The notes beneath the pieces are model-generated. The model had not been told where the DNA came from. It ran no database searches and saw only the letters and a list, made by a program, of their open reading frames with translations. A program made the translations under genes and the position numbers. A DNA stretch of 64,000 bases from Halorubrum trapanicum (lineage in GTDB: Archaea > Halobacteriota > Halobacteria > Halobacteriales > Haloferacaceae), in contig NZ_AP017569.1 in the NCBI RefSeq assembly GCF_002355655.1, positions 1,736,001-1,800,000 of the forward strand, in the 5' to 3' direction. Each line of letters begins with the position of its first letter. Position 1 is the stretch's first letter. This document shows positions 1 through 64,000 of this stretch, in pieces.

Positions 1-765
1 GTGCGCGACGCGCTCGAACTCGACGTCGAACTCGCGATTTCGCGGTTCGCACGCGACTTCGACTGCGTCATGCCCGAGGTGGTCGGGCCGGAGGAGGCCG
101 ACGCCGAGGCCGGCGGCGACGCGGTCGCGGGCTTCCGCATCGAGGGCGGCCGCTCCCCGCTGCTCGACGTCGACTTCGCGGCCGTCGAGCCGGTCGACTA
201 CGCCGTCTCGGGCGCGACGCTGCTGTCGGGGGTCAACTCCGGCGGCAAGACCTCCACGCTCGACCTGGTCGCCCTGGTCGTCGTCCTCGCGCAGATGGGC
301 ATGCCCGTGCCCGCCGAGTCGGCGACCGTCGAGCGGTTCGAGGAGGTCCACTACTACGCGAAGTCGCAGGGGACCCTCGACGCGGGCGCGTTCGAGGCGA
401 CGCTCCGGGACTTCGGCGACCTCGTCGACGGCGCGGACGGCCGGCTCGTCCTCGTCGACGAGCTGGAGTCGATCACCGAGCCGGGCGCCTCCGCGAAGAT
501 CATCGCGGGCATCCTGGAGGCGCTCGACGACCAGGACGCCACCGCCGTCTTCGTCTCCCATTTGGCCCGCGAGATCCGTGACGCCGCGGACTTCGCGGTC
601 GCGGTCGACGGGATCGAGGCCGCGGGGCTCGTCGACGGCGAGCTCCGGGTGAACCGCTCGCCGAAGAAAGGGCACCTCGCGCGGTCGACGCCGGAACTCA
701 TCGTCGAGAAGCTCGCGGACGACCGCGGCGGCGAGTTCTACGGCGACCTGTTGGAGAAGTTCTGA
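1..765 (+). CDS. MutS-family ATPase, C-terminal part (5' end outside window)
   Basis: This is the C-terminal ATPase domain of a MutS-type protein. The visible 254 residues carry a Walker A motif SGVNSGGKTST (about residues 76-86), a Walker B segment RLVLVDE (148-154) and an H-loop-like VFVSHL near 187. These match the MutS/MutS2-like ATPases of haloarchaea that are annotated as DNA mismatch repair related. The frame is open at base 1, so the N-terminal DNA-binding and lever regions lie upstream and the GTG at base 1 is probably not the start. A role in mismatch or recombination-associated repair is inferred from the family. The subfamily cannot be fixed without the N-terminus. Confidence 0.85.
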   Translation: MRDALELDVELAISRFARDFDCVMPEVVGPEEADAEAGGDAVAGFRIEGGRSPLLDVDFAAVEPVDYAVSGATLLSGVNSGGKTSTLDLVALVVVLAQMGMPVPAESATVERFEEVHYYAKSQGTLDAGAFEATLRDFGDLVDGADGRLVLVDELESITEPGASAKIIAGILEALDDQDATAVFVSHLAREIRDAADFAVAVDGIEAAGLVDGELRVNRSPKKGHLARSTPELIVEKLADDRGGEFYGDLLEKF

Positions 766-842
766 GGGGTGGCTCGTCGGCGCCGACCCTACTCGCCGTC
801 GTCGTCGGTTCGGTCGGCTCAGTCGCCCTCGGATCGGTCGGC

Positions 843-1223
843 TCAGTCGCCGTCGAGCTCCGCGGTGACCGTGATCTCGACGTCGAGCGGCGCGGGGAGC
901 CGAGACACCTCGACGCAGGTTCTCGCCGGGTACGGCTCCGAGAGGAACGCCCGGTACGCCTCGTTGACCGCGTCGTAGTCGTCCATGTCCGTGAGGTAGA
1001 CGGTCGCCGACACGATCGCGTCCGGGGTCGTCCCGGCCGCCTCCAGGATCGCGGCGACGTTTTCGAGCGTCTGCGTCGTCTGTTCGGCGACCGACTCGGG
1101 GGCCTCGCCGGTGTCGGGGTCCACGCCCGTCTTCCCCGAGACGCGGACCGTGTCGCCGGAGACGATCCCCTGCGAGTACGGACCGAGGGCCTCCGGCACG
1201 TCGTCCGTCGTGATTTCTCGCAT
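843..1223 (-). CDS. ridA: RidA family enamine/imine deaminase
   Basis: This 126-residue protein has the full length and pattern of the RidA (YjgF/YER057c/UK114) family. These proteins hydrolyse reactive 2-aminoacrylate-type enamines released by PLP enzymes. The N-terminal GPYSQG motif and the C-terminal PARTCVEVSRLP segment with its substrate-binding arginine are both present. The ATG at 1221-1223 was chosen because the family starts with MREI-like sequence; the 31 residues available upstream are not family-like. The gene is transcribed towards the MutS-like gene. Confidence 0.93.
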   Translation of the reverse strand: MREITTDDVPEALGPYSQGIVSGDTVRVSGKTGVDPDTGEAPESVAEQTTQTLENVAAILEAAGTTPDAIVSATVYLTDMDDYDAVNEAYRAFLSEPYPARTCVEVSRLPAPLDVEITVTAELDGD

Positions 1224-1341
1224 TGCTCGGAGGACGACGCGCCGCGGTATCAAGATGCGGGTCGCGGGGGTCACCCCGACCGCTCCGGACGCTCTTCGCC
1301 CCGCCGACATATTCATACAGGCTCGGTCGGAATCGAGCCGT

Positions 1342-1590
1342 ATGCCAGCCGTGTCCCCGTTCGGCGTCCTCCTCTTCGCGGCGCAGGTCGGCGTCGGCGC
1401 TCAGGTGTCTCGCTCGCTTTCGACCACCGGCCGCGCTCGTCGCGCCGCGGTCGGGCTCGCCGTGGCGGTGCTCGGACTGCTGGTCCTGTTCCGCTTCGGC
1501 GTCATCGCGACGGTCGCCGTCGATCTGGTCGCGCTCCTCGTCGTTGCGAGCGTCATCGGATCGTCCGGTCGTCGCCCGACTGCGGGGTGA
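1342..1590 (+). CDS. Small two-helix membrane protein, unknown
   Basis: The product is 82 residues, starting MPAVSPFGVLLF. It has a hydrophobic N-terminal stretch and two long hydrophobic segments around residues 35-72, so it is probably a small integral membrane protein. No family was recognised. The ATG at 1342 lies about 120 bp from the divergent ridA start. The 3' end abuts repeat element A. Confidence 0.55.
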   Translation: MPAVSPFGVLLFAAQVGVGAQVSRSLSTTGRARRAAVGLAVAVLGLLVLFRFGVIATVAVDLVALLVVASVIGSSGRRPTAG

Positions 1591-1599
1591 CCTTTATAA

Positions 1600-2035
1600 G
1601 GTAGACCGTGGTGTCGCTGTCGGCTATTTATAAACGACCGACGCTGCTAGGGTGCCGATATCCAAAGCCCAGTCGCTCGTTTATAAATAGCTGCTAGCAA
1701 GCCCACGGACGACGCCTCCAAAGCCCCAGCCGCGAGGGCTCGGTGCGGTCGCTGCGGTCCTCGTCGGTCGCTGCCGCTCCCTCCCTGCGGTACTTGCGTC
1801 GCCTATGTCGGCCTCGCGGCTGCCCCTTTGAGTCCCACCCGCACCGCTCCGCACCTCACTCCTCCCCAGCCTCGCCGCTCACGCTTCGCGGCTGCGCCGC
1901 TCGCGTTCGCGGCGTCCCTCGCGGGCTGGCTCGCGGCCGCCGGTGGCGGCCGCTCGCAGGCGCGCCACCGCACTTTCTTTTTATAAGCGCTCGTCGCCGT
2001 CGCTCACGGCTATTTAAATACTACATTGCGGCCGC
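1600..2035 (-). repeat. Interspersed structured repeat, copy A
   Basis: Copy A of a repeat found five times in this window; the core runs 1715-1972. Three hairpins can be drawn. P1 pairs AGCCGCGAGG (1728-1737) with CCTCGCGGCT (1812-1821), followed by an unpaired 4x4 patch and an outer AAAG/CTTT pairing. P2 pairs CGCCGC (1873-1878) with GCGGCG (1909-1914). P3 is a perfect 9-bp stem (1933-1941 with 1945-1953). Invariant linkers include GAGTCCCACC, CTCCCCAGCCTCG and CGCGCCACCGCA. TTATAA boxes lie on both sides (1681, 1981). The minus strand is given because G-U pairing in copy D favours it. The copy fills the gap between the small membrane gene and the uvrA 3' end. Confidence 0.85.
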
Positions 2036-2135
2036 CGATCCGCGATACTTCCTCTCGCTATCGCTCGACGACCGGAAATATCAGTTGTGTCTCCGTTCGA
2101 TCCGAGGCGCGGAACCCCGCCGAAGCGCTCCTGCC

Positions 2136-5087
2136 TCAGTCGTCGTCCGCCACCGCGGGCTTCCGGCGGTCGTCGCGGGGCCCTTCGAGGTCGACCTTCG
2201 GGAGCATATCTCGGAGGTAGCGCCCGGTGTGGGAGGCGTCCTCCCGGGCGATCTCCTCGGGGGTGCCGCTCGCGACGAGTTCGCCGCCGCCGTCGCCGCC
2301 CTCGGGGCCGAGGTCGATCACGCGGTCGGCGTTCTTCACGAGGTCGAGCTCGTGTTCGATGACGACCACGGTGTTGCCGGCGTCGACGAGCCGGTGGAGC
2401 ACGTCGATCAGCTTGCGCTCGTCCTCCTTGTGGAGCCCCGTCGTCGGCTCGTCGAGGAGATAGAGGGTGTCGCCGGTCGCGCGCTTGCCGAGCTCCTCGG
2501 CGAGCTTCACGCGCTGGGCCTCGCCGCCCGAGAGCGTCGTCGAGGGCTGGCCCAGCTCCATGTAACCGAGCCCCACGTCCTTCAGGAGCTTGAGGCGGCG
2601 CTCCAACCCGCGGTGGCTCTCGAAGAACTCGTGCGCCTCCGCGACGCTCATGTCGAGCACGTCGGCGATGGTCTTCCCCTTGTACTCCACGTCGAGCGTC
2701 TCGTCGTTGTAGCGGGCGCCGCCGCACTCCTCGCAGGGGACGTACACGTCCGAGAGGAAGTTCATCTCGATCTTGACGGTCCCCTGCCCGCCGCACTCCT
2801 CGCAGCGCCCGCCCTTCACGTTGAACGAGAAGCGGCCCTTCTCGTAGCCCCGACGCTTCGAGAGCTTCGTCTCCGCGAACAGCTCGCGGACGTGGTCGAA
2901 CACGTCCGTGTACGTGGCGGGGTTCGAGCGCGGCGTCCGCCCGATCGGCGACTGGTCGATGAGCCGGACCGTCTCCACCTCGTCGAGCCCCTCGATCGCG
3001 TCGTGCTCGCCGGGGTCGACGGAGGTGTTGTCGTTCATCTCGCGGGCGAGCCCCTTGTAGAGGATGTCGTTGACGAGCGTCGACTTCCCGGAGCCGGAGA
3101 CGCCGGTGACGGTCGTCAGCGTGCCGAGCGGGATCGGCACGTCGAGGTCCTTCAGGTTGTGCTGGCGGGCGCCGCGCACGACGAGCTCGCCGTTGGGCTC
3201 GCGGCGCTCCTCGGGCACCGGAATCGACTTCCGGCCCGCGAGGTAGTCGGCCGTCACCGACTCGTCGGTCGCGACCACCTCCTCGAAGTCGCCCTGCGCG
3301 ACGACCTCGCCGCCGCGCTTGCCGGGGCCGGGCCCCATGTCGATGATTTCGTCGGCGCGCCGCATCGTCTCCTCGTCGTGCTCGACGACGAGGAGGGTGT
3401 TACCGAGGTCGCGGAGCCCCTCCAGCGTGTCGAGCAGGCGGTCGTTGTCGCGCTGGTGGAGCCCGATGGAGGGCTCGTCGAGGACGTACAGCACGCCCAC
3501 CAGCCCGGAGCCGACCTGCGTCGCGAGCCGGATGCGTTGGCTCTCGCCGCCCGACAGCGTCGAGGCCTCGCGGTCGAGCGTGAGGTACTCTAAACCGACC
3601 TCCTCCATGAACCCGAGCCGCGCGCGGATCTCCTTTAAGATCTCCTCGGCGATCGTCGTCTCGCGCTCGTTCAGCTCGTCCTCCAGCCCCTCGAAGTGCT
3701 CGCGCGCCTCGGCGATCGACAGCTCGTTCACCTCGGTGATCGCGGTGTCCGCGACGAGGACGTGCCGCGACTGCTCCTTCAGGCGCGTCCCCTCGCACTC
3801 GGGACAGGTCGTCACGGCCATGTACTCCTCGATGTGGTCGCGGGCGCGCTCGGAGTCGGTCTCGACGTGGCGCCGCTCCAGGTTGGGAATCACGCCCTCG
3901 AACCGCTCCGTCTTCTCGCGGGTGCCGTTCTTCGTGGTCCACTCGAAGTGGACGACGTCGTCGGTGCCGTAGAGGAACTGCCGCTGAATCTCCTCGTCGA
4001 GCTCCTCGAAGGGCGCGTCGAGGTCGACGCCGAAGTGCTCCGCGACGTTGTCGAGCTGCCTGGAGTAGTAGGTGCGGTCGTAGCTCCACGGCTCGAACAC
4101 GTGCTTCAGCGGCTTCGAGGGGTCCTCGATCACGAGGTCCTCGTCGACCTCCTTCGTCGAGCCGATCCCCTCGCACTCGGGGCAGGCGCCGTACGGGCTG
4201 TTGAAGGAGAACGAGCGCGTCTCGATCTCGGAGAACTGGACGTCGGAGTTGGGGTTGCCGAGCTCCTCGGAGAACTCCACGACGAGGCGGTCGTCGCCGT
4301 CGGCGTCGGCCGCGAGCGACCCCGTCGAGCGCGCGTTCGACGCGAACGGGACGTCTTCGGGCGGGTCGGGGACGATCAGCTTGAGGGCGCCGTCGGCCTC
4401 CTCCAGCGCGGTCTCGACGGAGTCGGTGATCCGCGAGCGCGCGTCCGGCGAGACGGTCACGCGGTCGACGATCACGTCGATCGTGTGGTCGTAGTTCTCG
4501 TCGAGGTCGGGGGAATCGAGGGTGAGATCGACCGGCTCGCCGTCGACCTCGACGCGGCTGTACCCGTCCGAGACCAGCTCCTCGAACAGCTCCTCGAAGG
4601 CGCCCTTCTGATCGCGGACGACGGGCGCCGCGACCTTCGCGCGGGTGTCCTCGGGGAGGTCGAGGATCTGGTTCACCATGTCCTGTGCGGACTGCTCGCC
4701 GACCTCCTCGCCGGTGACGGGGTCGTACTGGGTGCCGATCCGGGCGTACAGCAGGCGGAGGTAGTCGTGGAGCTCCGTGACGGTCCCCACGGTGGAGCGG
4801 GGGTTGTTCGCGGCGTTCTTCTGGTCGATGGAGATCGCCGGCGAGAGCCCCTCGACCGACTCCACCTGCGGCTTGTCCATCTGCCCGAGGAAGTTGCGGG
4901 CGTACGCGGACAGCGACTCGATGTAGCGGCGCTGCCCCTCGGCGTAGACGGTGTCGAACGCGAGCGACGACTTCCCCGAGCCGGAGAGCCCGGTGACGAC
5001 GGTGAACTCCTCCCGCGGGATCCGGACGTCGAGGTCCTTGAGGTTGTGTTCCTCGGCGCCGCGGACCTCGATGTACTCCTTGCTCAT
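2136..5087 (-). CDS. uvrA: UvrABC excinuclease subunit A
   Basis: This 983-residue protein is full-length UvrA, the damage-recognition ATPase of nucleotide excision repair. It has two ABC ATPase halves: Walker [10 protein letters not shown] near residue 33 and GVSGSGKST in the C-terminal half, with LSGGE signatures in both. Zinc-finger cysteines are present as CPECEG pairs in the N-terminal half and CEECGG pairs in the C-terminal half. The start [16 protein letters not shown] is the family start. The C-terminus carries a short halophile-type acidic tail. uvrB lies about 33 kb away on the other strand; uvrC is not in the window. Confidence 0.98.
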
Positions 5088-5204
5088 TTCACTCCTCCGT
5101 TGCGGGCGCGCGCGGGAATAGTCGTCGGTCGCGGGGACCGCCGGCGGTCGTTTCCGCCGCCGACCCCGCCGAGCCCGGAACTCACTCCGCGCCGAGCCCG
5201 GAAC

Positions 5205-7445
5205 TCACTCCGCGATGAACTCCGCGGGCGGCGAGAGGTCGCGGCGTCCGCCGAAGGTGACGAGGAAGAGGACGCCGACGCCGATCCCGTACGCTAGCAT
5301 TAGCGGGACCGTCGCGAGGAACATCGTGATCACGTCGGCGGGGGTGAACACGGCCGCGACGAGCATGATCCCGATCGTCACCTCGCGCCAGCGCTCGCGG
5401 AACACGCGGTAGGGGACGCCCGAGTTGTTCAGCAAGATCATCGCGATCGGGATGTCCGCGAGGAAGCCGATCCCGATCGTGGTGTAGATGACGAGCCAGA
5501 AGAAGTCGCTCACCTGGTAGGTGATGATCATGTCCGCGAGCCGGGCGTCGGTGACGAGCCAGCCGATGAGCGCGGGCGCGATGTACGCGTAACCCAGCGC
5601 GAACCCGCCGATCATCCCGGCGGCCAACGCGCCCGTCCACAGGTACACCTGATAGATGCGCCCGGCGACGAAGCCACGCTCGCGGAGCGCGGGCCACGCG
5701 TAGTAGAGCACCACGGGAAACGCCGCGAGGATCCCGAGCATCACCGAGAACTTCACCATGAAGATCAGCGCCTCGACCGGGTGGAGCGTGATGATGTTGA
5801 TCCCGCCTTCGATCTCCGCGGGCACGCGGCGTTCGAGGTCGCGCCGCACCGTGCCGAGCCCGCCGAGGTACAGCCACGTGAACGCGGCCGCCATCACGAT
5901 CCCGAAGACGGCGACGATCCGGAACGACCGCGTGCGCAGCGAGTCGAAGATGAACTTGAGGTCCTTGTAGTAGCCGCCGATGTCGTCTTCGGCCGCTTCC
6001 TCCTCGCCGTCCGTGAGCTCGGCGAGGAACGTCGAGCTCGCGCGCGAGGTCCGGTTCTGGACGGAGCCGACCAGCCCGTCCCCGCCGGCGTCGACGCCGC
6101 CGCTTCCGGAATCGCCCGCGTCCCCGCCGTCGCTCGCGTCGCCGTCCGCGTCACCGCCCTCGCCGTCGCTCCCCTCGTTCACCTCGTCGTAGCGGTCGAG
6201 GATCGCCTGCGCCTTCTCCGGATCGTCGTCGTCGATCGCGGCCTGCGCGAGCGCGAGCGACTCCTCTTCTTCCATCTGGGCGAACGCGTCCGCGGGGGCC
6301 GCCCGGACGCCCGCGGCGTCGAGCTCGCTCACGTCGATGGCGGTCGGGTCGCCGTACTGGCGGCCCGCGCTCGTCGTGTCGAGGTCGGTGTACACCGCCC
6401 ACAGCGTCGCGACCGCGGTGAACGCCAGCGCCCAGACGGCGGCGTAGACCCCGAGGGCCGTCGCGGGGTCGAGTCCGAGGCCGGCGCCCGGTTCGAGGAA
6501 GCGTCGGGTGCTCCCCGCGAGCCGCAGGAGGTCGTTGACCGCGGTCCGGCCGCCGTACTCGTAGAAGCCGTACACGAGCGCGCCGCCGAGGACGGTCGCG
6601 CCCCCGACGACGTTCCAGTGGTTCCGGACAGCGCCGAGCACGTCGATCCGGTCGGAGCTCCGCTTCGCCGTGACGACGAGCTTCGCGAGGTAGAGGCTGA
6701 AGCCGTACAGCGCGACCAGCGGGAACGCCCACAGCAGCTGGGTGAACGGGTCCGGCGGGGAGAAGACGGCGCCGAACACGAAGATGAGGACGACCGCGTG
6801 GCGCCACTTGTCGCGGAACGTCTCGTACGGGACGATCTCGGCGTACGAGAGGCCGGTGATCACCATCGGCATCTGCCCGGCGAGCCCGAAGGAAAGCGAG
6901 AGGAAGACGATGAACTCCGTCCACATCACGATCCCGTAGGTGGGCTGGATGTCGGCCTCCAGGCCGAACTCCGCGAGGAAGCCGAACATCAGCGGGAAGA
7001 AGGCCAACACGCCGTAGGCGACCCCGGCGGAGAAGAGGCCGGCGGCGAGCAGCCCGAGCAGCGCGAGCTTCCACCGAGCGATCGGGGATCGCGGCCACAT
7101 CCCTCGGGCGCGGAGCTCGTCGCGGGTGACGTAGATCAGCGGCGGGATCGCGACGATCGCGCCGACGACCAGCCCGATCTTCGCCTGGAGGAGGATCACC
7201 TCGAACGGGGTCGTCGCGATGATGTCCGTCTCCTCGGCGACCGCGGCGCTCATGTTCGACTCCGTGACCTCCCGGAGCCGGTCCCAGATGTACGTGCGGA
7301 GCGCCCAGAACGTCGCGAGGAAGCCGATCAGGAAGACGACGAACACCTTCTGGAGGTCCTTCTGGATCGACCGAAGGAACGCCTTCACCGTCTCCTGGCC
7401 CTCCGCGATCGACTGTTGGGTGTCCTCGTCGAGGGCGCTCGCCAT
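5205..7445 (-). CDS. tatCt: Sec-independent translocase TatCt (double TatC)
   Basis: The product (746 residues) is the large haloarchaeal TatC paralogue, made of two TatC-like domains fused in one chain. It is a multi-spanning membrane receptor for twin-arginine substrates. The first TatC unit covers about residues 30-270 and the second about 480-740. They are joined by extra hydrophobic segments and a Gly/Asp-rich acidic linker. Much longer frames run upstream, but the ATG at 7443-7445 (MASALDEDTQQ) is chosen because a promoter-like element sits just before it. The gene is divergent from tatCo, the arrangement known in Haloferax and relatives, where most Tat substrates depend on these proteins. 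Confidence 0.95.
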   Translation of the reverse strand: MASALDEDTQQSIAEGQETVKAFLRSIQKDLQKVFVVFLIGFLATFWALRTYIWDRLREVTESNMSAAVAEETDIIATTPFEVILLQAKIGLVVGAIVAIPPLIYVTRDELRARGMWPRSPIARWKLALLGLLAAGLFSAGVAYGVLAFFPLMFGFLAEFGLEADIQPTYGIVMWTEFIVFLSLSFGLAGQMPMVITGLSYAEIVPYETFRDKWRHAVVLIFVFGAVFSPPDPFTQLLWAFPLVALYGFSLYLAKLVVTAKRSSDRIDVLGAVRNHWNVVGGATVLGGALVYGFYEYGGRTAVNDLLRLAGSTRRFLEPGAGLGLDPATALGVYAAVWALAFTAVATLWAVYTDLDTTSAGRQYGDPTAIDVSELDAAGVRAAPADAFAQMEEEESLALAQAAIDDDDPEKAQAILDRYDEVNEGSDGEGGDADGDASDGGDAGDSGSGGVDAGGDGLVGSVQNRTSRASSTFLAELTDGEEEAAEDDIGGYYKDLKFIFDSLRTRSFRIVAVFGIVMAAAFTWLYLGGLGTVRRDLERRVPAEIEGGINIITLHPVEALIFMVKFSVMLGILAAFPVVLYYAWPALRERGFVAGRIYQVYLWTGALAAGMIGGFALGYAYIAPALIGWLVTDARLADMIITYQVSDFFWLVIYTTIGIGFLADIPIAMILLNNSGVPYRVFRERWREVTIGIMLVAAVFTPADVITMFLATVPLMLAYGIGVGVLFLVTFGGRRDLSPPAEFIAE

Positions 7446-7467
7446 ACGGAGGGCGAAGGCCGTCGCC

Positions 7468-7483
7468 GTTATCAACCTTTTCG
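7468..7483 (-). promoter_or_regulatory. tatCt promoter element (mirror of the tatCo element)
   Basis: The minus strand reads CGAAAAGGTTGATAAC, ending 22 nt before the tatCt ATG. The same 16 bases occur on the plus strand before tatCo at almost the same distance. The position fits a BRE/TATA region for a leaderless transcript. Confidence 0.6.
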
Positions 7484-7586
7484 ACCGCGGGCGCTCCCGC
7501 CGGCGACGCTCCACGTCGGTCCGGCCGACGACGCTCCTTGACGCGCCGGCGAACGGGACCGATCGACCCCGCGCGGCGCCGCTATC

Positions 7587-7602
7587 CGAAAAGGTTGATA
7601 AC
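7587..7602 (+). promoter_or_regulatory. tatCo promoter element
   Basis: CGAAAAGGTTGATAAC ends 24 nt before the tatCo ATG at 7627. It is a perfect inverted copy of the element at 7468-7483, so the two divergent tatC genes carry identical upstream boxes. Confidence 0.6.
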
Positions 7603-7626
7603 CGCCCGGTCGCGTAGGGAAACTGA

Positions 7627-8856
7627 ATGGACGACTCGGACCGGTCGCGCGACGACGACTCGGCCGCCGCTGACGGGTCGACCGACGAGGGCGAACCCGC
7701 GAGCGACGGCGCCGTCGACGAGGGGTCCGAGGCCGACGAGTCCGCCGACTCGGACGCCTCCGAGGGCGTCGAGTCCGAGGTGACCGCCGAGGTCGAGCCC
7801 GAGGTCGGTTCGGCCGAGGGGGACGCGGACGGGGCCGAAGACGGGTCGCCGGACACGTTCTCGGACCCGGACGAGGTGGTCGAGGCCGAGGACGCCGGTC
7901 GGTCGGCCGCGCTCGACGACGGGGGCGAGGCCGACGGGGATCCGGGAGACGGTGAGACTTCGGCGGGCGATGACGCTTCGGCGGGCGATGACGCTTCGGC
8001 GGACGAAGACGCCGCGACCGCGGACACCGAGGCCGCCGGCGACGGCGGTACCCCGGCAACGACCGCCGACGCCGCGGACCCCGCGACCGCCGGCGTGCCG
8101 GCGACCGAGGACGACGAGCCGTTCGACGGGATCGAGGGCCCCGAGACGGACGAGGAGATGCCGCTGGCGGCCCACATCGAGGAGATGATGCGCCGGCTGG
8201 CGGTCGTGTTCCTCTTCGGCGGGCTCGCGACGCTCGTCGTCGTCACCGAGTCGACGGAGCTCATCAACTACTTCTGGAGCTACCACATCCCGGCGCCGAT
8301 GGAGAACCGGCCGCGGCTGTACGGGCCGCTGGAACTCCCGCTCACCCGACTGAAGGTCGCCGGCCTCGCGGGCGTCGTGGTCGGGCTCCCGGCGTTCGTC
8401 TACGAGACCTACCGGTTCATGAAACCGGGGCTCTACCAGACCGAGCGGCGCTACTACCTCGCGGCGGTCCCGACCAGCCTCATCTTAGGCGGGATCGGGA
8501 TCGCGTTCGCGCACTTCCTCGTGTTGCCCGCGATCTTCTCGTACTTCACCACCTACACCGCCGACGCCGCGACGATCGCCTTCGGGCTCGCGGAGACGTT
8601 CAACCTGATCGTCATCATGCTCGCGTTCATGGCGATCGTCTTCCAGATCCCGCTTTTCATCATGCTCGCGATCATGATGAACCTCGTCACCCGGCAGTGG
8701 CTGGAGGCGAAGCGGCTGATCTTCTGGGGGTCGTTCCTCGGGATCGCGTTCCTGTTCAGCCCCGACCCGACCGGGATGGCGCCGATCATCGTGACGCTCA
8801 CGATGATCGCCCTCTTCGAGGGGACGCTCGCGATACTGCGCTGGACCGGAAACTAG
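7627..8856 (+). CDS. tatCo: Sec-independent translocase TatCo
   Basis: This 409-residue protein is the single-domain haloarchaeal TatC. The C-terminal 240 residues have six hydrophobic segments and the TatC start motif PLAAHIEEMMRRL at about residue 178. The first 170 residues are a low-complexity Asp/Glu/Ser/Ala-rich tail predicted to be disordered. The ATG is placed by the promoter element 24 nt upstream. It forms the Tat translocase with TatCt and TatA proteins, which are not in this window. The very long acidic tail is unusual compared with bacterial TatC (about 250 residues). Confidence 0.95.
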   Translation: MDDSDRSRDDDSAAADGSTDEGEPASDGAVDEGSEADESADSDASEGVESEVTAEVEPEVGSAEGDADGAEDGSPDTFSDPDEVVEAEDAGRSAALDDGGEADGDPGDGETSAGDDASAGDDASADEDAATADTEAAGDGGTPATTADAADPATAGVPATEDDEPFDGIEGPETDEEMPLAAHIEEMMRRLAVVFLFGGLATLVVVTESTELINYFWSYHIPAPMENRPRLYGPLELPLTRLKVAGLAGVVVGLPAFVYETYRFMKPGLYQTERRYYLAAVPTSLILGGIGIAFAHFLVLPAIFSYFTTYTADAATIAFGLAETFNLIVIMLAFMAIVFQIPLFIMLAIMMNLVTRQWLEAKRLIFWGSFLGIAFLFSPDPTGMAPIIVTLTMIALFEGTLAILRWTGN

Positions 8857-8884
8857 ATCCGGTCGTTGTCGGTTGTTTCTAAGT

Positions 8885-9290
8885 GAGCGCTCGTGGATTA
8901 CCGGTGAACGCTTCCAAAGCCCCAGCTGCTCGTTTATAAACTGGTGCTAGTAACTCCACGACGGATCCCTCCAAAGCCCCAGCCGAGAGGCGGGCGCACG
9001 CTCGCTGTCGTTCGAAAGGCGCGGAGCGCCTTTCGTGATGACGAGAGAGCTCCGCTCTCTCGAACCACGCGCTTCAGTCGCTCACTTCGTTCGCTCCTTC
9101 CAGTGCTTACGTCGCCTGCGCCCGCCTCTCGGCTGCCCCTTTGAGCCCCACCCCGCACAGCACCTCATACCTCCCCAGCCTCGTCGGCGGTCCTCCGCTT
9201 CGCTCCGGACCGCCGACTCCCTCGCGCGTGCGGCTCGCGTCCGTCGGACGCTCGCCGGCACGCGCCGCCGCTCCGTCGATACGCATTTGT
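8885..9290 (-). repeat. Interspersed structured repeat, copy B
   Basis: Copy B of the five-copy family, core 8968-9270, filling the gap after tatCo. P1 here is an 18-bp perfect stem beginning AGCCGAGAGG at 8981, paired with sequence ending at 9134. The C-to-A change relative to copies A and C is matched by G-to-T in the other arm. P2 is 11 bp (9183-9193 with 9207-9217). P3 has a different sequence but the same place and a 3-nt loop (GCGTCC-gtc-GGACGC, 9237-9251). The P1 loop contains two extra hairpins near 9015-9060. A second 57-bp-type unit with TTTATAAA lies at 8932. Confidence 0.85.
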
Positions 9291-9314
9291 TCGCTGCGGA
9301 GCGAACGGCTCAGT

Positions 9315-9470
9315 ATGGTCCTCGGTCTCGTCGTTCCGGCCGCCGTCTCGTTCGTGTTCGCCGCGATCGCGGCGTACGTGGGCGCCCTCCGCGCGCTGGA
9401 GGTTTACTTCGACCCGAATCAGGACAGCGTCTTCCTCATGGACGACCGCGACCCGCCGCGGCGTCAGTGA
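9315..9470 (+). CDS. Small membrane protein, unknown
   Basis: The product is 51 residues, starting MVLGLVVPAAVSF, with one or two hydrophobic segments (about residues 3-27) followed by a charged tail rich in Asp and Arg. The ATG at 9315 directly follows repeat copy B. No family was recognised. The composition is typical of small haloarchaeal membrane proteins, and the gene is convergent with argF. Confidence 0.5.
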   Translation: MVLGLVVPAAVSFVFAAIAAYVGALRALEVYFDPNQDSVFLMDDRDPPRRQ

Positions 9471-9498
9471 GGTGACGACGCCTGCGGCACGTCGCCCG

Positions 9499-10398
9499 TC
9501 ACTCCCCGCCGAGCAGTTCGACGAGCAGCGCGTTCTGCGCGTGCATCCGGTTCTCCGCCTGGTCCCAGACGAGGGCGCGGTCGGATTCGAGCACGTCGTC
9601 GGTGATCTCCTCGCCGCGGTGCGCGGGGAGGCAGTGCATCACCGTCGCGTCGGTGCCGGCGAGCAGCTCCTGATTCACCTGGAACCCGTCGAAGGCGGCG
9701 AGCTTCTCCTCGCGCTGGTCCTCCTGTCCCATCGAGATCCACACGTCGGTGTACACCACGTCCGCGCCCTCAACCGCCGCCGTGGGGTCGGTCGTCGGCG
9801 CCACGTCCAGCCCGAACTCCGCGGCGCGGTCGAAGACGGCGGGGTTCATCCCGTAGTCGGCGGGCGTGGCGACCTCGACGTCGAGGCCGGCCATCGCCGC
9901 GCCGACGACGAACGACTGCCCGACGTTGTTGCCGTCGCCGACCCACGCGACGGTGGCGTCCTCGCCGACCGTCTCCCGGATCGTGAGCAGGTCCGCGAGC
10001 GTCTGGCAGGGGTGCGCCTCGTCGGTGAGCCCGTTGATCACGGGGCAGTCGGCGTACTCGGCGAGGGTCTCGACGTCCGCGTGGTCGAACAGCCGGGCCA
10101 TCACGCCGTCCACGTACCGGCCGAGGACGCGCGCGGTGTCGCGCAGCGGCTCGCCGTGCCCGAGCTGGATGTCGTCGGGCCCGAGGAACATCGCGTGGCC
10201 GCCCAGCCGCGTCATCCCCGTCTCGAAGGAGACGCGGGTGCGCGTCGAGGGCTTCTCGAAGATCATCCCGAGCGTCGCGTCCGCCAGTCGGGGGTCCGTC
10301 TCGCCCGCCTTCATCGCGGCGGCGCGGTCGAGCAGGGCGTCCAGTTCGGCGGGCGTCACGTCGTCGATGTCGAGGAAGTCGTCGGTGGCGAGTGGCAT
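9499..10398 (-). CDS. argF: Ornithine carbamoyltransferase
   Basis: This 299-residue enzyme converts ornithine and carbamoyl phosphate to citrulline. The carbamoyl-phosphate motif STRTRVSFE (about residues 51-59) and the ornithine-side motif HCLPAHRGEE near residue 261 are intact, and the length is normal. It is the last gene of the arginine block on this strand. A 68-bp gap separates it from argE and holds its own TATA-like box, so it can probably be transcribed separately as well. Confidence 0.97.
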   Translation of the reverse strand: MPLATDDFLDIDDVTPAELDALLDRAAAMKAGETDPRLADATLGMIFEKPSTRTRVSFETGMTRLGGHAMFLGPDDIQLGHGEPLRDTARVLGRYVDGVMARLFDHADVETLAEYADCPVINGLTDEAHPCQTLADLLTIRETVGEDATVAWVGDGNNVGQSFVVGAAMAGLDVEVATPADYGMNPAVFDRAAEFGLDVAPTTDPTAAVEGADVVYTDVWISMGQEDQREEKLAAFDGFQVNQELLAGTDATVMHCLPAHRGEEITDDVLESDRALVWDQAENRMHAQNALLVELLGGE

Positions 10399-10430
10399 CG
10401 TGTGTAGTGTGAGTGTGTGTCGTGGTGTCG

Positions 10431-10440
10431 TTTAAAAACG
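10431..10440 (-). promoter_or_regulatory. TATA-like box of argF
   Basis: The minus strand reads CGTTTTTAAACG about 33 nt before the argF ATG, within the only sizeable gap inside the lysW-to-argF gene run. Confidence 0.45.
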
Positions 10441-10466
10441 AGCGTCGGCGAGGGCGACGAGGCGCG

Positions 10467-11660
10467 TTAGGGTCGCTTCCGGCAGACGTCGGTCAGCACG
10501 TCCACGGCGCGGTCGAGGTCCGGCAGCGGCAGCCGCTCGTCGGGTGCGTGGTCGAGATCGGAGTTCCCGGGGCCGTAGGTGACCATCGGGCAGTCCCACG
10601 CGGCCGCGAAGAGGTTCATGTCGCTCGTGCCGGTCTTCCGGAGCAGGCGCACGTCGCCGCCGGCGCCCCGGATCGCGACGCGGAACGCCCGCGCCAGCTC
10701 CGTCCGCGGGCTCTCCATCACCGGCGGCATCGGCTCGCCCCAGTGGACGGAGCCGGTGGTCAGCTCCGCCTCCGCCAGCTCGTGGACCTCGTCGACCGGG
10801 CGCGACGGCGGGATCCGGAGCTGGACGTCCATCGTCGCCTCCACGGCGAGCCCGTCGTCGCTCAGCCCGCCGTCGACCGAGATGGGCTTGGTCGTCACCT
10901 GATCGAAGACGGCGGTCTCGGCGTCGTCCGGCGTGAACGCCTCCTCGACGCCGTGCCACCAGTCGATCGCGTGTTGGATCGCGTTCGGCTCCGGCCGCGA
11001 GGAGTGGCCCGACTCGCTCGTGTTCACGTAGGTGCCCTCCAGCAGGCCGCGGTAGCCGAGGGTGATCCCCCGCCAGCCCGACGGCTCGCCGTTCACCACC
11101 GCCTCGGGCGCGTCGCGGTCGTCGATGAGGGCGCGCGCGCCGGCGGAGTCGACCTCCTCGCGGACGACGCCGGCGAACGAGACCCCCGTCTTCACCGCCG
11201 CGACCGCCATCGCGACGAGCGGGCCGGTCGCGTCGACCGCGCCGCGCCCCCACAGCACCGGGTCGCCGGGCTCGCCGACGCGGACGTCCGAGGGCTCGGG
11301 CAGCTCGCCCTCGGGCGGCGCCGGCCGCACCTCGACCGGGATGTCGCCGGGAACGGTGTCGACGTGGGAGGTGAGGAGGACGGCGTCGTCCGCCGGCGCG
11401 CGGACGTTCCCGACCTCGTCGATCCACGCCTCGCGACCGTTCGCCTCGAAGAAGTCGACGAGGCGCTCGGCCGCCCGCTCCTCCTCGCCCGACGGCGAGG
11501 GGATCGAGACCATGTCGTACAGCAGCTTCCGGGCGGGCGTGTCGCAGGCCGCGGGGTAGCCGCCGCCGGCGACGACGTCGGTGCCGGCCGCGGACCCGTC
11601 CTCGGAGCCCTCGCTCTCTTCCCCGTCGCGTTCCGCGTCCCGCTCCTGCCCGGTCGCCAT
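10467..11660 (-). CDS. argE: LysK/ArgE-type amino-carrier hydrolase (M20 peptidase family)
   Basis: This 397-residue M20 metallohydrolase releases ornithine (and possibly lysine) from the LysW carrier. Zinc-site motifs are visible: SHVDTVP near residue 98, a GRGAVDATGP segment with the bridging Asp, and the general-base EE in VVREEVDSAG. The start at 11658-11660 overlaps the argD stop by one base (TGATG), so the two are translationally coupled. The first 30 residues are acidic and low in complexity. The carrier-hydrolase role, rather than free N-acetylornithine deacetylase, is inferred from the adjacent lysW and argX. Confidence 0.93.
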   Translation of the reverse strand: MATGQERDAERDGEESEGSEDGSAAGTDVVAGGGYPAACDTPARKLLYDMVSIPSPSGEEERAAERLVDFFEANGREAWIDEVGNVRAPADDAVLLTSHVDTVPGDIPVEVRPAPPEGELPEPSDVRVGEPGDPVLWGRGAVDATGPLVAMAVAAVKTGVSFAGVVREEVDSAGARALIDDRDAPEAVVNGEPSGWRGITLGYRGLLEGTYVNTSESGHSSRPEPNAIQHAIDWWHGVEEAFTPDDAETAVFDQVTTKPISVDGGLSDDGLAVEATMDVQLRIPPSRPVDEVHELAEAELTTGSVHWGEPMPPVMESPRTELARAFRVAIRGAGGDVRLLRKTGTSDMNLFAAAWDCPMVTYGPGNSDLDHAPDERLPLPDLDRAVDVLTDVCRKRP

Positions 11661-12787
11661 CAGCCGACCACCTCCTCGATCGCGTCGACGACGGCGTCGG
11701 CGTGCTCGCGTTCGATCGTCAGCGGCGGGAGCAGGCGCAGCACCGTCCGCCCCGCCGGGAGCGCGAGGATCTGATGCTCGATCGCGAGGTCGCGCAGCAG
11801 GCGGTTCGACCCGCGGCGGACCTCGATCCCGACCATCAGCCCGTCGCCGCGCACGTCGCGCACGTCGTCGCCGAGGCGGTCGCGGAGTTCGCCGCGGAGG
11901 TACGCGCCGATCTCCTCGGCGTGCTCGGCCAACCCCTCGCGCTCGATCACGTCGAGGGTGGCGCCCGCGGCCGCCGAGACGACCGGCCCGCCGGAGAACG
12001 TCGAGCCGTGGTCGCCTGCGTCCGCGGCGACCCAGTCGCGGCACAGCGTCGCGCCGATCGGGAGCCCGCTGCCGAGCCCCTTCGCGGTCGTGAGGACGTC
12101 GGGCACCACGTCGTGCTCCTCGGCCGCCCACATCGACCCCGTCCGGCCGAGCCCGGTCTGGATCTCGTCGAGGATCATCGCGGCCCCGTTCGTCGCGGTC
12201 GCGACCCGGACGGCCTGGAGGTACTCGGTCGAGACCGGGTTGATCCCGCCCTCGCCTTGGAGCGGTTCTAAGATGACCGCCGCGGTGTCCTCGTCGACCG
12301 CCTCGCGCATCGCCGCCGCGTCGCCGTACTCGACGAACTCGACGCCGCCGGCGAGCGGGCCGAACCCCTCCTTGTACTTCTCCTTCCACGTGGTCGCGAG
12401 CGTCCCCATCGTCCGGCCGTGGAACCCCTGCGTCGTCGCGACGATCTTCTCGCGGCCGGTCGCGTGGCGGGCGAACTTCAGCGCGGCCTCGTTCGCCTCC
12501 GTGCCGGAGTTACAGAGCCAGACGTTGTCGACGTCGCCGGGCGCGACCTCGGCCAGCCGCTCGTATAACGCCGTCCGCGCCGCGTGCGGGTACGACGCCT
12601 GGACGTACAGCAGCTCCTCCAGCTGGCCCGTCGCCGCGTCGACGACTTCGGGGTGGCAGTGGCCGACGGGCGTACACGCGTAGCTGGCGCCGAAGTCGAG
12701 GTACTCGGTACCGTTCGTGTCGGTCACGTGGACTCCGTCGCCCGAGGCGATCTCGATCGGCTTCTCCGAGAAGACGAAGCCGCTCAC
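11660..12787 (-). CDS. argD: Acetylornithine/LysW-semialdehyde aminotransferase
   Basis: This 375-residue class III PLP aminotransferase converts the carrier-bound glutamate semialdehyde to the ornithine stage. Characteristic motifs are NSGTEANEAALKFAR near residue 92, ILDEIQTGLGRTG near residue 198 and the PLP lysine in TTAKGLGSGLP. It starts with GTG at 12785-12787, overlapping the argB stop by 4 bp (GTGA). Its stop overlaps argE. The tight packing argues for one operon with argB, argC and argX. Confidence 0.96.
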   Translation of the reverse strand: MSGFVFSEKPIEIASGDGVHVTDTNGTEYLDFGASYACTPVGHCHPEVVDAATGQLEELLYVQASYPHAARTALYERLAEVAPGDVDNVWLCNSGTEANEAALKFARHATGREKIVATTQGFHGRTMGTLATTWKEKYKEGFGPLAGGVEFVEYGDAAAMREAVDEDTAAVILEPLQGEGGINPVSTEYLQAVRVATATNGAAMILDEIQTGLGRTGSMWAAEEHDVVPDVLTTAKGLGSGLPIGATLCRDWVAADAGDHGSTFSGGPVVSAAAGATLDVIEREGLAEHAEEIGAYLRGELRDRLGDDVRDVRGDGLMVGIEVRRGSNRLLRDLAIEHQILALPAGRTVLRLLPPLTIEREHADAVVDAIEEVVG

Positions 12788-13710
12788 GCGGTCTCACCCC
12801 CGTCGGTCTCGACCCCTTCCGGTTCATCCGCGTCCTCGGACCCGTCCCCGAGCGCCGACCGCTCGACCGTCGTTCCCTCGCCGCCGAGCGCGGCGACGAC
12901 CGGGTCGCGGACGTTGGCGTCCGCGATCACGACGCGGCCGGACCCGCCTTCGAGCGCCTCTTTCGCGGCCATCACCTTCTTGCCCATGAACCCCTCGGCG
13001 GCGTCCTCGACGGCCGCTAGCCCGTCGGGCGTCGCGGCCGCGTCGATGCGCGTCTCGGGGTCGTCCGGGTCGGCGTACACGCCGGAGACGTCGGTCAGGA
13101 GGACGAGGTCGGCGCCGAGCGCGCCCGCTATCGCGGCCGCGGCGCGGTCGGCGTCCGCGTTGACCGGGGTGACCTCGCCGTCCCCCTCGTCGCCAGCCAT
13201 CGGGGGCGAGACGACCGGCGTGTAGCCGTCGTCGAGGAGGTCGTCGAGGAGGTCGGCGTTCACCGACTCGATCTTCCCCGAGTGGTCGCCGCGGCGGATC
13301 TTCCGCTTCCCGTCCTCGACGACGCGGACCGCCGACTTGCGCGGGCCCGCGAGGAGCCCGCCGTCGACGCCCGAGAGGCCGACCGCGTCGACGCCGGCCG
13401 AGCGGAACTCCACCGTCAGCTCGGTGTTGAGCTTGCCCGCCATCGCCATCGCGAACGCCTCCATCGTCTCCGCGTCGGTGAAGCGGCCGGTGACGCCGGA
13501 GGCGGACTCGACGTACTCGGGCTCGATACCGAGCCGTTCGAGCGTCTCGTCGACGACCGTCGAGCCGCCGTGGACGACGACGACCGCGCGCCCGTTGGCC
13601 GTCAGGTGCGCGACGTCGCCGACCGCGCCGGCCGGGTCGACCGCCTTCGCGCCGCCGACCTTGACGACGACCGGGGGCTCGGCGGCCGTTCCCTTTTCCT
13701 CACCGCTCAT
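12784..13710 (-). CDS. argB: LysW-glutamate / N-acetylglutamate kinase
   Basis: This 308-residue amino-acid kinase phosphorylates carrier-bound (or N-acetyl) glutamate. The N-terminal VVVKVGGAK and VVVVHGGS motifs, the SGVTGRFT segment and the VNADADRAAAAIAGAL region are typical. It has a halophilic acidic insertion around residue 190 and an acidic C-terminal tail. The ATG at 13708-13710 overlaps the argC stop by 4 bp (ATGA). With lysW and argX present, the [LysW]-glutamate kinase (LysZ) activity is the likely one. Confidence 0.95.
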   Translation of the reverse strand: MSGEEKGTAAEPPVVVKVGGAKAVDPAGAVGDVAHLTANGRAVVVVHGGSTVVDETLERLGIEPEYVESASGVTGRFTDAETMEAFAMAMAGKLNTELTVEFRSAGVDAVGLSGVDGGLLAGPRKSAVRVVEDGKRKIRRGDHSGKIESVNADLLDDLLDDGYTPVVSPPMAGDEGDGEVTPVNADADRAAAAIAGALGADLVLLTDVSGVYADPDDPETRIDAAATPDGLAAVEDAAEGFMGKKVMAAKEALEGGSGRVVIADANVRDPVVAALGGEGTTVERSALGDGSEDADEPEGVETDGGETA

Positions 13711-14783
13711 GGCGATCCCACCGGGTGGAGCCCGTCGAACTCGAGGCCGGCGGTCTCGGGGAGCCCGAGCGCGACGTTCGCCGCGTGGACCGCCTGCCCC
13801 GCCGAGCCCTTGGTCATGTTGTCGATGGCCGAGAAGACGACGACGCGCCGGTTCCCGGGGTCGAGCTCGAAGCCGACCTCGCCGTGGTTCGTCCCCGCGA
13901 CCGACTTCGGCTCGGGGTAGCGGTAGACGCCGCCCCCGCCGGAGACGATCCGCACGAACGGCTCGTCGGCGTAGGCGTCGCGGTACGCGCCCCACAGGTC
14001 CCCCTTCGAGACCGGCTCGTCGGGGAAGGCGTGGCAGGTCGCGCTCGCGCCGCGGACCATGTCGACCGCGTGGACGGTGAAGGAGACGGAGAGCCCGAGG
14101 TACGCCTCGATCTCCGCCTCGTGGCGGTGGCCGGTCGGCGCGTACGGGCGCACGACGCCCGAGCGCTCCGGGTGCGAGGAGGCCGCGCCGCCGCCGGCGC
14201 CCCCCTCCGAGGAGCCCACCTTCACGTCGACGACGACCTCGCCGGTCTCGGGACCGAGCGCTCCGGCGTCCACGAGCGGTTTGAGGCCGAGGATCGTCGC
14301 GGTCGCGTTACAGCCGCCGCCCGCGATCAGGTCGGCGCCGGGGAGGTTCTCGCGGTTCAGCTCCGGGAGCGCGTACTCGGCGCGTTCGAGGTACTCCGGC
14401 GACTCGTGGCCGTCGTACCACTCGTCGTAGGCGTCGGCCTCGGGGAGCCGGAAGTCCGCCGAGAGGTCGACGACGGTGTCCGCGGCCTCGAAGAACTCGT
14501 CGATCCGCTCCATCGAGACGCCGTGCGGGGTCGCCGCGAACAGCACGTCGACCGATTCGAGGTCGTCGGGGTCGGAGAAGCGCAGGTCGAGCCCGCGCAG
14601 GTTCGGGTGCGAGCGCCCGACGGTCATGTTGTCGGCCGACCGCGAGGTGGCCTGAACGACCTCGAAGCTCGGGTGGCCGGCGAGGATCCGCAGCAGTTCG
14701 CCGCCGGTGAAGCCGGTGCCGCCGACGACGCTCGCGGTGTAGGTGTCGGCGGTCACCCCGTCGGCCTCGGTGTCGGCGCTCAT
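13707..14783 (-). CDS. argC: LysY/ArgC-type semialdehyde dehydrogenase
   Basis: This 358-residue NADPH-dependent reductase makes carrier-bound glutamate-5-semialdehyde. It has an N-terminal Rossmann motif VVGGTGFTGGELLRIL, the catalytic cysteine in AGGGCNATATI, and a later glycine-rich substrate segment (SSEGGAGGGA). The stop overlaps the argB ATG, and the start overlaps the argX stop by 4 bp. The spacing places it firmly inside the arginine operon. Confidence 0.95.
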   Translation of the reverse strand: MSADTEADGVTADTYTASVVGGTGFTGGELLRILAGHPSFEVVQATSRSADNMTVGRSHPNLRGLDLRFSDPDDLESVDVLFAATPHGVSMERIDEFFEAADTVVDLSADFRLPEADAYDEWYDGHESPEYLERAEYALPELNRENLPGADLIAGGGCNATATILGLKPLVDAGALGPETGEVVVDVKVGSSEGGAGGGAASSHPERSGVVRPYAPTGHRHEAEIEAYLGLSVSFTVHAVDMVRGASATCHAFPDEPVSKGDLWGAYRDAYADEPFVRIVSGGGGVYRYPEPKSVAGTNHGEVGFELDPGNRRVVVFSAIDNMTKGSAGQAVHAANVALGLPETAGLEFDGLHPVGSP

Positions 14784-15721
14784 GCGCTCGCCTCCTCGGT
14801 CTCTTCGTCCGCCAGCTCGGCCGCCTTCGCCTCCAGCCAGTCGACGACCCGCGCGGGGACGTCGACGTCGGTGGCCGAGTCGAGCGCCTTGAACTCGACG
14901 GTGTGGTTCACCTCGTGGACGGTGTAGTCGTCGGCCGCGCCGTCGCCTTCCGCATCGACGCCGCCCTCGGCGGGGTCGGCGTCCGGGTCGACTCCCACCT
15001 CCATCAGGTCGACGCCGAGCATGCCGCCGCCGACCGCCTCGGAGGCGCGCTCGACCAGCTCGGTCGCGCGCTCGTCGAGGTCGAACGACTTCGTCTCGCC
15101 GCCCTTCGCGGCGTTGGTGAGCCAGTGGTCGGACGACCGCGTCATCGCCGCAATCGGCTCGCCGTCAACCGCGAGGACGCGGACGTCGCGGCCGGGCTTG
15201 TCGACGAACTCCTGGACGTAGAACACCTTGTGTTCGTAGTGGCCGAGCGTCTCCTTGTGTTCGAGGATGGCCTCGGCGGCGTTTCGCGAGTCGATCTTCG
15301 CCATCAGCCGCCCCCACGAGCCGGTGACCGGCTTGAGGACGCACGGGTAGCCGAACGACTCGATCGCCTCCAAGGCGGCGTCCTTCGTGAACGCGACCTC
15401 CGTCGCCGGGGTCGGCACGTCGGCCTCGGCGAGCGCGAGCGAGTTCTTCGCCTTGTCGGCGCAGACGTCGCCCGTCTCGGGTGAGTTCACCACGGGAACG
15501 CCGTAGCTGTCGAGGAACCGCGTCGCGTACAGCGACCGGCTCGTGGAGAGGCAGCGGTCGACGGCGATGTCGAGGTCGGCGACGTTCGCCGTCGTCGACT
15601 CCAGCCCGAACCGCTCCTTGCGGACGTCGATCTTCTCGACCTCGTGGCCCCGCTCGCGGAGCTCGTTGAGCAGCAGCTTCTCGTCCTTCCGGATCCGGGA
15701 GTAGAGGATCCCTACGCGCAC
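14780..15721 (-). CDS. argX: ATP-grasp LysW-glutamate ligase ArgX/LysX
   Basis: This 313-residue RimK-like ATP-grasp ligase attaches glutamate (or aminoadipate) through its amino group to the C-terminal glutamate of LysW. Family features are the N-terminal MRVGILYSRIRKDE, PCVLKPVTGSWGR (nucleotide binding), VFYVQEFVDKPGRDVR and the metal-site segment HEVNHTVEFK. An acidic insertion of about 25 residues precedes that metal site, a halophile-type addition. It starts with GTG at 15719-15721. The block contains a full ArgW-type set but no second route, so its main product is probably arginine. Confidence 0.95.
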   Translation of the reverse strand: MRVGILYSRIRKDEKLLLNELRERGHEVEKIDVRKERFGLESTTANVADLDIAVDRCLSTSRSLYATRFLDSYGVPVVNSPETGDVCADKAKNSLALAEADVPTPATEVAFTKDAALEAIESFGYPCVLKPVTGSWGRLMAKIDSRNAAEAILEHKETLGHYEHKVFYVQEFVDKPGRDVRVLAVDGEPIAAMTRSSDHWLTNAAKGGETKSFDLDERATELVERASEAVGGGMLGVDLMEVGVDPDADPAEGGVDAEGDGAADDYTVHEVNHTVEFKALDSATDVDVPARVVDWLEAKAAELADEETEEASA

Positions 15722-15800
15722 GTCGACCCCCCTCCGTTCGCGTCGGCGCTCATGCGCATGTCGACCACTCGCGTGTCGCGGCCGTGGCGGTCGTCGCCAT

Positions 15801-15989
15801 CTACTCGCCCCAGTCCTCCTCGAGCTCGGGCGCCTCCTCTAAGACGACCGGGTCGAGCGAGATGACCTCCAGCTCGGTCCCGGTGACCGGACTGTCGATG
15901 ATCTCGCCGACCTCGACGTCGGCCGGGATCTCGATCTCCTCGCCTGTGATCGGGTCCTCCGCGGTCAGCGTGTCGGTGTCGCTCGTCAT
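15801..15989 (-). CDS. lysW: Amino-group carrier protein LysW (ArgW), cysteine-less
   Basis: This 62-residue acidic protein is the carrier that holds glutamate during arginine synthesis. It ends in the diagnostic EEDWGE, whose final Glu is the attachment site. Residues 10-45 follow the LysW fold pattern (DPITGEEIEIP...EVGEIIDSPVTGTELEVISLD). In typical LysW the two positions read CPxCG, but here they are DPITG (12-16) and SPVTG (33-37), so no zinc cysteines remain. The ATG at 15987-15989 is chosen for the family length and lies 27 nt from a TATA box. It is first in the arg operon. Confidence 0.9.
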   Translation of the reverse strand: MTSDTDTLTAEDPITGEEIEIPADVEVGEIIDSPVTGTELEVISLDPVVLEEAPELEEDWGE

Positions 15990-16015
15990 CGTGGCAGACA
16001 CTCGTCCTCGAATAG

Positions 16016-16023
16016 GCATAAAG
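16016..16023 (-). promoter_or_regulatory. TATA box of the lysW-arg operon
   Basis: The minus strand reads GCCTTTATGCC about 27 nt before the lysW ATG, the normal spacing for a leaderless haloarchaeal mRNA. The surrounding 60 bp is AT-rich compared with the coding regions. Confidence 0.6.
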
Positions 16024-16132
16024 GCTTCGAACTTATTGGATACTTTACATAAAACAGATCGGTCGCTAACGGAACCAGTTCGACGAAATAGCGCCGTATC
16101 GAGATCGGATGTCAGATCTCGGTAGTAAATAT

Positions 16133-16148
16133 GTCCCCCTACGGGGAC
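16133..16148 (-). terminator. Stem-loop downstream of argH
   Basis: GTCCCC-cta-GGGGAC-type hairpin (inverted repeat 16133-16148), followed on the minus strand by ATATTTAC. It lies about 90 bp after the argH stop and before the lysW promoter. Confidence 0.5.
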
Positions 16149-16238
16149 GGTCGTCGGCGTCGATCGGGTCGGCCCCGCCCGGGCCGCCGGCGGCTCGCCC
16201 GGTGTCGGCCGCGCGGGCGACCGCCGCGCGGTCGCGGC

Positions 16239-17777
16239 TCAGACATAGCGATCGACCTCCGCGTCCAGCGCCTCGCTCGCGGCGGCGAGCGCGTCGCGCT
16301 CGGCCGTCAGCGCCTCGTCGTCCGCGTCGATCCCCGCCTCGGCGGCGGCGAGTTCGTCGGCGACCGCCTCGGGGGCCGGTCCGCCGGCGGAGTCGCGGCT
16401 CGCGACGCTTTCGGCCGGATCGAGCGCCGACTCCACGTCCTCGCGGCTCACGTACGCGGAGAGGGGCTCGCCGGTCACCTTTCGCGCGGCCTCGTCAACT
16501 TTTGCGGCCGCCGCCTCCGGCGAGTCGCCGTCCGCGACCGCCTCCGCGGCCGCCGCGACGATCTCGTGGGCCGTCCGGAACGGCATCCCCCCCATCGCGA
16601 GCAGGTCGGCGACGCCCGTCGCCGTCGAGAACCCCTCGCCCGCGGCCGCCGCGAGCGCGGCCTCGTCCCAGTCGGCGGTCGCGACCGCGCCCGCGGCAAC
16701 CTCGGTCGCCTCCCGCACGTCGCCGGCGATCTCGAACACGCTCGCGTGGGCGCGCTGGAGGTCGCGGTTGTAGGCGCGCGGGAGCCCCTTGAGCAGGCTC
16801 AGCGTGCCGGTCGCCTCGCCGATCGCGTCGCCCGCGACGCCGCGGGTCAGCTCCAGCGTGTCGGGGTTCTTCTTCTGGGGCATGATCGAGGAGGTCGACG
16901 AGTACGCGTCCGTCAGCTCGACGACCCCGTCCTTCGAGAAGCCGATCAGGTCCTCCGCGAGCCCCGACAGCGTCGTCGCGAGCGTCGCGAGCGCGCTCGC
17001 CGCCTCTGCGAGGAAATCGCGCGTCGAGGCCGCGTCCATCGAGTTGCGGACGGTCCCGCCGAAGCCGAGCAGCTCGGCGGTGCGGTCGCGATCGACGTCG
17101 AACGGCGTCCCCGTGAACGCGGCCGCGCCGAGCGGCGAGCGGTTGGTCCGGCCGTACGCGTCGAGCAGCCGCTCGGTGTCGCGCGCGAGCCCGCCCTCGT
17201 ACGACAGCAGGTAGTGGCCGACCGTCGTCGGCTGGGCCGGCTGGAGGTGGGTGTACCCCGGCATCACCGTCTCCGCGTGCTCGCCCGCGACCTCGACGAG
17301 CGCCCCGCGGGCAGTGAGGGTCGCCTCGACCGCCGCCAGCAGGTCCTCGCGCAGGCGGTAGCGGATGCACGTCGCCACCTCGTCGTTGCGCGAGCGGGCG
17401 GTGTGCATCCGCCCGCCGTCGGGGCCGATCCGGTCGATGACGGCGGTCTCTATCGCCTCGTGGACGTCCTCGCCGTCCGGCAGTTCGGCGTGGCCGGCGG
17501 CCTCGACGTCGCCGAGCGCCCCGAGGATCTCGCCGGCGACCGCCTCGTCGACGATCCCCTGCTCCGCGAGCATCACGACGTGCGCGCGGTCGACCGCGAG
17601 GTCGGCCTCGAAGATGGCCTCGTCGGCCGCGAGGCTCGATAAGAACTCGCGGGCGGGGCCGCCGCTGAAGCGGTCGCGGCGGACGGCGGTGTCGCCGCCC
17701 TCGTCGGCGCCGCCCTCGTCGGCGCCGCTCTCTCGAGCGTCGGCGTCCGTCGCGGCGTCGGGATCGTCGTCGGTCAT
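16239..17777 (-). CDS. argH: Argininosuccinate lyase
   Basis: This 512-residue enzyme splits argininosuccinate into arginine and fumarate, the last step of arginine synthesis. The superfamily signature SSIMPQKKNP is intact near residue 305, as are the early HTARSRND and TVGHYLLSYEGG segments. The N-terminus has an acidic extension of about 30 residues. The ATG follows the argG stop without a gap (TGAATG), so the two genes are cotranscribed and probably coupled. Confidence 0.97.
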   Translation of the reverse strand: MTDDDPDAATDADARESGADEGGADEGGDTAVRRDRFSGGPAREFLSSLAADEAIFEADLAVDRAHVVMLAEQGIVDEAVAGEILGALGDVEAAGHAELPDGEDVHEAIETAVIDRIGPDGGRMHTARSRNDEVATCIRYRLREDLLAAVEATLTARGALVEVAGEHAETVMPGYTHLQPAQPTTVGHYLLSYEGGLARDTERLLDAYGRTNRSPLGAAAFTGTPFDVDRDRTAELLGFGGTVRNSMDAASTRDFLAEAASALATLATTLSGLAEDLIGFSKDGVVELTDAYSSTSSIMPQKKNPDTLELTRGVAGDAIGEATGTLSLLKGLPRAYNRDLQRAHASVFEIAGDVREATEVAAGAVATADWDEAALAAAAGEGFSTATGVADLLAMGGMPFRTAHEIVAAAAEAVADGDSPEAAAAKVDEAARKVTGEPLSAYVSREDVESALDPAESVASRDSAGGPAPEAVADELAAAEAGIDADDEALTAERDALAAASEALDAEVDRYV

Positions 17778-19019
17778 TCAGTTCTCAGTCTCGTCGGTTT
17801 CGGCCGTCTCACCGCTTCCGTCCGTCGCGAGTTCCGGCTTCGAGACGCTCGCCTTCACGTCGTTCGCGAGGCGCTCCTGGAGCCCGTGGTACTTCGCGAC
17901 GCCGGTGGCGTCCGACTGGGCGATGCCCGCCACGTCCTCGGTGTTGAACGAGGCCATCTCCTCGGAGTAGACGGCGTACTCGGAGTCGCGCGCGACGACG
18001 CGGCAGTCGCCGCCGGACACCTTCACCGTCGCCGTGCCGGTCACCACGTCCTGCGTCTCGTCGATGAACGCGTTCAGCGCGTCGACGACGGGAGCGAACA
18101 CGAGCCCCTCGTACGCCTTCTCGGACCACTCCTGCTCGATCCCCTTCTTGAACGAGCGCTCGTTCTTGGTGAGGACGAGATCCTCTAGGGCTTGGTGGGC
18201 GGTGAGCAGGACGGTCGCGGCCGGGTGCTCGTAGTTCTCGCGCACCTTCAGCCCGAGCATGCGGTCCTCCATCACGTCGGTGCGGCCGACGCCGTAGCCG
18301 CCGGCGTACTCGTTGAGGTGCTGGATGAGGGGGACCGGATCCATCGCCTCGCCGTCGACGGCGACCGGGACGCCCTCCTCGAAGGCGATCTCGATGGTGG
18401 TCTCGCCCTCGGGCTCGGCGGTCCACTCGTAGATGTCCTCCGGCGGCTCGTAGTCCGGGTTCTCCAGCTTGCCGCCCTCGACCGCGCGCGACCAGATGTT
18501 CTCGTCGATGGACCAGACGCCGCCGTCGCCGGCCTCGACGGGCAGGTCCTTCTCCGCGGCGTAGTCGATCTCCCACTCCCGGGTGAGGCCGAGCTCGCGC
18601 ACGGGGGCGATCACTTCGAGGTCGGAGCCGCGCCAGACGGCCTCGAACCGGAGCTGGTCGTTGCCCTTCCCCGTACAGCCGTGCGCGATGGCGTCACAGC
18701 CCTGCTCCTCGGCGACGCCCAGAATGGCCTCGGCGATGACCGGGCGCGCGAGGGCGGTGCCGAGCGGGTAGCCCTGATAGCTGGCGTTGGATTTCACGGC
18801 GTCGAAACAGAGGTCCGCGAACTCTTCTTTCGCGTCGACGACGTGGATGTCGAGCCCCAACGCCTCCGCGGTCTCCTCCGCCTCGTCGAACTCCTCTGTG
18901 GGCTGGCCGACGTCGACGTTGACGCCGATGACCTCGTCGTAGCCGTACTCCTCTTTCAGTAGCGGTACGCACACTGTCGTGTCGAGTCCCCCGCTGAACG
19001 CGAGTGCAACGCTCGTCAT
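17778..19019 (-). CDS. argG: Argininosuccinate synthase
   Basis: This 413-residue enzyme joins citrulline and aspartate using ATP. The P-loop-like motif LAFSGGLDTTV (residues 6-16) and the GCTGKGNDQLRFE segment near 114 identify it. The start MTSVALAFSGG is the family start. It is the first gene of a two-gene argG-argH unit with its own TATA box, separate from the lysW operon that lies downstream on the same strand. Confidence 0.98.
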   Translation of the reverse strand: MTSVALAFSGGLDTTVCVPLLKEEYGYDEVIGVNVDVGQPTEEFDEAEETAEALGLDIHVVDAKEEFADLCFDAVKSNASYQGYPLGTALARPVIAEAILGVAEEQGCDAIAHGCTGKGNDQLRFEAVWRGSDLEVIAPVRELGLTREWEIDYAAEKDLPVEAGDGGVWSIDENIWSRAVEGGKLENPDYEPPEDIYEWTAEPEGETTIEIAFEEGVPVAVDGEAMDPVPLIQHLNEYAGGYGVGRTDVMEDRMLGLKVRENYEHPAATVLLTAHQALEDLVLTKNERSFKKGIEQEWSEKAYEGLVFAPVVDALNAFIDETQDVVTGTATVKVSGGDCRVVARDSEYAVYSEEMASFNTEDVAGIAQSDATGVAKYHGLQERLANDVKASVSKPELATDGSGETAETDETEN

Positions 19020-19042
19020 TACCAGAGTACACCCGGCCTACA

Positions 19043-19051
19043 CCTTTAAAT
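19043..19051 (-). promoter_or_regulatory. TATA box of argG
   Basis: The minus strand reads GAATTTAAAGG, about 24-32 nt before the argG ATG, in an AT-rich patch. Confidence 0.55.
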
Positions 19052-19059
19052 TCAGCGGT

Positions 19060-19335
19060 TTTAATTTTGTAAGAAAATCGGAGAGCGGTCGCTCGCGGAA
19101 CGCGGAGTCGAGACTCTTCGGAACGGAACGGCGCGAACGCGACGAGAGGTGAAAGTTATCGGCCCGAGGGGCCTCGTCGTCGCGCCGCGCCGGAATCCGG
19201 TCGCGGCGGTCGGACGTCTCGTCGCGGTCGCAGGGCTCGTCGGCCTCGGAGAAGGGCGGCGTCGAGACGAGCCGCTGCGGTCATCGGGTGTACGTACCGA
19301 TCTCCGATATAAAACTGTTCCGCAATCCGTGACTG
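19060..19335. other. Intergenic stretch with no recognisable gene
   Basis: Between the argG promoter and the tandem array. Frames crossing it have arginine/proline-rich shadow composition and were not called. A TATA-like GATATAAAA lies at about 19309, possibly a worn unit of the array that follows. Confidence 0.4.
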
Positions 19336-19550
19336 ACAGCGGATCGGCGACGGACTCCTCCGAAGCCGCAGCCGCTCGCTTATAAATAGTTGCTGACGGA
19401 TCGGCGGTGAACACCGCTGAAGCCCCAGCCGCTTGCTTATAAATGGTTGAGTGCGAATCGACGGCGAACACCTCCAAAGCCCCAGCCGCTTGCTTATAAA
19501 TGGCTCATGGCGGATCGATGGAGAACGCCACCAAAGCCCCAGCCGCGAGG
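19336..19550 (-). repeat. 57-bp tandem array at the end of repeat copy C
   Basis: Three successive TTATAA cores start at 19380, 19437 and 19494, exactly 57 bp apart. Each is linked to a CCAAAGCCCCAGCCGC-like segment, and the last unit runs directly into the P1 arm of copy C. Read on the minus strand, the units stay in one frame and encode a degenerate 19-residue repeat with the pattern D-x4-I-Y-K-x-A-A; one TGA interrupts the unit nearest copy C. It may be coding debris or a promoter-like array. Confidence 0.75.
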
Positions 19551-19855
19551 CCGGCGCACACTCGCTGCGCTCCTCACTCGTTCGCTCCGCTCACTCGTTC
19601 CGGTGCTTACGTCGTCTGCGCCGGCCTCGCGGCTGCCCCTTTGAGTCCCACCCCGCACAGCACCGCACGGCCTCACACCTCCCCAGCCTCGCGGTTCGCG
19701 CTCTTCGAGCGCTCACCGCGTCCCTCGCGCGGTGCTCCTCGCGGCCGCCGAGGGCGGCCGCTCGCAGGCACGCGCCACCGCACCGCTTTTATGAGTAATC
19801 GTCGCTACGACTTCATTTATTTAAAAACCGCCGCGACGACAGCAGCCTCAAATAA
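19527..19855 (-). repeat. Interspersed structured repeat, copy C
   Basis: Copy C of the five-copy family. P1 is an 18-bp perfect stem (from AGCCGCGAGG at 19541, paired to sequence ending at 19634). P2 pairs CGCGGT (19690-19695) with ACCGCG (19715-19720), with an inner GCGCT/AGCGC stem. P3 is a perfect 9-bp stem with loop GAG (19741-19761). All linkers seen in the other copies are kept. It lies between argG and the hemL 3' end. Confidence 0.85.
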
Positions 19856-19870
19856 CGGCTCTCGCCGGCG

Positions 19871-21214
19871 TCAGATCGCTTCCCGGTACGCTTCGAGGGT
19901 CCGCTCGACGTCCTCCTCGGTGTGCGCGTAGGAGGTGAACTGGCACTCGAACTGGTTCGCGGTGAGGAACACCCCCCGGTCTTTCATCTCCTGCCAGAAC
20001 ACGCGCTCCCAGCGGTCCGTCGCGGCCGCGGCGACGTCGGCGCCCGTCTTCGGACAGCTGTCGTAGCGGGCGCAGTCGGGGTCCTGCCGGCAGCCGCCCG
20101 GACAGCAGGCGTCGACGTCGTCGGGCGCCTCGCGGGTGAAGATCGTCTTGAACATCGAGTCGGTGCCGACGACGGTGTACTCGGGCGCGCGCTCGGCGCA
20201 GATCTCGGCGATCCCCTCGCGGAGCTGCCGGCCGAGGCGGTTGACGTGCTCGTACACGTCGTTCTCGGCCGCGTACTCCAGCCCGGCCTTCCCGGCGGCC
20301 ATCGTCACCGGGTGCCCGGAGAAGGTACCGGACTGGAACACCTCGCCCGCGGGGGTGAACCCCTCGATGATATCCGCCCGCCCGCCGATCGCGCCGACCG
20401 GGAAGCCGCCGCCGATGATCTTGCCGAACGTCGTCACGTCGGGGGTGACGCCGAACTTCGACTGCGCGCAGCCGAGGCCGCCGACCCGGAACCCGGTGAT
20501 CACCTCGTCGAAGACGAGGAGCGAGCCGTGGTCGTCACAGAGGTCCCGCAGGGTCTCGTGGTATCCCTCTATCGGCATGACGATCCCCTTGTTGGCGAGG
20601 ATCGGCTCGACGAGGACCGCCGCGATCTCGTCGCCGTGCTCCGCGAACACCTCCTTCGCGGCCGCCTCGTCGTTGAACGGGATCGGCAGGGTGTGTTCGG
20701 CGAACTCCTCGGGGATCCCCTTCGTCGAGGGATGGGCGTCCCCCGGCGACCCCTCGACGAGCGTCGACTCCTGCGCGCCGTGATAGCCGCCCCGCATCAC
20801 GACGATCTTGTCGCGATCGGTGTGGCCCCGCGCCAGCCGCACCGCCGAGACGGTCGCCTCCGTGCCGGAGTTGACGAACCGGATCGACTCCACGCTCGGG
20901 ACGTGGCGGGCGACGAACTCGGCGTGTTCGACCTCGATCTCCGTCGGCGCGCCGTACATCGGCCCCTCCGCGACGTGCGACTGGACCGCGGCCTCGACCG
21001 GGTCGGGCAGGTCGTGGCCGTAGAGGAGCGGGCCGTACCCCATCACCCAGTCGACGTACCGGTTGCCGTCGGCGTCGATCACGTGGCCGCCGTCGCCGCG
21101 CTCGACGAAGAACGGGTGCGGCATCGTCGCCCGGACCGAGGAGTTGACCCCGCCCGGCGTCACCGACAGCGCGCGGTCGTACAGCCCGCGCGAGCGCTCG
21201 TGGTTCATACGCAT
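19871..21214 (-). CDS. hemL: Glutamate-1-semialdehyde 2,1-aminomutase
   Basis: This 447-residue PLP enzyme forms 5-aminolevulinate from glutamate-1-semialdehyde in tetrapyrrole synthesis. Typical segments are [11 protein letters not shown] near residue 18, [22 protein letters not shown] and the PLP-lysine region [12 protein letters not shown]. Residues 370-387 hold a Cys-rich insert with five cysteines (CCPGGC, then DC and SC) that is absent from bacterial HemL of about 430 residues; it could bind a metal. The family start could also be the ATG two codons later. Other heme genes are not nearby. Confidence 0.96.
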
Positions 21215-21262
21215 CGGTTCGAACGCCCCGTGGAAAGACCTTGTTGAGTCGGCCGTCGCGGC

Positions 21263-21700
21263 CTACATCCCGTCGTCTCGCAGCATGATCGCGCCGCTGA
21301 CGAACATGAGGAGCGCGAGCGTCACCATTCCGAGGTCCCACGACATCGCCGCGGTCATCGCCGCGTCACCGCCCGCCATCCCCGTGCCGTCCGTACCCGT
21401 CATTCCGCCGTCCATCGCGCTAGCGCCCATCGCGCCATCGCCCATCGCACCGGTCAGCAGGGCCGTCTGATTGGCGAGCATGACGACGGCGTACGCGACC
21501 ATCAGTCCCCCGCTCGCCCGTCCGGAGAGGAAGTCGACCGAGGCGAGCAGCGCGCCGCCGTGCGCGACGACGACGAGGCCGAGGCCCAGCATGAGCCACG
21601 CGCTCGCGGTCATCCGCGCCGCGCCCGCGGCGCTCGCGAGAGAGTAACCGCCCGAGGCGAACGCGATCGCCGCGCCGTACAGCCGCGTCTCGGTCGTCAT
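21263..21700 (-). CDS. Membrane protein of four helices, unknown
   Basis: This 145-residue protein has four hydrophobic segments (about 7-27, 33-54, 63-85 and 120-140). A Met/Gly-rich loop (GAMGDGAMGASAMDGGM-type sequence) separates the last two. The methionine-rich stretch recalls metal-handling membrane proteins, but no family could be assigned. It starts with ATG at 21698-21700, between hemL and the amt gene on the same strand. Confidence 0.65.
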   Translation of the reverse strand: MTTETRLYGAAIAFASGGYSLASAAGAARMTASAWLMLGLGLVVVAHGGALLASVDFLSGRASGGLMVAYAVVMLANQTALLTGAMGDGAMGASAMDGGMTGTDGTGMAGGDAAMTAAMSWDLGMVTLALLMFVSGAIMLRDDGM

Positions 21701-21778
21701 GCTTCACGTCGCGGCGCAGAAAACAAAAGGGTTCGTCGGAAGTGCGGTGCCGCTACGGAGCCGGTGTCGGCGCGCCGC

Positions 21779-23506
21779 CTACACCGCCTCCGGTCCGGTC
21801 GCGCCCGTGCGGACCTGGAGCGCGTCCTCGACGGGCATGATGAACACCTTGCCGTCGCCGGGCTCGCCGGTCTCGGCGGCGTCGGCGATCGCCTCCGCGA
21901 CCTCGTCGGCCGGGATGTCGGCGACGACGACGTCGACCTTCACCTTCTGGTGGAGGTCGACGGTGAACTCCTCGCCGCGCCACTGGCCCTTCTTCGCGGG
22001 CTGGCTGCCGCGGCCGGAGACGTTCGTCACCGTCAGCGAGGGCGCGTTGATCTCCGCGAGCGACTGCTTGATCGCCCCGAGCTTGTCGGGGCGGACCACC
22101 GCGGTGACCATCTTGATCTGCGTGCCCGCCTCCGCGCCGCCGTCGGCGCGGGGGGACTCGCTGTCGGACTCGGTCGTGTCGACCACCGACGGACCGCCGT
22201 CGGTCGCGACGCGGTCGCCGCCGAACTCGGGGTAGGTCTCGACGCCGTGTTCGGAGATGTCGAGGCCCTCCTGCTCGTGTTCCGCGGTGACGCGCGCCTC
22301 GCCGCTCACCTTGAGGACGTACCAGACGGCGGCGGTCGCGGTGAGCGTCCAGCCGCCGATGATGACGACGCCGGTCAGCTGGGCGACGAAGTGGGCACCG
22401 ATGCCCGCGCTGAGCTCGCCCGGCGCGGCGACGAAGGGGAAGAGGAGCGTGCCGAGGACGCCGGCGCTCCCGTGGACCGGGAACACCGCGCAGACGTCGT
22501 CGATCTTGAGCGTGTCCGAGACGAACTCGAAGACGAGCGGGAGCTGTCCGCCGGCGAGGAGGCCGACGACCAGCGCGCCCCACCACGCCGTGGTGTCGGG
22601 AATGGCGGTGATGCCGACGAGCCCCGCGAGCAGCCCGTTTGCGACGTAGAGCGTGTCGACCTTCCCGGTGCGGAGCCACACGACGGTCGCGGCGCCGATC
22701 CCGCCGGCCGCCATCGCGATCGTCGTCCCCATCGCGACGAGGTTGAGCGTCAGCGTGTTGAACACGCCGCCGCTGACGACGGAGGCCGTGCCGACGTTGA
22801 AGCCGTACCAGCCGAACGCGAGGACGAGCGTCCCCAGCACGGCGAACGTCAGCGAGTGGCCGGGGATGACGTTCGTCGAGCCGTCCTCCGCGTAGCGGTC
22901 CATCCGCGGGCCGAGGACCGCGGCGGCCGTGAGGCCAGCGATCCCGCCCATGCCGTGGACGATCATGCCGCCCGCGAAGTCGTGGAACGCGGTTCCGGTC
23001 AGCTGCGCGACGAGCCCGTCGCCCGAGGCCGACCAGGTGAACGCGATGACCATCGGGTAGATCACCGCGGCGAGGAGGAACGTGTACGTGACGTACGCGC
23101 GGAGCTTCGCGCGACCGGCGACCGCGCCGGAGACGATCGTCGCGGCGGTCATCGCGAACACCGCGCCGTAGAGCCAGTTGACGTACGGGCCGATGACGCC
23201 CTCCTCGACGGCCAGTTCACCGCCGGAGAACAGCGAGCCCGCCGCGGAGGCGATCCCCGGCGACCCGTTCACGAGGCTCGTGAACGCCGTGCCGATCAGG
23301 AAGAACACCGTCACGCCGACGCTCCACGTCAGGAGGTTCTTCGTCAGCTGGTTGGCGACGTTCTTCGACCGCACCTGCCCGGCCTCGAGCATCGCGAAGC
23401 CGGCGTGCATGAAGAAGATGAGGAACGTCACGACGAGGATCCACGTCCCGTTCATCGCGGACGCGAACGTGCTCGGATCGATCGTGGCGAGAACGTTCGC
23501 CGTCAC
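21779..23506 (-). CDS. amtB: Ammonium transporter fused to a C-terminal PII domain
   Basis: Residues 1-430 are an Amt/MEP/Rh ammonium channel with about 11 membrane helices ([19 protein letters not shown] and the FHDFAGG and VHGSAGVLG motifs with the pore histidines). After a linker rich in Asp/Ser, residues 465-575 form a complete PII (GlnB/GlnK-like) domain. It starts [13 protein letters not shown], has a T-loop region around RGEEF and ends [16 protein letters not shown]. Haloarchaea usually encode Amt and GlnK as neighbouring genes; here both are one chain. The tyrosine used for uridylylation in enterobacterial PII is Phe. The fused PII presumably gates its own channel in response to 2-oxoglutarate and nucleotides. 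Confidence 0.95.
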
Positions 23507-24003
23507 GACTCAACCACCTCTACTGAACGACTGTCCGGTTCACGCTTCGTTTCGCTCGTGTTCATGTGCTGAATCACGTTTCGACTCCCGGGAACGGCTA
23601 CACATAAACGTTAGAGTTGAGTTTCACAAAAAAGAGGGTTGATAATACGGCGGTCGTCCGATATAAGGAGATGTCTATGGAATATAAGGGCGTTTCCTCG
23701 GTGATTTCGCGGCAATCGTTGCGCTCGAAGCGGACGGACGTTGTGTAATATTTCTATCTATTCCGCCCCGATCCGCCGTCGAGGGCCGCTCTGTGCCCGT
23801 ACGCGGCCGGTTCTGGCGAGTATTGCCACGCCGCTGTCTCGCGATTCGCCGTCGTACGGGCCCTCATCCGCGAATTCGAACGGCTAGAGGCCTCTCAATG
23901 AAAATTGACGTTCGTCAACCGGATCTCGAATTCGACGGCCGATTCGACCGATCGGTGGCGGTTCGACGTGATCGCCGAGCGGCTGACAGCGTCGAAACCT
24001 CGC
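23507..24003. other. AT-richer intergenic region upstream of amtB
   Basis: No gene could be supported. It holds the likely amtB promoter (minus-strand CGTTTATGTG near 23605, giving a leader of about 75 nt) and a plus-strand TATA-like CCGATATAAGG at 23660. It also holds a palindrome TTGACG-tt-CGTCAA at 23905-23918 that may be an operator. A 25-codon ATG frame at 23671 was considered too weak to call. Confidence 0.4.
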
Positions 24004-25035
24004 TTACTCCGGCTTCAGTCCCTCGTTCTGGACGCGCATCACGGCCTCGCCGTCGGCCAGGTTCGGCGCGTCGACGAGGCGGACGATCCGCTTGTCGCCC
24101 TTCGACTTCCGGAGGTAGATCCGGAAGGTGGAGGCGTGGCCGAGGATGTTGCCGCCGATCGCCTGGGTCGGGTCGCCGAAGTAGGAGTCCGGGTTCGACG
24201 CGACCTGGTTGGTGACGAGGATGGCGGTGTTGTACAGGTCGCCGAGCCGCATCAGGTCGTGGAGGTGTTTGTTGAGCTTCTGCTGCCGCTCGGCGAGCTC
24301 GCCCCGACCGACGTACTCCGCGCGGAAGTGCGCGGTGAGCGAGTCGACGCAGACGATCCGGATCGGCCACTCCGTCTCCTCGTGTTCGCCCGCCAGCTCC
24401 TTCGCCTTCTCGGCGAGGAGGATCTGGTGGTTGGAGTTGAACGCCTTCGCGACGTGGATCTGGTCTAAGAACGCGTCGACCAGGTCCTCCAGCGCCTCCT
24501 CGTCGCTCGGGGTGCCCTCAATCTCGCGGCGCTCCATCTCGTCGGCGAGGATCTCGTCGTCGAGCCCGCGGACCATGTCGTCGATCCGCTCCGGCCGAAA
24601 CGTGTCCTCGGAGTCGACGAAGATGCAGCCGCCCTCAAGCCCGCCGTTCTCCTTCGAGAGCTGGACGTTGACGGCCATCTGGTGGGTGACCTGCGACTTC
24701 CCGGAGCCGAACTCGCCGTACACTTCCGTGATCGACTGGGTCTCGATGCCGCCGCCGAGCAGGTCGTCGACCTCGTCGATCTGCCAGGAGAGCTTGCCGA
24801 TCTCCTGGCGGCGTTCGAGTACGGTCGCGCCCGTCTCGAAGCCGCCGACGTCGGCGGCCTCGCGGGCGGCGTTGATGATGTCGCTGGCGGACGACTCGCC
24901 GATGTCGGCGGTGTTGGACATCTCGCCGGGGCTCGCGACCGCGATCGACTGGTAGCTCTCGAATCCGTTGTCAACGAGCTTGTCCGCGGTCGCCGGGCCG
25001 ACGCCGGGGAGGTCCTCGAGTTCGTCTTCAGGCAT
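24004..25035 (-). CDS. radA: DNA repair and recombination protein RadA
   Basis: This protein of about 343 residues is the archaeal RecA/Rad51 recombinase. An N-terminal helix-hairpin-helix region ([17 protein letters not shown]) precedes the ATPase core with Walker [10 protein letters not shown] near residue 108 and Walker [11 protein letters not shown]. The L2 loop and the ATNQV-type sensor are visible (LVTNQV). The ATG at 25033-25035 is preferred over the GTG two codons upstream because a TATA box lies 26 nt before it. It acts in homologous recombination. Confidence 0.97.
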
Positions 25036-25060
25036 GTACACGACCCTTGTTCGCCATCGG

Positions 25061-25068
25061 GTATAAAG
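25061..25068 (-). promoter_or_regulatory. TATA box of radA
   Basis: The minus strand reads CTTTATAC, 26 nt before the radA ATG, matching leaderless spacing. Confidence 0.6.
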
Positions 25069-25217
25069 ACTGGTTTACACCCTAGTGAAAGTGAAATGCG
25101 CGCGGCGGCGTCGCTCGGTCGTGGCTCGTCATCTCTCGTAACGCCTCGCCGGAATTGCCCGTCGGACCGGGCGGTGAAACTGGTCCGGCGGTCCGGAAAA
25201 CTCCGGATTTCAGTCCC

Positions 25218-25718
25218 TCAGAAGCCGACGCGGCGGACGTAGTCGAGGTCGCGGATCTCCACGAGCAGGTCGCCGGACAGGTCGGCGTCGGTGATCACGT
25301 AGAGCTTCGGGTCGTCGGTGAACTCCGGGTCCTCGCTCAGCACCTGCCGGATCGAGACGCCGCGGTCGGCGAGGATGGAGGTGACCTCGGCGACGATCCC
25401 GGCCTCGTCGGCGGCCGCGACCTCGATTGTGAGCACCGTGAGGTCCAAGACCGGCGCGAGGTCCATCAGGCTCGGGACCGACGAGATGTTGGTGAAGATG
25501 CGCTTCAGCTCGGGGTCGGCCAGGATCGCGTCCGTCGTCGAGTCCACGACGCGGCGGTCGACGTCGAGCTCGCGCGCGATGCCGGTGTACGGGATCTCGA
25601 TTCCGCCGGAGACGACCCGCCCCTCCTCGTTGACGGAGAAGCCGCGCTCCAAGAACAGTCGAATGACGGCCTGCTGGCTGGGTGACCCCTCGAACTTCTC
25701 GAGGATCTCGTCGAACAT
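25218..25718 (-). CDS. ACT-domain regulator of amino-acid metabolism
   Basis: This 166-residue protein has an N-terminal helix-turn-helix-like half (MFDEILEKFEGSPSQQAVIRLFLERGFSV... ARELDVDRRVVDSTTDAIL). A C-terminal ACT domain runs from about 93 to 166 (LTVLTIEVAAADEAGIVAEVTSILADRGVSI). It resembles the haloarchaeal proteins annotated as regulators of amino-acid metabolism with an ACT domain, which would sense an amino acid and control transcription. The ligand is not known from sequence. Confidence 0.8.
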   Translation of the reverse strand: MFDEILEKFEGSPSQQAVIRLFLERGFSVNEEGRVVSGGIEIPYTGIARELDVDRRVVDSTTDAILADPELKRIFTNISSVPSLMDLAPVLDLTVLTIEVAAADEAGIVAEVTSILADRGVSIRQVLSEDPEFTDDPKLYVITDADLSGDLLVEIRDLDYVRRVGF

Positions 25719-25801
25719 TCGTTACTAGGGGTGGTGTCGGCGCGGCGTGATAAATCAGGGTGCGTCGCGGCCGCCGACGCGCGGGCGGTCCCGCCCCGCG
25801 A

Positions 25802-26278
25802 TCAACCTGACAGGCCCGCGTACGCCCCGCCGAGCACGGCCCCGTACGCGAGGTGACCGACCGCGCTCATGGCGCTGACGTTGGGCAGCGGCGGGTTCGC
25901 CGGCGAGCCGACCGCGGAGAGCCAGATCGGCATCACGATCACCGCGAGCGCGACCCAGACAGCGATTCCGTAGACCGCGCCGGCGCCGACCGACCGCCCG
26001 ACGCTCCCGCCGAGCGAGGGTGCGAGCCCGACGAGCGCGGCGAACCCGACGCCGAGGACGGCGCCGTGGGCCATGTGGATCACCCACCCCGTGAACGGCG
26101 CCGCCGGCGGTGCGAGCCCGTACATCGACGGGATCACCACCTCCAACAGCGGGGCGCGGATCATGTACGTCATCAGCAGTCCGAAGACGGCGCTGCCGGC
26201 GAGGCCGCCGGCCACGCCCGCCTTCCAGTTCCCGGATTCGGTCGATACCACGTCCGTCGTCGCCGTTTCGGTCGCCAT
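25802..26278 (-). CDS. Four-helix membrane protein, unknown
   Basis: This 158-residue protein has a Thr-rich N-terminal tail and four hydrophobic segments (about 21-41, 66-87, 96-120 and 137-156), with histidines in WVIHMAHGA and VGHLAYG. Similar proteins are widespread in haloarchaea and have no known function. It starts with ATG at 26276-26278. It is divergent from the helicase gene. Confidence 0.7.
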   Translation of the reverse strand: MATETATTDVVSTESGNWKAGVAGGLAGSAVFGLLMTYMIRAPLLEVVIPSMYGLAPPAAPFTGWVIHMAHGAVLGVGFAALVGLAPSLGGSVGRSVGAGAVYGIAVWVALAVIVMPIWLSAVGSPANPPLPNVSAMSAVGHLAYGAVLGGAYAGLSG

Positions 26279-26467
26279 GTCGTTCGGTCGACGGCGTCAG
26301 AAGCGGTAAAATATGCCGGAATAATGCGGTCGCGACGCACTCGCCCGGTAGTTATATATGATTCCTGAAACGAAATTCAGAGATCCGACCGGAGAACCCC
26401 CTCGGCGCCGGACCACTTCCGCTCCGGCACCCGACTCCTTTTGGCCGGTGGCGCCGAACCCCACCCC

Positions 26468-28651
26468 GTGTCAGAGTCGCCGCACCTGCGGTTCTTCCCG
26501 TACGAGGAACCCTACCCGAACCAGCGCGAGGCGATGGACAGGGTCGCCAACGCGCTGGACCGCGGGCAGGACGTGCTGTTCGAGGGCGCGCCCGGGACGG
26601 GGAAGACCCTCTCCGCGCTCGTTCCCGCGCTCGAACACGCCCGCGAGCACGACCGCACGGTCGTCATCACGACCAACGTCCACCAGCAGATGCGGCAGTT
26701 CGTCGAGGACGCCCGCGCGATCACCCGCGAGGAGCCCATTCGCGCGGTCGTATTTAAAGGAAAGTCGTCGATGTGCCACATCGACGTCGACTACCAAGAG
26801 TGTCAGACCCTCCGGGACACCACCCGCGAGATGGTGGAGACGGAGAGCGAGGTGCGCGAGCTGGAGTCGCGCCAGCGCGAGCTGCTGGCCGAGAGCCGCG
26901 AGGGCGACGCGGGCGCCGCGGAGGCTCGCGAGGCGATCATGGAGGAGCTCGACGAGCTGGAGGCCGAAGTCGACGAGTACGAGACCGCCAACGTCTGCGA
27001 ACACTACCGCAACAACCTCACCCGCGACACCGACGAGTTCTTCTCGTGGCTCTTCGATGACGTCCGGACCCCCGACGACGTGTACGAGTACGCCGACGAG
27101 CGCGAGCTGTGCGGCTACGAGCTGTTAAAGGAGGGGATGGAGGGGGTCGACCTCGTCGTCTGTAACTACCACCACCTGCTCGACCCGAACATCCGCGAGC
27201 AGTTCTTCCGCTGGATCGACCGCGACCCGAGCGAGATAATCACCGTCTTCGACGAGGCGCACAACATCGAGGACGCCGCCCGCGACCACGCCACGCGGAC
27301 GCTGACCGAGAACACCTTAGACGCCGCGCTCGACGAGCTGGCCGACAGCGACGACTCCCGCGCGGAACCCGCCGAGAACGTCCTCCGCGCCTTCCGCGAG
27401 GCCCTCGTCGAGACGTACGAGGACGCGCTCGGGTTCGGCGGGGTCGACGAGAGCTGGGAGGACGTTTCGATCGCCAACGACGACCGTCGCGACGACCTCA
27501 CGCTGGCGTTCCTCCGCAATTACGAGGGCCGGGGGATAGACACCGAGGCCGAGCTCGCCGTGCAGCTCGGACAGGCGATAGACGAGGAGTACGAGCGCCG
27601 CTACCGCGACGGGGAGGCGACGACTCGGTCGGAGTCGCAGACGCTCGCGGCCGCCCGGTTCGTCGCGACGTGGATGGACGAGGGGGTCGAGTTCGGCCAG
27701 TACCCGGTGGTCTCCGTCCGGCGCGACGCGGGCACCGACGAGGTGTACGGGCGGGCGGAGCTGTACACCTGTATCCCGCGGAACGTCACCAGCGAGCTGT
27801 TCGACGAGGTGGCCGCCTCCGTCCTGATGAGCGCGACGCTGCGCCCGTTCGACGTGACCGAGGACGTGCTGGGGCTGGAAGACGTCGCGTCGATGGCCTA
27901 CGAGATGGGCTACCCCGAGGCGAACCGCCGGACGTTCGCCGCCGACGTGCCGCCGCTCTTCGCCTCCGACCGAAACGACCCGGAGACGCAGGCGGCGGTG
28001 TCGTCGCTGCTCCGCGACGCGATCCGGTTCACGCCCGGCAACACGCTCGCCTTTTTCCCCTCGTACGCCGAGGCCGAACGGTACCACGAGCGGCTCACGG
28101 ACGGCTCCCCTGAGACCGCCGCCGCCGACCTCGGCCCGATCCACCTCGACGGTCCGGGCGTCGACGAGGAGGCGCTCCGCAGCGAGTTCGTCGAGAGCGA
28201 CGGCGCCGCGCTGTTCACCTCACTGTGGGGGACGCTCGGGGAGGGGGTGAGCTTCGACGGCGACGACGCCCGCACGGTCGTCGTGGTCGGCGTCCCGTAC
28301 CCGCACCTCTCGGACCGCACCGAGGCGGTTCAGGACGCCTACGACCGCGCCTTCGCGGACCGCGACCGCTCCCGCGACCCGGGGTGGACCTACGCCGTCG
28401 AGATCCCGACGATCCGCAAGACGCGGCAGGCGCTCGGCCGGGTGATCCGCGGCCCCGACGACTTCGGCGTCCGGATCCTCGCCGACCGCCGCTACACGAC
28501 CGCCGACATGGGGAAGTACTCGGTCCGCTCCGCCTTCCCGCCCGAGGAGCGCGAGGAACTGCTCGACGTCGACCCCGAGAAGCTGAAGTTCGCGATGCTG
28601 AACTTCTATCAGGATCACGACGCGTACGACGGGCCGCCGCCGTCGCCGTGA
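26468..28651 (+). CDS. XPD/DinG-type Fe-S DNA helicase
   Basis: This protein of about 727 residues is a superfamily 2 helicase of the XPD/Rad3/DinG group. It has Walker A EGAPGTGKT, a DEAH box (VFDEAHNIED) and C-terminal motif VI (RQALGRVIRG). Four cysteines sit where the family binds a 4Fe-4S cluster: in SSMCHID, YQECQT, NVCEHY and ELCGYE. A charged coiled-coil region lies between the second and third cysteine. The GTG at 26468 gives the family-like start MSESPHLRFFPYEEPYPNQ; a TTG nine codons upstream is also possible. The role is inferred to be DNA repair. Confidence 0.93.
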   Translation: MSESPHLRFFPYEEPYPNQREAMDRVANALDRGQDVLFEGAPGTGKTLSALVPALEHAREHDRTVVITTNVHQQMRQFVEDARAITREEPIRAVVFKGKSSMCHIDVDYQECQTLRDTTREMVETESEVRELESRQRELLAESREGDAGAAEAREAIMEELDELEAEVDEYETANVCEHYRNNLTRDTDEFFSWLFDDVRTPDDVYEYADERELCGYELLKEGMEGVDLVVCNYHHLLDPNIREQFFRWIDRDPSEIITVFDEAHNIEDAARDHATRTLTENTLDAALDELADSDDSRAEPAENVLRAFREALVETYEDALGFGGVDESWEDVSIANDDRRDDLTLAFLRNYEGRGIDTEAELAVQLGQAIDEEYERRYRDGEATTRSESQTLAAARFVATWMDEGVEFGQYPVVSVRRDAGTDEVYGRAELYTCIPRNVTSELFDEVAASVLMSATLRPFDVTEDVLGLEDVASMAYEMGYPEANRRTFAADVPPLFASDRNDPETQAAVSSLLRDAIRFTPGNTLAFFPSYAEAERYHERLTDGSPETAAADLGPIHLDGPGVDEEALRSEFVESDGAALFTSLWGTLGEGVSFDGDDARTVVVVGVPYPHLSDRTEAVQDAYDRAFADRDRSRDPGWTYAVEIPTIRKTRQALGRVIRGPDDFGVRILADRRYTTADMGKYSVRSAFPPEEREELLDVDPEKLKFAMLNFYQDHDAYDGPPPSP

Positions 28652-28682
28652 GGCGGTCGCGCGCGGCGGGCGTCTCTGCCGA

Positions 28683-29042
28683 TCACCCCGGCATCGACGC
28701 GAGCAGGATCGAGGCCACGAGCAGGAGCCCGCTGAGCAGCGTCGTGACCACGGCGTGGATCAGCGTCATCACGACCACCGCCCGCCGCGGCTGTTCGTAG
28801 CTCCACCGGAACATCGTCCCGTCGACGAGGAGCGCGGCGAGGAGAATGAGCGCCCCGGAGAGTTCGAACGCGTTCCCGACGACGCTTATCACCGCGGGCA
28901 GCGGGCCGATGTAAAGGGCGCGTCGCGGGTCGACGTCGCCGAGGACGTTCCGGGCCGCGATGTGCGCGGTGACGGAGAGGAACAGCGCCAGCAGGACGGT
29001 CGTCCCGAGCACGGAGACCGGCGTCACCGTCTGTAAGAGCAT
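28683..29042 (-). CDS. Four-helix membrane protein, unknown
   Basis: This 119-residue protein is almost entirely hydrophobic, with four segments (about 8-28, 45-60, 62-76 and 90-115). It has an SVTAHIAARNVLGDVDPRRALY loop after the first helix. It matches small conserved membrane proteins of haloarchaea in length and layout but has no assigned role. It is convergent with the helicase gene. Confidence 0.7.
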   Translation of the reverse strand: MLLQTVTPVSVLGTTVLLALFLSVTAHIAARNVLGDVDPRRALYIGPLPAVISVVGNAFELSGALILLAALLVDGTMFRWSYEQPRRAVVVMTLIHAVVTTLLSGLLLVASILLASMPG

Positions 29043-29156
29043 GGTCGGGCTACGGGACGAGGGGTAAAAGTGGCCGCGGAACGGGTCGGCGCCGTCGCAT
29101 CCGCGTCGCGGGCGCGGCGCTCCCCCGTCCGCCGCCGGCCGCTTCGGTCCGCGTCG

Positions 29157-29717
29157 TCACTCCAGCAGTCCGAGGCCGTTCAGCTCCTCGACGATCACGT
29201 CGACGGCGGCCGCGGCGTCGTCGGGGGTCGTCCCGCCGGTGACGACCACCTTGCCGCTCCCGAACAGCAGCGCGACGACCTCCGGCTCGTCGAGGCGGTA
29301 GACGAGGCCGGGGAACTGCTCCGGCTCGTACTCGATGTGTTCCAAGCCGAGGCCGATCGCGATGGCGTTCAGGTTCAGGCTCTCGCCGAGGTCGGCCGAG
29401 GTGACGATGTTCTGGACCGTGACCTCCGGGTCCTCGATCGGGATCTGGAGCGCCCGGAGCTCCTCGAAGACGATGTCGAGGCTCTCGTGGACCGCCTCGA
29501 TCGAGTTCGCGCCGGTGCAGACGATCTTCCCGGAGCGGAAGATCAGGGCGGCCGACTTCGGGTCCGTGGTGCGGTAGACGAGCCCGGGGAACTGCTCGGG
29601 GTCGTAGTCGGCCCCCTCGAGGTCCATCGCGACGCTCTGGAGATCGAGCTCCTGTCCGATCCCCGTGGAAGCGACGACGTTCTCTACGGTGATCGTCTCC
29701 TTCGGGTCGGCCGTCAT
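29157..29717 (-). CDS. tbp: TATA-binding protein
   Basis: This 186-residue general transcription factor is built of two direct repeats. Both repeats contain the FPGLVYR segment and IFRSGKIVCTG- or LFGSGKVVVTG-type sequence. It binds promoter TATA boxes with TFB. The ATG at 29715-29717 is chosen over the GTG three codons upstream because GGAGGT stands just before it, an unusually good Shine-Dalgarno for this genome, and other haloarchaeal TBPs start here. The acidic C-terminus ends ELNGLGLLE. It is divergent from the tRNA methyltransferase gene across 84 bp. Confidence 0.98.
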   Translation of the reverse strand: MTADPKETITVENVVASTGIGQELDLQSVAMDLEGADYDPEQFPGLVYRTTDPKSAALIFRSGKIVCTGANSIEAVHESLDIVFEELRALQIPIEDPEVTVQNIVTSADLGESLNLNAIAIGLGLEHIEYEPEQFPGLVYRLDEPEVVALLFGSGKVVVTGGTTPDDAAAAVDVIVEELNGLGLLE

Positions 29718-29801
29718 TACCTCCACTCTCGCCCGAACGCCGTAAAAAGGTGGCTGGTCGGAACCGCCACGCTATTGGCGCCGCCGCGCGGAGCAGGCGG
29801 C

Positions 29802-30893
29802 GTGTACTGGCTCGAACTCGCCGGCGAGACCGACGCGTTCGCGGCCCGCGAGGCCGCGACCGCCGCGGCCGGCGTCGACCTCCTCGCGCCGGGGATCGCG
29901 CGGGCCGGCGGGATCGACCGCGTCCGCGTCCGCCGGCTCGCGTACACCCGCGCCGCCCACGAGGCGGTCGCGCGGACCGACGCCGACGTCGACGCCGCGG
30001 CCGCCGCGCTCCGGGCCGCGTCGCTCGACCGATCCGGGAGCGTCGCGGTCCGCGCCCGGAACGTCCGGGGCACGTCCGAGGTCTCCACCGAGGCGGCCGA
30101 GCGCGCGCTCGGCGGCGTCCTCGTCGACCGCGGGTTCGATGTCGACCTCGACGACCCCGACCACGTCCTCCGCGCGCTCTTTTCGGCCGGCCCGCGCGCC
30201 GAACACGACGCGGTGGCCGGCGCCGACGGCGGCGACGCGGACTGCTGCGCGCTCGGCTGGGTCGCGGCCGAGGCGGCCCGCGACTTCGCCCCGAACCCCA
30301 CCGACCGCCCCTTCTTCCAGCCGGGGAGCATGGCCCCCGCGGACGCCCGCGCCTACGCCAACCTCGCGGGCGCCGCACCCGGGCGGACCCTGCTCGATCC
30401 GATGTGCGGCACCGGCGGGCTCCCGCTGGAGGCCGGGCTCGTGGGCGCCGACGCCGTCGCCTGCGACGCGCAGGCGAAGATGGTCCGCGGCGCGCGAGAG
30501 AACTTCCGCGAGTACCTCGGTACTCCCGACACTGACGGATTCCCGGAGTGGCACGTCGCGCGCGGCGACGCGACCGCGCTGCCCCTCTCTGACGACGCCG
30601 TCGACGGCGTCGCGTTCGACGCCCCGTACGGTCGGCAGTCGAAGATCGCGCGCCACGAGCTCGCCGATCTCGTCGCGGGCGCGCTCGACGAGGCCGCTCG
30701 GGTCGCGCCCCGCGCGGTGCTGGTCGCCGACCGCGACTGGCGCGCCCCCGCCCGCGACGCCGGGTGGACCGTCGACGCGGCGTTCGAGCGCCGCGTCCAC
30801 CGGTCGCTGACGCGTCACGTGCTTGTGTTGCGTCGCGGCGACGCGGCGGGGAGCGGAGGGGTCGCGGCCGGTCTCTCGGCGGACCGAGAGTGA
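29802..30893 (+). CDS. tRNA (guanine-10 N2) methyltransferase
   Basis: This protein of about 363 residues belongs to the archaeal Trm-G10/Trm11 family that methylates guanine 10 of tRNA. An N-terminal THUMP-like region (about 1-150) precedes a Rossmann methyltransferase domain with the SAM motif LLDPMCGTGGLPLEA. The catalytic segment reads FDAPYGRQSK, where the family usually has DPPYG. The GTG at 29802 (MYWLELAGETDAF) gives the expected start. The C-terminal tail is Gly/Ala-rich. Confidence 0.9.
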   Translation: MYWLELAGETDAFAAREAATAAAGVDLLAPGIARAGGIDRVRVRRLAYTRAAHEAVARTDADVDAAAAALRAASLDRSGSVAVRARNVRGTSEVSTEAAERALGGVLVDRGFDVDLDDPDHVLRALFSAGPRAEHDAVAGADGGDADCCALGWVAAEAARDFAPNPTDRPFFQPGSMAPADARAYANLAGAAPGRTLLDPMCGTGGLPLEAGLVGADAVACDAQAKMVRGARENFREYLGTPDTDGFPEWHVARGDATALPLSDDAVDGVAFDAPYGRQSKIARHELADLVAGALDEAARVAPRAVLVADRDWRAPARDAGWTVDAAFERRVHRSLTRHVLVLRRGDAAGSGGVAAGLSADRE

Positions 30894-30998
30894 ACGACCG
30901 ATCGGCGGAATCGCTTCCCTTCGGGGCTCGCGCGACAAGTTTCAGTTTCGCTCCGGCGCCGGGCAACGGTTAAGTGCGCGGCCTCTCGTGGTACTCGC

Positions 30999-32123
30999 AT
31001 GACCGGGGACGCCGGGGACATGCTCTCGTGGGACGAGTCCGTGTTCCGCGACGAGTCGGTGTTCGAGATCGACCACGTCCCCGAGACGTTCCGCCACCGG
31101 GAGAGCCAGCTGGAGAACCTCAAGTACGCGCTCCGCCCCGCCGTCCGCGGCTCCCGCCCGCTCAACACGATGGTCCGCGGGCCGCCGGGGACGGGGAAGA
31201 CCACCGCGGTCCAGAAGCTGTTCGGCGAGCTCGGCGCCCGGACCGAGGTGCGGACGGTGCGCGTCAACTGCCAGGTCGACTCCACGCGCTACGCGGTGTT
31301 CTCCCGGCTGTTCGAGGGCATCTTCGAGTACGAACCCCCCTCCTCCGGCATCTCCTTCAAGAAGCTGTTCGGGCAGATCACCGACCGGCTCGTCGAGGAG
31401 GACGAGGTCCTGGTGGTCGCCCTCGACGACGTGAACTACCTCTTCTACGAGAACGAGGCGTCAGACACGCTGTACTCCCTCCTGCGCGCCCACGAGGCCC
31501 ACTCCGGCGCGAAGATCGGCGTCATCGTCGTCTCCTCGGACCTCGGTCTCGACGTGATCGACGACCTCGACACTCGGGTCCAGTCCGTCTTCCGCCCCGA
31601 GGAGGTGTACTTCCCCGTCTACGACGCGACCGAGATCTACGACATCCTCGCCGAGCGCGCCAAGCGCGGCTTCCACGAGGGGGTCATCGGCGACGCCGAG
31701 TTAGAGCGGGTCGCGGACCTCACCGCCGACAGCGGGGACCTCCGGGTCGGGATCGACCTGCTGCGCCGCGCCGGGCTCAACGCCGAGATGCGCGCGTCGA
31801 AGACGATCTCCGAGGAGGACGTCGAAGACGCCTACGACAAGTCGAAGCACGTCCACCTCTCGCGGTCGCTCCGCGGGCTCTCGGAGTCCGAGCGCGACCT
31901 CGTCCGCGTCCTCGCCGAACACGACGGCGAGCGCGCCGGCGCGGTGTACGACGCCTTCAACGACGAGACCGACCTCGGCTACACCCGCTATTCGGAGATC
32001 ATCAACAAGCTCGACCAGCTCGGCGTCATCGACGCGGAGTACGCCGACGTCGACGGCCGCGGCCGCTCGCGGGAGCTCTCGCTCGCGTACGACGCCGAGG
32101 CGGTGCTGGACCGGCTGGAGTGA
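30999..32123 (+). CDS. orc: Orc1/Cdc6 family replication initiator
   Basis: This 374-residue AAA+ protein has Walker A GPPGTGKTT (about residues 61-69) and a Walker B-like VVALDDVNYL. The C-terminal part is a winged-helix domain (LSRSLRGLSESERDLVRVLAEHDGER). It is an Orc1/Cdc6 protein that could load MCM at an origin. The sensor-2 arginine region GDLRVGIDLLRRAG is intact. The flanks hold no recognisable origin recognition boxes, so it may be one of the haloarchaeal orc genes not linked to its own origin. The ATG at 30999 lies about 25 nt after a GGTTAAGTG box. Confidence 0.95.
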   Translation: MTGDAGDMLSWDESVFRDESVFEIDHVPETFRHRESQLENLKYALRPAVRGSRPLNTMVRGPPGTGKTTAVQKLFGELGARTEVRTVRVNCQVDSTRYAVFSRLFEGIFEYEPPSSGISFKKLFGQITDRLVEEDEVLVVALDDVNYLFYENEASDTLYSLLRAHEAHSGAKIGVIVVSSDLGLDVIDDLDTRVQSVFRPEEVYFPVYDATEIYDILAERAKRGFHEGVIGDAELERVADLTADSGDLRVGIDLLRRAGLNAEMRASKTISEEDVEDAYDKSKHVHLSRSLRGLSESERDLVRVLAEHDGERAGAVYDAFNDETDLGYTRYSEIINKLDQLGVIDAEYADVDGRGRSRELSLAYDAEAVLDRLE

Positions 32124-32147
32124 CGGCGAAGTCGGCCGCTTGCTCTG

Positions 32148-32180
32148 TTGAATATCATTTTTAAATATATTTTGTTCGTA
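32148..32180 (+). terminator. T-rich terminator of orc
   Basis: The sequence after the orc stop contains ATTTTTAAATATATTTTG, far more T-rich than its surroundings and typical of archaeal T-tract termination. Confidence 0.5.
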
Positions 32181-32234
32181 ACCGCCGGTCACTGAAGAGT
32201 GCTTCTCGATCGGTAGCGGAAGTACGTGTATCGA

Positions 32235-32640
32235 TACAGTTGGTCAGTCGTTTATAAATCGGATCACGGTGTCGGTATCGGTTGTTTATAAGCGTAGGGC
32301 GGTGCTACGGTGGACACTCTCAAAGCCCCAGCCGTAAGGACGGCGCACGCTCGCTGCGCTCCTCAGTCGCTCGCGATGCTCGCTCCCTGCGGTGCTTGCG
32401 TCGCCTGCGCCGTCCTCACGACTGCCCCTTTGAGTCCCACCCAGCCGCAACCGCACAGCACCTCACGCCTCCCCAACCTCGTCAGTCGCCTCCGCTTCGC
32501 TCCGGCGACTGACTCCCTCGCGGGCTGGCTCGCGGCCGCCGGTGGCGGCCGCTCGCAGGCGCGCCACCGCATCGCGGTGTTCTTTTATAAGCGATCGTCG
32601 CCATCGCTCATCGCCTTTTAAATATGCTCCTGCTACCGCC
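32235..32640 (-). repeat. Interspersed structured repeat, copy D
   Basis: Copy D of the five-copy family, core 32317-32571. P1 spans 18 positions (AGCCGTAAGGACGGCGCA with the arm ending at 32422). Its two mismatches are C-A on the plus strand but become G-U pairs in a minus-strand RNA. P2 is a perfect 10-bp stem (32481-32490 with 32504-32513). P3 is identical to copy A (32532-32552). The TTATAA unit beside P1 is 3 bp closer than in the other copies. It lies between orc and rpiA. Confidence 0.85.
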
Positions 32641-32788
32641 GATCTGCGATACTCACTCCCGAAATCGCTCGTCGCTACGTCTGTACTGAGCGATTGAACA
32701 CATAAAGTATCAACCGCTAACGATTTCAACAGGACCGACCGCTTTCAGCCCCGACGCCTTTTCAACGCCCCCGAACGCAGTCGACGCC

Positions 32789-33550
32789 ATGAAGACGAGC
32801 GGCGGGAGCGACGCGATGAAGCGACGCGCCGGCGAGTCGGCGGCCGAGAGGGTGACCGACGGCGACGTGGTCGGCCTCGGAACGGGGTCGACGGCGGCCC
32901 ACGCGATCCGACGGCTCGGCGACCGGGTCGACGCGGGCCTCGACATTCGGGGCGTTCCCACCTCCTTCGCGAGCCGCGAACTCGCGGGCGAGGAGGAGAT
33001 TCCCTGCCTCGACCTCCCGGAGGCGGTCGGTCCGAAGGGACCTGGGATCGACGTCGCCATCGACGGGGCGGACCAGGTGGCGACGGGAACCGGGGAGGGG
33101 GCCGACGCCGGAGGCGAGGCGGACGGCGACGACCCCGTCCCCGGCGGCGCGCTAATAAAGGGCGGCGGCGCGGCGCACGCCCGCGAGAAGCTCGTCGACG
33201 CCGCGGCCGACCACTTTCTCGTCGTCGCCGACCCTTCGAAGGAGTCGCCGCGGCTGGACCGATCGGTCCCGGTCGAGGTGCTCCCCGCGGGGCGGACCGC
33301 GGTCGCCGCGGCGGTCCGGGAGGCGGGCGGCGAGCCGACGCTGCGGTGCGCGGAGCGGAAGGACGGCCCCGTGGTGACCGATAACGGGAACCTCGTGGCC
33401 GACTGCGCGTTCGGCGAGATCGCCGATCCGGCCGCCCTGTCCGCGACGCTGTCGTCGACTCCGGGCGTCGTCGAACACGGCCTCTTCGTCGGGTTCGCGG
33501 ACGAGGTCCACGTCGGGACGGAGTCGGGCGTCCGGGTCGACGAGCTCTGA
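32789..33550 (+). CDS. rpiA: Ribose-5-phosphate isomerase A
   Basis: This 253-residue enzyme interconverts ribose-5-phosphate and ribulose-5-phosphate. Diagnostic segments are VGLGTGSTAAHAI (phosphate binding), DVAIDGADQV, LIKGGGAAHAREK with the catalytic Glu/Lys region, and TDNGNLVADC. It has an acidic Gly/Asp-rich insertion at about 95-115 between two of these motifs. It starts at ATG 32789; an internal ATG at codon 10 is an alternative. Haloarchaea use it mainly for nucleotide precursor supply. Confidence 0.96.
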   Translation: MKTSGGSDAMKRRAGESAAERVTDGDVVGLGTGSTAAHAIRRLGDRVDAGLDIRGVPTSFASRELAGEEEIPCLDLPEAVGPKGPGIDVAIDGADQVATGTGEGADAGGEADGDDPVPGGALIKGGGAAHAREKLVDAAADHFLVVADPSKESPRLDRSVPVEVLPAGRTAVAAAVREAGGEPTLRCAERKDGPVVTDNGNLVADCAFGEIADPAALSATLSSTPGVVEHGLFVGFADEVHVGTESGVRVDEL

Positions 33551-33603
33551 AACCGGCGAATCACGGCGCCACGGCCGACAGCGCGGCCGCTCGTCACGTA
33601 GCG

Positions 33604-33636
33604 TTCAAATAAAATGGAACGGAAACGAGTTCCGTC
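33604..33636 (-). terminator. Stem-loop terminator of the mini histone gene
   Basis: ACGGAA-acgag-TTCCGT inverted repeat (33619-33635) right after the stop codon, followed on the minus strand by TTCCATTTTATTT. Confidence 0.6.
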
Positions 33637-33804
33637 TTAGAGGTCGCGCGGCTGGACCGTCTTCCGGTCGTTGGCCTCGGCGCGGCGCGCGGCGTCTTCG
33701 AGCAGCTCGTCCACTTCGTCGTCCAGCGCGTCGTAGAAGTCCGAAGCGACGTTCTTGTCGTCCAGGGCTTCCTTGACGGCCGCTTTGACAATGAGGTCTG
33801 CCAT
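33637..33804 (-). CDS. Short histone-fold protein (DUF1931-like)
   Basis: This 55-residue protein starts MADLIVKAAVKEALDDKNVA and ends RKTVQPRDL. It fits the helix-strand-helix layout of a minimal histone fold: a short first helix, a central amphipathic helix (DFYDALDDEVDELLEDAARRAEANDR) and the TV-x-P-RDL end that begins the last helix. Such single-domain proteins of the DUF1931 type are conserved in haloarchaea, and DNA binding is inferred only. A TATA-like CTTATTAAC lies about 25 nt before the ATG, and a stem-loop terminator follows the stop. Confidence 0.85.
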   Translation of the reverse strand: MADLIVKAAVKEALDDKNVASDFYDALDDEVDELLEDAARRAEANDRKTVQPRDL

Positions 33805-34107
33805 GCGATCGGTCCTTCCCGGTGATGGTTAATAAGAGTTCCTGAATTCGCCCGCGAGGGGCGCCGTGAAGCCGGTTCGCGGGGGGCTGCGAACACAGTC
33901 ACTTATAAATCTTGTGAGATTCTCGTCTCCGTTCCGGCTCGAACGCGCTCCGAACCCCTCTCGACACCGCCTCGGACTCGCCTCGACCGGGCCGGATCCC
34001 CGTCGCGTGACGCTCGCGAGTGCGTTTCGACCCCTGATCGCTTCGCGCGCGGCGCTCTCCCGCGGCGAACCGACAGGTTCGACCGGCTCCCCCGCCGACG
34101 GTCCGGC
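33805..34107. other. Intergenic region before larB
   Basis: It holds the histone-gene promoter on the minus strand and a plus-strand TATA-like ACTTATAAATC at about 33900, followed by a small hairpin AATCTTgtgAGATT. A second hairpin CGAAC-cgaca-GGTTCG lies shortly before larB. No coding frame with convincing composition was seen. Confidence 0.4.
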
Positions 34108-34875
34108 ATGCGAGAGACGCTTGCGGCGCTCGAAGCGGGCGAGATCGGCGTCGAGGAGGCGGAGTCGCGGCTCGCGGGCTACGCGACCACGGACGCGGGG
34201 CGGTTCGACGCCGCCCGCGAGCGGCGGCGCGGGATCCCCGAGGCGATCCTCGCGGAGGGGAAGACGCCCGCGGAGGTCGCCGCGCTGGCAACGACGGCGG
34301 TCGAAACGACGGGGCGGGCGCTGGTGACGCGCGCGGACGAGGCGACGGCGGCGGCGGTCGCGTCGGCTGTCGGCGACGGCGACCCGGGCGCGACGGTCGA
34401 CCGCGACGACCGGACCGGGACCGTCGTCGCGCACGCCGCCGACTTCGAGCCCCCGTCGCTCGACGCCGCGGTCGCGGTCGTGGCCGCCGGGACCGCGGAC
34501 GCGCCCGTCGCCGGCGAGGCGGCGGTCGTCGCCCGCGAGGTCGGGGCCGCGGTCGACCGGGTCGACGACGTCGGCGTCGCCAACCTCGACCGAATCTTAG
34601 ACCAGGTCGACCGGATCCGCGAGGCCGACGTCGTCGTCGTCGCGGCCGGCCGCGAGGGCGCCCTGCCGACCGTCGTCGCCGGCCTCGTCGACGCCCCCGT
34701 GATCGCGCTTCCCGTCTCGACCGGCTACGGCGTCGGCGGCGAGGGGATCGCGGCGCTTTCGGGCGCGCTCCAGTCGTGTTCCGTGCTCACGACCGTCAAC
34801 GTCGACGCCGGCTTCGTCGCCGGCGCGCAGGCCGGCCTGATCGCCCGCGCGGTCGACGCGGCGCGGGCCGAGTGA
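34108..34875 (+). CDS. larB: LarB-like nickel-pincer cofactor synthase (PurE-related)
   Basis: This 255-residue protein matches LarB in length and in its N-terminal start MRETLAALEAGEIGVEEAESRL. A C-terminal PurE/AIR-carboxylase-like domain contains ADVVVVAAGREGALPTVVAGL and PVSTGYGVGGEGIAAL. LarB carboxylates and hydrolyses nicotinate adenine dinucleotide to start the nickel-pincer cofactor used by lactate racemase and related enzymes. No LarC or LarE gene is in the window, so the pathway link is inferred from the family alone. Confidence 0.88.
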   Translation: MRETLAALEAGEIGVEEAESRLAGYATTDAGRFDAARERRRGIPEAILAEGKTPAEVAALATTAVETTGRALVTRADEATAAAVASAVGDGDPGATVDRDDRTGTVVAHAADFEPPSLDAAVAVVAAGTADAPVAGEAAVVAREVGAAVDRVDDVGVANLDRILDQVDRIREADVVVVAAGREGALPTVVAGLVDAPVIALPVSTGYGVGGEGIAALSGALQSCSVLTTVNVDAGFVAGAQAGLIARAVDAARAE

Positions 34876-35057
34876 GCGGTCCCGTCCGCACCGGCCGACC
34901 GCCGACGCGACCGCCGCGATCACCCCTCGCGGACTCCCGCGAGTCTCGGCGCGTTCCGGGTGGGATTAAACGGGCGAATACCGGCAGTCGGCGGGCCCGA
35001 GAAAGGGTATTTGTTCGTCGAGTCCGTACGGTAACTGCCGACGTACGTCGGCATCAC

Positions 35058-35210
35058 ATGCCACGCTGTGACCACTGCGGGTCGCACGTCTCGGACCGCT
35101 TCGCGCGCGTCTTCGCGGACGAGCGCGGCGACCTGAACGCGTGCCCGAAGTGCTCCGCGAACGCGGGCATCGCCGAGGTGTCTCGCGAGCGGACGCGAAC
35201 CGGGGACTGA
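35058..35210 (+). CDS. Small zinc-finger protein
   Basis: This 50-residue protein has two CxxC pairs, CDHCGS at residues 4-9 and CPKCSA at about 29-34, the layout of a one-zinc microprotein. It starts MPRCDHCGSHVSDRF. Such proteins are abundant in haloarchaea, and their roles are mostly unknown or regulatory. The ATG at 35058 is the only start that keeps both pairs. Confidence 0.75.
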   Translation: MPRCDHCGSHVSDRFARVFADERGDLNACPKCSANAGIAEVSRERTRTGD

Positions 35211-35362
35211 CCGGCGAAACGCCGATCGGAGACCGAGCGCACGGAGAGCGGCGGCTCCGTCTCGTCCTCGGTTCGGGCACCCCCCGATCCGACCCGGTCA
35301 CTCCCTCAATCCGACTCGGGCATATCCGCACCCATTTTGCGCTCGCGCCCGGACGACCGGCC

Positions 35363-35635
35363 GTGGCCGACCACCACGTGTACGTGATCGAGTGCGCCGA
35401 CGGTACCCTCTACACCGGGTACACGACGGACGTCGAGCGCCGCGTCGCCGAACACGACGCCGGGGAGGGCGCCAAGTACACGCGCGGGCGGACCCCAGTC
35501 ACCCTGCGCCACGTCGAGTCGTTCGACTCGAAGTCGGCGGCGATGTCGCGAGAGCACGCGATCAAGTCGCTGTCGCGCGCCGAGAAGGTGCGGCTGATCG
35601 GCGAGCCCGGCGAGGAGAGCGCTAACGGGGCCTGA
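35363..35635 (+). CDS. GIY-YIG domain protein (UPF0213-like)
   Basis: This 90-residue protein is a stand-alone GIY-YIG domain. HVYVIECADGTLYTGYTTDVERRVAEH contains the GIY-like (VYVIE) and YIG-like (YTGY) strands and the catalytic arginine helix. EHAIKSLSRAEK follows as in the UPF0213/YhbQ group. It starts with GTG at 35363. Its substrate is unknown; small GIY-YIG proteins are inferred to cut branched or damaged DNA. Confidence 0.88.
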   Translation: MADHHVYVIECADGTLYTGYTTDVERRVAEHDAGEGAKYTRGRTPVTLRHVESFDSKSAAMSREHAIKSLSRAEKVRLIGEPGEESANGA

Positions 35636-35644
35636 GCCCCGTTC

Positions 35645-36535
35645 TCACTCCACCAGCCGCTCGATCTCGGTGACGAGGATGCCCGTCGCGCCGACGGAGC
35701 GCAGCTCCGAGATGGTCTCGAACACGTCGCGCTCGTCGACGACGGCGTGGACCGCCACCATCCCGTTCCCGTTCTCGTCGGCCTCGACGTCCATCACGGT
35801 CGGGCCGCCGAGCCCGGGGATCACCTCTTTCACCTCGTCGAGTCGCGCCTTCGGAGCGTTCATCATCAGGTAGCGGCGGCCGTCCGCCGCGAGGACGGAC
35901 TCGAAGGCGGTCACCACCTGCTCGACCTTCGGGTCGTCGACCACGTCCGGGCGGGCGAACAGCCGCACCGAGGAGTCGAGCACGTCGTCGATCACCGCCA
36001 GCCGATTCACCTTCAGCGTCGTCCCCGTCGAGGTGATGTCGACGATGGCGTCGGCCATGTCGACGTGCGGGGTCAGTTCCGTCGCGCCCGTCACGGTGAC
36101 CACGTCGGCGTCGACGGCCACGCGGTCGAGGTAGTCGCGGGTGACGTTCGGGAACTCGGTGGCGACGGTCTTGCCGGCCAGATCCTCGACGGCCGCCACG
36201 TCGCCGTCCTCCGGTGCCGCGAGGACGAGCTTACAGGAGCCGTAGCCTAAATCGAGCAGGTCGACGAGGTCGTCGTCGCCCGCCTCGTCTGCGGACTCTG
36301 CGACGCCGCCCGACTCGGCCGCTTGGTCGAGGCCGGTGACGCCGAGATCCGCGGCGCCGTCGCGGACGTACTCGGGGATGTCGGCCGCCCGCGCGAAAAG
36401 CACCGTCACGTCCTCGTCGACGGTGTCGGCGTACAGCTGGCGGTCGGCGGTCTCCTCGACGTGGAGCCCCGCGCGCTCCAACAGCGAGAGCGTCGGCTCG
36501 TGCAGGCGACCCTTGTTGGGGACGGCGATGCGCAT
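35645..36535 (-). CDS. hisG: ATP phosphoribosyltransferase (long form)
   Basis: This 296-residue enzyme catalyses the first step of histidine synthesis, joining ATP and PRPP. The N-terminal [24 protein letters not shown], the DLGVTGLDQ segment and the PRPP motif [10 protein letters not shown] are clear. The C-terminal 80 residues form the ACT-like regulatory domain ([11 protein letters not shown]...[27 protein letters not shown]), so it is the HisZ-independent long form. The ATG at 36533-36535 is the family start. Confidence 0.97.
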
Positions 36536-36633
36536 ACGGAACGCGTCGCGGGGACAGGGGGAAACGTTTTCGTCCGATTGCGCGGCCTCTTCGGCAAAAC
36601 AGCTATGTCTATACGTGCGTAAAGCAAGCATAT

Positions 36634-36930
36634 ATGTCAAACGCCGATACGGGGTCCGACGACGGCGGCCCGGAGACGGTGCAGATCAACCTCCGTCTCG
36701 GGAAGCCGTTCCTCGACGACATCGACGCGACGTGGAAGGAGCAGGGGTTCAACTCCCGGAGCGAGTTCCTCCGGTACGCCGTCCGAGACGCCGTCAAACA
36801 CCCCGACTTCTCGCGGGAGGGATGGCGACAGATCGCGACGAGCGAGCACGAGCTCCGGACCGAGAGTTCCGAGCTCGTCTCGCGGGAGGAGGTTACGGAG
36901 ATGATCGACCGAGACGAGGACAGTGAGTGA
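36634..36930 (+). CDS. Ribbon-helix-helix DNA-binding protein
   Basis: This 98-residue protein has a CopG/MetJ-type fold. An acidic N-tail leads to a beta-strand [24 protein letters not shown], then [14 protein letters not shown], the second helix of the motif. The rest is acidic and probably forms an effector or dimer region. It is divergent from hisG across about 100 bp, so either could be controlled by it, but there is no direct evidence. Confidence 0.82.
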
Positions 36931-36997
36931 GGATTGGACATGGGTGTTCGCGTCGCGTGCGGCCGACAATTGAGACGTGTAGGACGGAGAAATCGAT

Positions 36998-37285
36998 TGC
37001 GGTGGCGCGCGCCTCCGAGCGACCACAGGGCGCGAGGAGCGCGTGCGAGGGAGTCGCTGGCGGCTGACGCCGTCAGCGACGAGGCTGGGGAGGCGTGAGG
37101 TGCGGTTGCGGTGCGGGGCGGGACTCAAAGGGGCAGCCGCGAGGACGAAGCACGGCGCAGTAAGCACCGCAGCGAAGGAGCGCAAGCGACTGAGCGAGGA
37201 GCACAGCAAGCCGCGCGAGTCCTCGCGGCTGGGGCTTTGCCGGTGTTCGTCGCCGATCTATTCTCAACTATTTATAAGCGAGCCG
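36998..37285 (+). repeat. Interspersed structured repeat, copy E (inverted)
   Basis: Copy E runs in the opposite direction to copies A-D, core 36998-37240. P3 is 37019-37033 (GCGACC-aca-GGGCGC, one mismatch). P2 pairs GTCGCTG (37053-37059) with CAGCGAC (37074-37080). P1 pairs the arm starting AGCCGCGAGGAC at 37135 with the arm ending at 37230. The TTATAA unit after P1 sits at the same distance as in copies A-C and overlaps the end of the neighbouring membrane-protein gene. Confidence 0.85.
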
Positions 37286-37668
37286 CCGGTCGTGTCGAAT
37301 CTCCTTCTGACCAGCCAGTACGCGACTGGGAGACAGCCGGCGAACGCGATCGGCCACGTGGTCAACTGCGAGGTCGGATCGGGCGGCGACACGAGACTCC
37401 CGACGATCAATCCACCGAGACCGGCGATAACAACGGTGGCGGTGGCTCGCTCCAGTTGGGACGGCGACCACTCCCGAGACCGACTGCGACGCCACCACAG
37501 CAGGTAGTAGAACAACACGACGCCCGAAAGCGGTGCGAGAACCCCCCAAACGGCCGGATAGTCGCTCCCGCGAGCGTGGGCGTCAAAGTTGACCCAGACG
37601 CCGGACGCGAGCCAGACGAACAGGACGAGAGCCGCGCCGAACGCGGCGGCCGGTGTGAGGAGGGACAC
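37264..37668 (-). CDS. Membrane protein, unknown; 3' end in repeat copy E
   Basis: This 134-residue protein starts with GTG at 37666-37668. It has four hydrophobic segments (about 4-22, 37-53, 72-90 and 100-118), with a WWRRSRSRE loop in the middle. No family was recognised. Its last codons, encoding GGSLINS, run into the TTATAA unit of repeat copy E, which suggests that the repeat landed at, and replaced, the original gene end. Confidence 0.65.
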   Translation of the reverse strand: MSLLTPAAAFGAALVLFVWLASGVWVNFDAHARGSDYPAVWGVLAPLSGVVLFYYLLWWRRSRSREWSPSQLERATATVVIAGLGGLIVGSLVSPPDPTSQLTTWPIAFAGCLPVAYWLVRRRFDTTGGSLINS

Positions 37669-37796
37669 GGATGTGCGTTCAGCCCGATCGGTAATCGGTC
37701 TTCCCCCACGCGGAAACGTCCGCGCGAGACCGGTTTCGTCGCAGTCACCGACGTAGCCGCGCCGCTCAAGTGTCTCGCCGCCCAACGACGCGTATC

Positions 37797-39851
37797 GTGA
37801 GCGACGCCGACTCCCCCCTCTCCGAGGACCGCCCGACCGTCGACCGCCCCCTCCGCGTCGACGCCCCGTTCGAGCCCGCGGGCGACCAGCCGGAGGCGAT
37901 CGAAGGGTTGGTCGAGGGGTTCGAGTCGGGCGCCGACAAGCAGACCCTCCTCGGCGTGACCGGGTCCGGGAAGACGAACACCGTCTCGTGGGTCGCCGAG
38001 GAACTCGATCAACCCACCCTCGTGTTAGCACACAACAAGACGCTGGCGGCCCAGCTGTACGAGGAGTTCCGCGAGCTGTTCCCGGACAACGCGGTCGAGT
38101 ACTTCGTCTCGTACTACGACTACTACCAGCCGGAGGCGTACGTCGAGCAGACGGACACGTTCATCGACAAGGAGATGTCGATAAACGAGGAGATCGACCG
38201 CCTGCGCCACTCGGCGACGCGCTCCCTCCTCACCAGAGACGACGTGATCGTCGTCGCCTCGGTCTCTGCCATCTACGGCCTCGGCGACCCGCAGAACTAC
38301 CGGGACATGGCGCTGCGCCTCGAAGTCGGCGAGCAGATCGGCCGCGAGGAGCTGCTCGCCGACCTCGTCGACCTGAACTACGAGCGCAACGACGTGGACT
38401 TCACGCAGGGCACCTTCCGCGTCCGGGGCGACACCGTCGAGATCTACCCGATGTACGGCCGGTACGCGGTTCGCGTCGAGCTGTGGGGCGACGAGATCGA
38501 CCGCATGATCAAGGTCGATCCGATGCACGGTGAGGTCGTGAGCGAGGAGCCCGCCGTCATGCTCCACCCGGCGGAGCACTACTCGATCCCCGACGACAAG
38601 CTCGAACAGGCGATCGCGGAGATCGAGGATCTGATGGAGAAACGCGTCAGCTACTTCGAGCGGCAGGGGGACCTCGTGGCGGCCCAGCGCATCGAGGAAC
38701 GCACCACCTTCGACCTGGAGATGCTCCGCGAGGCGGGCTACTGCTCCGGAATCGAGAACTACTCCGTCCACATGGACGACCGCGAGTCGGGCGACGCCCC
38801 CTACACCCTGCTGGACTACTTCCCCGACGACTTCCTCACCGTCGTCGACGAGTCCCACCAGACGATCCCCCAGATCAAAGGCCAGTACGAGGGCGATAAA
38901 TCCCGCAAAGACTCGCTCGTCGAGAACGGGTTCCGGCTCCCGACCGCCTACGACAACCGACCCCTCACCTTCGAGGAGTTCGAGGAGAAGACGGACCGCA
39001 CGCTCTACGTGTCGGCGACGCCCGGCGACTACGAGCGCGAGACCTCCGACCGGATCGTCGAGCAGATCGTCCGCCCGACCCACCTCGTCGACCCGAAGGT
39101 GGAGGTGACGGAGGCGACGGGGCAGGTCGACGACCTCCTCGAACGCGTCGACGAGCGGATCGAGCGCGACGAGCGCGTGCTCGTCACCACGCTCACCAAG
39201 CGGATGGCGGAGGACCTCACGGAGTACCTGGAAGAGGCCGGCGTCGACGTGGCGTACATGCACGACGAGACGGACACCCTCGAACGCCACGAGATCATCC
39301 GCGACCTCCGCCTCGGAAACATCGACGTGCTCGTCGGCATCAACCTGCTCCGCGAGGGGCTCGACATCCCGGAGGTGAGCCTCGTCGCCATCCTCGACGC
39401 CGACCAGGAGGGATTCTTACGCTCCACCACCACCCTCGTCCAGACGATGGGGCGGGCCGCCCGCAACGTCAACGGCGAGGTCGTCCTCTACGCCGACGAG
39501 GTGACCGACTCGATGGAGGAAGCCATCGAGGAGACCCAGCGCCGCCGCGAGATCCAGCTGGAGTACAACGCCGAACACGGCTACGAGGCGACCACCATCG
39601 ACAAGCCGGTGAGCGAGACGAACCTCCCCGGCTCGAAGACGGACACCTCGTCGGTCAGCGTCGGCGACGTGGAGAGCGAAGACGAGGCGAAAGCGCAGAT
39701 CGAGGCGCTCGAAGACCGGATGGACGAGGCCGCGAGCAACCTGGAGTTCGAGCTGGCGGCCGACATCCGCGACCGGATCGCGGAGCTGCGGCGCGCCTTC
39801 GAGCTCGACGCGGGCGACGAGGGCGTCCCCGCGCCGGCCATGGACGAGTAA
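37797..39851 (+). CDS. uvrB: UvrABC excinuclease subunit B
   Basis: This protein of about 684 residues is UvrB, which verifies damage and hands DNA to UvrC. Visible motifs are the PAGDQPEAI start, Walker A TGSGKTNT, the beta-hairpin region [17 protein letters not shown], the DESH box ([11 protein letters not shown]), helicase motif VI (QTMGRAARN) and a C-terminal UVR motif ([25 protein letters not shown]). The GTG at 37797 is preferred because the protein then begins just before the conserved region; a GTG at 37770 is also possible. Confidence 0.97.
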
Positions 39852-39997
39852 CGGTCGCCGTCGGCGCGCGTTGCCTCCCGGCGCCGTCGTCCCCGCCGCG
39901 ACCGTCGACGGCGCCCGCGCCGCCCCCGCCGCTCCGATTCTCAGTCCGCGTCACCGTGACGACGGGGTTTTTACCTCGCTGCGTCGCAGTCGGGCAC

Positions 39998-40528
39998 GTG
40001 TACCGTCGCGCGGTCGTCGCCGGCGCGCTCGCCGTCGCCACCGGCGGGTGCGTCGATCGCCTCCACGACGTCGCCGCCTCGACGCCCGGCGACCTCGGCG
40101 TGCGGAGCCGCTACGTCGACGGCAACCCGATGGTCGACGAACGCAGCGTCCTCGCCCGGCCCGAGGAGCTGGTGACGCACGCGGCCTCCTTCCGCTCCGC
40201 CGACGCGGCCCGGGGCGCGCTCAAGCCCGACGCGACCGAGTCCCGCGAGTTCGTCGAGCGCACCGACTTCGTCGACGACGGCGGCGACGCGGTCCTCGTG
40301 ATCGCTCAGCGGCTCACGGCGCCGGAGGTCAAACTCCGACTCGGCGGGATCAGCCGCACGGGCGACCGCTCGCTCCGGATCGCCGTCGACCGGAGCGGCG
40401 TCCGCGGCGAGATCGAGACCGACGAGCCGGTCGTGAAGACGCTCCTGTTGCGGCTCACCGACGAGCGCGGGCCGCCGGAGCGCGTGATCGTTGCCATCGG
40501 TGACGGGCGCGCCGGAATCACGGTGTGA
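39998..40528 (+). CDS. Putative lipoprotein
   Basis: This 176-residue protein starts with GTG and has a signal sequence with a lipobox-like ATGGC end (cysteine at about residue 18). It is therefore probably exported and lipid-anchored on the cell surface. The mature part is acidic and mostly beta-like (EVKLRLGGISRTGDRSLRIAVDRSGVRGEIETDEP). No family was recognised. There is no clear operon partner. Confidence 0.65.
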   Translation: MYRRAVVAGALAVATGGCVDRLHDVAASTPGDLGVRSRYVDGNPMVDERSVLARPEELVTHAASFRSADAARGALKPDATESREFVERTDFVDDGGDAVLVIAQRLTAPEVKLRLGGISRTGDRSLRIAVDRSGVRGEIETDEPVVKTLLLRLTDERGPPERVIVAIGDGRAGITV

Positions 40529-40604
40529 GTGCGCTCGGCCCGAGGCGCCCCTTCCTCGACTCGGTCCCGCGATCGTTTTGTGATCGGAACGCGTCCGACC
40601 CTCC

Positions 40605-41195
40605 ATGTCACTCCGCAGTCGGCTCCTCGGATCGGCCCTCCTCGTCGCCGCCGCCGCCGCGCTCGGGCTGGCCGGAACGGTCGCGCCCGGCTTCGTCCCC
40701 TCGCCGTCGTCGGCAGAGGGAATCGCCTTCGTCACCCCTTCGCCCGTCTCGTTCCTCGCCGCCCCCGCACTCCTCGCGGCCGGGTCGGTCCTGCTCGTCG
40801 GCGGCGCGGCCGCCGCGGGCGGCACCGAGCGCTCCGCGCGCGCCGCGCTGGTCGCGCCCGCGCTCGGCGCCGCCGCCGCGTTCGCGTTCGGCGTCGGTCT
40901 CGTACTCGCCCCCGCGTCGGTCCCCGAGACGGCGACAAATCCGGCGGCGCACGCGGCCCTCATCGGGCGGGGCAGCGGGATCGCCGCCGGCGCCGTCGTC
41001 GGTGCGGCCCTAGCGCCGGTGGTTCAGGCGACGATCACGGAGGACACCGGCGCGCTCCTCGCCGGCGCGGTCCTGTTACTGGTGGCGATCGCGGCGGGCG
41101 CGTCCGACCCCCTCTCGCTGGTCGCCGGCGGCGTCGGCGGCGCCGTCGCCGTCGCCCTCCTCTGGGCGGTCGACCCCGAGCGCTGGCGGCCCTGA
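40605..41195 (+). CDS. Membrane protein, unknown
   Basis: This 196-residue, Ala/Gly-rich protein has about six hydrophobic segments covering almost its whole length. It starts MSLRSRLLGSALLV at ATG 40605. The composition fits a haloarchaeal integral membrane protein; nothing points to a function. Conservation is uncertain because low-complexity Ala-rich frames can arise by chance in this genome, but the regular helix pattern supports it. Confidence 0.6.
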   Translation: MSLRSRLLGSALLVAAAAALGLAGTVAPGFVPSPSSAEGIAFVTPSPVSFLAAPALLAAGSVLLVGGAAAAGGTERSARAALVAPALGAAAAFAFGVGLVLAPASVPETATNPAAHAALIGRGSGIAAGAVVGAALAPVVQATITEDTGALLAGAVLLLVAIAAGASDPLSLVAGGVGGAVAVALLWAVDPERWRP

Positions 41196-41652
41196 GCGCC
41201 GGCGGCCCTGATTGCCGGCCCCGCTCGCTCGCCGCCGATCAGCTTCCCGGCCGCTCGCTCGCGGCTGGCTCTGAGTTCGCGCTTCTCGCCGAACCGCTCG
41301 TCGGAGCCCTCGCAATCGGACCAGCGCGGGGGTTCGACGCCGCCAGTTGGGTGCTGTCGCGATCGCCCGTCTCCGGAGATCACCGCGCAGTCCCCGTCTC
41401 GGCACCGCCCGTTCGCGGATCGGGGGACCGACCTCGATCTCCCGTTATGAAAGTTAGATTGTTATATTACAACTCTGTTGGTAATACTTATCCCAGTGGA
41501 GTCTGTGTGGTCCGATACGGTTCACACGGCTACACACACGGTACGCTGTGAGACCGTCTCCCGAGCGACACGACTGCGGTCGGACCCACCGGACTGACGA
41601 CAGACAGTGGCAGCGGCAATTCAACGCGATCGGTCACGTTCGAGACGGCCAA
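41196..41652. other. Intergenic region with the nrd promoter
   Basis: The first 240 bp are GC-rich with no convincing gene. From 41445 the DNA becomes AT-rich. It carries a near-palindrome at 41465-41486 and a TATA-like AATACTTATCC at 41484-41492, which would give a leader of about 135 nt before nrdB, long for a haloarchaeon. Confidence 0.5.
41465..41486 (+). promoter_or_regulatory. Palindromic operator candidate before nrdBA
   Basis: TATTACAAC-tct-GTTGGTAATA is a 9-10 bp inverted repeat with one bulged base, overlapping the TATA-like box. Its position fits a repressor site for the ribonucleotide reductase operon. It does not match the bacterial NrdR box in an obvious way. Confidence 0.5.
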
Positions 41653-42693
41653 ATGAGTGAAAGCGAAAACGCGAACACCAACGCGAACACCGACGCGAGT
41701 ACAGACACAGAGAGAGAGACGGACATCTTCTCGGAGCGAACACAGCTGAAGCCCTACGAGTACGGCGAGTTCCTCGACTACGTCGAGGCGATCCGGAACA
41801 GCTACTGGGTGCACACGGAGTTCAACTTCGACGGGGACGTCCAGGATTTCAAGGTCAACACGACGCCCGCCGAGCAGACGGTTATCAAGCGGACGATGTT
41901 GGCTATCGCGCAGATCGAGGTGCAGGTGAAGACGTTCTGGTCGGACATCTACGAGGAGATGCCCAAAGCCGAGGTCGGGAACGTGGGCATGACCTTCGCG
42001 GAAAGCGAGGTGCGGCACATGGACGCGTACAGTCACCTACTGGACGTCTTAGGGATCACGGACGACTTCGAGCAGGTGACCGAGGAGCCGGCGATCAAAG
42101 AGCGGATCGAGTACCTCGACCAGTATCTGGAGAAGAGCGAGAGCGACGACGAGCGGGAGTACGTGATGAGCATCCTGCTGTTCAGCGCGTTCGTCGAGCA
42201 CGTGTCGCTGTTCAGCCAGTTTCTCATCATGACGAGCTTCGACAAGCACGAAAAGAAGTTCACGGGGATAGCGAACGCCGTCGAAGCGACCAGCAAGGAG
42301 GAGCAGATTCACGGGCTGTTCGGGGTCGAGCTGGTGGAGACGATCAGAGCGGAGAACCCGGACCTCTTCGACGACGACTTCGAGGAGGACGTCCAGGAGG
42401 CCTGTCGGCAGGCCTACGAGGCGGAGACGGAGATTCTGGACTGGATATTCGCCGACGGCGAACTGGAGTTCCTCCCCCGGGCGCACGTCGACGTGTTCCT
42501 GCGAGACCGGTTCAATCAGAGCCTCGCAAACGTCGGCGTGGAACCGATATTCGAGACGGACGACGACCTGCTCGAGGAGACGCGCTGGTTCGACGAGGAC
42601 ATCATGATGACGAAGGATAACGACTTCTTCAGCAAGCGGTCGACCACGTACAACAAACACACGCAGAGCGTTACCGCGGAGGACATGTTCTAA
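41653..42693 (+). CDS. nrdB: Class I ribonucleotide reductase, beta subunit
   Basis: This 346-residue radical-generating subunit has the di-metal ligands in order: E89, E119, H122, E182, E217 and H220. The radical tyrosine is Y126, four residues after the histidine as in E. coli Y122. The first ligand is Glu rather than the more usual Asp. The C-terminal tail (SVTAEDMF) should dock on NrdA. The ATG at 41653 is followed by a Thr/Asn-rich acidic tail. Serine AGC and arginine AGA/AGG codons are common here but rare in neighbouring genes, which suggests transfer, perhaps from a virus or plasmid. Confidence 0.95.
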   Translation: MSESENANTNANTDASTDTERETDIFSERTQLKPYEYGEFLDYVEAIRNSYWVHTEFNFDGDVQDFKVNTTPAEQTVIKRTMLAIAQIEVQVKTFWSDIYEEMPKAEVGNVGMTFAESEVRHMDAYSHLLDVLGITDDFEQVTEEPAIKERIEYLDQYLEKSESDDEREYVMSILLFSAFVEHVSLFSQFLIMTSFDKHEKKFTGIANAVEATSKEEQIHGLFGVELVETIRAENPDLFDDDFEEDVQEACRQAYEAETEILDWIFADGELEFLPRAHVDVFLRDRFNQSLANVGVEPIFETDDDLLEETRWFDEDIMMTKDNDFFSKRSTTYNKHTQSVTAEDMF

Positions 42694-42695
42694 CG

Positions 42696-44384
42696 ATGGC
42701 ACAAACAGCACTCGACGGCGTTGCGGAACAGCATAATGAACCGTTTTACTGGCTGAACGAGGACAGCAGGGAGTTCCTCAGAGAGGGATACCTGATCGAG
42801 GGTGTCGAAGCGGAAGAGCGAGTCAGACAGATAGCGGAGCGCGCCGAAGAGATCCTCGGCGAGGAGGGCTTCGCGGACAGGTTCTACGAGTACATGAGCC
42901 GCGGCTTCTACAGCCTCGCCAGCCCGGTGTGGGCCAACTTCGGACTGGACAGAGGCCTCCCTATCAGCTGTTTCGGCAGCTACATGGAGGACAACATCGA
43001 GAGTATCCTCTACACCCAAGCCGAGGTGGGTGAGATGACCAAGCAGGGCGGCGGCACGAGCGGGTACTTCGGCGAGCTGCGGCCGCGGGGCAGTCAGATA
43101 ACGAACAACGGCAAGAGCAACGGGAGTTACAGCTTCACGGAGCTGTTCGACACGATCATTAACGTCATCAGCCAGGGCGAAACCCGGCGCGGGCAGTTCG
43201 CCGGCTACATCGACGTCGAACACGACGACCTGGAGGAGTGGCTCAACATCAAAACCGAGGGGGACCCGGTACAGGACATCTACTACGGCGTCATCGTCGG
43301 CGACGACTGGTTTCGGGCGATGATCGACGGCGACGAGGAGAAGCGGGAGACCTGGGCGGACATCATCGAGACCCGGATCAACGTCGGCGTTCCGTACATC
43401 ATCTTCCGGGGGAACATGAACGAGGGGAAGCCGCAGGTGTACAAGGACAAGGACTACCAGATAAACGCGTCCAACCTCTGTACCGAGATCGCGCTGCCGG
43501 CCACCGCCGACGAGAGCTTCGTCTGCTGTCTCTCGAGCATGAACGCGCTCCACTACGACGAGTGGAAGGACACCGACGCGGTGGAGACGCTGACCCGGTT
43601 CCTCGACGCGGTGATGGAGGAGTTCATCCAGCGCACGGAGGGAGTCCGGTTCATGGAGCGGGCCGTGCGGTTCGCGAAGCGACACAGGGCGATCGGGATC
43701 GGCGTCCTCGGGTGGCACAGCTACCTCCAGAGTAACATGATCCCCTTCGACAGCATGGAGGCGATGGAGAAGAACGAGGAGATATTCCGGACGATCAGAG
43801 AGCGGAGCTACGAGGCGAGCGAGGCGCTCGCCGACGAGTTCGGGGAGCCGGCGGTTCTCGAGGGGTACGGCAGGCGGAACACGACGACGATGAGCGTGGC
43901 GCCGACGAAATCGAGCAGCGTCATTCTGGGGCAGGTCAGTCCGAGCATCGAGCCGCTGAAGTCGAACTACTTCGTGCGCGACGGTGCGAAGCTGAAGTCG
44001 ACGCAGAAGAACAGATTCCTACAGGCGCTGCTGGCGGAGCGGGGTAAAGACACCCGCGAGGTCTGGGACAGCATCGCGAATAAGGACGGGAGCGTCCAAC
44101 ACCTCGACTGTCTGACGGACAAAGAGAAGGAGGTGTTCAAGACGTTCGCCGAGATACCGCAGATGGCGATCATCAACCAGGCGGCACAGCGACAGAAACA
44201 CATCGACCAGGCACAGAGCGTGAACGTCTCCATCGACCCGAGCGAAGTGAGCGTCAAGGAGATCAATCAGCTCTACATAGAAGCCTGGAAGAAAGGAGTC
44301 AAGAGCCTCTACTACCAGCACAGCGTGAACGCCGCACAGAAATTCAGTCGAGATATTCTCGAGTGTCGGGCCTGTGAGAGCTGA
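42696..44384 (+). CDS. nrdA: Class I ribonucleotide reductase, alpha subunit (short, no ATP cone)
   Basis: This 562-residue catalytic subunit begins 3 bp after the nrdB stop codon starts its gap, so the two form an operon. The active site is complete: C92 and C277/C278 as the redox pair, the N260-x-C262-x-E264 radical centre, a YY pair in VKSLYYQHS and a C-terminal CxxC (557-560). It lacks the N-terminal ATP cone and is about 200 residues shorter than E. coli NrdA, so the usual dATP feedback is probably absent. Codon use is as atypical as in nrdB. Most haloarchaea rely on class II NrdJ. Confidence 0.95.
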   Translation: MAQTALDGVAEQHNEPFYWLNEDSREFLREGYLIEGVEAEERVRQIAERAEEILGEEGFADRFYEYMSRGFYSLASPVWANFGLDRGLPISCFGSYMEDNIESILYTQAEVGEMTKQGGGTSGYFGELRPRGSQITNNGKSNGSYSFTELFDTIINVISQGETRRGQFAGYIDVEHDDLEEWLNIKTEGDPVQDIYYGVIVGDDWFRAMIDGDEEKRETWADIIETRINVGVPYIIFRGNMNEGKPQVYKDKDYQINASNLCTEIALPATADESFVCCLSSMNALHYDEWKDTDAVETLTRFLDAVMEEFIQRTEGVRFMERAVRFAKRHRAIGIGVLGWHSYLQSNMIPFDSMEAMEKNEEIFRTIRERSYEASEALADEFGEPAVLEGYGRRNTTTMSVAPTKSSSVILGQVSPSIEPLKSNYFVRDGAKLKSTQKNRFLQALLAERGKDTREVWDSIANKDGSVQHLDCLTDKEKEVFKTFAEIPQMAIINQAAQRQKHIDQAQSVNVSIDPSEVSVKEINQLYIEAWKKGVKSLYYQHSVNAAQKFSRDILECRACES

Positions 44385-44404
44385 CCGCTAACCCGTAGTC
44401 GGGC

Positions 44405-45634
44405 TCACGTCCCCGGCCGCTCGCTTTCGCTCTCTAGCTCGATGTCGCGGTCGGCCTCGCGGGTCGCCGCCTCCTGCTTGCCGAGGTCGACGTCGCGGGC
44501 CGTGTCCGCGTCCCGCGTCTCGTCGGTCCGGAGGTCGCTGTCGGCCACGGTGTCGAGCTGTTCGAGCGCGCTCTCGATGTCCTCCAAGCCGAGCAGCTTC
44601 TCCGTCTCCTCGTCGAACTCCTTGCTATCCAGTCCTTCCATCTGCTGGACGTCGGAGCCGGAGAGCGCCTTCCCGTAGCGGCCGATGAGGCTGGTGAGCT
44701 CCTGCGGGAGGACGAACGTCGTCGACTCGCCTTTGCCGATCTCTTCTAAGGTCTCCATGCCGCGCTCGATGATGGCGCGCTCGCCCATCGACTCGGCGGA
44801 CCGTGCCCGCAGCACGGTCGAAATCGCGTCCCCCTGCGCTTCGAGGATCTGGCTCTGCTTTTCCCCCTGTGCGCGGATGATGTTGGACTGCTTGTCACCC
44901 TCGGCCTGCTCGACGGCGGAGCGGCGTTCCCCCTGCGCTTCGAGGATCATCGCGCGGCGGCGGCGCTCCGCGCCGGTCTGCTGCTCCATCGCGCGCTGGA
45001 CCTCCTGTGAGGGGCTCACCTCGCGGACCTCGACGGCCTCGACGCGGATCCCCCACTCGTCGGTGGGCTCGTCGAGCTCCTCGTTGATCCGGTCGTTGAT
45101 CAGCTCCCGCTGGGAGAGCGTGTCGTCGAGCTCCATGTCGCCGATGACGGCGCGGAGGGTCGTCTGCGCGAGGTTGGAGACGGCGTTCTTGTAGTCGTCG
45201 ACCTCTAGGAACGCCTTCTTGGCGTCCATCACCTTGATGTAGACGACCGCGTCGGCCGTCACGGGAGAGTTGTCCCGCGTGATCGCCGACTGGCTCGGCA
45301 CGTCGATCGTCTGCGTCCGCATGTCGAACGCGTACGTCCGCGAGACGAACGGCGGGATGACGTGGACGCCCGGTTCGAGCAGCTTCCGGTACTCCCCGAA
45401 GACGGTGAGCGCCTCCTTGTCGTAGGCGTCGACGATCTCCACGGCGCTGACGACCGTGACGGCCGCCAAAAGCACCGCGAGCGCCGCGACGCCGAAGACG
45501 AGGCTCTGTCCGAGGAGGGCGACGCCGACGAGGAGGGCGACGCCGAGCGCGAGGTACTGCCAGACCCCGTCCGGGATCTCTCCCAGCACCTCCTCCAGCT
45601 CGGCGGACTCGCCGCGCGGACCTTGTGTTCCCAT
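44405..45634 (-). CDS. SPFH/stomatin-like membrane protein
   Basis: This 409-residue protein has two adjacent hydrophobic stretches near the N-terminus (about 25-66). These are followed by an SPFH (band 7) domain (VHVIPPFVSRTYAFDMRTQTIDVPSQSAITRDN...) and a coiled coil rich in EAQGERRSAVEQAEGDKQ-type sequence. The C-terminal 100 residues are acidic and low in complexity. Stomatin-like proteins form oligomers on membranes and often work with proteases. No NfeD partner is adjacent. Confidence 0.92.
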   Translation of the reverse strand: MGTQGPRGESAELEEVLGEIPDGVWQYLALGVALLVGVALLGQSLVFGVAALAVLLAAVTVVSAVEIVDAYDKEALTVFGEYRKLLEPGVHVIPPFVSRTYAFDMRTQTIDVPSQSAITRDNSPVTADAVVYIKVMDAKKAFLEVDDYKNAVSNLAQTTLRAVIGDMELDDTLSQRELINDRINEELDEPTDEWGIRVEAVEVREVSPSQEVQRAMEQQTGAERRRRAMILEAQGERRSAVEQAEGDKQSNIIRAQGEKQSQILEAQGDAISTVLRARSAESMGERAIIERGMETLEEIGKGESTTFVLPQELTSLIGRYGKALSGSDVQQMEGLDSKEFDEETEKLLGLEDIESALEQLDTVADSDLRTDETRDADTARDVDLGKQEAATREADRDIELESESERPGT

Positions 45635-45795
45635 AGGTGAAGTTACGGCCCGACGCTGTTAACGGTTGGCACGAGTTTACGGGTCGACCCGCGCCCCGCC
45701 GGCCGATTCGTCATCCGCAGCGCCGGTCTCCGAGATACCGGAAACGTCGGCACGGGCCGGCCGGATTTAACTACGCAGCTGCGGAACGAGGATCT

Positions 45796-47100
45796 ATGCC
45801 ATCCGACGAAGGAGACGACGCCCCGAAGTTCAGCACGCGAAGCGTTCACGCCGGGGAGGACCCGGACCCGACGACGGGCGCCCGCGCGACGCCAATCTAC
45901 CAGACGACCGCCTACCAGTTCGACGACGCCGACCACGCCGCGGACCTCTTCGCCTTAGAGGAGGCCGGCAACGTCTACTCCCGGCTGATGAACCCGACCA
46001 ACGCCGCCCTCGAAGAGCGGATCGCCTCGCTGGAGGGCGGCGTCGGCGCGGTCGCGACCGCCTCGGGCATGGCCGCGCTCGACGTGACGACGTTCCTGCT
46101 CGCGTCCGCGGGCGACAACATCGTCTCGTCGTCAGCGCTGTACGGCGGCACCTACACCTACCTCACCCACTCCGTGGAGCGCCGCGGCGTCTCGACGCGG
46201 TTCGTCGACCCGCTCGACTACGAGGGGTACGCCGAGGCCATCGACGAGGACACCGCCTACGTCCACCTCGAGACGATCGGCAACCCCGCCCTCGTCACGC
46301 CCGACATCCAGCGGATCGCCGACATCGCGCACGACCACGGCGTCCCGCTGTTCGTCGACAACACGTTCGCGACGCCGTACCTCTGTCGCCCGCTCGAACA
46401 CGGCGCCGACCTCGTCTGGGAGTCGACGACGAAGTGGCTCACCGGCAACGGCACCACGGTCGGCGGCGTCGTCGTCGACGGCGGCTCGTTCCCGTGGGCC
46501 GACCACGCCGAGAAGTACCCGGAGATCGCGCAGGACAACCCCGCGTACCACGGGATCAACTTCGCCGAGCGGTTCGGCGACGCCGCCTTCACCTTCGCGG
46601 CGATCACCCGCGGGCTCCGCGACCTCGGTGACCAGCAGTCGCCGTTCGACGCGTGGAACACGCTCCAGCAGACGGAGTCGCTCCCGCTGCGGATGGACCG
46701 CCACTGCGAGAACGCGGGCGTCGTCGCCGAGTACCTCGAAGACCACGACGAGGTCGCGTGGGTGAACTACCCCGGCCTCGAGGACCACGAGACCCACGAG
46801 GAGGCGAGCGAGTACTTAGAAGGCGGCTACGGCGGCATGCTCACCTTCGGGCTGGAGGCCGGCTACGAGGCCGCGCGGGCGACCGTCGAGGAGGCGGACC
46901 TCGCCTCGCTGGTCGCGAACGTCGGCGACTCGAAGACGCTCGTCATCCACCCCGCGTCGACGACCCACCAGCAGCTGACGGACGAAGAGAAGGAGGCCGC
47001 GGGCGTCACCGACGACATGGTTCGCCTCTCGGTCGGCATCGAGGATCCCGCGGACATCGTCGCGGACCTGGAGGCCGCCATCGAGGCGGCGACCGCGTAA
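45796..47100 (+). CDS. metY: O-acetylhomoserine sulfhydrylase
   Basis: This 434-residue Cys/Met metabolism PLP enzyme converts O-acetylhomoserine and sulfide to homocysteine. Features are the start FSTRSVHAGEDPDPTTGARATPIYQTTAY, the SRLMNPTNAALEERIASLEGG segment and the PLP lysine in ESTTKWLTG. The C-terminal VIHPASTTHQQL is typical of MetY. The ATG at 45796 follows a family-like spacing. metX, often next to metY in haloarchaea, is not present; instead an AT-rich islet begins right after the stop. Confidence 0.95.
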   Translation: MPSDEGDDAPKFSTRSVHAGEDPDPTTGARATPIYQTTAYQFDDADHAADLFALEEAGNVYSRLMNPTNAALEERIASLEGGVGAVATASGMAALDVTTFLLASAGDNIVSSSALYGGTYTYLTHSVERRGVSTRFVDPLDYEGYAEAIDEDTAYVHLETIGNPALVTPDIQRIADIAHDHGVPLFVDNTFATPYLCRPLEHGADLVWESTTKWLTGNGTTVGGVVVDGGSFPWADHAEKYPEIAQDNPAYHGINFAERFGDAAFTFAAITRGLRDLGDQQSPFDAWNTLQQTESLPLRMDRHCENAGVVAEYLEDHDEVAWVNYPGLEDHETHEEASEYLEGGYGGMLTFGLEAGYEAARATVEEADLASLVANVGDSKTLVIHPASTTHQQLTDEEKEAAGVTDDMVRLSVGIEDPADIVADLEAAIEAATA

Positions 47101-47284
47101 CCGCGACCCGCTCGTTTCCGACGGTTTGGATATGCGATTCGAGCGACTGCGATATGTAGAAGTTGGTACTTAATCTCCATTCCGGCCAGCGACAACGTTA
47201 GGGTGGGTCGATAGTTCGACCTATTGGGGTTCGTTCCGATACTGTATTCTGTCATCCTGACTGTCTAACGACCGGTCGTCGACC

Positions 47285-47497
47285 TCAGGCGTCTAACTGG
47301 CCCGTGCATTCGTCACAAACGTACTGTAGTCGCCAGTCTTCTACGCTATCGACATCCAGCCCGATCTGCGTGTAGTGGAAGGGAGATTTGTGGGTCTCGT
47401 GGCCGCACAAGGGGTCTTCGGTCGCGTCTGGAATGTGTAATATGTCGTCCTCACCTCGGATCCAGTGTTCTTTGTCACCTGGTGGTGCTGGATGCAT
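47285..47497 (-). CDS. Cys-rich microprotein
   Basis: This 70-residue acidic protein has three cysteines and several histidines (LCGHETHKSPFHY and YVCDECTGQL), enough for one zinc site. It starts at ATG 47495-47497, directly after the TAG of the frame above it (TAGATG), with GGGAGGT about 10 nt upstream as a ribosome site. It lies in the AT-richer islet and is AT-richer than core genes. No family was recognised. Confidence 0.6.
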   Translation of the reverse strand: MHPAPPGDKEHWIRGEDDILHIPDATEDPLCGHETHKSPFHYTQIGLDVDSVEDWRLQYVCDECTGQLDA

Positions 47498-47743
47498 CTA
47501 CATTACCTCCCTGGGACAATCGGGGTTGCCACATTGAACGCCGCCGCTCGAATCGGCTGGGGAAAACTCGGCTGCGGTGGCGTTGATACCGTCCATCTCG
47601 GAGTTTCCTGGCCTCTGGGTCGTGATTCGCCCGATGGAATGGTTCCGGTGCTTCCGACTGAGACTCGCCTCGCTGACAATTCGGGCTTCTGAGACCCGCA
47701 GTTCTGAGATCCTTCCCTTCTTGCAGACTGGTATACATTGCAT
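47498..47743 (-). CDS. Possible small protein upstream of the Cys-rich microprotein
   Basis: This 81-residue frame starts MQCIPVCKKG and ends VQCGNPDCPREVM, with cysteine pairs at both ends that could bind zinc. It is followed immediately by the next ATG (TAGATG), suggesting coupling. A competing frame from the ATG at 47754-47756 has a better-looking N-terminus, so a frameshifted or mis-assigned gene is possible. A TATA-like CCCTATATAGGG lies about 30-40 nt upstream of both. Confidence 0.35.
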   Translation of the reverse strand: MQCIPVCKKGRISELRVSEARIVSEASLSRKHRNHSIGRITTQRPGNSEMDGINATAAEFSPADSSGGVQCGNPDCPREVM

Positions 47744-47775
47744 CGTGAAGATCCATCTTTAACCGTGTCTCGCTG

Positions 47776-47787
47776 CCCTATATAGGG
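47776..47787 (-). promoter_or_regulatory. TATA box of the microprotein pair
   Basis: CCCTATATAGGG is a perfect 12-bp palindrome containing TATATA, about 20-30 nt before the candidate starts at 47756 and 47743. Confidence 0.5.
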
Positions 47788-47945
47788 GGCGAAGACTGGT
47801 GACTTTTCTGAGGAACGGTTATCGATTAAATTGCTTGCGTACTCCCTTGGCCAGTGTCACATCAAGCCGGTTACGACACAGGGGATAGTAGGTCTCAGCG
47901 TTCGAGTTTGAGCGGTCTTTGGTTTGGAGCGATTGAGTTGGTCTG

Positions 47946-48191
47946 TCACTCGAAGGATTGGAGCGGGGTTTCTTCGGCCATCGTTTTGTAGATCTTTCCG
48001 TTGGAGTCTATCCACCCCAATTGTTCTTCTTTGAACATCGATCTGTAGATCGCCCCGTTGGAGTCTATCCACCCCAGTTGCTCTTCTTCGGCCATCGTCT
48101 TGTAGATCGCCCCGTTGGAGTCTATCCACCCCAGTTGCTCTTCTTCGGCCATCGTCTTGTAGATCGCCCCGTTGGAGTCTATCCATGCCAT
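47946..48191 (-). CDS. Small protein of 19-residue tandem repeats
   Basis: This 81-residue protein consists of four copies of a 19-residue unit, WIDSNGAIYKTMAEEEQLG, the last one incomplete. At DNA level the repeats are 57 bp long (48001, 48058, 48115 and 48172). The two units nearest the start are identical, and the others differ by substitutions that spare the DSNG-IYK core. It starts MAWIDSNG. No known fold was recognised; the repeat could form a small beta-solenoid or a set of short hairpins. A longer overlapping frame (47857-48558) is judged a shadow. Confidence 0.7.
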   Translation of the reverse strand: MAWIDSNGAIYKTMAEEEQLGWIDSNGAIYKTMAEEEQLGWIDSNGAIYRSMFKEEQLGWIDSNGKIYKTMAEETPLQSFE

Positions 48192-48402
48192 GTGACGTGT
48201 CGTCCTTTTGCGGGGGAAAGGATATTCTTATGGTTCGATAGCCGTATGTTGGTTTGACCCTTCCTAGTCTGCAATATCCTCGTGGCGAACCCTCAAGAAC
48301 GATTCTCATCGCATTCGGAGAATGTAAGCGGACGATGACGTGTCGACGGCCGACGAAATCGTCTGACGCAGTCTTTTTGACTGGCGTCCCGTGTTTCTCG
48401 GT

Positions 48403-48546
48403 ATGTACAATATGCCCGGACAGAGCTGTGCCTGTGGTGAGGATCAGCGTAACATGGCTCAGTACTGCAGCGATTGTGGAACCCAGAAACGGTGGATCGA
48501 TTGGGGGCACCACAGCCAAGTCTTCGAGTGTCCGGACTGTCAGTGA
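48403..48546 (+). CDS. Zinc-finger microprotein
   Basis: This 47-residue protein starts MYNMPGQSCACGEDQ. Six cysteines are arranged CAC, CSDC and CPDC, ending the protein at CPDCQ. The layout (CxC, CxxC, CxxC with a WGHH segment) suggests one or two zinc sites. The ATG at 48403 or 48412 can be used; a T-rich TCTTTTTGA box lies about 30 nt upstream. It is the third Cys-rich microprotein in 2 kb. Confidence 0.65.
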   Translation: MYNMPGQSCACGEDQRNMAQYCSDCGTQKRWIDWGHHSQVFECPDCQ

Positions 48547-48782
48547 GAGTTCCTCCACTCTTGAGAGGATGACACCGACCGACCTCGCTGAGATTGGGTG
48601 ACAATCCCGCCACGCTATTTACCCGGGGAGAGACCGGTTTACAGACCGACCGAATCAGGTACACTAAAATCTCAGGCTCTTGCCTAATTTGGTGAAACAA
48701 CTGTCTGAAGTGTGATATGGGAATGTGCGGAGTGATGAATATAGAGAATGTAGTCATCAATCTCTGTTAGCAGTACAGCTGA

Positions 48783-49004
48783 TTAGCAGCAGTTGCTTTC
48801 ATCGGGGTTCCACGCACATGCATTTCCCGTCGTCAGGCCATTTTCATCGATATATGCCGCCAGACACGCGTAGTTACAGAAGTACTGGGGGGACCCGCAG
48901 TTGTCGTCACAATCACGGACACAGATTGGATCGTGGTCGAAAATTTGGGAGTCACAGTACGCGCGAGGTTCGTTCGCATTCGGGGTCGCCACAGTCGTGG
49001 ACAT
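48783..49004 (-). CDS. Cys-rich protein with TRASH-like motif
   Basis: The product is 73 residues from the ATG at 49002-49004 (MSTTVATPNANEPRAY), or 90 from an earlier ATG. Nine cysteines are grouped as CVRDCDDNC, YFCNYACLAAYI and a CC end. The FC-x3-C-x2-AYI part resembles TRASH/MYM-like metal-binding hairpins (FCsxxC...F). It is probably metal-binding; the function is unknown. It belongs to the AT-richer islet of small proteins. Confidence 0.65.
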   Translation of the reverse strand: MSTTVATPNANEPRAYCDSQIFDHDPICVRDCDDNCGSPQYFCNYACLAAYIDENGLTTGNACAWNPDESNCC

Positions 49005-49167
49005 AGCTGACCTAGGAGTAGCGTCGCGGAAAACGTTTCGTGAGATACGCTTCATCTTGAGACCGATACGCGCTCTACGTTCAACACGCCTTTATGAACA
49101 TATCACCAGTTGAGGATTCCAACAGAGCCAACCGGTGTTTCTCCCGTCGAGCTATCGTCCTCCCGAC

Positions 49168-50346
49168 TTACTCCTCGAACCCCTCTTCCCACCGGAACGT
49201 CCCGTTCCGCTGGACGACCTCGCCGTCGACCTCCATCCGGGAGTCGGCGCTCACGTCCGTGATCATGTCGACGTGGACCGCGCTGTCGTTGCCCGACTCC
49301 CCCTCGGACAGGCAGGCGTCGTAGGCGCGGCCGACCGCGAGGTGGACGGTGTCGCCCATCTTCTCGTCGAAGAGGATCGAGTCGGTGAACCGGTCGATAC
49401 CGCGGTTCATCCCGATGCCGAGCTCGCCCAGCCGCCGGGCGCCCGGGTCGGTGTCGAGGATGTCGGCCAGCGCGTCCTCGCCCGCCTCGGCCGCGAAGTC
49501 GACGACCTGCCCGCCCTCGAAGACGAGGTGGACGTTCCGAACGCGGGTCGCGTCGATGGTCATCGGCACGTCGAAGAACGCCTCGCCCTCGGTGTCGTAC
49601 GGCGCCGTGAACACCTCGCCGCTCGGGAGGTTGTGGGAGTCGTACGCGACGGAGGCGGCGGAGTTGACCGCGGTGCGGCCCGCGATCGACATCGTCACGT
49701 CGGTGTCGGGCGCGCCGTCGCGCTCGGTGACGATCCGGACCTCCTCACCCGCGTCGAGGATCTCCTTCATCTGCGCCATCTCCTCGGCGAGCGACTCCCA
49801 GTCGCGGAGGACCGCGTCGTAGACGAAGTCGCGGTACTCCTCGTAGGCCATCCCCGCCTGCTGGGCGAGGGAGCGGGTGGGGTGGACCGTCGACACCCAG
49901 TCGGTGTCCATTCGCGCCTCGCGGACGCCCTGCCGCGCTTTCGCGTACGCCTGCCGTGTCTTCCGGCCGACGTCCGCGGTCGCGGTGGTGTTGCGCCCGC
50001 CCCCGATCCGGAGGTACGCGTCGGCCGCCTCGAACATCGCGCGCTCGACCTCGGGGTCCGCGTCGAAGTCGTCGGCCTCGACCGCGGCGTCGGCTCCGGT
50101 TTCGGCGTCGTCGTCGTCGGCCTCGCCCTCGACCCTCGCCTCGACCCCTTTTAAATAAGCGCGGGAGACCTCGCTCGACCCGTACAGGGCCGTGACGTTC
50201 GCCCCGCGCTCGCCGAGCGCCTCGGCGACCGCGACGCCCAGCTCGTGGGCGTCCTCCGCCACGCTGACGACGACGTCGTCGCCGGCCTCGACCCGCGCGC
50301 TCCAGTCGACGAGCACTTCGGCGTGCTCGCGTACGCGTTCGTCCAT
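49168..50346 (-). CDS. M29 family aminopeptidase
   Basis: This 392-residue metallo-aminopeptidase of the AmpS/T (M29) family starts MDERVREHAEVLVDWS. Metal-site regions are near the C-terminal third (NLPSGEVFTAPYDTEGE and ELGIGMNRGI...FDEKMGDTVHLAVG...HVDMI). An acidic insertion of about 30 residues lies near residue 75. The ATG at 50344-50346 follows a TATA box at the leaderless distance; 19 upstream residues in frame are not family-like. It trims peptides in the cytoplasm. Confidence 0.93.
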   Translation of the reverse strand: MDERVREHAEVLVDWSARVEAGDDVVVSVAEDAHELGVAVAEALGERGANVTALYGSSEVSRAYLKGVEARVEGEADDDDAETGADAAVEADDFDADPEVERAMFEAADAYLRIGGGRNTTATADVGRKTRQAYAKARQGVREARMDTDWVSTVHPTRSLAQQAGMAYEEYRDFVYDAVLRDWESLAEEMAQMKEILDAGEEVRIVTERDGAPDTDVTMSIAGRTAVNSAASVAYDSHNLPSGEVFTAPYDTEGEAFFDVPMTIDATRVRNVHLVFEGGQVVDFAAEAGEDALADILDTDPGARRLGELGIGMNRGIDRFTDSILFDEKMGDTVHLAVGRAYDACLSEGESGNDSAVHVDMITDVSADSRMEVDGEVVQRNGTFRWEEGFEE

Positions 50347-50370
50347 TATCCGGTGTGTGGCGGGGGAGCG

Positions 50371-50378
50371 GTAAATCG
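50371..50378 (-). promoter_or_regulatory. TATA box of the M29 aminopeptidase gene
   Basis: The minus strand reads CGATTTAC about 25-32 nt before the ATG at 50346. Confidence 0.45.
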
Positions 50379-50413
50379 GTGCCGGGACGGTCGAACCGGT
50401 CACCCCCGGCCGG

Positions 50414-51226
50414 TCAGATCAACACCTCGGCGTCGGTGAGGAGGGTTCGTTTCGCTCGTTTCGCCTCCGACCCCTCCGAGACGATGCTTGGCGTCGTGGC
50501 CGGCTCGTCGAATCGGTCCGGGTCCGGAGTGCGGGAGTCGAGTAGCTCCGCGAACGTCGGTCCCTGTCGTCCGGTGAGATGGATGAACCCGCCGTAACGC
50601 CGCCGCTCGATCGGCGTCGTGTCCGGGTCCGGGAACGCCTCGCGAATACAGCCGACCCTCTCGCGGAGATACTCCGCGGCCTCATGCTGGGAGTACTGGC
50701 TGTCCGCGTAGTACTGTTCCCGACCGCGATCCGTGAGGTCCGCGTCCGCGAGCGCGGCGGACTCGTACCGAACCGCGTCCGCGCCGATCTCACCGCTGAG
50801 GAAACTGAGGTTCACCGTGAAACTGTCGGGGTACCGCAGGATCAACAGAAAGAAGATCTGGTCGTCGACGGTGTAGCGCTCCTGTAAGCGGTAGTAACAC
50901 TCCAGGTAGTACGCCGCGAGCGCCCCGATCCAGTCGTCGCGTTCCCCGTCGAGGTAGGCGGTCGCGACGTCGTAGTACTCCTCGCCGGCGACCTGCTGGA
51001 GGCGGTGCTCGAAGCTCCGTCGCATCTCCTTTAGCTCGTCCTCGTACACCTCCGTCAGCGGGACGTCCGGATCGTCGAGCAGCCGGCTCTTTCGCTCGCC
51101 GGCGTCCGCGATCCGGCTCATATTCTCGTGGAGGTCCCGCTCCGCCTCCGCATCGGGGAGGGGAATTCGGACCGCCTGTCGGCGCAGCATGTCCGCTCCG
51201 TCGTCCACCCGGTCGTGCCACTCCAT
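50414..51226 (-). CDS. Hypothetical protein
   Basis: This 270-residue, soluble acidic protein starts MEWHDRVDDGADML. It is mostly helical, with aromatic-rich stretches (GALAAYYLECYYRLQERYTVDDQIFFLLILRYPDSF). The C-terminal tail is polar. No family was recognised. The ATG at 51224-51226 lies about 25 nt after a TATA-like GATTTTAATA, which supports this start. It sits between two peptidase genes but is not obviously linked to them. Confidence 0.75.
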   Translation of the reverse strand: MEWHDRVDDGADMLRRQAVRIPLPDAEAERDLHENMSRIADAGERKSRLLDDPDVPLTEVYEDELKEMRRSFEHRLQQVAGEEYYDVATAYLDGERDDWIGALAAYYLECYYRLQERYTVDDQIFFLLILRYPDSFTVNLSFLSGEIGADAVRYESAALADADLTDRGREQYYADSQYSQHEAAEYLRERVGCIREAFPDPDTTPIERRRYGGFIHLTGRQGPTFAELLDSRTPDPDRFDEPATTPSIVSEGSEAKRAKRTLLTDAEVLI

Positions 51227-51250
51227 GCCGTCGCCATCGGGACAGGGAGG

Positions 51251-51260
51251 TATTAAAATC
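51251..51260 (-). promoter_or_regulatory. TATA box of the hypothetical gene at 50414-51226
   Basis: The minus strand reads GATTTTAATA, 25 nt before the ATG. Confidence 0.5.
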
Positions 51261-51320
51261 GGCCGGTGGCCGGCGTCGCGTCCCGGTCGAGCGGGCGATC
51301 GCACCTTCCCACCGCGGTCG

Positions 51321-51797
51321 TCACCCGGTGTCTCGGTGGACGGCCGCGAAGAGCCCGATCGCGAGCAGCGCGACGCCGACGAGCCCGCTGCCGAGCCTCG
51401 CCAGCCCGGCCGCCGGGGTCCGGTCCAGCCGGTCGCGCGAGTAGCTTCCGAGGACCCTGTACGACTCCCCGTCGACGCGCAGGTTGTCGAGGCCGGCGAG
51501 CCGGTCCGCGCAGTTCGCGTCGCCGAGGGCCCACTCTCCGGAGGTCGAGGCGCGTTCGAACAGGAGGTCGATCGATCCGGGCGCGACCCGATACCCGCGG
51601 ATCGAGACGGTGCGGCCGTCCGCGAGGGCGACCGCGGTGTCGGCGCACCGCGCGGGGAGGTCGCTGGCGTTCACGGCCGAGTGCTGGTCGAGCCCCGCGC
51701 CCGCCCGAAACGTCGCCTCCCAGCCGACGACGCTCACGTCCGCGATCAGGACGAGCAGGAGGAGGGCGCCCGGGACGGCGAGGAGCCTGCGGTCCAT
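51321..51797 (-). CDS. Membrane-anchored protein, unknown
   Basis: This 158-residue protein has an N-terminal hydrophobic helix (about 4-25) and a C-terminal one (about 132-152), with an extracytoplasmic-looking loop between them. The loop contains two cysteines (ARCADTA and DANCADR) that may form a disulfide. The start is MDRRLLAVPGALLLL. The family is unknown. Confidence 0.65.
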   Translation of the reverse strand: MDRRLLAVPGALLLLVLIADVSVVGWEATFRAGAGLDQHSAVNASDLPARCADTAVALADGRTVSIRGYRVAPGSIDLLFERASTSGEWALGDANCADRLAGLDNLRVDGESYRVLGSYSRDRLDRTPAAGLARLGSGLVGVALLAIGLFAAVHRDTG

Positions 51798-51852
51798 CGC
51801 GCCGGGCGGATAGCCCCGAGCGAACTATATGCTTTGTGTGGGCCGGGGGCCG

Positions 51853-53652
51853 TCACTCCAGGTCGAGCAGCGCCGCGATCTCGTCGAGGTAGTCGTCGTA
51901 GACGCCGACGGCGGACTCGATCGGGTCGGGCGAGGCCATGTCGATCCCGGCGAGTTCGACGACGTCGAGCGGGTACTCGGAGCCGCCCGCCTTCAGCATC
52001 TCGCGGTAGTCGGCGGCGGCCTCCTCCCCCTCGTCGAGCACGCGCTCGACGATGGCGGCCGCGACGGAGATGCCGGTCGCGTACTGGTAGACGTAGAAGT
52101 CGTAGTAGAAGTGGGGGATCCGCTGCCACTCGCGCTCGATGCCGCCCGTCAGCTCGGCGGGCGCGTAGAAGTCGCCCTTCAGCTCGCCGTACATCTCGTC
52201 GAACGCGTCGGGGGTGAGCGCGTCGCCGGCCTCCACGCGCTCGTGGATCCGCTGTTCGAACGTCGCGAACATCGTCTGGCGGAAGAGGGTGGAGCGGAAG
52301 CGTTCGAGGTACTCGTCGAGGACGTGGGTGCGGAGCTCGTCGTCCTCGACGGTGTCGAGCAGGTGGTGGGTGAGTAGCGTCTCGTTGACGGTGGAGGCGA
52401 TCTCGGCCACGAAGATCTCGTAGCTCGCGTCGTGCCACGGCTGCGCGTCGCCCGCCAGCTCGGAGTGCATCGAGTGGCCCAGCTCGTGGGCTAAGGTGAA
52501 CATCGAGGCGATGTCGTCCTGGTAGTTCATCATGATGTACGGCTGGGTGTCGTACGTGCCCGAGGAGAACGCGCCGGAGCGCTTCCCGCGGTTCTCGTAC
52601 ACGTCGACCCACCGCGAGTCGAGCCCCTCGGCCAGCCGCTCCTGGTAGGCGTCGCCGAGCGGCGCGACCGCCTCGATCACCCACTCGCGGGCCTGCTCGT
52701 ACTCCACGTCGGGGCCCTGGTCGCCCGTCAGCGACATGTAGAGGTCGTGGCTCCGCAGCTGGTCGACGCCGAGCGCCGCCTCCTTCAGCGCCGCGTGGCG
52801 GTGGAGCACGTCGAGGTTGTCGTCGACCGTGTCGACGAGGGTGTCGTACACCTCGACGGGAACGTTCGAGCCGTCGAGCGCGGCGGCGCGCGCGGAGTCG
52901 TAGTCGCGGATCTCGGCGCTCGTCACGTGCTCGCGGACGGCCTTCTCCAGCGACGTGCCGACCGTGTTGCGGACGTCTTCCCACTCGTCGTAGAACGTCT
53001 CGTGGACGCGCTCGCGGAACTCGCGGTCCGGGTTCGTCTGGAGCTTCGTGAAGTTCGCCTGCGTGATCTCCACCTCCTCGCCGTCGGGGTCCTCGACGAC
53101 GCCGTACGTCATGTCGGCGTTCGTCAGCATCGAGTAGATCTCGCTCGGCGCGTCGGTGACCTCCGAGAGGTCCGCCAGCACCTCCTCGACCTCGCTCGAC
53201 CGCGTGTGGGGCTTCTTCCGCAGGACGTCGTCGAGGTAGTGCTCGTACTCGGCGAGCGCGGGTTCCTCGTCGAGGAAGGCCTCGACGTCGCCCTCCGTCA
53301 GCGACTGGATCTCCGGTTCGAGGTACGAGACCGCGCTCGACGCCTCGGAGCCCAGCGACGACGCCCTCGCGGACATCGCCTGGTACTCCTGGTTCCGCGT
53401 GTCCTCCGCGCTGCGGAGCCGGGCGTAGGTCATCACCTGCTGGAGCTCGCGGAAGATCTCCTCGCGCAGTTCGAGCAGTTCGAAGAGGGTCGCGGCGTCC
53501 TCGGTCGCGCGCCCCTCGTAGGCGGCCAGCTCGTCGATCCGGTCGGCGACCGCCTCGTAGGCGGACTCCCACGCCTCGTCGGCGGCGTAGATGCCGTCGA
53601 GGTCCCACTTGTACTCGGCGTCGATCTCGGACCGCTCGGGAACCGAACTCAT
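51853..53652 (-). CDS. pepF: Oligoendopeptidase F
   Basis: This 599-residue M3B zinc peptidase has the HExxH motif (FTLAHELGHSMHSEL) about two thirds along, followed by the third-ligand region with VAEIASTVNETLL. The N-terminal helical domain begins ERSEIDAEYKWDLDGIYAAD, the usual PepF start. The ATG at 53650-53652 is chosen over frames extending 13 residues upstream. It cleaves short peptides in the cytoplasm. Confidence 0.97.
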   Translation of the reverse strand: MSSVPERSEIDAEYKWDLDGIYAADEAWESAYEAVADRIDELAAYEGRATEDAATLFELLELREEIFRELQQVMTYARLRSAEDTRNQEYQAMSARASSLGSEASSAVSYLEPEIQSLTEGDVEAFLDEEPALAEYEHYLDDVLRKKPHTRSSEVEEVLADLSEVTDAPSEIYSMLTNADMTYGVVEDPDGEEVEITQANFTKLQTNPDREFRERVHETFYDEWEDVRNTVGTSLEKAVREHVTSAEIRDYDSARAAALDGSNVPVEVYDTLVDTVDDNLDVLHRHAALKEAALGVDQLRSHDLYMSLTGDQGPDVEYEQAREWVIEAVAPLGDAYQERLAEGLDSRWVDVYENRGKRSGAFSSGTYDTQPYIMMNYQDDIASMFTLAHELGHSMHSELAGDAQPWHDASYEIFVAEIASTVNETLLTHHLLDTVEDDELRTHVLDEYLERFRSTLFRQTMFATFEQRIHERVEAGDALTPDAFDEMYGELKGDFYAPAELTGGIEREWQRIPHFYYDFYVYQYATGISVAAAIVERVLDEGEEAAADYREMLKAGGSEYPLDVVELAGIDMASPDPIESAVGVYDDYLDEIAALLDLE

Positions 53653-53725
53653 ACCCTTCGGGTCGGCCTCGCGCACACTAAGCCTTGGCAAACCCCGCGC
53701 GGCGGACCGATATGCGTGCGGTGCG

Positions 53726-54274
53726 TTACCGCTTCGCTGTGTCGTCGCCGTCCGTCCCCGACGCGTCGCCGTCCGCGCCGGACTCGCCGCGACCGCCCGC
53801 CGCCTCCCCCTCGGCCCAGTCCGCGAGGTCGACGACGAGCACGATCGCGTCCTCGCCGTCGCGGTAGTAGCCGCCGACCCGCCGGATCGGATCGAACCCC
53901 TCGTCGGCGTACAGCGACCGGGCGGGGTCGTTCCCCTCGCGCACCTCCAGCCGAGCGACCGCCACGCCGGTCGCGCGGAGTCGGGCCAGCGCGGACCGGA
54001 GGAGGGTCCGACCGATCCCCTCGCCGCGGGCGTCGGGGTGGACGGCCAAGTCCTTGATATGGCCGATGTCGCGGCCGTGGTTCGGCGTCCGGTCGGCGAC
54101 GACGAACCCGACGACCGCGCCCGCTCGCTCCGCCACGAGGAACGCCGGCTCGTCGAGCAGCCGCTCGAAGGCGTCGTGCGGCCACGGGTCCGAGAAGCAG
54201 GCGCGCTCGATCCGGACCACCGCGAGGAGGTCGGCGCGCTCGGCCCGCCGGACCGCGACGTCGGGGACGCTCAC
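53726..54274 (-). CDS. rimI: Ribosomal-protein-type N-acetyltransferase
   Basis: This 182-residue GNAT acetyltransferase is RimI/Ard1-like. The N-terminal part contains IERACFSDPWPHDAFERLL and the acetyl-CoA motif DLAVHPDARGEGIGRTLL, and it continues with LEVREGNDPARSLYADEGF, all diagnostic. The C-terminal 30 residues are an acidic Gly/Asp-rich tail. It starts with GTG at 54272-54274, about 20 nt after a CGTTTATTC box. It acetylates protein N-termini in archaea. Confidence 0.92.
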   Translation of the reverse strand: MSVPDVAVRRAERADLLAVVRIERACFSDPWPHDAFERLLDEPAFLVAERAGAVVGFVVADRTPNHGRDIGHIKDLAVHPDARGEGIGRTLLRSALARLRATGVAVARLEVREGNDPARSLYADEGFDPIRRVGGYYRDGEDAIVLVVDLADWAEGEAAGGRGESGADGDASGTDGDDTAKR

Positions 54275-54381
54275 GGGTCGGCTTGCGGGCCGCGGAGAAT
54301 AAACGCCCCGGGTCGGCGGAGGGGTGCTGAGAAGGAACGCGCCGGGTCGACGAGGGCCGCGGCGGCGACGCGCGGCCTCCC

Positions 54382-56076
54382 TCACGCGTCGATCCAGGGC
54401 TCGTCCGGGTCGGCGTCGGCGGGGTCGGGGGCGCACACCTCGAAGCAGGCGCCGTCCGGCGGTCGGAGCCGCCGCCCGTCGGCGAGGTCGACGGGACCGT
54501 CCGTGGCCGCTCGCAGCTCCACTCGCCACCCGTGCGACTCGACGACCTCGCGGACGATGTCGAGCCCGTACCCCGTCCCGTCCGCTCGGGTGGTGAACCC
54601 CGACTCGAACACCGACTCCCGGTGGTCGGGGTCGATCCCCGTCCCGTCGTCGGCGACGAGGAACCCCTCGTCGGTGGCGGTGACGAGGACGGTGAGGTCG
54701 TCGCCGGCGAGCGCGTCGTCGCCCGACGCGTCGCCGGCGGACTCGTCCCCGCTCGCCTCTGACGCGTCCGTCGTCGCGTGTTCCGTCGCGTTGCGGAACA
54801 GGTTCTCTAAGGCCTGTCGCATCCGGCCGCGGTCGCCGTACACCCGCGCGTCGCCGGCGACGACCAGCTCCGCGTCGTCGCCCCCGGCGGCGGTCTCCCA
54901 GGCGTCGCGGGCGACGCTCGCGAGGTCGAACTCCGTGGGCTCGTCCATCCCGGTCCCCTGCCGCGCGAGGGTGAGCAGCTCCGAGACGAGCTGATCGATC
55001 CGGTCGACCGCGCGCTCGCCGCGGTCGAGGGGCTCCGTCTCGCCGCGCAGCCGCGCCATCTCGATCGACCCCCGGATCACCGACAGCGGGTTCCGGAGGT
55101 CGTGCGAGACGATGCTCGCGAAGCGGTCGAGCCGCTCGTTGCGGTCGGTGAGGCGCCGCTCGCGCGCCTTCCGCTCGCTCACGTCGCGGGAGTTGATGAG
55201 CAGTTCGCCGACCGGGCTGTCGGCCGGCAGCGACCGCGTCCGCGACTCCAGCCAGACCCAGTCGCCGTCGGCGGCGCGGTAGCGGTACTCCAGCGTCGGC
55301 GCCGCGTCGGGCTCGCCCAGTGCGCGGTAGAACCGCTCCGTCACGCGGTCCCGGTCGTCCGGGTGGACGTAGCCGAGCGGGGAGCGCCCGACCGTCGACC
55401 CCTGCTCGTAGCCGAGCACCTCCTCGACGGAGGGGCTCTCGTAGACGACGAGCCCGTCGTCGTCGACGACGGTGACGAGGTCGCTGCCGTACTCTAAGAA
55501 CGCGCGGTAGCGCTCCGGGAAGGTGCGGTCGGCGTCGATCCGGCGGACCGTGACGATCCGGCCGGCGAACTCCGGCGCGAGCTCCTCGTCGACGACGGAC
55601 TCGACCCACGCGTACCCCCCGCTCGCGCGGCGGATGCGGTGGGTGACCGTCCGGCTCGTCGCGACCGCGGACAGCGCGTCGGCGACCGGTTCGCGGTCGC
55701 TCGGGTGGACGCGGTCGAGGAGGTCGCTCCCGACGAGCGCGTCGCGCTCGACGCCGACGACGTCCGGGACGGACGGCCCGGCGAACAGCACCTCGCCGTC
55801 GACGGCGACCGCGAGGAGGAACCGGTCGGGCTCGGGCGGGCGCACACCGGTCCGAACCGGCCTAGCGTCGTCGCCGCCCGCGGTCGGGCCGCCGTCGGGA
55901 GCGTTCGCGGTCCGGCGGGCGTCGGTGCGCTCGGCACGGGCGCGGTCGCCTGACCGGCCCCGCCGCTCCGGGGGTCGGGTCGGCGCGTCGACCGGCGCGT
56001 CGTCGTCGCCCTCTGGGGCGTCGCCCTCGTCGGCGCCGCGGGCGGGCGTCGGCGTGTCGGATCTCCGGAGGGTCAC
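54382..56076 (-). CDS. Sensor histidine kinase with two PAS domains
   Basis: This 564-residue soluble kinase has, in order, an acidic Arg/Pro-rich N-tail (about 1-80), a PAS domain (about 85-195), a second PAS with PAC (about 200-305), HisKA with the H-box FASIVSHDLRNPL, and HATPase_c. The ATPase has an N-box LENLFRNATEH, G1 ADDGTGIDPD and GYGLDIV. No membrane segment is seen, so it senses a cytoplasmic signal. It starts with GTG at 56074-56076. No response regulator is adjacent. Confidence 0.93.
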   Translation of the reverse strand: MTLRRSDTPTPARGADEGDAPEGDDDAPVDAPTRPPERRGRSGDRARAERTDARRTANAPDGGPTAGGDDARPVRTGVRPPEPDRFLLAVAVDGEVLFAGPSVPDVVGVERDALVGSDLLDRVHPSDREPVADALSAVATSRTVTHRIRRASGGYAWVESVVDEELAPEFAGRIVTVRRIDADRTFPERYRAFLEYGSDLVTVVDDDGLVVYESPSVEEVLGYEQGSTVGRSPLGYVHPDDRDRVTERFYRALGEPDAAPTLEYRYRAADGDWVWLESRTRSLPADSPVGELLINSRDVSERKARERRLTDRNERLDRFASIVSHDLRNPLSVIRGSIEMARLRGETEPLDRGERAVDRIDQLVSELLTLARQGTGMDEPTEFDLASVARDAWETAAGGDDAELVVAGDARVYGDRGRMRQALENLFRNATEHATTDASEASGDESAGDASGDDALAGDDLTVLVTATDEGFLVADDGTGIDPDHRESVFESGFTTRADGTGYGLDIVREVVESHGWRVELRAATDGPVDLADGRRLRPPDGACFEVCAPDPADADPDEPWIDA

Positions 56077-56108
56077 TGTGAGTTCTATCGCCCGTACGGA
56101 CGCGGGAA

Positions 56109-56118
56109 TATAAAACCG
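56109..56118 (-). promoter_or_regulatory. TATA box of the histidine kinase gene
   Basis: The minus strand reads GGTTTTATATTCC, about 33-42 nt before the GTG start at 56076. Confidence 0.45.
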
Positions 56119-56235
56119 CGCGCTGAGAAAATCAGTTTTGATAACACACGCTTCGACGAGCGCCGAGGGCGCCCCCGGCTCGCCCGCCGCGTCCGGTCGG
56201 CGGTTCGCGCTCCGCGAGAACGACCCCGCGAGCGG

Positions 56236-57042
56236 TCACACCTCGTCCACGACGGCCGCGTTCGCCCACGCGGCCTCGAAGCCGTCCCGCACCCGGGCGG
56301 CGAACCCGCGGTCGCGCAGGTCGAGCATGCCGAACAGCCGGTCGGGCGCGAGCGGGTCGGCCACCTCCAGGCACACCTCCTCGCCGTCGATGAGGTAGAA
56401 GTTCCCGTACGCGTCCTCCGTGATCCGCAGCTCGAAGGGCCCCTGCGCGATCGTCAGCGTCGCGCGGTCCTCGTCGACGGCGGCGCGGGCGTCGTCGAAC
56501 ACGCCCGGCGACAGCAGCACGGAGACGTCGACGCCGCTTCGGATCGCCGCGAGGAGCCGGTCGAGCAGCTCCGGCCCCTCGCGGTCGACGTCGAACTGCG
56601 CGGAGACGTCGGTGGCGACGACGACGATCGACTCCTCGGCGGCGTCGATCCGCTCGAAGAGGAGGTCGAGCGAGTCGTCGGCGCCGACCGCGGCGGTCCA
56701 GAACTCGTCGTCGGTCGCCTCGGCGTCGGCCAGCCGGTCGATCAGCTCCGACTTGCCGGACTCGTACGTCTCGATCCGCTGTCGGAGTTCCCGGCGCTTC
56801 GCCTCGACGAGGCGGTCGACGGCGACGGCGGGCTCGACGGGGGCGTACCGCTTCGGCTCGCGGTCGGTCTGGACGCGGACCAGCCCGCGCGACTCCAGGC
56901 CGCCGAGCGCGTCGTAGATCCGGCCCTTCGGTACGCCGCTCTCCTCGGCGGCGGCCGCGGCGGTCCCGGTGCCCAGCGCGAGCAGCGCGCGGTACGCCCG
57001 GTCCTCGTAGCTCGACAGCCCGAGGTCGCGGAGCGACTCCAT
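56236..57042 (-). CDS. TrmB family transcriptional regulator
   Basis: This 268-residue protein begins MESLRDLGLSSYEDRAYRALLALG. It has an N-terminal winged helix (AAEESGVPKGRIYDALGGLESRGLVRVQ) and a coiled-coil linker, then a phospholipase-D-like TrmB sensor domain (SIVVVATDVSAQF). TrmB proteins bind sugars or other metabolites and control nearby genes. The strong TATA-like TTTTATATATTGAC at 57091-57104 would start the RNA near 57072. A GTG at 57069 (nine codons earlier) is thus an alternative start. It is divergent from the secreted-protein/RND pair, a plausible target. Confidence 0.9.
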   Translation of the reverse strand: MESLRDLGLSSYEDRAYRALLALGTGTAAAAAEESGVPKGRIYDALGGLESRGLVRVQTDREPKRYAPVEPAVAVDRLVEAKRRELRQRIETYESGKSELIDRLADAEATDDEFWTAAVGADDSLDLLFERIDAAEESIVVVATDVSAQFDVDREGPELLDRLLAAIRSGVDVSVLLSPGVFDDARAAVDEDRATLTIAQGPFELRITEDAYGNFYLIDGEEVCLEVADPLAPDRLFGMLDLRDRGFAARVRDGFEAAWANAAVVDEV

Positions 57043-57090
57043 GAGTCCCGGTAAGCGGGTCCCACACAAAGCGTCGGCGCTCTCGCTCGC

Positions 57091-57104
57091 GTCAATATAT
57101 AAAA
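57091..57104 (-). promoter_or_regulatory. TATA box of the TrmB regulator gene
   Basis: TTTTATATATTGAC on the minus strand; the predicted RNA start is near 57072. Confidence 0.5.
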
Positions 57105-57325
57105 GAGCGGACGCACAACGCCCGATCGTTTCGTCGTTCGCCTCCGGTGTCCCGCTCGCGAATTGGATAATACCGACTCAACGCCGTTAGAACCGATGAA
57201 AAGACGACTTTGGTACAACCTGTTCCGCCGCCCGTCTCAACAGGTACTCTACGGAAACAGACACGTTGTTGTCACGGGTTCCCGAAGGGTATTACGTCGC
57301 AGTCCCGTACGCGTTCGCAACCAAC

Positions 57326-59128
57326 ATGAGTCGAATCCGGACGGCCGTCGTCCTCCTCCTCGTCGCGTCCCTGCTCGCGACCGGCACGGCGGTCGCGCAG
57401 TCGGCCAACGACACGGTGCGCGGCGACCCCGACATCGAGGCGTTCGCGCCGGAGACGGCGTTCGTCCCCGGTGAGGAGTCGACGCTCCAGGTGAGCCTGA
57501 ACAACCGCGGCGACATCGACGCGCAGGGGGCGGACAACCTCGAGAGCGAGGTGGTGACCGCCCACGAGACGACCGCGCGGATCCTCACGGGCGACGAGGC
57601 CAACCGCGAGGTCCCCTTCGACGTGCGGACCGGCGAGCAGGCCGTCGGCGACGTTACGCGCGGCGTCACCGGGCCGATCGAGTTCACCGTCGTCCCCGAC
57701 AAAGACGCCGATCCCGGCGTCTACCGCGTCCCGATCCGACTGGAGTACCGGAACGTCGAGAGCGCCGAGGTGGACGACGGCGCCACCGTTCGCGACCAGG
57801 AGGTCGTGACGGAGACGGTGTACGTCTCCGTGGAGATCACCGACCGCGCGCAGTTCGCGGTCGTCGACGTCGACGGCGTCGTCCAGGCCGGGGACAGCGG
57901 GATTGTCGAGGTGACGATGCGGAACGTCCGGAACGAGACGGCCTACGAGGCGAGCGTCGCCGCGAACCCGATCGACCCCGACCTCTCGTTCGCCACCGAC
58001 GCGGGAACGACCGAGACGTACGTCGGTGCGTGGGCGCCGGGCGAGAACCGCACGTTCGCCTACCGGTTCGCCGCCGCCGGCCAGGCCACCGCGCGGGCGT
58101 CGACGCTGGAGTTCGAGGTCGACTACCGCGACGCCGAGCGCGCGAACGCGGCCGCGCGGACGGTCCGGACGGGCGTGACGCCGCTCTCGCGACAGGCGTT
58201 CACCGCGAAGGGGCTGAACAGCACGCTGCGCGTCGGCGAGGACGGCTCGTTCACCGTCGAGGTCCGCAACCGCGGGCCCCGAGACATCGAGAACGCGGTC
58301 GTCCTGTTCAGCAACGAGGCGCCCGCGCCCGACGGCGTCGGTCAGGAGACGATCCAGTCCGACCCGAACATCGTCCCCCGCTCGACGCGGGACACGGTCG
58401 GCAACCTCGCGGTCGGCGAGACGGCCACCGCGACGTTCGACGCCGGACTCCGCACGGACGCGAACCCCGGCCCCCGGACGGTCACCGTGGCGGTCCGCTA
58501 CCGCGGGCTCGGCACCGACGAGGGGGTGAGCGCGAGCGAGGGCGACGACGGGACCGTCTCGCTCGTCTCGACGGGGTCGGCCGGCGACGTCATCGTCTCC
58601 GACACGCTCGACGTCGTCGTCGACGTCGCGCCCGAGGCGGACGTCTTCGCCGTGTCGCCCGCCGAGCCGAACGCGACCGACCCGTCGTCGGTGACGCCGG
58701 GGTCGACGGTCCGGTACGACGCGGTCGTCCGGAACACCGGGCCCGAACCGATCTCGAACGTCCAGGCGAAGCTGTTCGTCGACTCGCCGCTCTCCTCGTC
58801 GTCCGACGAGGCGTTCGTCACCTCGCTCGACCCGGGCGAGGAGACGACGGTCAGCTTCGAGGTCGCGGTCGACGGCGGCGCGACGCCGAAGACGTATGCG
58901 GCCACGGTCGACTTCCGGTACGACGACGCCGACGGCGACGAACAGCTCTCCGACACCTACCAGCTCCCGGTCGAGGTGGTCGAAGACGACGAGGGCGGGG
59001 CGCTCTCCTCGCCGCTCGGGATCGTCGCCCTACTCGGCGTCGTCGCCGTCGGCGGCGCTCTGGTGTGGCAGCGCGGCCGGGTGAGCCGGGCGATCTCCGA
59101 GTTCCGCAGCCGGCTCCGCTCCCGATAG
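57326..59128 (+). CDS. Secreted CARDB-like surface protein with C-terminal anchor
   Basis: This 600-residue protein has a signal peptide (MSRIRTAVVLLLVASLLATGTAVAQ) and repeated immunoglobulin-like/CARDB domains of the S-layer-related COG1361 type. The repeats are visible as GEESTLQVSLNNRGDIDA, GDSGIVEVTMRNVRNETA, GEDGSFTVEVRNRGPRDI and TVRYDAVVRNTGPEPI. A single C-terminal membrane helix (GIVALLGVVAVGGALVW) and a short Arg-rich tail follow. The ATG at 57326 is the one that starts the signal peptide. The stop is directly followed by the RND gene (TAGATG), so the two proteins are probably a unit. Confidence 0.9.
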   Translation: MSRIRTAVVLLLVASLLATGTAVAQSANDTVRGDPDIEAFAPETAFVPGEESTLQVSLNNRGDIDAQGADNLESEVVTAHETTARILTGDEANREVPFDVRTGEQAVGDVTRGVTGPIEFTVVPDKDADPGVYRVPIRLEYRNVESAEVDDGATVRDQEVVTETVYVSVEITDRAQFAVVDVDGVVQAGDSGIVEVTMRNVRNETAYEASVAANPIDPDLSFATDAGTTETYVGAWAPGENRTFAYRFAAAGQATARASTLEFEVDYRDAERANAAARTVRTGVTPLSRQAFTAKGLNSTLRVGEDGSFTVEVRNRGPRDIENAVVLFSNEAPAPDGVGQETIQSDPNIVPRSTRDTVGNLAVGETATATFDAGLRTDANPGPRTVTVAVRYRGLGTDEGVSASEGDDGTVSLVSTGSAGDVIVSDTLDVVVDVAPEADVFAVSPAEPNATDPSSVTPGSTVRYDAVVRNTGPEPISNVQAKLFVDSPLSSSSDEAFVTSLDPGEETTVSFEVAVDGGATPKTYAATVDFRYDDADGDEQLSDTYQLPVEVVEDDEGGALSSPLGIVALLGVVAVGGALVWQRGRVSRAISEFRSRLRSR

Positions 59129-61738
59129 ATGGACCCAGTCACCCGGCTGTTCGGCGCGATCACCGACCGGGTCATCGAGCAGCCGCGCCGGGTCGTGATC
59201 GCCTGCCTCGTCGTCACCGCCCTGTTCGCGCCCGGCATGGCGCTGTTGGAGGCGAGCGCGGGCAGCGACCAGTTCACGGACGGAATCGAGGAGGCGGACG
59301 CGCTCGACCGCGTGAACGAGCGGTTCGAGCCGGCGTTCGGGGGTGACGACCCGACGACGCAGCTGATCCAGCGCGACGTGAACGTGCTCGACCGCCGCGG
59401 CCTGCTCGACATGCTGGCGACCGCCGAGCGGCTCGCCGAGCGCGACGGGCTGCGGGTGACCGACGTCTCCGCGCCCGCGATGGACGTCGCGGCCGAGATC
59501 GACGCGGACGCCGACACGCCCGCGGCGGCCCGGGACGCGATCGAGCGCGCCAGCGACGGCGAAATCGAGGACGCGGTCGACGCCGCGGCCGAGGACCCCG
59601 GCTTCGCCACGCTGCTCTCCGACGACTTCAACCGCGAGTCCGGGACGGCCTCCGCGTCGCTCGGCGTCGTCTCCCACTCGTTCCCGGCCTCGGCGGACAC
59701 GCAGGCGATCCAGCAGGAGGCCCGCACCGTCGCCGAGGAGGCCCCCGGCGACGTGACCGCGTTCGGGGGTGGAATCGTCGACGCCGAGTTCCAGCGCGTC
59801 ATCTTCGACTCGCTCGCCATCGTCGTGCCAGCCGCGCTCGCGGTCATCCTCGGCCTCTTGGCGTACGCCTACCGCGACCCGTTCGACTTCGTGCTCGGCG
59901 GGGTCGCGCTGTTGATGACGGTCGTGTGGACGTTCGGCTTCACGGGGTACGCGGGGATCGCCTTCTCGGAGGTGCTGATCGCGGTGCCGGTCCTCCTCTT
60001 AGCGATCGGGATCGACTTCGGGATCCACACGGTGAACCGCTACCGCGAGGACCGCGCGGCGGGCGCGCCGCCGGAGACCGCGATGCGCGGCGCGCTCGGC
60101 CAGCTCGTGGTGGCGTACTCGATCATCGCCGGAACGACGATCATCGGCTTCCTCGCGAACCTCACCAGCTCGCTCCCCCCGCTCCGGGAGTTCGGCGTCG
60201 TCGCCGGGCTCGGCATCTGTTTCACCCTCGTCATCTTCGTCGGCTTCCTCCCGGCCGCCAAGCTGATCCTCGACCGCTGGCGCGCCGAGCACGACCTGCC
60301 CGAGTTCGGCTCGCGCCCCCTCGGCGCCGAGGAATCCGCGCTCGGGCGTCTCCTCCCCCGGCTGTCCGCGATCTCGCGGCCCGCGCCCGCCGTCTTCCTC
60401 GTCGTCGTCCTCCTGATCACCGCGGGCGCCGCGGGTTACGGCGCGGGCGTGGACACCACCTTCGAGGACGACGACTTCCTGCCGCCGAGCGAGGAGCCGG
60501 CGTACATCGACTACTTCCCTGGCCCGCTCCAGCCCGGCGAGTACACCGCGACGGAGACGATCAACTTCCTCTCCGAGAACTTCGCCACGAGCGAGGACGA
60601 CACCGTCACGATCTACGTGGAGCGGCGCATGACCAGCGACAGTGCCCTCCGCAGCCTTGCGCGCGCCGAGCGCGACCCGCCCGACACGTTCGTGGCGGTC
60701 GACGGCCGCGCCAGCGCCGAGAGCGTCCAGAGCGCGATCGACGCGTACGCCGCCGAGGACCCAGAGTTCGAGCAGCTCGTCGAGGACTCCTCGCTCGACG
60801 GCGGGCGGCCGAACCGGAACCTCGAACGGATCTACACCGAGCTGCGGAACTCGCCGTACGACGACTTCACAGGTGAGTACCTCGCGGACGACAGCCGGTC
60901 GACCCGGATCGTGTACGCCGTCGAGTCCGACGCCAGCGACGCCGAGATCACCGCCGACGCCCGGCGCGTCGCCGACCGCTACCGCGGGGACGCGACCGCG
61001 ACCGGCCAGATCGTCGTGTTTCAGGCGGTCGCCGACACGATATTCGACTCCGCGATCGTCTCGCTGGCGGCCGCGCTCGGGCTCTCCGCCGTGTTCCTCG
61101 TAATCTTATTCTGGCTGCTGCTCGGCAGCCCGACGCTGGGCCTCGTCACGCTCGTTCCCGTCACCGTCGCCGTCGCGACGCTCACCGCCACGATGCGGCT
61201 CGCGGGCATCCCGTTCAACGCGATCACCGCGACGATCCTCGCGATCACCATCGGGCTCGGGGTAGACTACACCGTCCACGTCGCGCACCGCTTCCACGAC
61301 GAGTACCCCCGCGGGGGCGACGTCGACGCCGCGGTCGTCACCACGCTCCGCGGCACCGGCGGCGCGCTCACCGGCACGTGGGCGACGACCGCGCTCGGCA
61401 TGGGCGTGCTCGTCTTGGCCATCACCCCGATCCTCGGCCAGTTCGGGCTGCTCACGGCCGCCAGCATCACCCTCGCGTACCTGGCGTCGCTGATCGTGTT
61501 GCCGCCGGCGCTCGTCATCTGGGTCGCCGTCGTCGAGCGCCGCCCCGGACTCCTGTTCGTCGGGCGCTTGCTCGACGCCGCCGACGTGATCGCGGTCGGC
61601 GAGGGCGACGCGAGCGACCGGGCTCGCACCGACGGCGGCACGGACGAGTCGGCCGGGGACGGCGATTCCGGCGCCGACGCGTTCGAGTGGCAGACTGACC
61701 CGCGGTCGCCCGCCGAGGATCCGAGTCAGAAGCGTTAA
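59129..61738 (+). CDS. RND/MMPL family transporter
   Basis: This 869-residue membrane protein has 12 predicted helices in two halves. Each half has one helix, a large outer loop and then five helices. It matches the archaeal/bacterial MMPL-type RND exporters of hydrophobic compounds. Signature stretches are LLAIGIDFGIHTVNRYREDRA in the first half and LAITIGLGVDYTVHVAHRFHDE in the second, which hold the charged residues used for proton coupling. It is cotranscribed with the surface protein upstream and may export or arrange an envelope component. Confidence 0.92.
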   Translation: MDPVTRLFGAITDRVIEQPRRVVIACLVVTALFAPGMALLEASAGSDQFTDGIEEADALDRVNERFEPAFGGDDPTTQLIQRDVNVLDRRGLLDMLATAERLAERDGLRVTDVSAPAMDVAAEIDADADTPAAARDAIERASDGEIEDAVDAAAEDPGFATLLSDDFNRESGTASASLGVVSHSFPASADTQAIQQEARTVAEEAPGDVTAFGGGIVDAEFQRVIFDSLAIVVPAALAVILGLLAYAYRDPFDFVLGGVALLMTVVWTFGFTGYAGIAFSEVLIAVPVLLLAIGIDFGIHTVNRYREDRAAGAPPETAMRGALGQLVVAYSIIAGTTIIGFLANLTSSLPPLREFGVVAGLGICFTLVIFVGFLPAAKLILDRWRAEHDLPEFGSRPLGAEESALGRLLPRLSAISRPAPAVFLVVVLLITAGAAGYGAGVDTTFEDDDFLPPSEEPAYIDYFPGPLQPGEYTATETINFLSENFATSEDDTVTIYVERRMTSDSALRSLARAERDPPDTFVAVDGRASAESVQSAIDAYAAEDPEFEQLVEDSSLDGGRPNRNLERIYTELRNSPYDDFTGEYLADDSRSTRIVYAVESDASDAEITADARRVADRYRGDATATGQIVVFQAVADTIFDSAIVSLAAALGLSAVFLVILFWLLLGSPTLGLVTLVPVTVAVATLTATMRLAGIPFNAITATILAITIGLGVDYTVHVAHRFHDEYPRGGDVDAAVVTTLRGTGGALTGTWATTALGMGVLVLAITPILGQFGLLTAASITLAYLASLIVLPPALVIWVAVVERRPGLLFVGRLLDAADVIAVGEGDASDRARTDGGTDESAGDGDSGADAFEWQTDPRSPAEDPSQKR

Positions 61739-61765
61739 ACGCTCGCCACGGGTACCGGCTCGTAA

Positions 61766-61838
61766 GGGCGCGTAGCTCAGCGGACAGAGCACTTGGTTCC
61801 GGACCAAGATGCCGCGGGTTCAAATCCCGTCGCGCCCG
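61766..61838 (+). tRNA. tRNA-Arg (anticodon CCG)
   Basis: This 73-nt tRNA has a 7-bp acceptor stem GGGCGCG/CGCGCCC, D-arm GCTC-agcggaca-GAGC, and anticodon stem CTTGG/CCAAG with loop TTCCGGA. The anticodon CCG reads CGG codons (arginine). The T-arm GCGGG-ttcaaat-CCCGT and discriminator G are normal, and no intron is seen. Confidence 0.97.
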
Positions 61839-61860
61839 TTCCTTCGCTTCGCTCAGTCAC

Positions 61861-61918
61861 GGGCGCGACTGACCCCCGCTCGCTCCCTTTGGTCGCTCGC
61901 GGGGATCCCGTCGCGCCC
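61861..61918 (+). repeat. Duplicated tRNA-Arg 3' end / tRNA-like remnant
   Basis: ATCCCGTCGCGCCC, the last 14 paired bases of the tRNA gene (61824-61837), is repeated at 61905-61918. The segment also starts GGGCGCG at 61861, so a complete 7-bp acceptor stem can form around an internal hairpin (CCCCGC...GCGGGG). It may be a worn attachment site left by an integrating element or a truncated second tRNA copy. Confidence 0.6.
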
Positions 61919-61932
61919 TTTTGCGTCCCGTC

Positions 61933-62189
61933 TCACACTCTCGTCGACCGGCGGGTTCGCGACGATCTCGACCGCAACACGAGCGCGTAGCCACCGTCAG
62001 CGTCCGCGAGCGTCTCGTGCTCCCAGAACTCGAACGTCGGTCGCTGCCGTTGACCATTGATCTCTTCACGTCCCACGGGCGGCCGTCCTCGTCGACGAAT
62101 CCGATCGCGCCCTCGTGCGCGAGTTCGCCGGCGGCGTCGCGGTACAGGTCGCCGCCCTCGCGGTCCCGCCCGGTGAGCCCGGTCGCGTT
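61933..62189 (-). pseudogene. Degraded gene fragment
   Basis: Two frames hold protein-like sequence that joins only through a frameshift near 62055. The first is GRDREGGDLYRDAAGELAHE and its continuation through GAIGFVDEDGRPWDVK, and the second RPTFEFWEHETLADADGGYA, ending at a stop at 61933. A stop codon at 62190-62192 and no start codon precede the first part. The family is unknown. It looks like the remains of a small haloarchaeal gene. Confidence 0.45.
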
Positions 62190-62294
62190 TCAGCTGCGAG
62201 ACCGACCCGTGTCGCACCGCCTCGTCGGTCGTCGCGTCGCGGAGCAGACGGCTGCGAGAGGACGCCGGCTAACGCGGGGGTGTTCCGTGCGCCG

Positions 62295-63185
62295 CTACGT
62301 CCCACGGAGCGCCCGCCACTTCGCGGCAACGAACCCCGCGAGGATGAACACGAAGCCGCCAACCGTCGCAGGCGTCACCTCCTGCCCGAGCACGAGCCAG
62401 CCCGCGAGCGCCGCGAACACGGGAATCACGTACTCGATGAAGCTCATCTCGATCGGTCCGAGGTCGTCCAGCAGCGTGAAGTACAGCAGGAAGCCGCCGA
62501 CGCCGGCGACCGCAGAGAGGTACGCGACGGCGGCGAGCGCGGACAGCGTCCACGTGGCGGCCGCGAACGACTGGCCAGGGAGCGCGAGCACGGCGGCGTG
62601 GAGGACGACCGCGCCGACGGCCATCATCCAGGCCTGCGTCGCGAGGAACGGCATCGACGGCGACCGGCTGTGGGTGACGACCGCGGCGACGGCGAACGCG
62701 AGCGCGGCGGCGAGCACGAGCGCGACGCCGAGGACGCTGTCCGCCAGGTTCGCCGGGTCGGGATTCGCGATGACGACGACGCCGACGAACCCGAGCGCGA
62801 CGCCGAGCGCGGTGGCGGCGGTGAACTCCTCGTCGGTCGAGACGAGCCGCGTGAGTGCCGGGGTCACCACGGGGACGAGCCCCAACAGCACGGCGGCGAC
62901 GCCGCCCGTGACGTACCGCTGGCCGGCGAACAGGAACGCGTGGTGGGCGCCGATGATGAGGGCCCCGCCGACGAGCACGTAGACGTAGTCGTCCCGCGTC
63001 CGGGGGCGGATCTCCACGCCGGCGACGAGCACGGCGGCGAACAACAGTACTGCAGCGACGTCGAAGCGCACGGCGGCGAACGGGACTGCGGGGAGGTCCG
63101 CGAGGCCGACGTCCGTCGCCATGAACGCCGTCCCCCACACTGCGCACAGCAACAGGAAGCGGCCGGCTGTCCGGGAGCGACTCAT
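62295..63185 (-). CDS. EamA/DMT family transporter
   Basis: This 296-residue protein has ten hydrophobic segments in two five-helix EamA repeats. The first begins LLLCAVWGTAFMATDVGL and the second begins VLGVALVLAAALAFAVAAVV, and the C-terminal repeat has the IEYVIPVFAALAGWLVLGQ motif typical of the family. It is probably an exporter of metabolites; the substrate is not predictable. It starts with ATG at 63183-63185 (MSRSRTAGRF). Confidence 0.92.
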   Translation of the reverse strand: MSRSRTAGRFLLLCAVWGTAFMATDVGLADLPAVPFAAVRFDVAAVLLFAAVLVAGVEIRPRTRDDYVYVLVGGALIIGAHHAFLFAGQRYVTGGVAAVLLGLVPVVTPALTRLVSTDEEFTAATALGVALGFVGVVVIANPDPANLADSVLGVALVLAAALAFAVAAVVTHSRSPSMPFLATQAWMMAVGAVVLHAAVLALPGQSFAAATWTLSALAAVAYLSAVAGVGGFLLYFTLLDDLGPIEMSFIEYVIPVFAALAGWLVLGQEVTPATVGGFVFILAGFVAAKWRALRGT

Positions 63186-63398
63186 TCACGCGGAGGTCGC
63201 CGCCAACAACGAAAGACCCGTCGAACCGCTCGCTCGATTCGCCTTCGAACGTGTTGTGGCTGCCCGAACTAGCCTGTTGGGCGGTCGCTGCGCCCCGACA
63301 AATCAGGGCTCGCCGGATAGCACCCACTGAGTCGTCAACTGGAGCGCTCGGTTCTGTAGTGGCTTCAGCGGTCGTATCCAACCAGCCACTTGCGCGTC

Positions 63399-63578
63399 AT
63401 GAACCGTATTGAGCTTCTCAAAGAGCTCCGAGCGGTATCCGGACCTGCCGGTTCTTCTCTATACTGGGAAAGGAAGCGAAGAGATTGTCAGCGACGCAAT
63501 TCCGGCTGGCGTGACAGCTTACCACAGCCTACCCCCGATGAGCACATACTTGCGGTTCAACGACTCAACTCGGCGTGA
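63399..63578 (+). pseudogene. Response-regulator receiver remnant with frameshifts
   Basis: MNRIELLKELR begins in one frame. The continuation ERYPDLPVLLYTGKGSEEIV (with SDAIPAGVTAY after it) lies in another, exactly as if two bases (GA) were lost from CGAGAGCGG at about 63430. A third frame then gives TPDEHILAVQRLNSA. Together these match the second half of a haloarchaeal receiver domain (the YTGKGSEEIASDAI-AGVTDYLQK pattern). The phosphorylation half is missing. Confidence 0.75.
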
Positions 63579-63627
63579 GAAGTCCCCAAATCTTCATTCC
63601 CGTAGAGTGTCAACGCTGTCAACAAGG

Positions 63628-63858
63628 ATGTCACGTCAAGTGCGGCTCGAGGACGATGTGTACGAGCGCATCAAGGCAAACAAACGAGATGATGAATCGT
63701 TTAGCGACGCTGTCGGGCGACTCATTGGGGGGCGCTCCCTTCGTGATCTCCGCGGCGTCTTTGACGAGGAGCAAGTGAGCGAGATGCGGACCGCAGTCGA
63801 AGCTGCTGACCGGGCGGACCGCGATGAGGTCCGTGAAGTTGCGGAGCGGTTCGAATGA
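63628..63858 (+). CDS. vapB: VapB-type antitoxin
   Basis: This 76-residue antitoxin has an N-terminal strand-helix-helix MSRQVRLEDDVYERIKANKR and the segment ESFSDAVGRLIGG, typical of the DUF217 VapB family of archaea. The C-terminal acidic helix would neutralise the toxin. The stop overlaps the vapC start by 4 bp (ATGA). The ATG at 63628 is chosen because the upstream residues belong to the pseudogene frame. Confidence 0.9.
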   Translation: MSRQVRLEDDVYERIKANKRDDESFSDAVGRLIGGRSLRDLRGVFDEEQVSEMRTAVEAADRADRDEVREVAERFE

Positions 63859-64000
63859 TTGTTGACACAAGTTTTGTCTTAGACGTTATCGGCGACGTTG
63901 ATGCGGCTGTCACGAAAGAGCGGGAACTCGAAGCTGAGAGTATTCCCTTGGTGATCCCCTCGATGACCGCTCTCGAGCTGTACATTGGCGTTGGGAAGGT
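63855..64000 (+). CDS. vapC: VapC-type PIN-domain toxin (3' end outside window)
   Basis: The first 48 residues of a PIN-domain ribonuclease are visible: MIVDTSFVLDVI with the catalytic first Asp (residue 4), then IPSMTALELYIGV with the conserved Glu. The gene runs off the window. It forms a toxin-antitoxin pair with vapB. Confidence 0.88.
   Translation, partial: MIVDTSFVLDVIGDVDAAVTKERELEAESIPLVIPSMTALELYIGVGK

Follow-up and report, generated by a model that had tools for sequence, protein, structure and literature searches.

Closest described systems

Mobile insertion cassettes consist of IS ends placed around non-transposase genes that are moved in trans and leave a target duplication. One such element, MIC231, is cited in PMC6542083. 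In haloarchaea, MITEs such as the Haloquadratum HqIRS elements are transposase-free and have ends like those of an autonomous transposon (PMC3119063), while the homeocassettes of Halorubrum ezzemoulense form alternative islands flanked by identical core genes (PMC11078007). The islet described here occupies positions 47101-49140 of a 64,000-nucleotide stretch of the Halorubrum trapanicum genome (the window), between metY and an M29 aminopeptidase gene. Together with its relatives it resembles all of these systems. Elements of its family are like the MIC231 type in that IS ends flank non-transposase genes and a target duplication is found; the islet itself has cargo but no transposase, one surviving arm and a putative left copy of the duplication. 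The outer 16 bp and the 8-bp duplication of the family are shared with the IS5-family elements ISHla2 and ISHxa2. Based on the surviving right arm, the insertion site shared with relatives, the dispersed elements with duplications and a transposase with the same ends, we conclude with a probability of roughly 0.85 that the islet is a mobile insertion cassette, an old, non-autonomous and decayed transposable element with ISHla2-like ends. The literature searched, which covered the IS literature in part, contained no description of these cassettes.

The islet is AT-rich and carries small cysteine-rich ORFs

The GC content of the islet is 52.7% compared with ~70% for the window, placing it among the lowest 2-kb stretches and bearing out the lower GC noted in the original prediction. 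Only 0.09% of 2040-bp segments across the 64 kb are as low in GC (0.527), the minimum of the sliding segments begins at 47115, and the true extent of the islet is ~47120-49137. Further GC dips (~0.59-0.62) are seen at 41500-44500 and 23000-24500. All previously proposed ORFs are present in the ORF listing, and the features of the islet are as follows.

47120-47127, plus strand: left flank GACGGTTT, a candidate for the left copy of an 8-bp target duplication
47128-49129: AT-richer body of the presumed decayed cargo element; gap empty in 8 relatives, other cargo in 7
47285-47497, minus strand: cargo ORF of 70 aa with a CGH...CxxC pattern; its start adjoins the stop of the next ORF
47498-47743, minus strand: cargo ORF of 81 aa with C-x3-C and C-x4-C
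47946-48191, minus strand: repeat-protein cargo ORF of 81 aa with four near-identical 19-20-aa repeats (GWIDSNGAIYKTMAEEEQL)
48403-48546, plus strand: cargo ORF of 47 aa with CxC and two CxxC in a zinc-ribbon pattern
48689-48760, plus strand: possible internal arm remnant, weakly matched at E 0.017 in the interval set
48783-49004, minus strand: cargo ORF of 73 aa from a Cys-rich haloarchaeal family; an upstream ATG would give 90 aa
49062-49129, minus strand: right arm, type B, with outer end GGCTCTGTTGGAATCCTC (E 1.7e-16 for the arm profile against the whole window)
49130-49137, plus strand: right flank AACCGGTG, where the right copy of the duplication has decayed or gone missing

Small cysteine-rich ORFs are in excess over shuffled sequence. 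Four ATG ORFs of 40-120 aa with at least two C-x(2-4)-C motifs are observed against 0.2 expected from 500 dinucleotide shuffles, none of which reached the observed count. One of the four, an 88-aa ORF on the plus strand, overlaps the 47-aa ORF and probably does not represent a gene. Cysteine pairs are present in the other proteins for which zinc-site cysteines had been suggested, the description being weakest for the 70-aa ORF with its three cysteines.

The 70-aa ORF and the 81-aa ORF at 47498-47743 probably form an operon. A TATATA box is located at ~47779-47786 upstream of the 81-aa ORF and a GGAGG motif lies ~10 nt upstream of the 70-aa ORF start, and these TATA-like and Shine-Dalgarno-like elements favour predicted expression of the pair. 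The 70-aa ORF has no homologs among 194 other Halobacteriales genomes and the 81-aa ORF a single weak one (E 3e-4). The repeat-protein gene is built from 3.8 copies of a 57-bp tandem unit with 90% match and is without homologs among 391 other genomes; its structure model is all-beta at low confidence (pLDDT 49), and its Pfam RepA_N and Ntox37 matches were distrusted as short and repeat-driven. The 47-aa ORF shows weak DZR/HVO_2753 similarity (E 0.007-0.02) and has one homolog (53%). The 73-aa family, by comparison, is present in 233 of 392 Halobacteriales genomes and 62 of 95 genera. Cysteines at positions 17, 28, 32, 36, 43, 47, 63, 72 and 73 are invariant among 16 aligned members, with the window copy lacking the near-conserved cysteine at 14, the first of a CxxC. 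No Pfam, NCBIfam or PDB match was obtained for this family and its structure model is uninformative (pLDDT 47); in our own reading its CxxC...FCNxxC pattern resembles TRASH/YHS zinc fingers. Judged from homology searches, the four remaining ORFs are nearly unique to this genome, and they were not found in any intact cassette elsewhere. Overall, the cargo products are probably small, putative zinc-binding accessory proteins.

ORF listing and profile search agree with the earlier statement that no transposase or integrase lies inside 47101-49140; with no DDE transposase between its ends, the islet is not an autonomous IS5 element. An integrated virus or plasmid remnant would also present low GC and small Cys-rich ORFs, and we consider it highly improbable. 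The islet contains neither the integrase nor the structural genes of a provirus, the Cys-rich proteins have no significant PHROG match, the tested proteins are unmatched in phage records and viral contigs, and the right edge is formed by a transposon arm. PHROG matches of the repeat protein are short and repeat-driven.

The metY-M29 junction is empty in some relatives and filled in others

The M29 gene was found in all 52 genus genomes (52/52), and 40 of its neighbourhoods plus two further ones were compared. Where metY and M29 are arranged as in the window, eight genomes have an empty gap (31-86 bp) and seven others, not counting the window, a filled one (~0.57-2.3 kb). Scanning named records a second time led to the same picture of empty and filled junctions. 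The filled gaps have a GC content of 0.47-0.59 and carry unrelated genes, encoding a response-regulator histidine kinase, a DUF7344 protein with a membrane protein, an amidohydrolase, a lipoprotein or a membrane protein. Halorubrum sp. Atlit-26R and H. distributum each contain a 571-bp filling with identical arm positions. None of the five ORFs of the window has a homolog in the other metY-site islets; conservation of the same genes in all relatives, named in the original prediction as contrary evidence, did not occur. The noted absence of metX from this junction is real yet uninformative, because in relatives, too, M29 and a band-7 gene immediately flank metY and leave no space for metX.

A defence or regulatory locus retained for its function would fit the wide conservation of the 73-aa family, and one-domain zinc-finger micro-proteins matter in Haloferax volcanii (PMC6562870). 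Such a locus is nevertheless improbable, given that it is not conserved at the metY site, that four of its five ORFs are so narrowly distributed and that PADLOC returned no match, with nothing below E 0.008. Among the origins first offered for the islet, cargo stands and its vehicle can be named; the viral and defence origins are not supported.

The window element retains a single arm

All filled gaps have the left flank and right end in common. At the other filled sites, GACGGGTT/GACGGTT precedes the left arm and GAC[GA]GTC[TC] follows the right arm. Both arms are present in five relatives at the same site while the window keeps the right arm only; its left arm is undetectable by profile search, as are those of two other filled sites (L036 and L040), and the GG following the left flank may be the last trace of this end. 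The putative left copy of the target duplication is kept and the right copy is different; duplications of relatives at the metY site are imperfect while those of elements elsewhere are exact. With its left arm undetectable and its right copy different, the window by itself is no proof of transposition. The lack of an internal transposase and the single surviving arm also explain why no mobile element had been seen here before. In one filled site (L037), the left and right ends form a 60-bp inverted repeat with 78% identity, the right arm is of type A and an additional internal arm is present. The arm-like stretch at 48689-48760 of the window, which was not listed at E 0.05 when the whole window was searched, weakly suggests that the 73-aa gene possibly arrived as its own nested cassette at 48.69-49.13 kb.

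Related arms bound dispersed elements in Halobacteria

The right end is a dispersed repeat found in 51 of 52 genus genomes and in 31 of 78 genera of the order. Arms fall into types A and B, A' and B', and paired arms starting with GGCTCTGTTGAAATCC bound elements of 0.3-3.7 kb that carry varied genes and mostly no transposase. Facing end pairs with an 8-bp target duplication (at most one mismatch) number 29 of 98 compared with 0.2 expected per control shift, some of these pairs being nested or overlapping so that they do not equal 29 independent elements. The duplicated target sites at other locations have no strongly preferred sequence. Element cargo includes a globin, a periplasmic binding protein, a uracil-DNA-glycosylase-superfamily protein, an SBF transporter and a histidine kinase. 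At two filled metY sites, the cargo has counterparts in duplication-flanked elements elsewhere (L037/L159, 83.5%; L036/L147, 45%).

The window holds a second element of the same family.

32142-32735: element bounded by arms A' and B', with near-identical 8-bp duplication copies GGCCGCTT/GACCGCTT and no clear cargo gene

It is located between genes identified by eye as orc1/cdc6-like and ribose-5-phosphate-isomerase-like.

Several individual loci were also recorded. A cassette with an exact duplication (L134, 2083-3430) contains two genes, one winged-helix-like and the other PIN-like by eye (no Pfam match), which may form a toxin-antitoxin pair. A 73-aa homolog lies beside a type A arm together with a histidine kinase gene in L237, where a target duplication is absent. 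In a different genus (L241, ~2955-4834), an amidohydrolase 44% related to the metY-site cargo of L039 adjoins the gene most closely related (85%) to the 73-aa gene of the window. Ends doubled in tandem ~90 bp apart occur beside N in the sequence of L133, L182 and L185 and are perhaps an assembly artefact.

An IS5-family transposase carries the same ends

In more than 20 copies, the cassette end is found exactly 52 bp before the ATG of an IS5-family transposase of 273 aa (NF033579, E 2.4e-62). In seven transposase copies the 8-bp duplications are exact and the right end lies 305-780 bp past the gene; the right ends largely correspond to the cassette arm types. Relatives of the transposase are annotated as ISHla2 or ISHxa2 in plasmid records. 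The host genome itself encodes an intact ISHla2-like transposase (G000:C3:71813-72631) with a right end 1126 bp downstream.

Other candidate parents were rejected. The cassette end looked IS6-like, but the best IS6 copies end differently (TAGTGTTCAGATAAGCTG), and the ends in L124 point away from the IS6-gene region. IS1595 is represented by one copy (L122) that has no matching duplication.

One old insertion or many

Filled and empty sites are intermixed on the tree, requiring at least four changes, and the insertion point is identical to the base wherever it is readable. Arm variants, selected after inspection of the alignment, separate the metY site from other locations: A-arm variants occur in 5 of 5 arms at the site and in 0 of 32 elsewhere, B-arm variants in 7 of 7 compared with 2 of 57, leaving out L037 with its type A right arm. 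By nearest neighbour, A arms have a mean identity of 0.77-0.81 within the metY site and 0.65-0.72 outside, while B arms show no clear grouping by site in overall nearest-neighbour comparison. The common site and the rarity of these arm variants elsewhere favour, at the level of sequence comparison, one old insertion with repeated cargo turnover.

Independent cassettes may instead have entered the same hotspot in each species, with no swapping of cargo inside one old element. Patchy occupancy, cargo unrelated between species and B arms that are often nearest to arms at other sites speak for this minority possibility. A hotspot does not readily account for an insertion point that is the same to the base when duplications elsewhere lack a strong sequence preference, nor for the scarcity of the metY-site arm variants at other locations. 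Plain homologous recombination through conserved flanks with the arms as passengers, the process by which mutually exclusive islands are explained in Halorubrum ezzemoulense (PMC11078007), could likewise exchange whole islands. We regard it as unlikely, since the cargos of different species have no common homeoalleles and two of them recur inside transposed elements at unrelated sites. This recurrence, combined with the internal arm of L037, supports nested insertion as one route of cargo entry into a single old element. The metY site, where related species keep the insertion point and similar ends around entirely different genes, resembles a fixed socket that has repeatedly exchanged its contents.

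Proposed mechanism and comparison with known systems

In the proposed mechanism, two differing arms of ~65 bp would have their outer 16 bp (GGCTCTGTTGAAATCC) recognised by an ISHla2/ISHxa2-type IS5 transposase encoded at another place in the genome, which would act in trans and produce 8-bp target duplications. One ancestral insertion beside metY would have been followed by cargo replacement, either through nested insertion and deletion or through recombination, and the left arm of the window element would have been lost. On a broader scale, Halobacteria might possess a class-wide cassette system with two standard arms, one IS5-type transposase and a large, interchangeable pool of accessory genes, in which old insertions serve as cargo-exchanging sockets while the arms stay; we put this forward tentatively. 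Small accessory 'orphan' genes of haloarchaeal genomes, otherwise without a visible mobile element, find a concrete vehicle in the cassettes, and because the arms are directly searchable such genes could be re-annotated as cassette cargo. The metY site provides a natural series for the study of cargo turnover.

The system differs from the MIC231 type in its two distinct long arms common to a class of archaea, in its many cargos including one site with species-specific cargo, and in that movement in trans is inferred here. Compared with ISHla2 and ISHxa2, the islet has no internal transposase; autonomous copies of these elements also carry 0.3-1.1 kb beyond the transposase and have variable right arms. 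HqIRS MITEs are mostly non-coding and smaller than 0.5 kb (PMC3119063), in contrast to the mostly larger, gene-carrying cassettes described here. The metY-site islets are smaller than homeocassettes (PMC11078007), bounded by transposon arms and without shared homeoalleles, so that the window islet falls short of the homeocassette pattern in which half or more of an island's genes are homeoalleles of its alternative. If the class-wide system were true, it would be functionally reminiscent of integron cassettes, with a DDE transposase as its basis instead. The islet is explained by a mobile family of known kind, and it is the turnover of cargo at a fixed site that is unusual.
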